A stretch of DNA of 21,761 bases from IMG/VR virus record IMGVR_UViG_3300020160_002649, positions 1-21,761 of that record. One strand, written 5' to 3'. The position numbers were made by a program, and so were the translations under genes. This document shows, one piece after another, positions 1-21,761 of the stretch (its first letter is position 1; every line of letters starts with the position of its first letter). The DNA is from a virus. Below the pieces are notes generated by a model that was not told the DNA's origin, searched no databases, and worked only from the letters and a program-made list of their open reading frames with translations.

Positions 1-463
1 TATTGCTTGCTGCAGCATCTACAAGGTTACCATTTCCATCATCTATAATATTGTATGTAGAAGATGATAAACTAAAAGAAGCTCTTGCTACATTTTCTCC
101 ATACTTAGCTCTTGGTATTGATATCACAAGGATCTGAGCATCTGAAGCAGTTGGAAAATATCTATAATCATCATCAAAAGTACCGCTTGCTGCAGTAGAT
201 TGGGGGTACCATTCATAAGCACTAGCAGATCCAAGCAAAGAACCAGAGATAAAGTTCATATAATAAAGCCCCTGCACAGATCTATAAAGCAAGAAATTAT
301 CTCCATAACTAGGATTGTTGTAATCAAAGCTTTGGTTACTTGCTACTGTCAATGAAATACTATTAGAACTCAATGAAGCACTTGGTATCTGATTAGAATA
401 CTTAAGCTTGATTGGAGTAGCAGTAACATCAGACCCCTTAAGAGTGTTTAGAGAACGACCCAT
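1..463 (-). CDS. Putative virion structural protein, C-terminus cut by window edge
   Basis: The frame opens with ATG at 463-461 and stays open for 154 codons to the left edge, so the C-terminus is missing. The visible part is rich in Ser, Ala, Tyr and Asn with alternating hydrophobic residues, as in beta-rich phage tail or baseplate proteins. There is no signal peptide or membrane segment. Residues about 108-148 (DAQILVISIPRAKYGEN, then an Asn/Asp-rich stretch) resemble residues about 118-161 of the next gene upstream (ADQIFAINIDRNRYKES), so the two look like tandem paralogues. It is the last visible gene of the baseplate convoy, 36 nt after its neighbour's stop, with an A-rich leader and no Shine-Dalgarno sequence. 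I do not recognise a named family; a virion role is inferred from context and composition. Confidence 0.7.
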   Translation of the reverse strand, partial: MGRSLNTLKGSDVTATPIKLKYSNQIPSASLSSNSISLTVASNQSFDYNNPSYGDNFLLYRSVQGLYYMNFISGSLLGSASAYEWYPQSTAASGTFDDDYRYFPTASDAQILVISIPRAKYGENVARASFSLSSSTYNIIDDGNGNLVDAAASN

Positions 464-499
464 GTATGTTTATTTGCTTTTCGTAACAATTATTTAGGA

Positions 500-1564
500 T
501 TACCAGTCAAGTTTTACACGTATCAACGCCTCATGCGTAAAGTCTTTCAGCATTGGTTTGCTCATCTTAGCCACTGCAAGTAAATCTCCGTTGTTGTTAT
601 AAAGACCTACTGTAGTTGGAAATGTCTGAGGACTGTTTACAAGCGTTGGGTATATTAACTGACCACTAGATCCTGAAAGGAAAGATGGGTTGTTGCTGTA
701 GTTATACTCGCCGTTCTTCACCCTTACAAACACATAGTTAGCTGATACCGTTTCTTGCGAATTAAGCTGGAAACACTGACCATTTTTAAAGGTTTGATAC
801 ATTGTAGCATTGCTAGTAGATGTACTCAGTGCACCTTGTGCATAAGATGCGCTATCAACAACCATCGCTATTCCACCTGATGCTGCAGGTAATGCAAGTG
901 CTTTTGCATTAAGAATGATTGTACCGATATCAGGTAAAAAGAATCCATAAGATCCAGACAATGAATATCCATTTGCATAAGCCCCTGTAAGTTTGCTACT
1001 AATTGCTCTACCATAAGATCCAGAAACAAGTTGGAATACTCTTCCGCAATCTTCATAATCTACAGTAGTTCCGCTATCTAAAATATCATTACTATTATCT
1101 GTAATAGTTATAGTATTTCCAGCAGCAGAAGTTAACACTATTTTTGTAGTACCAGGAAATATGCTTTCTTTGTATCTATTTCTGTCTATATTGATTGCAA
1201 ATATTTGATCTGCATTTACACCATCACCAAACTGAAATTTCTTAGTCTCATCTGCATAAACAAGGTTTCTATACTGACCATATGTAGTTCTAGAAGGACT
1301 CATTCCAGGAACAAGGTTATTATATAAAGCCGATCCAGATCCAAAAGAATTTCCATATGCTATAGAAAACTGAACTTGAGCTGTTGATCCTGTAAGTGCA
1401 GTATCATAAACATCAAGATAAAATTGAGGTGATGGTGATGCTGCATTTGATGATGTAATCATGTTAGCTCCAGTCAAAGTTGGATTTCCTGTACTCCAAG
1501 CTGGTGCTACTACTGAGTCTGAACTCACTACAAAATCTGTAGAATCTAATGTTGTATATGACAT
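500..1564 (-). CDS. Putative virion structural protein (baseplate/tail associated)
   Basis: A 354-residue protein of Ser/Ala/Tyr/Asn-rich, beta-type composition with no signal peptide or membrane helix. Residues about 118-161 match the pattern of the partial protein that follows it in the convoy, suggesting duplication. The C-terminus (NNNGDLLAVAKMSKPMLKDF, ending in IRVKLDW) has the look of a conserved structural tail seen in marine T4-like phage virion proteins; this is from memory, not a search. The start is ATG at 1564-1562, 18 nt beyond the stop of the 219-residue gene, in a very A/T-rich leader without a Shine-Dalgarno sequence. A location on the baseplate or tail is inferred from its place downstream of the gp6-like and giant wedge genes. 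The exact role is unknown. Confidence 0.75.
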   Translation of the reverse strand: MSYTTLDSTDFVVSSDSVVAPAWSTGNPTLTGANMITSSNAASPSPQFYLDVYDTALTGSTAQVQFSIAYGNSFGSGSALYNNLVPGMSPSRTTYGQYRNLVYADETKKFQFGDGVNADQIFAINIDRNRYKESIFPGTTKIVLTSAAGNTITITDNSNDILDSGTTVDYEDCGRVFQLVSGSYGRAISSKLTGAYANGYSLSGSYGFFLPDIGTIILNAKALALPAASGGIAMVVDSASYAQGALSTSTSNATMYQTFKNGQCFQLNSQETVSANYVFVRVKNGEYNYSNNPSFLSGSSGQLIYPTLVNSPQTFPTTVGLYNNNGDLLAVAKMSKPMLKDFTHEALIRVKLDW

Positions 1565-1582
1565 TTTATATTATATTTTTTA

Positions 1583-2242
1583 TTAGCTTAATTTTATTGA
1601 TATTGGAATAATCAATCTAGCTCCTGAATCTCTACCAACTATTGTTAATGTTGTTGATATTTGATTTTGTGAACCAAATAAAGACTTGATTGTTGTTGCT
1701 GTCATATTCAAAGTAGTTCCTATTACAGTCTTAGATACATTAGTTCCTATTGTAGTAGTTGTATTTAGTGCTGTAGCCTCTGCCGTGTTTATGCCAGTGG
1801 CAGTAAAACTTGACATCGTTCTAACGTCACCAATAGTAAACTGATATCCAGAAGTTTCAAAGAAAGTACTAGATCCGTTGTAGTTTGCAGTAGACGGCGA
1901 TATTGAAAGCGGCATACCTAATGTAAATGCTCCTAATAAGCTAGTTGGTACTGAGCTAATTACTGGAATAACGCCTGTACCTCTTGGGAGTGTTAACAGC
2001 TTGTATTTCATTATCTCCTGATCTTCTGGATATGCTTGAATTACTGGCATTGATTGGATTGCTTCACCATAGAAAGCAGAGCCTGACGGATGAGCTGGGT
2101 TATAAAGACTATAATCTATCTCATCATCGGCAAGACTAAACTGTGTTATTCTAAAAGAACCATCATTTCTTGCAAGGAGTTCTCTACCTTTCTTTGTTAG
2201 GATGGCGTCGATCACCACCGATGTACTATTTAAGTAAGCCAT
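1583..2242 (-). CDS. Putative phage structural protein, 219 aa
   Basis: The N-terminal third is distinctive: residues 12-24 (DAILTKKGRELLA) lead into a segment containing ITQFSLADDEIDYSLYNP and then PSGSAFYGEAI. I associate this pattern with small structural proteins of marine T4-like phages, though I cannot name the T4 counterpart. The remainder is Thr/Ser-rich and beta-like. No signal peptide, membrane segment or catalytic motif is visible. It lies between the giant wedge gene and another virion-type gene, so a baseplate or tail accessory role is likely. Its 37-nt upstream gap is one of the larger gaps in the convoy and holds the TATTTATA element at 2261-2276, so it may have its own regulation. 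The leader just before the ATG is a run of A residues, not a Shine-Dalgarno sequence. Confidence 0.72.
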   Translation of the reverse strand: MAYLNSTSVVIDAILTKKGRELLARNDGSFRITQFSLADDEIDYSLYNPAHPSGSAFYGEAIQSMPVIQAYPEDQEIMKYKLLTLPRGTGVIPVISSVPTSLLGAFTLGMPLSISPSTANYNGSSTFFETSGYQFTIGDVRTMSSFTATGINTAEATALNTTTTIGTNVSKTVIGTTLNMTATTIKSLFGSQNQISTTLTIVGRDSGARLIIPISIKLS

Positions 2243-2260
2243 TTTTTCTTTTTATCGTTT

Positions 2261-2276
2261 ATGTTTATAAATATCT
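2261..2276 (-). promoter_or_regulatory. TATTTATA element upstream of the 219-aa gene
   Basis: Read in gene direction, this gap contains AGATATTTATAAACAT, 16 nt identical to the element at 21671-21686 on the plus strand. The core TATTTATA (2266-2273) is 23 nt before the start codon. On the opposite strand the core reads TATAAATA, the exact T4 late-promoter octamer. It may be a phage promoter, an antisense promoter or an mRNA leader element; the sequence alone does not decide. Confidence 0.45.
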
Positions 2277-2279
2277 AGA

Positions 2280-5200
2280 TTAGAAGTTTAGTATCTGAGA
2301 CTGTATCGTAGACTGCAGGGTATTTGCATTCTTCAGTATTGTCGGGTTGATGTTTTCAGGTATCGCAAACCCGTAAGACGTCTTTCCGGGGTTCTTCTTG
2401 CCCTGAAGGATCATCGTGGTCTCGTCCGGCACCCTCTTTGTGAATACTATCCTGTCGTACGTGTTTATGTTGCTCGAGTTCAGATACCCAGGCAGATCAG
2501 GATACACCGTAAAGCTGCTGATCGTACTTCCCGTCGTAATGGACGTGATCCTCCTCAGTATAGGTGTTGAGGTGCTCGCCCCTGTGTAACCCACGCTAAA
2601 TCCGTTGTAGTACATGTAGATATAGTCACCCTCCTCTATCTTTGTGGAGTAATCAACCTCTCCGTAGGTAGCATAGATCGGTGACGATGCTATGGATCCT
2701 GAAGAGTAAGACGGCAAATACGTCACATCCTCTGAGAAGAACGGGTTCATCTTTTGAGATATAAACAGCGTGTTTGACCCTGCGATAAAGCTTAAAGTGT
2801 CAAACAGAGCGTTTGCCGACGTCCTTGGGTCTATGCAGAAGTTTCCATTGAACGGTATCATCTGAGCGCTGAACTTGGCTCTCTGACCGTAAACATTGAT
2901 ATCGGCCGGTGCGCTTGCGCCTGGATCTCCAATGCCTGCCTGTACTGACACTTTTATAGCAACTTTATCGTTAGCATCTAGGTATACGCTATTCACGCTA
3001 AGTGCAGCGCCTGCGTTTAGTTTTTCTCCTGGCACCAATCCATCATATCCAGCTGATTCTGGTCCGTATGTGGTTGTGCTTGTTGCCAATACTGTTCCTT
3101 CTAAAAATCCGCTAGAAGACACAGGATTCTTTATGAGATCTAGCTTTATCTTATAATTAGCCGTTAGTTTAGGGCTCTCTACTCCTTCTACTATCGTGCC
3201 AAAGCTGAAACTAAACTTATAGTTTCCAGAGTATGGTGCGGCGTAAAGCGATCCTGTCAGCCTTGTTACGGATGTTCCGCTGAAGTAGTTTACAAATAGA
3301 TTGTAAGGATCATTTGATGTATTGACTGCCAACGGATAAGAAGGACTGCTTCCAAAGTCCATGCTCACGTTATACCAGTACCAGCTTGCAGATATAGCAG
3401 AGCCAGATCTCACCGTAGAGAAGCTGTCGTTTGGTGTATATCCCGGGAAGCTGCCAGAAGGTCTTATCTGATTCTCTGGAACAGACAGCCCTGGAGAAAA
3501 TTGTCTTTCATAAGATGCAACAGATCCACTCAACAGAGAAGGTCCTGTAAGTCCAACCTCGTAGCACTCATCGGTCTCTCCGGCCTTCCTGTACCAGTAT
3601 GGTTGATAGGAGTACCCGCTTTCGACCACCCTGAACGTCTTATCAAGGTATTTCTGATTTGAGTACTGCGTGGAGTTGAACTGCTTCAGAGTAACTTCGC
3701 TGCCAGCCCTGTACATGGTCTGGAAGTACACCCAGTTGTCGTTCTGCAGGTTCAGCTCCTGGATACCGCCTGATATGTTTGCAAGGTACGGAAGCTTAAC
3801 CACAATCTGACTTGGATCATACGAGCTCGATTGGATCTCTGTGAAGAGTCCGGTAAAGTCTACGTAGTAGTCCCTGGGATTGTATATAGCTTTGAAGTTC
3901 CAATCTTCATATGCATTGTTGCTTTGAGTGTAAACAGCACCTGCGTACTTAGAGTGTACGGCGCTTGTCCTGTGATAGTTGTAGTCCTGAATCTCAGCGT
4001 ACTGCCTTGATCCCGTGTATTCTGCCAAAGATTCGTAGAATCCGCAGCTGGTAGAACCCGTTGTTATTGATGATATGTTAGTTGTCAACAGAGTGTTATA
4101 TCTGATGCAATCGTTTATAGGAATGCTGATACCCAGATCGCTACCTGTTATTAAAACACTGTCTCCATTACACTTTTGGTAGTTTATAGAGTAGTATCCC
4201 GGATCTGTTGATATGCCGGTAACATAAGTACACTTGCTAGCACACACGCTTGATGATGCTAAAGTATAACTCCACGCAAGAGGCGCAGGAGGACCTGGGT
4301 CTTGTGATGCTGTTTGGAAACTATTTGGTTTTCCACAAAATGTTAATGTTTGTGAAAGTGGAACAGATGATGTAACTGCATTATTATTACAATCTGTATA
4401 ATAAAAATCAACAGCTCTAAATGCTTCTGTGTTTGTTATCTCATAATTAATACAGTCAGAGTACATTCCACACAGAACTCCTATCGATGCTGTATAGTTT
4501 GATGACGGACTGAATGGATTTAACGATATTGAATTGTTTTTTACGCATCCGAGAGAATATCCAAATCCTCCAGCAAATGTGCTACCTGTTATGGTTCCAT
4601 CGCATTTTTGATATGTAATAATCACGTTTCCTCCAGCTCCAGTAGTTATTCCAGTATTGTAACATACATCATACCCAGTTCTATTTGAGTATGAATATCC
4701 GCAAACGTCTACTAAAGAAGCGGTGAAACTTGTAATAGATGAATTCACTATCGTGTCGTACTTGGCACAAACGTTAACAGATCCTGAACCAGGCACCGCT
4801 TGTGAAAATACGTTGTCAGTACAGTCTTGGTACGTAAACGATCCGGTGGCAGTTCCGTTGTTTTCTACTAAATAGATAAAGCACGGAACCCTCCCGCAGC
4901 CTTGACAGGAAGATTGAGATACTATGTTTGCAAAGTTTATGGGCACATCAATTCCGTAGCTGTACTCTGCGCTTACAAACTCTTTTGATGGCTGTGTCTT
5001 TGTGAAGTTATTTACCAGAGCACCTTCATTATAGAAAGTAAACATTGATTGAGTAGTAGCAACAGAAGATGTCCATGGGCTTGTGATTGAAGACCTTTCA
5101 AGTTGACTAAATTCATTAGTAACCATCTCAATCTGTGATCCACCAAATTCTCCAGTATACTTTTCCCAGGCATACGTGTTGCTCATTGAGACTGGTCCGT

Positions 5201-7565
5201 ATACATTATTAGATCCGGTTGCAATATAAGGAGATACTACCGTATACTGAGTTTGGGAATTATAAGCTGTAGAGTATGGAATCTCTGGAGCATCAGTTGC
5301 TGATATAGTAATGGTTTCAATAGACTGAGAATAGTTCATGCTATTATCCATCTCAGGCTCATGTCTTTCGTACTTATTTCTCTCTAAAACATGCGACTTT
5401 ACGATCAAACCTCTTGAAAGATTTGATCTTGCTGGCACATAATCCTGTATCATTTTAAATACAGAGTTATCAAAATATTTCAATAATCTGATGTACTCAT
5501 AGATGTTATGTACCTGAGAACCAGTAAAAAAAGAGTTTTGATATTGATCTAACGCAGGATAAGAAGCAGAGTATTGTGCTCCTGGGTCACCAATGAGTTG
5601 ATCTATATTTATGTACCCTCTAGATGAAGATATAGTTGAGTTTATAGAATCTGCTGGAGAGAAACCAAACTCTAGATTCTTTGAGTTTAGTCTGTCTTGC
5701 GTGCTATAATATTGAATTGATGCGTCTGGACTTAGCACAGAAGCACTGATCTCTAAAGTTGATGTAGAGCCAGTTATCTTTGTATTGTATATTGAATCAA
5801 GCCCGGTGTACAAATCTCTATTATATCCACCAAATTCATTGATTGTTAATATAGATCTAGGAATACCAAAGATATTTGTGATCGCATCTACAGCATTTCT
5901 AGTTCCTTTAGTCTTATAAAGGTAAGGTATATTGTGATAAATCCTCTTATAAACTTCGCTTTGAATTGTCTTTGGGCTCAGTGTTGTTAAGCTAGAAGTA
6001 ACATAAGTTATATTCTTTTCAGACCCTGTTGGAGGCAATAAAGAGCCATCTGCATTGATCCCAAAAAGACTGTAATACAGGTTATCTGAGATATTTGAAT
6101 TGGTGTATAGTGTACTTCCAAGACCAACTAAAGCGTCAGCTACAAGATCTAAAGATATACCAGTATTTGGGTTATTTGTAGCATCAAATCTGTTTGTGAC
6201 ATCTTTGTAGTATATCCAAATATTATCAAAATACTGACCGATCATGTTCACAAAATCAATATAAGGTTGATTTGCGCCATCGTCTAAGATGTACTGCGGT
6301 ATCGTATTTACAAGCAGATCTTTGTTTGTAGCATCATATAACGATGCCGAATACAGAATAGACAAGGAGCTTGGAGTTGGTACTGTAGTTTCAGAACCTA
6401 ACCATGCTAGTGCTTGTGAAGATGTAACAGAATATAATCTATATGGCTGAGTTGATTTTGATTTCGGCCAAGTATAAGATCCAGAACTAAAGTATAGATA
6501 GTACTCGTATGGATCAAAGTTAGTGATTATATCATTGATTTGATTTTGCAAAGTTACTACCGATGCAGATGTAATACCAGTTGTATCAGTAATTGCACTT
6601 TGACTTGCAATCAATCTATTATAAGTCTCAATATTAGTAACTTTTTGGGTAAAGTTTTCAACCCTTGAGTTAATACTAGAGAAGTGAACAAAGTTTGAAA
6701 AGTTAGTATAGTCTACATTTATCTCTAAAGCTCTGTCTTGGTAGTAGCTCATCATTTTCTGGAATGAACTAGATACAGAAGTTGTTGATAGACTCGTATA
6801 TGAATAGTATGGAGTAGTCTGAGCTACTTGCTGATTGAGATTTACATTATAATTTGGCCCTCTAAGTACATTCTGCTCTACAACTGCTGCCGCTTCAATT
6901 TGAATATCTACATTATACCTACTAGACTCAGCTATCTTTTCTGAGATCCAGAGCTGATCCTTGACATCAAAATCACTTGGCAATGGTTCATATAGCTTGA
7001 TCAGCAAATATGCCCCAGATTCATCCTCAGTGTATGCTACGTTAACCGCAATAATGTGCTGGTTATTACCAAAATTAAGATAGAAATCATTATAGTAGTT
7101 CAGTCCAGCAACATAGGCCTGATACTGATTGAAACCTGCAAGGATATCAGTATTGCTTATATTTTGAGATGCTAATTTAAGCTCAGTTCTAGTTGGAGAT
7201 ACTTCTTTTATCCAATAGAATTTACCGTAAGCTGAGTTAAAAAGATTCCTAAGAAAATTATATTGAATATCAAGTGTACCTCTATTATATCCCCTAGATA
7301 ATAAGTCTTTTTGTGGATCTAAAGTAAAAGAACTATACAACCCGCTAGTAGGATTCATTCCTGGGCTTGGTGTATAATCAGTCGCATTGTAAACTTTGTC
7401 AAGAAGATTTCCTACTGAGTCATAGATAAAATACTCTATGCTATCATTAGGATCTCCAAACTGAGTATAAATAAAACTATTTGTAATAAGGGCATCGTCT
7501 TTTGGCATATAAGCCTGTGACTCTGTTCCGGAACCTATGTATGATATATTTACTATCTCTGCCAT
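2280..7565 (-). CDS. Giant baseplate wedge/tail protein with tail-protein-I-like motif and four Cys-rich modules
   Basis: At 1761 residues this is the largest gene here. Residues about 530-580 contain SEVYKRIYHNIPYLYKTKGT followed by RNAVDAITNIFGIPRSI. This resembles the KGT-motif helical region of P2 tail protein I, the T4 gp7 counterpart in contractile tails. With its position two genes after the gp6-like protein, this suggests a gp7/gpI-type wedge role (T4 gp7 is about 1030 aa), by inference. Residues 887-1174 hold 18 cysteines arranged as four modules. Residues about 1330-1580 look like beta-sandwich or carbohydrate-binding material. The last part ends in a short helical tail. Its ATG overlaps the previous stop (TAATG), implying coupled translation. 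G+C is uneven: near 50% in 2281-2900 and around 3540-4020, but about 27% in parts of the N-terminal half, which suggests a mosaic gene. Confidence 0.7.
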   Translation of the reverse strand: MAEIVNISYIGSGTESQAYMPKDDALITNSFIYTQFGDPNDSIEYFIYDSVGNLLDKVYNATDYTPSPGMNPTSGLYSSFTLDPQKDLLSRGYNRGTLDIQYNFLRNLFNSAYGKFYWIKEVSPTRTELKLASQNISNTDILAGFNQYQAYVAGLNYYNDFYLNFGNNQHIIAVNVAYTEDESGAYLLIKLYEPLPSDFDVKDQLWISEKIAESSRYNVDIQIEAAAVVEQNVLRGPNYNVNLNQQVAQTTPYYSYTSLSTTSVSSSFQKMMSYYQDRALEINVDYTNFSNFVHFSSINSRVENFTQKVTNIETYNRLIASQSAITDTTGITSASVVTLQNQINDIITNFDPYEYYLYFSSGSYTWPKSKSTQPYRLYSVTSSQALAWLGSETTVPTPSSLSILYSASLYDATNKDLLVNTIPQYILDDGANQPYIDFVNMIGQYFDNIWIYYKDVTNRFDATNNPNTGISLDLVADALVGLGSTLYTNSNISDNLYYSLFGINADGSLLPPTGSEKNITYVTSSLTTLSPKTIQSEVYKRIYHNIPYLYKTKGTRNAVDAITNIFGIPRSILTINEFGGYNRDLYTGLDSIYNTKITGSTSTLEISASVLSPDASIQYYSTQDRLNSKNLEFGFSPADSINSTISSSRGYINIDQLIGDPGAQYSASYPALDQYQNSFFTGSQVHNIYEYIRLLKYFDNSVFKMIQDYVPARSNLSRGLIVKSHVLERNKYERHEPEMDNSMNYSQSIETITISATDAPEIPYSTAYNSQTQYTVVSPYIATGSNNVYGPVSMSNTYAWEKYTGEFGGSQIEMVTNEFSQLERSSITSPWTSSVATTQSMFTFYNEGALVNNFTKTQPSKEFVSAEYSYGIDVPINFANIVSQSSCQGCGRVPCFIYLVENNGTATGSFTYQDCTDNVFSQAVPGSGSVNVCAKYDTIVNSSITSFTASLVDVCGYSYSNRTGYDVCYNTGITTGAGGNVIITYQKCDGTITGSTFAGGFGYSLGCVKNNSISLNPFSPSSNYTASIGVLCGMYSDCINYEITNTEAFRAVDFYYTDCNNNAVTSSVPLSQTLTFCGKPNSFQTASQDPGPPAPLAWSYTLASSSVCASKCTYVTGISTDPGYYSINYQKCNGDSVLITGSDLGISIPINDCIRYNTLLTTNISSITTGSTSCGFYESLAEYTGSRQYAEIQDYNYHRTSAVHSKYAGAVYTQSNNAYEDWNFKAIYNPRDYYVDFTGLFTEIQSSSYDPSQIVVKLPYLANISGGIQELNLQNDNWVYFQTMYRAGSEVTLKQFNSTQYSNQKYLDKTFRVVESGYSYQPYWYRKAGETDECYEVGLTGPSLLSGSVASYERQFSPGLSVPENQIRPSGSFPGYTPNDSFSTVRSGSAISASWYWYNVSMDFGSSPSYPLAVNTSNDPYNLFVNYFSGTSVTRLTGSLYAAPYSGNYKFSFSFGTIVEGVESPKLTANYKIKLDLIKNPVSSSGFLEGTVLATSTTTYGPESAGYDGLVPGEKLNAGAALSVNSVYLDANDKVAIKVSVQAGIGDPGASAPADINVYGQRAKFSAQMIPFNGNFCIDPRTSANALFDTLSFIAGSNTLFISQKMNPFFSEDVTYLPSYSSGSIASSPIYATYGEVDYSTKIEEGDYIYMYYNGFSVGYTGASTSTPILRRITSITTGSTISSFTVYPDLPGYLNSSNINTYDRIVFTKRVPDETTMILQGKKNPGKTSYGFAIPENINPTILKNANTLQSTIQSQILNF
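4044..4907 (-). repeat. Four tandem Cys-rich protein modules inside the giant wedge gene
   Basis: The encoded segment (residues 887-1174) carries four copies of a four-cysteine module. Cys positions are 895/915/933/955, 968/988/1007/1032, 1038/1059/1077/1108 and 1112/1132/1153/1174; C887 and C890 precede the array. Spacings are 20-21, 18-21 and 21-31 residues. The second Cys of each module lies in a recurring YQxC or YxDC motif (TYQDC, TYQKC, YYTDC, NYQKC) followed by Asn, Asp or Thr. The copies are diverged, so this is a protein-level repeat rather than a DNA repeat. Its function is unknown; metal binding, disulfides or receptor contact are possible. Confidence 0.8.
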
Positions 7566-7906
7566 TATGTTAATTGTGAGATGTTAAGGTATGTTGCGCT
7601 TAAATCGTTTAACTGTTCTCTTAGTGAATTTATTTCTTCTATTAGGGCTTGCTTTTCTTGATCAATAACACCTGCACCTATGTATTGTTGACTTTTTTCT
7701 ACAAGATATGTATGAGAGTTTGTTAGTCCAGTCACAGGAATATCAAAGAAAAGTTGATCATAGTAGCTAAAGAAATCAGCAACCGTAACAATTGGCTGAT
7801 CTATTACTGGAACTGGTGTTACAAGCTCCGTGAATTCAGTATCTACTACCTTTTTATAAGTATTCAGACCTCGAACTTCTTTGATAAATGTTACTTTTTC
7901 TGACAT
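7565..7906 (-). CDS. Small baseplate-region protein with C-terminal coiled coil
   Basis: A 113-residue protein with no recognised enzyme motif. The central part (TVADFFSYYDQLFFDIP, residues about 41-57) is aromatic-rich. Residues about 81-105 (DQEKQALIEEINSLREQLND) form a clear amphipathic helix likely to be a coiled coil, so oligomerisation or docking to a neighbour is plausible. It sits between the fibre-like gene (one base between the upstream stop and this ATG) and the giant wedge gene (stop and start overlap as TAATG), so it is almost certainly co-translated with them. A role as a small wedge adaptor or chaperone is inferred from context. I do not recognise a T4 counterpart; similarity to gp53 was considered but is not visible. 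Confidence 0.7.
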   Translation of the reverse strand: MSEKVTFIKEVRGLNTYKKVVDTEFTELVTPVPVIDQPIVTVADFFSYYDQLFFDIPVTGLTNSHTYLVEKSQQYIGAGVIDQEKQALIEEINSLREQLNDLSATYLNISQLT

Positions 7907-7907
7907 A

Positions 7908-8993
7908 TTATCTTGTTATTTTAAAGATGTTATTTCCATCAATATCAATGCTTTCACTTGTTGGTAAATCCACCCTTATAAGTACTTTATAGTATCTTTC
8001 TGGCTCGAGACCATTCATATAAATATTGAAGAAGGATCCAACAGGGCTACAACTTATCTTAGTATATGTTGTATCAAAATCTATAACCATTTCTTCAGTT
8101 TTTACGTCTTGAAGTGCCCAGTAGGACGTTTGTGGTAGAGCTTTATTTACTAAATACACAGAAGTATCAGTAAATTGTCTTGCGGGATATTTTTCTCTTG
8201 CGTTTATTTTCATCATATACTTACCGGTATCGTTCTTAAATATACCTGTATTATTACCAAGAGTCACGATTGTATTACTATTACCAACAACTGATAGACT
8301 TCCAGTATTATAGATGCTATCATCCCACTTAAACTCTAATGTAGGAGGGTATATTGTATGAGTATCAACACTAAAGAAATTGAGATTCATATAGCTTCCA
8401 CTATTCTCTTCAATAGATCCTGACATCTTTACTATCAATCCACAGTTTGGAATTGTTTCGGTAACCCACTTACTCACTATTGTATAAAGATCTCCTATGT
8501 TTATATCTTTTGAATCTTTATAGCCAAATGATTGAGATAAAATAAGACTATCTTCCCAAGCTCCGCCTCCTCTAGTAATATAGTAATCTGTAGGATTTGT
8601 CCAAGCAGTATTTTCAGTTTTATTAACCCAAGATACTCCATTTTTTATCTCAGGACTGTCTAAAAACTTACCTGTTCCCATATCCCAACTTTCAGTCAAT
8701 GGAGCAACAAATACATTATAAGTTGTATTTAAGTTTTCTGCATTTGCAAAATAAAGTCTAAGATAGGCTGAATATTGACCCACCGCACTTGCTAAATTAA
8801 CAGCTTTAGCTATATCTGAATTAGAGAATATTACTACTGATCTTCTGATGTCATCGGCTGAACTTGCGACACTAGTGGGTATTAGACTATTCTTACAGCC
8901 TACTTCTAGAATCTCATCTAGACCAGTACTCTGTGATGGATATGCTGAATACAGGGTTGCATCAGCTGCTGCGAATATTTTATATACTGCCAT
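7908..8993 (-). CDS. Fibre-like virion protein with DNRLRE/CBM96-like N-terminal fold
   Basis: 361 residues without a signal peptide. The N-terminal half has the look of the DNRLRE/CBM96 beta-sandwich family: AADATLYSAYPSQSTGLDEI near residues 8-27, a SVVIFSNSDI strand near 52-61, and YSAYLRLYFANAENL near 74-88. In other proteins this fold is found in surface and carbohydrate-binding proteins. The C-terminal half is also beta-rich and contains VYLVNKALPQTSYWALQD. The gene lies directly after the gp6-like wedge gene and before the coiled-coil protein and giant wedge protein, so a peripheral baseplate or tail-fibre attachment role is likely. The fold assignment is from remembered pattern only. 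The leader before the ATG is AAAATAAAAACA, A-rich with no Shine-Dalgarno sequence. Confidence 0.65.
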   Translation of the reverse strand: MAVYKIFAAADATLYSAYPSQSTGLDEILEVGCKNSLIPTSVASSADDIRRSVVIFSNSDIAKAVNLASAVGQYSAYLRLYFANAENLNTTYNVFVAPLTESWDMGTGKFLDSPEIKNGVSWVNKTENTAWTNPTDYYITRGGGAWEDSLILSQSFGYKDSKDINIGDLYTIVSKWVTETIPNCGLIVKMSGSIEENSGSYMNLNFFSVDTHTIYPPTLEFKWDDSIYNTGSLSVVGNSNTIVTLGNNTGIFKNDTGKYMMKINAREKYPARQFTDTSVYLVNKALPQTSYWALQDVKTEEMVIDFDTTYTKISCSPVGSFFNIYMNGLEPERYYKVLIRVDLPTSESIDIDGNNIFKITR

Positions 8994-9003
8994 TGTTTTT
9001 ATT

Positions 9004-10845
9004 TTATAGGGCTACTATTCTACCTTTTATGTCTACGTTAGGGTACTTAACCTCGAATATTGATGGGTCTAGTGAAGGGTATATTACATTGTTATTTGTA
9101 GCTCCTTGGATGTCATAGCTGTACTTTGAGTATCCGCTTGAAACTCCAGAAAGATTTACTACTTCGATGTTCTTTACTGTCTGTACTCCCTCAACAGAGT
9201 CAATTGCTGTATACAGATTTGAAAGTACAATCGGCTGATTTATTTGCCAGTTGTTGATGTCAAAGAAGCCTTGAACAGCTGTAAGTGTTCTTGCTAGCAC
9301 ATCTTGACCATTGTAATTTGGTCTAAGAACTATGTCATAATTTACTCCAAGATTAATGATATATGCAGACTTGATCTTTATAGCATCAGTAAGCATTCTA
9401 TAGTTCTGGAGGTATGTATTTATATTAGCGATCAGATTTGGAGAAGGGGCTGCAAGGTTGCCATTGAAGTCTAATCCAAGAACATATAGGCTCATTAGAA
9501 TAGGATCTCTCTCTGCTGGATCACTTGAGTTATAGTTTGCAAAAGTAACATCATCTTGGCTCACAAATGCCTTTGAAACTTTGCCCCACTGACCTGGCAT
9601 GCTAAGCGTTCTAGCAAGATAATCCTGTTGAGTTACTGCTCTGTACTGTGTAGGAAACTCTGCCATTGAGTTCATTCTAAGCTCTTCACTAGTATCTCCA
9701 TCACCTCCTCCAGAAGCAGCATCAGGGTTATTTGTGACTACTGTACTACTGTTTGCAGTATTTGTACCAGTGGCAGTAAAAGCTACTGGAGTTGTCAATT
9801 GATTAGCAAGAACATTATCCTGTGCGCCACCAGCAACAAGATATGTTATTGTGATAGTAGTGCCAGCTGGAGCTAAACCGTACGTCTGAGTAGTCACAAA
9901 GTTAGTTGGATCATATGCAGTATTTATCTGACTAAGACCTCCACCAGTAAGACCTACATTGACTGAATTTGGATTAGGGATATAAGCTATATCATTGCTG
10001 TTAGAATTGATACCAGAGCCAAACTCTATCACCAAACTTTCATTAGATTGGAATCTTGACGTAAATCTTCTTGGAGTTGATACCTTTTGCATTATATATG
10101 GTACAGTATTTTTATCAGTACTTGTATTTGCAGATCCGCTTAGAATGAAATCTTGAGCTAAATAAGGCACTTCATACCAGTTATTGCCAGCTGCATCTAC
10201 AGCGGATACAATTGATACAATGTTTGAATCATTGATAGTGACAGTGCTAAATCTTTCAGCGGCACCAAATGTGAATGACACCGTCTTTACCTGTCCAGAT
10301 ATAGCTTGAGTAGTCTTTTTAAGCAGATATGATGCAGGATTTGCCCCTAATAGTGAATATACAGATACCTCAGTTGGGTCTAAAGAAGATGACATTGTAA
10401 AGTCAACTCTCTGTGGAACATAAAAGTATACATTTGAGTTTACGTTTGACTTAACTTGCATGCCCTGTTGTATATTTAGAGCATAATCCCAGTCTGGAAC
10501 ATAGTTTGGTCCCACTTGCTTTACTGGTATTTGCTGATACACGTCTAAGTTTACAAGCGCAGTAGATACAACTTTAGGTCTATATCCAAGCATGTAAGCT
10601 AGGGTGTATAAGTTGTTGCTTTGTTTAGCATATTGTACAAAAGTTTCTTGTATCTGATTGTCAAGATAAAATGAAAGGACATCACCAACATAGGAAGCCA
10701 TCTCAATAAACATGCTACCTGGACTAGCTTGACTGAAGTCGGTATAATTCTGAGGAAAATATGCTTTTGCATACTCAATAAGATCTCCCTTAAACGAGTT
10801 AAAATTTTTATTTATGTACTTTATATCTTTGGTTTGATTTGACAT
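9004..10845 (-). CDS. gp6: Baseplate wedge protein, T4 gp6 type (Baseplate J family)
   Basis: 613 residues, close to T4 gp6 (about 660). The N-terminus has the typical wedge pattern: a short helical start, then YFPQNYTDFSQASPGSMFIE, ASYVGDVLSFYLDNQIQETF and LYTLAYMLGYRPK (residues about 29-92). A glycine-rich segment with TSEELRMNSMAEFPTQYRAV and TQQDYLARTLSMPGQWGKVS (residues about 385-425) matches the baseplate J-like core. In T4, gp6 forms the ring of wedge dimers that joins wedges to one another and to the hub and reshapes on contraction. It follows the gp25-like gene with one base between stop and start, the same partnership as gpW/gpJ in P2-type tails. The start ATG at 10845-10843 fits the conserved N-terminus. 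Confidence 0.9.
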   Translation of the reverse strand: MSNQTKDIKYINKNFNSFKGDLIEYAKAYFPQNYTDFSQASPGSMFIEMASYVGDVLSFYLDNQIQETFVQYAKQSNNLYTLAYMLGYRPKVVSTALVNLDVYQQIPVKQVGPNYVPDWDYALNIQQGMQVKSNVNSNVYFYVPQRVDFTMSSSLDPTEVSVYSLLGANPASYLLKKTTQAISGQVKTVSFTFGAAERFSTVTINDSNIVSIVSAVDAAGNNWYEVPYLAQDFILSGSANTSTDKNTVPYIMQKVSTPRRFTSRFQSNESLVIEFGSGINSNSNDIAYIPNPNSVNVGLTGGGLSQINTAYDPTNFVTTQTYGLAPAGTTITITYLVAGGAQDNVLANQLTTPVAFTATGTNTANSSTVVTNNPDAASGGGDGDTSEELRMNSMAEFPTQYRAVTQQDYLARTLSMPGQWGKVSKAFVSQDDVTFANYNSSDPAERDPILMSLYVLGLDFNGNLAAPSPNLIANINTYLQNYRMLTDAIKIKSAYIINLGVNYDIVLRPNYNGQDVLARTLTAVQGFFDINNWQINQPIVLSNLYTAIDSVEGVQTVKNIEVVNLSGVSSGYSKYSYDIQGATNNNVIYPSLDPSIFEVKYPNVDIKGRIVAL

Positions 10846-10846
10846 C

Positions 10847-11260
10847 TTATCCGTTTTGTATCTTTAAGACTAGGCTATCTGTGGTTCTTATATTCTTCAG
10901 AGAGTAAGTCATTGTTATTGTTATTGAGTTATCGTCTGGGCTACCTACAATGCTCAAGGAGTTCACTAAAACATTTGGGAAGTATGATTCTATCTGATTA
11001 GAAATAGTCTGCTTGAGGCTATCCAGATCGTCTTGTGTGATCTGTTCAAACAGTCTTGATCTAAGTCCAGCACCAAAGTTTGGATTAAAAGGCCTCTCCC
11101 TTCTATCAGTCAACATAAAGTTGATCATGTTATACTTTGTCTGCTCTGCTGTAGTATAAACAGAAGTAAATACATTAGGAGCTTGAAATGGAATTGCAAC
11201 CCCGACTGCGGTCGATGGTTTTAAATCTACTACTGGTATCTGTTTTAGTCCGTATGCCAT
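10847..11260 (-). CDS. gp25: Baseplate wedge protein, T4 gp25 type (GPW/gp25 family)
   Basis: 137 residues against 132 in T4 gp25. The hallmark motif is present at residues about 45-72: NFMLTDRRERPFNPNFGAG followed by LRSRLFEQ, including the conserved E-R-P-F-N-P and F-G-x-x-L-R elements. The C-terminal half (residues about 88-135) has alternating strands ending in DSLVLKIQNG, as in the family. gp25 forms the part of the wedge that contacts gp6 and primes sheath assembly. An AGGAG lies 12 nt upstream of the ATG, too far for an ideal ribosome site and inside the previous gene's last codons. Only one base separates the upstream stop from this start. Confidence 0.92.
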   Translation of the reverse strand: MAYGLKQIPVVDLKPSTAVGVAIPFQAPNVFTSVYTTAEQTKYNMINFMLTDRRERPFNPNFGAGLRSRLFEQITQDDLDSLKQTISNQIESYFPNVLVNSLSIVGSPDDNSITITMTYSLKNIRTTDSLVLKIQNG

Positions 11261-11261
11261 A

Positions 11262-11735
11262 TTACTTCATATCTCCTGACTGAATGAGTTTATCCATTAA
11301 TGCACTGAAATCTGGCACAACATTTACTTGTACTGCTTCAATGCTGCCAGCTCCTCTTGCTGATGATAACATGTCTTCTATACCACCTACTTGATCTACT
11401 GCAGGCTGGAATACTTCCATTGGGTGTCTATCTGCTACGTCATAACCAAATCCAGCAGCATCATCGCTAGTCATGCTTATCATAGTCTCTTGCAATAGGC
11501 TGTTTATAGCTTTATTATTTGCAAAAGTTGGAGCTGTTTGCTTATTTACTGGTTGAGGTCTTCTTGGTTCATTTAAAGTCAAAGGCACTCCATACATATC
11601 TTTTGTGCTCTCTTTTAGTTGAACTTTATTTTCTGGTATAGACTTGATCTCTTTGAGTATCTTAGGCATCTCTTCTCGGATGGCCTTTTGGACCTCTTCT
11701 CTGATCATTTTCCTAAATAAATCTGATTTTGTCAT
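11262..11735 (-). CDS. Uncharacterised baseplate-region protein, 157 aa
   Basis: The first 30 residues (MTKSDLFRKMIREEVQKAIR and onward) form a strongly charged amphipathic helix. The rest is polar, with proline-rich stretches around residues 50-70 (LTLNEPRRPQPVN) and a short acidic or amphipathic C-terminus (DFSALMDKLIQSGD). There is no membrane segment, signal or catalytic motif. The layout suggests a helical docking segment plus a flexible region, as in an adaptor or assembly factor, but I cannot assign a family. It is located immediately before the gp25-like gene, and its leader carries a TATTTATA element 4 nt before the ATG. A structural or assembly role is inferred from position only. 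Confidence 0.68.
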   Translation of the reverse strand: MTKSDLFRKMIREEVQKAIREEMPKILKEIKSIPENKVQLKESTKDMYGVPLTLNEPRRPQPVNKQTAPTFANNKAINSLLQETMISMTSDDAAGFGYDVADRHPMEVFQPAVDQVGGIEDMLSSARGAGSIEAVQVNVVPDFSALMDKLIQSGDMK

Positions 11736-11739
11736 ATTC

Positions 11740-11750
11740 TATAAATATCT
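11740..11750 (-). promoter_or_regulatory. TATTTATA element upstream of the 157-aa gene
   Basis: In gene direction the gap reads AGATATTTATA, sharing 11 nt with the elements at 2261-2276 and 21671-21686. The core at 11740-11747 ends 4 nt before the start codon, which is too close for a -10 box serving this start. On the plus strand it reads TATAAATA. Confidence 0.42.
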
Positions 11751-11758
11751 TTTAATGT

Positions 11759-13576
11759 TTATTTTTTTACTGAATTTATGTCTGAGTTTAGCTTTTCTTT
11801 GCTTTGTTGCATTATCTTCTTAATTCGCTCTCTAAGTGACTTTCCACCTTTTAGTTTATTTACAAAAGCATTAAGACCAAGTCCATCATTTTCATCTTCA
11901 TTGTCTGGAGAGTCTAAATATTCACTTGTAGCAGTTGAAATTGGAATATCGTCCATAGAGATTGTATTATCTTCTATAGCAGCCATTGCTTCATTTAATA
12001 TCTCCATTTGTTGATTAGTAAATGCCTGCTCTTGAGGTTTAGTCAATCCTTTTGAAGTAAGAAGTAACTTAACTTGGTTTATAATTACACTATCATCAGA
12101 TGCAAATGTATAATCTGATTTAACAACCTCAATACCAGCACCGTCTACTGCAATACCATATCTTCTTGGAAGTGTAGTCTTAAGAACATTCTGGTCTGAT
12201 ACTTCTTCTGTAAGTATTTCTATTGTATAACCCTCATATGATTTTTTGTTATTTTCTTTTTTTGCTTCATAGTTAACAATAAAGTCTTTAAGAGCTTGAT
12301 TTGTAGCTTTTAATTGATTTGTTGCTCGTTCTAATTCATTACGAGTCTGAGCATCTGCTGGATTTGTATTTTCATTCTCTCTTGTACATGCTTTAAATTT
12401 CTGAAGTATAGTCTCCAGATCTGCAACTATTTGATCTAAGACAGCAGTAAGACCTCTTAACATACTAACTATCATAGCAATGAATAGATTTATTTGCGCT
12501 AAAAGTTTTATAGTATTTTTAAGATACTCATCTAGCTTTCTTTCTCCTTTTGCAAGCCCGGTATTGACTCCTGTTGTTGTAACTATACTTGGTAATGGTA
12601 GTGTTATAAAGAAGTTTATCAAAATTCTAAATATTTTTACTAGAATTAACAGTATTCTTATTGTAAATTGGAGATATTCTATGTACTTTAAGATAAATGC
12701 AGCTCCTTTATTTATAGGAATTAGCAGACTTTGTATGCTACCTATAGTATCACTTAGCTTTTTTGCATCTATATTGTCTGCTCCAAGCTTATCTATAGTT
12801 TCATATACAGAAGGATTAATAGCAGATTGAGCAAAATTAACAAGACTTGCTGGACTACTCAATCCCTGTATAAGCACGCACGTATTTCTTAATATGCTTA
12901 TGGTCTTTAGTATCTTATTTATTTGTTCATTATCCGTATTTGATACATTATTGCTATTTTGCCATTTTGAAAGCGTATCAGTTAACCAATTATTTAATTG
13001 ATCTACTTGAGGAAACGCTTTACGCATGTCTTCAGATCCTAGATACTCTTGATTTGTTAGCTTTTGTAGATTAGGAGATACAGAAGCTATAAATGTTGAT
13101 ATAGTTGCTCCAGGATTTGCGCTTAAAGAGTATACTCTATTAAACTCATCTATAGCAATTTGAATTTCATATGCAATCTTTTGAACTTTCCACTTAAAAT
13201 CATTAGGCGGTGGAGTTTGATTTGGATTGAACTTTGCAACATTAAGATTATCAGTAAGATTACTAATAGTATTAATTATAGAGCAGAGATCTAAAGATGC
13301 AAGTAGTGCTGTAATATATGCAATGCCATAGTCTGTAAAGCTTGAAGACTTTTGTCCCTTTTTAGATGAAGTTTTGCCAAAGAATATCTCTGGAAACTTT
13401 CTAAAGTATGAAAGGATTGACTTCCAGATATTGTCTGTTACAGCCGCCATTCCTTTTCCATTAGTACTTCCAACGCTTTTATCAAGAGAGTCAGAGATGT
13501 TTTTAAGTTGTTTAAAAGACTCTCTTATCTTTTTTAACTGCTCTGATAGATTGGCTATAGGTTTTTCCTGTGACAT
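11759..13576 (-). CDS. Uncharacterised 605-aa virion-region protein with hydrophobic central helices
   Basis: The N-terminal 300 residues are predicted mostly helical. Residues about 303-335 (FTIRILLILVKIFRILINFF followed by ITLPLPSIVTTTG) and about 357-380 (LLAQINLFIAMIVSMLRGL) are strongly hydrophobic and could be membrane-active or buried helices. A coiled-coil-prone stretch follows at about 380-445. Then comes a beta-like domain at 447-505 (YEGYTIEILTEEV, PRRYGIAVDGAG), and a Lys-rich C-terminus. It lies between the spike genes and gp25, which suggests a hub-proximal or injected protein. A tape measure is less likely given its modest length and the interior hydrophobic block. Its ATG overlaps the preceding stop as TAATG. 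Codon content is very A/T-rich: 12601-12660 has only 11 G/C in 60. Confidence 0.7.
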   Translation of the reverse strand: MSQEKPIANLSEQLKKIRESFKQLKNISDSLDKSVGSTNGKGMAAVTDNIWKSILSYFRKFPEIFFGKTSSKKGQKSSSFTDYGIAYITALLASLDLCSIINTISNLTDNLNVAKFNPNQTPPPNDFKWKVQKIAYEIQIAIDEFNRVYSLSANPGATISTFIASVSPNLQKLTNQEYLGSEDMRKAFPQVDQLNNWLTDTLSKWQNSNNVSNTDNEQINKILKTISILRNTCVLIQGLSSPASLVNFAQSAINPSVYETIDKLGADNIDAKKLSDTIGSIQSLLIPINKGAAFILKYIEYLQFTIRILLILVKIFRILINFFITLPLPSIVTTTGVNTGLAKGERKLDEYLKNTIKLLAQINLFIAMIVSMLRGLTAVLDQIVADLETILQKFKACTRENENTNPADAQTRNELERATNQLKATNQALKDFIVNYEAKKENNKKSYEGYTIEILTEEVSDQNVLKTTLPRRYGIAVDGAGIEVVKSDYTFASDDSVIINQVKLLLTSKGLTKPQEQAFTNQQMEILNEAMAAIEDNTISMDDIPISTATSEYLDSPDNEDENDGLGLNAFVNKLKGGKSLRERIKKIMQQSKEKLNSDINSVKK

Positions 13577-14010
13577 TATTTAGTGTATGTGGTCTTTGAC
13601 AATATATTCTGTAGCCTAGATTGAATGTCTTTTAATGATATCATAGATGTGCTTCCAGCTACTTGAATTGTTGCAAGAGATGCTGCAGTGCTTATGTCAT
13701 CAGTACCATTTGCCTTTGACATAGCATTTGATAGCAAAGTCAGTACATCGTTCATATCAGATAGAACTGATTGTAAAGAATTTCCAAGAGGTACCGGTTC
13801 TCCAAACTGTTCTGCTTTATTACCAAGTTCTATCTTAGGTGAATCGATTAGGACTTTCTCTTTTGAGTCCAGGTTTATTGTACCTACAGAAGATAGTCCC
13901 ACAGTAGCTTTACCAAAGAGAAAAACTCCATCCTTTTTTGAATGGAGAGTGACTCTATCTGAAGTTAATATGATCTGATTGCCTTTATATGGAAATTCTG
14001 GGATTATCAT
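13576..14010 (-). CDS. Beta-helix spike-tip protein, gp5 C-terminal-like
   Basis: 144 residues. Residues about 10-62 show short regular strands with turns (GNQIILTSDRVTLHSKKDGV, then TINLDSKEKVLIDSPKIELG). This is the pattern of the trimeric beta-helix of T4 gp5/VgrG-type needles. Then a short loop with GEPVPLGNSLQSVLSDMND starts a helical tail (residues about 75-143). In T4 the needle is the C-terminal part of gp5, but here it is a separate gene, overlapping the gp5-like gene as ATGA. It probably assembles on the OB-fold protein to form the membrane-piercing spike. No PAAR-like tip motif was noticed. Alternative: a spike chaperone or adaptor. Confidence 0.68.
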   Translation of the reverse strand: MIIPEFPYKGNQIILTSDRVTLHSKKDGVFLFGKATVGLSSVGTINLDSKEKVLIDSPKIELGNKAEQFGEPVPLGNSLQSVLSDMNDVLTLLSNAMSKANGTDDISTAASLATIQVAGSTSMISLKDIQSRLQNILSKTTYTK

Positions 14011-14921
14011 GCTTGATTAAATGTACGTTTATCTTGATCTGCTGCTGGAGTATAATCAGTTGACACTGGTTTTTCAAATATCTTTGGTGTGCTTGTAACT
14101 TCTGTTGATACTGTAGGCTTAGAATAAGAATTCATAGGGAAGTTATTAAGATCCTCAAGCACTATCCTTTGTCCAGAAGTCATGTATATAGAAGCCTTAT
14201 CTGTATTTATATCCTCAACTGTACTTGCAAATTTATCTATTGGATTGGTTACACTTCCCTGCCCATTTCTAATTATAGTTATTGGAGATCCGTTTGCTCC
14301 TGTATCAGACCAGGGGTTATATCCTTTGAACTTTGTTACCGTTGATCCAAATCTTATAGACTGACCATATCGACCTTCAACTATAGAATCCCCCTCAAAA
14401 TTGGTAAGATTTCTAATGCCATCCGATTCAGTAAAAGTGTAGCCTTTTGGTAGCTCTGGAGGAGTGCCAGATGAACCTCCATATTCAGGTTGTTTGACAT
14501 ATTGTGATAAAAATTGACTGTATTCCAGCATATTTGGAATCACATTGTGGTTTATTGAGCCCCACAAAGCGTAAGCTGGCATGTAAAATAATTTTTGATT
14601 GTCTTTACTATCATTTAAACCGTCAGATGGACCATAAAATATTGCAACTATCTCACCTACAAGTGGAAATTGTTTTATAAAACTAAACATTGGATATGCG
14701 AAATTATTCTCATTTCCATTATTTGTGCTGGTGACTTTTGAATATAGCCTGTCAAATCGTATCTTACCTATGTCTGCAGCTGTCTTATAGTCTGGATTAC
14801 GTAGCTTTGTATTATCAACATAGGGATTCAATACAATAGACTTAACCCTTCCAATATAGAAAGGAGCTCCGGTATTTTTTGATTTTCCAGATCCTAAAAT
14901 ATGACCAAAGCTATTTGACAT
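14007..14921 (-). CDS. gp5: gp5-like baseplate hub/spike protein with OB fold and no lysozyme domain
   Basis: 304 residues. The N-terminal ~120 residues show an OB-fold pattern: YIGRVKSIVLNP (22-33), DIGKIRFDRLY (50-60), QFPLVGEIVAIFYGPSDG (84-101). A second segment contains IVEGRYGQSIRFGSTV (180-195) and SPITIIRNGQG (212-222), typical of gp5-like proteins in marine T4-type phages. T4 gp5 is 575 aa with a central lysozyme domain; no lysozyme segment is present here. The C-terminal ~60 residues are Pro/Thr/Ser-rich and probably flexible. The start is supported by AAAGGAG seven bases before the ATG, the only clear Shine-Dalgarno sequence in the window. The gene overlaps its upstream neighbour by 11 nt and the beta-helix gene downstream by 4 nt. 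Confidence 0.78.
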   Translation of the reverse strand: MSNSFGHILGSGKSKNTGAPFYIGRVKSIVLNPYVDNTKLRNPDYKTAADIGKIRFDRLYSKVTSTNNGNENNFAYPMFSFIKQFPLVGEIVAIFYGPSDGLNDSKDNQKLFYMPAYALWGSINHNVIPNMLEYSQFLSQYVKQPEYGGSSGTPPELPKGYTFTESDGIRNLTNFEGDSIVEGRYGQSIRFGSTVTKFKGYNPWSDTGANGSPITIIRNGQGSVTNPIDKFASTVEDINTDKASIYMTSGQRIVLEDLNNFPMNSYSKPTVSTEVTSTPKIFEKPVSTDYTPAADQDKRTFNQA

Positions 14922-15276
14922 CTACTATCTCCTTTGGTGCTTTAATTACATTTATCTCTTGGAATAACTGCTCAACATCTTTCTCTGTCAGTATGCCTAG
15001 ATCATCTGAATCATCTTTCTTAGCGCTCTCGGCTGCTTTCTGGAACACATTAACCAGCTTTAGAATGGTTTCATCGTTCTTTAAGCTAGAGTCCATTAAA
15101 CCTTTTAACATAGGAATGATCACTACTGCATCACCAGGGTTTGATATCATCCCAGCTAGCCTAGTGATCTCCGTTTTTAGCATTTGATCTTGACTTTTAT
15201 GGTTATCATAGACTTCTTTTACAAGATCTTCTAGATTTTTACCATTAAATACTGATTGACTTAAATCTAAAGCCAT
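14911..15276 (-). CDS. Uncharacterised helical protein between late sigma and spike genes
   Basis: 121 residues, predicted mainly helical and acidic, with no membrane segment or catalytic motif. Segments include NLEDLVKEVYDNHKSQDQML (14-33) and ILTEKDVEQLFQEINVIKAP (95-114). It starts 20 nt after the sigma factor stop and overlaps the gp5-like gene by 11 nt. Its place next to a gp55-like factor raised the question of a gp33-type coactivator (112 aa in T4). However, the C-terminus (KEIVDVK) has no hydrophobic clamp-binding end like that of gp33, and I see no sequence likeness. Function unknown. Confidence 0.68.
   Translation of the reverse strand: MALDLSQSVFNGKNLEDLVKEVYDNHKSQDQMLKTEITRLAGMISNPGDAVVIIPMLKGLMDSSLKNDETILKLVNVFQKAAESAKKDDSDDLGILTEKDVEQLFQEINVIKAPKEIVDVK
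14929..14935 (-). promoter_or_regulatory. Ribosome binding site of the gp5-like gene
   Basis: In gene direction AAAGGAG lies seven bases before the ATG at 14921-14919. It is the only strong Shine-Dalgarno sequence near a start in this window and fixes the start of the gp5-like protein. It lies inside the 3' end of the upstream gene. Confidence 0.7.
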
Positions 15277-15288
15277 ATGTCTTTTCCT

Positions 15289-15296
15289 TATAAATA
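15289..15296 (-). promoter_or_regulatory. TATTTATA element upstream of the 121-aa gene
   Basis: Immediately after the sigma gene stop, the gene-sense strand reads TAGTATTTATAAGG. The core is 12 nt before the start codon. The opposite strand reads TATAAATA. This copy lacks the GA extension seen in the other three elements. Confidence 0.4.
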
Positions 15297-16031
15297 CTAA
15301 TAATCGTCGTTTTCTATTCGTCTATTTAGTATTCTCTTATAAATGACTTTAATTTGAGTTATTACACTTGTTATTGCAGTAGATTTAACATCAGCCATCT
15401 CCTTTACATAGACATAGAGGACTTTTTTGTTTGAAATATCTATCTGATCTGATCTTTTAAGTATTTCAATAATAGCATCAGCTGCTTTTATCTCATCTTC
15501 TTTGTCAAACATATCAATCATGTTCTTTTCCAGATGATCAATTAGCTCTGCAATCACTGAAGATCTATCTAATTCATTACTGACTGGCTGCATTACAAGA
15601 CTATCGATGGTCCTTTCATCATTATCCACATTATCAAGAGGCTTTTTCTCAACTAGCTTATCGTAATTCCTTTGACAATATGAAATCAGATACCTTTTTG
15701 TTATAGTGCCAAAATATGAATAAGCTTTTCCTTTTGATATGTCATAAAGATGAATCTTCTGGAGCAAGAAAGATATAACTTCGTATTTTAGATCCTCAAG
15801 ACTCTCAACTTCAGTATGATAAAACTTAAAAGTGTGGATTATATTCTCTGCAAGTTTATAGAAAGCATTGTGAATCTCAGTATTGTATATTTTATTCCTT
15901 TCTGATTCACTTGTAGACTCCCTATATCGTATAATTGCGTCCTGAGTATCTAAAGTAAAGTAGTCTATCTTTGATTTTGGCTTTCTTTTTCTAGGTTTGC
16001 CCTTCTTTGTAAGTAATACCTCCTCTACCAT
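15297..16031 (-). CDS. gp55: Late-transcription sigma factor, T4 gp55-like
   Basis: 244 residues against 185 in T4 gp55. Residues about 55-125 match sigma region 2 as seen in gp55-type factors: NAFYKLAENIIHTFKFYH, LEDLKYEVISFLLQKIHLYD, KGKAYSYFGTITKRYLISYC. This region would bind the host RNA polymerase core and melt late promoters. A basic N-terminus (KKGKPRKRKPKSK) and an extra C-terminal helical segment (about 178-240, including YVKEMADVKSTAITSVITQI) go beyond T4 gp55 and may form a helix-turn-helix. The last residues (RRIENDDY) do not look like the hydrophobic sliding-clamp-binding end of T4 gp55. It sits inside the late convoy, two bases after its upstream neighbour. The family call is good; promoter specificity is unknown. 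Confidence 0.82.
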   Translation of the reverse strand: MVEEVLLTKKGKPRKRKPKSKIDYFTLDTQDAIIRYRESTSESERNKIYNTEIHNAFYKLAENIIHTFKFYHTEVESLEDLKYEVISFLLQKIHLYDISKGKAYSYFGTITKRYLISYCQRNYDKLVEKKPLDNVDNDERTIDSLVMQPVSNELDRSSVIAELIDHLEKNMIDMFDKEDEIKAADAIIEILKRSDQIDISNKKVLYVYVKEMADVKSTAITSVITQIKVIYKRILNRRIENDDY

Positions 16032-16033
16032 GC

Positions 16034-16306
16034 TTATAGTTTACTTGTGAATTGCTTGATATTCTCTTGCATCGCTTTGATATCTTCGAATAAGATCTTA
16101 AGTTCTTGATCTCCAGATATCCACATAGTTGAATCTATCTTTGCTGCAGTTTTATCGATATTATCTGCAAGACCTAATACAGATCTGATAAAATTATCCT
16201 GCCTTTTAAGCATTTCCTCTAGCTTAACATTCTTATTATATAAATTCCAGATCACATAAGCTACGATTGTGATTGGCCAAATTACTATTGATATTATTCC
16301 TAACAT
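16034..16306 (-). CDS. Small membrane-anchored protein with cytoplasmic helix
   Basis: 90 residues. Residues about 2-23 (LGIISIVIWPITIVAYVIWN) are a single hydrophobic segment, followed by a basic/charged amphipathic helix (KNVKLEEMLKRQDNFI, 25-40) and another helical stretch to the end. The protein probably sits in the host inner membrane with the bulk on one side. There is no cleavage site, no lipobox and no holin-specific feature such as a second membrane helix. It could be a holin-like, superinfection-exclusion or membrane-scaffold protein, but nothing decides between these. It abuts the HD hydrolase gene upstream (one base) and the sigma factor downstream (two bases). Confidence 0.72.
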   Translation of the reverse strand: MLGIISIVIWPITIVAYVIWNLYNKNVKLEEMLKRQDNFIRSVLGLADNIDKTAAKIDSTMWISGDQELKILFEDIKAMQENIKQFTSKL

Positions 16307-16307
16307 A

Positions 16308-16955
16308 TTACCCTTTATTTACGTCGTTTTCAACTCTAGATGCCATTAAATCTGCTTGATGCAAGATATATGGAAGATGTCCTTTTATTTGAGATTCTGG
16401 AGTATGTGTTTTAAGATATGCTTCATTTCCAGGTTCGTACAATCCATCGTGTACTTTTATTGCAATATATTCATTCTCAGTTACTTGTATGCCAGCTTTC
16501 TGAAGATAAAACAGACTACGATCAGCGATTCTCATGTGCTGAATCTCTGGGTTGTATGTGAAATACCTTCCTTGATTCTTCTGATGCCATTCTGAAGTCT
16601 GTGGAATATAAAAAGGCTGATCGTTTGTTCCCAGCTTTCCAAGATCGTGGTTTATTGCGGCAAATACAAGTTCTTCAGTTGTGTGAGTCTTTTCTTGACC
16701 AAATTTATCCCAAACTTTATCAAATACCAGTGCTGCTTCAGTTACTCTGACAACATGCTCAACATATCCGCCTACAAAGCAATTGTGATGATCAAGTTTA
16801 GTAGATGCTGGAGAAGTTAGAAGCGTAACCTCAATACTTTTGTAAAATTTGATAAGCTTTTTAGTTCTTTCATTGTCTGGAAGATACTTTTTAATCAAAT
16901 CATAGAATTTTTCTACATTTTCAATTAGTTGCTGTTCACTTAATTCTTTCATCAT
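16308..16955 (-). CDS. HD-domain phosphohydrolase
   Basis: 215 residues with the HD-superfamily metal-binding pattern: His67 in GGYVEHVVRVTEA, His103-Asp104 in INHDLGKLG, a later His169-Asp170 (KVHDGLY), and Asp202 in LHQADLMASR. These residues would hold one or two divalent metals for phosphomonoester or phosphodiester hydrolysis; the substrate cannot be told from sequence. Possible roles are nucleotide or second-messenger breakdown or nucleotide-pool adjustment. The N-terminal 60 residues are helical. The first ATG overlaps the upstream stop as ATGA, and a second Met follows directly, so the start is uncertain by one codon. It lies with a redox protein and a small membrane protein just ahead of the late sigma factor. 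Confidence 0.85.
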   Translation of the reverse strand: MMKELSEQQLIENVEKFYDLIKKYLPDNERTKKLIKFYKSIEVTLLTSPASTKLDHHNCFVGGYVEHVVRVTEAALVFDKVWDKFGQEKTHTTEELVFAAINHDLGKLGTNDQPFYIPQTSEWHQKNQGRYFTYNPEIQHMRIADRSLFYLQKAGIQVTENEYIAIKVHDGLYEPGNEAYLKTHTPESQIKGHLPYILHQADLMASRVENDVNKG

Positions 16956-17278
16956 ATAGTATTAATTTTTTTAAGGACTTGTTCAGGAGAAAAGAATGAT
17001 ACAGTTCTTACTTTATTGTCTATAATGTTTTCTTTCCCTAATTCATTATAATCAATCCCAGTGAAATAAATATAGTCTAAGTTCTTAGTTAGATCTTTTA
17101 TTATTGCCATAGGATATTTAGAAGATTTAGTCAAATTCTCAAGCTGGTCACACATTCCAGGGTCTTCATCACAAGGTACTTCTACAAATTTTATACTGCT
17201 TTCAGATAAGATCGACTTTAATTTTTCACAAGACGAACATCCTTTTAACGTTGCTATTACTACTTTATATTTCATCAT
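16952..17278 (-). CDS. Thioredoxin/glutaredoxin-like CxxC protein
   Basis: The fold pattern is beta-strand (YKVVIATLKG), the active-site motif CSSC, then a helix, a second strand (IKFVEVPCD) and a probable cis-proline (KYPMAI). With the ATG at 17278 the protein is 108 residues. The next codon is also ATG (17275), so the start is uncertain by one residue; an upstream in-frame TTG at 17287 is less likely. Additional cysteines lie in VPCDEDPGMCDQL. Such phage redoxins often supply electrons to ribonucleotide reductase or reduce host proteins, but no reductase gene is in the window. The start lies inside the 3' end of the 53-residue gene, and the stop overlaps the HD gene start. Confidence 0.82.
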   Translation of the reverse strand: MMKYKVVIATLKGCSSCEKLKSILSESSIKFVEVPCDEDPGMCDQLENLTKSSKYPMAIIKDLTKNLDYIYFTGIDYNELGKENIIDNKVRTVSFFSPEQVLKKINTI

Positions 17279-17426
17279 CTGGGTCAATTTTATTTAAAAT
17301 ATCATACCACGTTGCTCTTTCTTCATCATCCATATTCTGGTACTCTAAATCCAAGTACGCATAAAGTATATCCAGCTCTAAACTAGATAAAAACTTCCTC
17401 TCCTTATAATCCTCTATATTTAGCAT
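17265..17426 (-). CDS. Small acidic protein, 53 aa, first gene of the minus-strand convoy
   Basis: An open frame from ATG at 17426-17424 to TAA at 17267-17265 encodes 53 residues beginning MLNIEDYKERKFLSSLELDI and ending NKIDPDDEI. It is acidic and helical in pattern, with LELDILYAYLDLEYQNMDDE in the middle and no membrane segment. It overlaps the redoxin gene by 14 nt in another frame, as tightly packed phage genes do, and fills what would otherwise be an empty stretch. The codon content and overlap support a real gene, but there is no family recognition. The start lies in the first copy of a 15-nt direct repeat. Confidence 0.6.
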   Translation of the reverse strand: MLNIEDYKERKFLSSLELDILYAYLDLEYQNMDDEERATWYDILNKIDPDDEI

Positions 17427-17459
17427 ATTTCTTTATATTCTTCTATATTTCTTTATATT
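17425..17459. repeat. 15-nt direct repeat at the head of the minus-strand convoy
   Basis: ATATTTCTTTATATT occurs at 17425-17439 and again, identically, at 17445-17459, exactly 20 bp apart. A shorter relative (CTATATTTCT) occurs at 17443-17452 and 17488-17497. The first copy overlaps the start codon of the 53-residue gene. The spacing of about two helical turns is compatible with a protein-binding site, or with simple A/T-rich sequence duplication. Confidence 0.6.
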
Positions 17460-17583
17460 ATACTGTAGAACCTCCTCCCCCTTCCCCCTATATTTCTAAT
17501 ATAAACAAAAATCCGAATAAAAAAAATATTTTTCACTTTTTTTTTAAAATTTTTTTATTTCATTATTTTATTATATTGTTTAT
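17427..17583. promoter_or_regulatory. Divergent intergenic control region between late and replication genes
   Basis: This 157-bp gap is the only large non-coding stretch and separates two convoys that run away from each other, so it must hold at least one promoter for each direction, or be read through from outside. On the minus strand a TATAAT (17462-17457) lies about 30 nt before the first start, but no convincing -35 box accompanies it. The plus side is an A/T tract ending TATATTGTTTAT just before the primase ATG. The gap also contains a direct repeat and a C-rich/G-rich tract. No terminator-like hairpin with a strong stem was seen. Confidence 0.5.
17471..17488 (-). other. Polypurine G-rich tract on the minus strand
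   Basis: The minus strand reads GGGGGAAGGGGGAGGAGG, 14 G in 18 nt inside otherwise A/T-rich DNA. Two G5 runs and two GG pairs could form a two-layer G-quadruplex. The GGAGG end looks like a ribosome site, but no start codon follows at a suitable distance. Confidence 0.6.
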
Positions 17584-18522
17584 ATGGATAATTCCCAATT
17601 GGTACAAAGTTTATTGGAAATATATTTAGGCAAAGGCAAAAAGCTCGCAAAAGGAGATTATGCCTATTATTGTCCAGTTTGTCAGCATAAGAATCAAAAG
17701 CTTATGGTCAATGTCATATCTGGGGCGTATAATTGCTTTACATGTCACCCTCAAACTAAAGGAAAGACTCCAGTATCACTTCTAAAAAAGATTGGCGCAC
17801 CTACAGAAGCCATACTCGAAATGAAGGGTTACTTTGTTAATGATTCTACTAAAATTGAAGTCGAGAAAGAAAATATCCCGATAATTATACCAAAGGAGTA
17901 CATCAGTCTAGGCGATATTACTGATACAAGCTTAGAAAAAAGACAGGCTCTCGCTTATTTAAAGAGAAGAATGGTTACATCATCTGACATTTTAAAGTAT
18001 AATATCGGGTATTGCAAAACAGGGCGCTATAGGAATAAGGTAGTAGTGCCATCATATGATTCAAGAGGCAGACTTAACTACTTTGTTGCTCGATCATTTG
18101 AAAAAGAACCATTACAGAAAATAGACTCGCCTTCTTGTAATAAATCTGAGATGACTGGGTTTGAATATTACATTAATTGGAATGTCCCAGTAATACTTTG
18201 CGAAGGTGTATTTGACGCAATAGCAATAAAAAGAAATGCAATACCACTATTTGGTAAAACAATATCCAAAGCATTAATGATCAAGCTATTACAACCTCAA
18301 GTCAAGACAATATATTTGGCTCTTGATGATGATGCGATAATGGAATCTATAGATCATGCTCAAAAACTAATAGATTACGGAAAAGAAGTCTATCTTATAC
18401 GATTACAAGGCAAAGACCCTTCAGAAATAGGATTTGAAGGAATGATACAATACTTACATAATGCTCAACCAGTAACGGCTTCGAGCTTATTAATGCTAAA
18501 AATGCAAATGTCCCTATGTTAA
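17584..18522 (+). CDS. gp61: DNA primase, T4 gp61/DnaG type
   Basis: 312 residues (T4 gp61 is 342). The N-terminal zinc finger has CPVC (C30, C33) and CFTC (C51, C54). The TOPRIM core has VILCEGVFDAIAI (E207, D211), YLALDDDA (D248-D250) and GKDPSEIG (276-283), the metal-binding and nucleotide-handling motifs of DnaG-type primases. The middle part (KYNIGYCKTGRYRNKVVVPS, 139-158) is the usual region leading into TOPRIM. It would make RNA primers on the lagging strand with a gp41-type helicase, which is not in the window. It is the first gene of the plus-strand convoy, with a T/A-rich leader and no Shine-Dalgarno sequence. Its last 7 nt overlap the start of the next gene, implying coupled expression of priming and recombination functions. 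Confidence 0.88.
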   Translation: MDNSQLVQSLLEIYLGKGKKLAKGDYAYYCPVCQHKNQKLMVNVISGAYNCFTCHPQTKGKTPVSLLKKIGAPTEAILEMKGYFVNDSTKIEVEKENIPIIIPKEYISLGDITDTSLEKRQALAYLKRRMVTSSDILKYNIGYCKTGRYRNKVVVPSYDSRGRLNYFVARSFEKEPLQKIDSPSCNKSEMTGFEYYINWNVPVILCEGVFDAIAIKRNAIPLFGKTISKALMIKLLQPQVKTIYLALDDDAIMESIDHAQKLIDYGKEVYLIRLQGKDPSEIGFEGMIQYLHNAQPVTASSLLMLKMQMSLC

Positions 18523-21500
18523 AACCTATAAAAATAGAATCAAGCGTAAAGGAAATCAAAAAGATATATCATGTAAGCGATATCCACATTAGGAATTTCA
18601 AAAGACATGATGAGTACAGAAGAGTATTTGATAAGCTTGCTGAGTATATAAATTCTACTAAAACTGAGGAGAGTATTATATGCGTAACTGGAGATATAGT
18701 CCACTCAAAGACAGATATCACACCAGAATTAGTACAAGAGACACAGAACTTTTTAAAGCTGATGTCATCGATACTTCCAACGATTGTAATACCAGGAAAT
18801 CATGATGCAAATCTAAACAATAATCATAGGATGGACAGTTTGACTCCTATAATTAATGCAATGAATGATTCAAATATAACTTACATAAAAGATACTGGTA
18901 TATTTAAAATGGCCAATATCGATTTTGTGCATTGGTCTGTGTTTGATGATCCTAAAAAATACATTAAAGCATCAAAAATAAAATCAGACTATAAGATCTG
19001 CATGTTTCATGGTCCTGTAAATAATTCACTCACTGAAGGTGATTTTTCTCTTACTGGATATCACATGAGTATTGCAGATTTTGATGGTTTTGATCTTGTA
19101 CTTCTTGGAGATATTCATAAAAGGCAGTTTTTAAACGAGGCAAAGACAATCGCATATCCAGGTTCTTTAATTCAACAAAATCATGGCGAAGGTTTAGATC
19201 ACGGGATACTTGTATGGGACGTAGAATCAAAAAGCGCAGAATATGTTCCTATTGAAAATGATACAGCATTCTATACTCTATACGCCGAGAATGGAATTCA
19301 TTTAGATATACCAGAGCATCTTCCAAAGAACTTATATCTGAGATTAAAATCAAAGAATACACCACCAACTCTGATAAAAGAAATCGTAGCAGGGGTAAAA
19401 AAAGACAGAAATGTAATAGAGCTTTCACACCAGACGATAAATAACTTTTCACATCATACTTCACACCAAAGCACAAACGCAATAAATGTGAGAGATGTGA
19501 CTTATCAGAACATTCTCCTATCTCAGTATCTTAAAACAAAATTCAGCCTTCCAGATGATGATATAATTAAGATATGCGAACTCAATAAGACAATAAACCA
19601 TAAAATACCAAGACTAGAGGTTACTAGAAATATTCAATGGAACCCGAAGAGATTAGAATTCTCAAATATGTTTAGTTATGGGCCTGATAATGTCATAGAC
19701 TTTACAAACATGGAAGGAGTCTATGGTATCTTTGCTCAGAATGCGTCTGGTAAAAGCTCTAGCATAGAAGCTCTTGTATACTGTCTATTTGATAAGTGCT
19801 CAAAGACTTCAAAAGCAGGTCTTGTAATGAATAATAAGTCAAGAGAATTCCATTGTAAATTTGAATTTGAACTTGATGGAAAATCATATGTAATCGAAAG
19901 AAAAGCATCGTATAGAGCTAAATCTGAAAGCGTAAAACAAGACGTAAACTTCTATTATATAGACTTTGAAGGTGCGCAGGTATCACTAAATGGAGATGAT
20001 AGATTCGGTACAAATGCAAAGATAAGAGAGATAATCGGTTCATATGAGGACTTTATTCTCACAAGTATGTCAATGCAGAATAATAACACTGGATTTATCG
20101 ATATGGGTCAATCTGATAGAAAAGATCTGCTCTCCCAGTTTCTTGATATAAAAGTGTTTGAAGACTTATACATAGCAGCAAATGAAGAGATCAAAGAGTT
20201 TTCTGTATTGATAAAAGAGTACAAAAAAGTAGATCATTTTGTTAAATTAAAGGAGTTTGAAGAGTACATAAAAACATATTCAAATCAATACCGTCAACTT
20301 GAAAAAGACAAAAAAGATCTTGAAAAATCGATAGAGAAAGAGTCTGTTAAGTATATGAAATTCAGCTCTAAAGTAACCCAGATTGACTCAAAAATACTGG
20401 ATATAGATAGTCTTGAATTAAAAAAAGAATCATTAATATCTCAAAAAATAAAACTAAAAGAGGACATAAAACTCAATAAAGACAACTTGGATATTACAAA
20501 AATAGAGCTCACTACAATTGAAAATGAGGCTCAAAAAATAGATCTGACGAGCTTTAATACGATGAAAAGTGAGCTACAAAAAGATATTGATACAGAGAAA
20601 ACACTATCGATCCAAGTAGAAAAACTGAAGACTCAACTTACGCATAAACTCGAGAAAATGAAAAAACTTGAGGACTTAAAATATGATGAGAACTGTAAAT
20701 TCTGCATGGATAATGTTTTTGTAAAAGACGCTATTGCTACAAGAGACTCAATAGAAGTTGATAAGATTGAGGCTAAATCAGTAGTCGATAACTTAAGAGT
20801 ATTAAGAGAAAATATACAGATTTTAAAGTCGTATGTCAGTGCTCAAGAAAATCTTCAAAGTAGTTTATCAAAAAAGAAAAATGATATAATCAAGCTAGAA
20901 TCAAATATCGATAGGCTAACCCTGGAGCTACATCAGAGGCATGTATCAATAAAAGACGTAGAAGATATCATAAAGCAATATAGAAAGAAAGAGGCTGCCA
21001 TAAAATCAAATCAAGAGATAAGTGATCAACTTAAGATAATTCAAATATCAATTGATTCTTTAAAATCTCAGCTTAAAGATACGGGCGATGATCTTATGAA
21101 ATGCAACACCAATATCCAGCTTACTCAAATGGAAATTGAAACTGCAAAGCAAAGTATCGAGAATCTAAAAGCAGTAGAAGAAAAGTACAAATATTACGAG
21201 TACTATCTATCAGCAACTGGCAGAGATGGTCTTCCCTATGATATTATAAGCTCAGTAATACCAAGAATTCAAGAAGATATCAATAATGTGCTTTCTCAAG
21301 TTGTAGATTTTAAGATCTCAATTGAATCTGATGGCAAGAATATAAATGCCTTTATTGAGTATGATGATGATAGAAAATGGCCAATTGAATTAAGTTCTGG
21401 AATGGAAAAGTTTGTGTCTACTTTGGCAATCAGATCTTCATTGATAAACATAACATCACTTCCAAGACCAAACTTCTTAGCAATAGACGAAGGTTTTGGA

Positions 21501-21671
21501 GCACTAGATCAAAGCAATATGGGTAATATATCAATACTGCTTGACTATCTAAAAACACAGTTTAAATTCATCATAATGATATCTCACATCGACGCTATAA
21601 GAGATATTGTAGATGCTCATATAGAAATCACAAAAGGTAAAGACGGTTTCTCTAAAGTACAACACAAGTAA
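18516..21671 (+). CDS. gp47-gp46: Single-chain Mre11-Rad50 (gp47-gp46 / SbcD-SbcC) fusion
   Basis: An uninterrupted 1051-residue frame joins two subunits normally encoded separately. Residues 1-370 are an Mre11/SbcD-type nuclease: SDIH (D22, H24), GD (D60), GNHD (94-97), HG (165-166), GDIH (198-201), and a helical region at about 325-370 where Rad50 normally binds. Residues 375-1051 are a Rad50/SbcC-type ATPase: FAQNASGKSS (Walker A, 406-415), coiled coils at about 560-720 and 740-890 flanking a CKFC zinc hook (727-730), signature LSSGMEKF (959-966), Walker B FLAIDEGFGALD (987-998), and a switch His (MISH, H1024). T4 gp47 is about 339 aa and gp46 about 560 aa, so both halves are full length. 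In T4 these process DNA ends for recombination-dependent replication. It overlaps the primase gene. Confidence 0.9.
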   Translation: MLKPIKIESSVKEIKKIYHVSDIHIRNFKRHDEYRRVFDKLAEYINSTKTEESIICVTGDIVHSKTDITPELVQETQNFLKLMSSILPTIVIPGNHDANLNNNHRMDSLTPIINAMNDSNITYIKDTGIFKMANIDFVHWSVFDDPKKYIKASKIKSDYKICMFHGPVNNSLTEGDFSLTGYHMSIADFDGFDLVLLGDIHKRQFLNEAKTIAYPGSLIQQNHGEGLDHGILVWDVESKSAEYVPIENDTAFYTLYAENGIHLDIPEHLPKNLYLRLKSKNTPPTLIKEIVAGVKKDRNVIELSHQTINNFSHHTSHQSTNAINVRDVTYQNILLSQYLKTKFSLPDDDIIKICELNKTINHKIPRLEVTRNIQWNPKRLEFSNMFSYGPDNVIDFTNMEGVYGIFAQNASGKSSSIEALVYCLFDKCSKTSKAGLVMNNKSREFHCKFEFELDGKSYVIERKASYRAKSESVKQDVNFYYIDFEGAQVSLNGDDRFGTNAKIREIIGSYEDFILTSMSMQNNNTGFIDMGQSDRKDLLSQFLDIKVFEDLYIAANEEIKEFSVLIKEYKKVDHFVKLKEFEEYIKTYSNQYRQLEKDKKDLEKSIEKESVKYMKFSSKVTQIDSKILDIDSLELKKESLISQKIKLKEDIKLNKDNLDITKIELTTIENEAQKIDLTSFNTMKSELQKDIDTEKTLSIQVEKLKTQLTHKLEKMKKLEDLKYDENCKFCMDNVFVKDAIATRDSIEVDKIEAKSVVDNLRVLRENIQILKSYVSAQENLQSSLSKKKNDIIKLESNIDRLTLELHQRHVSIKDVEDIIKQYRKKEAAIKSNQEISDQLKIIQISIDSLKSQLKDTGDDLMKCNTNIQLTQMEIETAKQSIENLKAVEEKYKYYEYYLSATGRDGLPYDIISSVIPRIQEDINNVLSQVVDFKISIESDGKNINAFIEYDDDRKWPIELSSGMEKFVSTLAIRSSLINITSLPRPNFLAIDEGFGALDQSNMGNISILLDYLKTQFKFIIMISHIDAIRDIVDAHIEITKGKDGFSKVQHK

Positions 21672-21686
21672 GATATTTATAAACAT
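21671..21686 (+). promoter_or_regulatory. TATTTATA element upstream of the nucleotidyltransferase gene
   Basis: AGATATTTATAAACAT is identical to the element at 2261-2276 on the other strand. It overlaps the stop codon of the fusion gene, and the core ends three nt before the next ATG, leaving no room for a conventional -10 box serving that start. The opposite strand reads TATAAATA. Confidence 0.42.
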
Positions 21687-21761
21687 GTCAGTAAAGAATA
21701 TAATCGCAATATACCCAGGAAGATTTCAACCATTTTCAAAGCATCACGCAGAGACCTTTGA
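21685..21761 (+). CDS. Nucleotidyltransferase-type protein, N-terminus only
   Basis: The gene opens with ATG at 21685-21687, 13 nt after the fusion gene stop, and is cut by the window edge after 25 codons. The visible sequence includes IIAIYPGRFQPFSKHHAETF, the beta-strand plus GRFQPFxxxH motif of the adenylyl/cytidylyltransferase superfamily, which includes NMN adenylyltransferases of the NadM/NadR type. The usual second motif His (HxGH) appears here as KHH. A role in NAD metabolism is plausible, since some large T4-related phages carry such enzymes, but the substrate cannot be judged from 25 residues. Confidence 0.7.
   Translation, partial: MSVKNIIAIYPGRFQPFSKHHAETF

Follow-up and report, generated by a model that had tools for sequence, protein, structure and literature searches.

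Organization of the locus

The window analysed here, a stretch of 21,761 nt representing the virus record IMGVR_UViG_3300020160_002649, carries a single plus-strand frame of 1051 codons with zero internal stops. Based on sequence homology, this gene encodes a fusion of an Mre11/SbcD nuclease with a Rad50/SbcC ATPase, and the fused frame noticed in the original prediction was confirmed. In the protein, Pfam Metallophos was matched by residues 16-202 (E 2e-13) and AAA_23 by residues 379-606 (E 2e-12), and the SbcD-like PHROG 100 and the SbcC-like PHROG 77 extended over residues 10-339 and 285-1049, respectively. These matches, together with the motifs listed in Table 1, bear out the proposal of a whole nuclease followed by a whole Rad50-type ATPase in one polypeptide. 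The Pfam search of the fusion protein gave no zinc-hook (Rad50_zn_hook) match, though the CxxC apex of the hook that had been claimed is present.

Table 1. Features of the fused gene and of the adjoining primase gene, with positions in the window
Feature	Position	Strand	Basis
DNA primase gene, 312 aa; 7 nt overlap with the start codon of the fused gene	17584..18522	+	Pfam, PHROG
Fused Mre11(SbcD)-Rad50(SbcC) gene, 1051 aa	18516..21671	+	frame, Pfam, PHROG, relatives
Metallophosphoesterase nuclease domain, residues 15-258	18558..19289	+	Pfam, motifs, profile, model, fold match
GDIHK motif, residues 198-202; Asp for the first His of canonical GHxH	19107..19121	+	motif comparison
Capping domain, residues 259-308	19290..19439	+	model, fold match
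Flexible low-confidence stretch, residues 309-326 (pLDDT <50 at 310-321)	19440..19493	+	model
Helix pair, equivalent of the Rad50-binding domain of Mre11, residues 327-361	19494..19598	+	profile match, model
Covalent linker, residues 362-373, length almost invariant	19599..19634	+	alignment
Rad50 ATPase lobe I, residues 374-560; Walker A NASGKSS from residue 409	19635..20195	+	Pfam, motifs, model, fold match
Ascending coiled coil, residues 561-718	20196..20669	+	model
Zinc-hook CKFC (C727, C730), coiled-coil apex	20694..20705	+	motifs, model
Descending coiled coil, residues 743-890	20742..21185	+	model
Rad50 ATPase lobe II; signature SGME (961-964), Walker B/D-loop AIDEGFGALD (from 989)	21186..21668	+	motifs, profile, model, fold match

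T4-type baseplate wedge genes are also encoded in the window, which is therefore considered to come from a myovirus-type phage. Upstream of the primase gene, on the other strand, a glutaredoxin-like protein (16952-17287) adjoins a metal-dependent phosphohydrolase-like protein (16308-16955). At the contig end (21685-21761) lies a gene start, MSVKNIIAIYPGRFQPFSKHHAE, which resembles the beginning of a nucleotidyltransferase (NMNAT-like); a similar gene is located 3' of the fusion in several relatives.

Predicted structure

In the AlphaFold2 model of the fusion (mean pLDDT 83.9), the nuclease is followed by the cap, the helix pair and the linker, and then by the first ATPase lobe, a coiled coil running out to the hook and back, and the second lobe; the placement of the domains is not certain since the pTM was only 0.45. 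Using VIA-align, Z scores of 29.2 to E. coli SbcC and 25.0 to S. aureus SbcD were obtained; the SbcD/Mre11 matches (Z 23-25) covered residues 9-311, comprising the calcineurin-like phosphoesterase fold and the cap. PDB profile matches of the fusion were to SbcC, Rad50 and Mre11. The profile alignment with T. maritima Mre11 (379 residues) extends as far as its residue 374, and on this basis the two helices modelled at the junction (328-342 and 347-361) correspond to the Rad50-binding helices described by Yoshida et al. The suggestion that the region between the domains is the usual meeting site of Mre11 and Rad50 was thus upheld.

In a viral fold search (BFVD), full-length giant-virus proteins ranked first with 20-26% identity (Tupanvirus, 26%). 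A 1009-aa protein of Listeria phage LMTA-57 annotated as recombination exonuclease (A0A068CB47) was aligned over 1133 columns in the same database and may be another fusion.

Relatives and integrity of the junction

Scanning of IMG/VR with the fusion protein alone revealed 14 relatives, while a scan with an alignment revealed at least 569, the 80 best of these being retained. Among the related loci examined, 96 in total (85 of them distinct, the remainder being overlapping fetches of the same contigs), the fusion was read as one uninterrupted frame in 90; four loci end at a contig edge, and in the other two a nuclease gene is inserted. Full-length fusions carrying the GDIH and SGME motifs were also identified in two isolates, Microcystis phage Mel-JY01 (WWT39521.1, 39% identity) and the far more divergent Tenacibaculum phage pT24 (BAV39141.1, 1310 aa), and as a 1202-aa frame in the 735-kb uncultured phage LR756501. 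The search for full-length matches over both halves that had been called for was therefore successful. The two isolate proteins are currently labelled only "AAA domain containing protein" and "DNA repair", respectively. A pattern scan of GTDB genomes confirmed no cellular relatives, and plasmid relatives were rejected because the plasmid scan gave weak partial matches alone, to the ATPase half.

As the window consists of a single 21.8-kb virus contig, its long frame could be an artefact, two adjacent genes having been merged through a missed stop or an assembly indel, which had been feared near 19600-19660. The chance of this is negligible. The same unbroken fusion occurs in the 90 single-frame loci, in both isolates and in LR756501, and 40 of the 41 aligned proteins share a 15-residue spacing from N361 to W375, the other having 16 residues. 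In a codon comparison with three relatives, divergence over residues 309-380 was greatest at third codon positions, which indicates that the junction is translated and under selection. The artefact was rejected based upon these observations.

Motifs and metal ligands

Residues D22, H24, D60, H63, N95, H96, D97, H165, D199 and H201 were invariant in 41 aligned sequences, as were the GKS of Walker A, both hook cysteines (C727 and C730), S961, G962 and E964 of the signature, and D991 and E992. Walker A, Walker B, D-loop and signature of a bipartite Rad50 ABC head are all present, and the hook cysteines lie between the long helices of the AlphaFold2 model. The full canonical set of seven metal ligands including GHxH is not retained: in 90 of 90 single-frame loci the motif is GDIH, so that six ligands are kept and one His is replaced by Asp (D199). 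The ATPase signature is SGME, not SGGE, in 89 of these 90 loci. Judged from the sequences, GDIH and SGME are marks of a lineage. The residue of P. furiosus Mre11 equivalent to this Asp is H206; with such a replacement, the nuclease may differ in activity or in its choice of metal.

The unfused SbcD proteins of T4, SIOphi, ACG-2014f and A9 have GH[FY]H, and the unfused SbcC proteins of T4, SIOphi and ACG-2014f have SEGE; SbcC of A9 was unmatched by the pattern. When 26 fused and 4 unfused phage sequences were placed in a tree, one branch (100/99) split the fused from the unfused, although the tree carries long-branch warnings (pT24, LR756501) and four unfused pairs are too few for a claim of single origin. 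Based on the motifs and this branch, the identification of the gene as a fused T4 gp47-gp46 pair fails in the strict sense.

Interrupted copies of the gene

In loci L012 (3983-6852) and L017 (3938-8160), the latter being the 484-kb phage LR756508, the break in the fused gene falls directly behind GDIHK, where each carries a different nuclease gene. The L012 insert, a frame of 103 aa, gave weak matches of Vsr/DUF559 type, the best of which (MTES_1575) was under its cut-off, while that of L017 encodes a protein of 305 aa whose TnsA-like nuclease domain is barely above cut-off. The N-terminal pieces of both copies have similar C-terminal tails (alignment score 72; none of 5000 shuffles as high) and their C-terminal pieces likewise start with leaders that resemble each other (score reached by 5 of 5000 shuffles). 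Neither an RNA element nor a group I intron was detected in the interrupted copies with Rfam at gathering thresholds, and a search with the N-terminal piece of L017 found no more split copies. The arrangement resembles the split nrdA of phage Aeh1, the two pieces of which form a functional enzyme (PMC2988022). GDIHK is possibly a recurrent homing site, with pieces that may reassemble.

Gene context

A primase homolog is located immediately upstream of the fusion in 78 of the 80 loci with enough sequence, and a primase-like gene lies near upstream in Mel-JY01. The window phage is represented by its 21.8-kb contig alone; in five larger genomes carrying the fusion (110-190 kb), it was the only strong SbcC/SbcD match with PHROG, and RecA exceeded its Pfam cut-off in all but one. 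PHROG 100 was below threshold at the fusion in G005, one additional weak PHROG 100 match (E 2e-5) was found in G006, and two weak PHROG 77 matches occurred in other frames of Mel-JY01. Besides its fusion, LR756501 contains two further matches: a second strong SbcC-like one (670999-672753), interrupted by several stops when read with the standard code, and elsewhere a weak SbcD-like one (451881-452144).

Proposed function

The fusion is very probably the covalently joined Mre11-Rad50 (SbcDC) of a large tailed phage, functioning in M2R2-type end resection and tethering for recombination-dependent replication and belonging to the R555-like class. Two copies of the fusion would pair via the nuclease dimer and the zinc hook, resulting in an M2R2 assembly from one polypeptide. 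The helix pair (328-361) would dock at the base of the coiled coil, the short linker tying it to the head, and ATP binding and hydrolysis by the Rad50 head would gate the entry of DNA ends to the nuclease, opening and closing it. Ends at breaks or termini would in this manner be resected and tethered, leaving 3' single strands with which the phage RecA/UvsX would drive recombination-dependent replication and repair.

Ordinary MR complexes are already 1:1 (M2R2). Of the earlier idea that fusion would fix a 1:1 stoichiometry, the ratio itself thus stands, but it is preserved by the fusion rather than newly created. The linker has 12 residues, and Yoshida et al. estimated that 9-12 would be required for the distance of approximately 28 Å from the Mre11 C-terminus to the Rad50 N-terminus (PMC3175470). 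A role of T4 gp46/47 in recombination-dependent replication has been proposed (discussed in PMC3175470).

Two other functions were considered. The replacement of a metal-ligand His by D199 in all 90 single-frame homologs, with the His retained in the unfused phage SbcD proteins tested, could mean that the nuclease is dead or altered and that the enzyme is mainly an ATP-driven DNA tether. This is improbable, since the catalytic His and all remaining metal ligands are invariant, Asp is itself a good metal ligand, and such strict conservation argues for function. It is still less probable that the fusion acts in conflict, attacking host or rival-phage DNA, or is kin to a Lamassu-type defence ATPase, instead of serving replication. 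The PADLOC LmuB profile does match the ATPase half (E 5e-27), and T4 gp46/47 is annotated as needed for host-DNA degradation too; LmuB, however, is a Rad50/SMC-like ATPase, for which a match is expected from the common fold. The adjacent primase in 78 of 80 loci and the position of the fusion as the sole strong SbcCD of the five larger genomes also speak against conflict. The LmuB match was judged to be fold resemblance, and the gene was not assigned as a defence ATPase.

The original prediction was in part supported: the joined nuclease and ATPase stand as an Mre11-Rad50 enzyme probably serving replication, while the fusion itself will be no surprise to specialists. What these phages contribute are complete, isolate-backed tailed-phage sequences of this fusion class, which had been assigned to phages mainly by deduction from short metagenome pieces, and a conserved primase gene adjoining the fusion. 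At approximately 1050 residues, a one-chain M2R2 enzyme could be a convenient single-gene subject for structural work and could serve to test communication between nuclease and ATPase in cis versus trans.

Comparison with known systems

The original prediction named no described example in T4-like phages. Fusions of this kind are, however, already described: Yoshida, Claverie and Ogata reported Mre11/Rad50 fusions in 2011 from Mimivirus (R555), Bacillus phage 0305phi8-36, bacteria (some on plasmids) and eukaryotes (PMC3175470). No account of this phage family beyond theirs was found in the literature, and passages of a jumbo-phage survey treat SbcC and SbcD as partner proteins, with no fusion.

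Compared with the published description of R555, the window fusion very probably belongs to the R555-like viral class. As in R555, one frame carries the nuclease first and the ATPase second, with cap, helix pair and short linker between them, and an Asp occupies the position of His206 of P. furiosus Mre11 (Asp242 in R555; PMC3175470). R555 homologs are abundant in aquatic metagenomes and viral fractions, some are likely phage-derived, and primases and other phage-like genes occur near some of them on metagenome scaffolds (PMC3175470); both the aquatic viral abundance and the nearby primase are shared by the present family. R555 differs in having 1351 aa and a coiled coil of cellular length, whereas the window fusion has 1051 aa and its phage is tailed, with baseplate genes of T4 type. 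As a tentative reading that we hold to be less likely than not, the phages of aquatic habitats may share with giant viruses of eukaryotes one virus-specific Mre11-Rad50 class with a single fusion origin, marked by the Asp ligand and SGME and coupled in cis by a tether of fixed length, which in some phages would have been re-cut at the metal-binding motif by homing-type endonucleases and would work as two pieces.

Bacillus phage 0305phi8-36 likewise has a phage-borne Mre11/Rad50 fusion, but this reportedly lacks the cap/helix region and one ATPase segment (PMC3175470), while all parts are present in the window fusion. T4 gp47/gp46 is similar in domain content and in its likely role in recombination-dependent replication; it differs in being encoded by two separate genes, with GHFH and SEGE in place of the GDIH and SGME of the single gene. 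E. coli SbcCD and T. maritima Mre11-Rad50 share the folds of both halves (Z 23-29) but consist of two subunits, and T. maritima Mre11 has the canonical GHIH.
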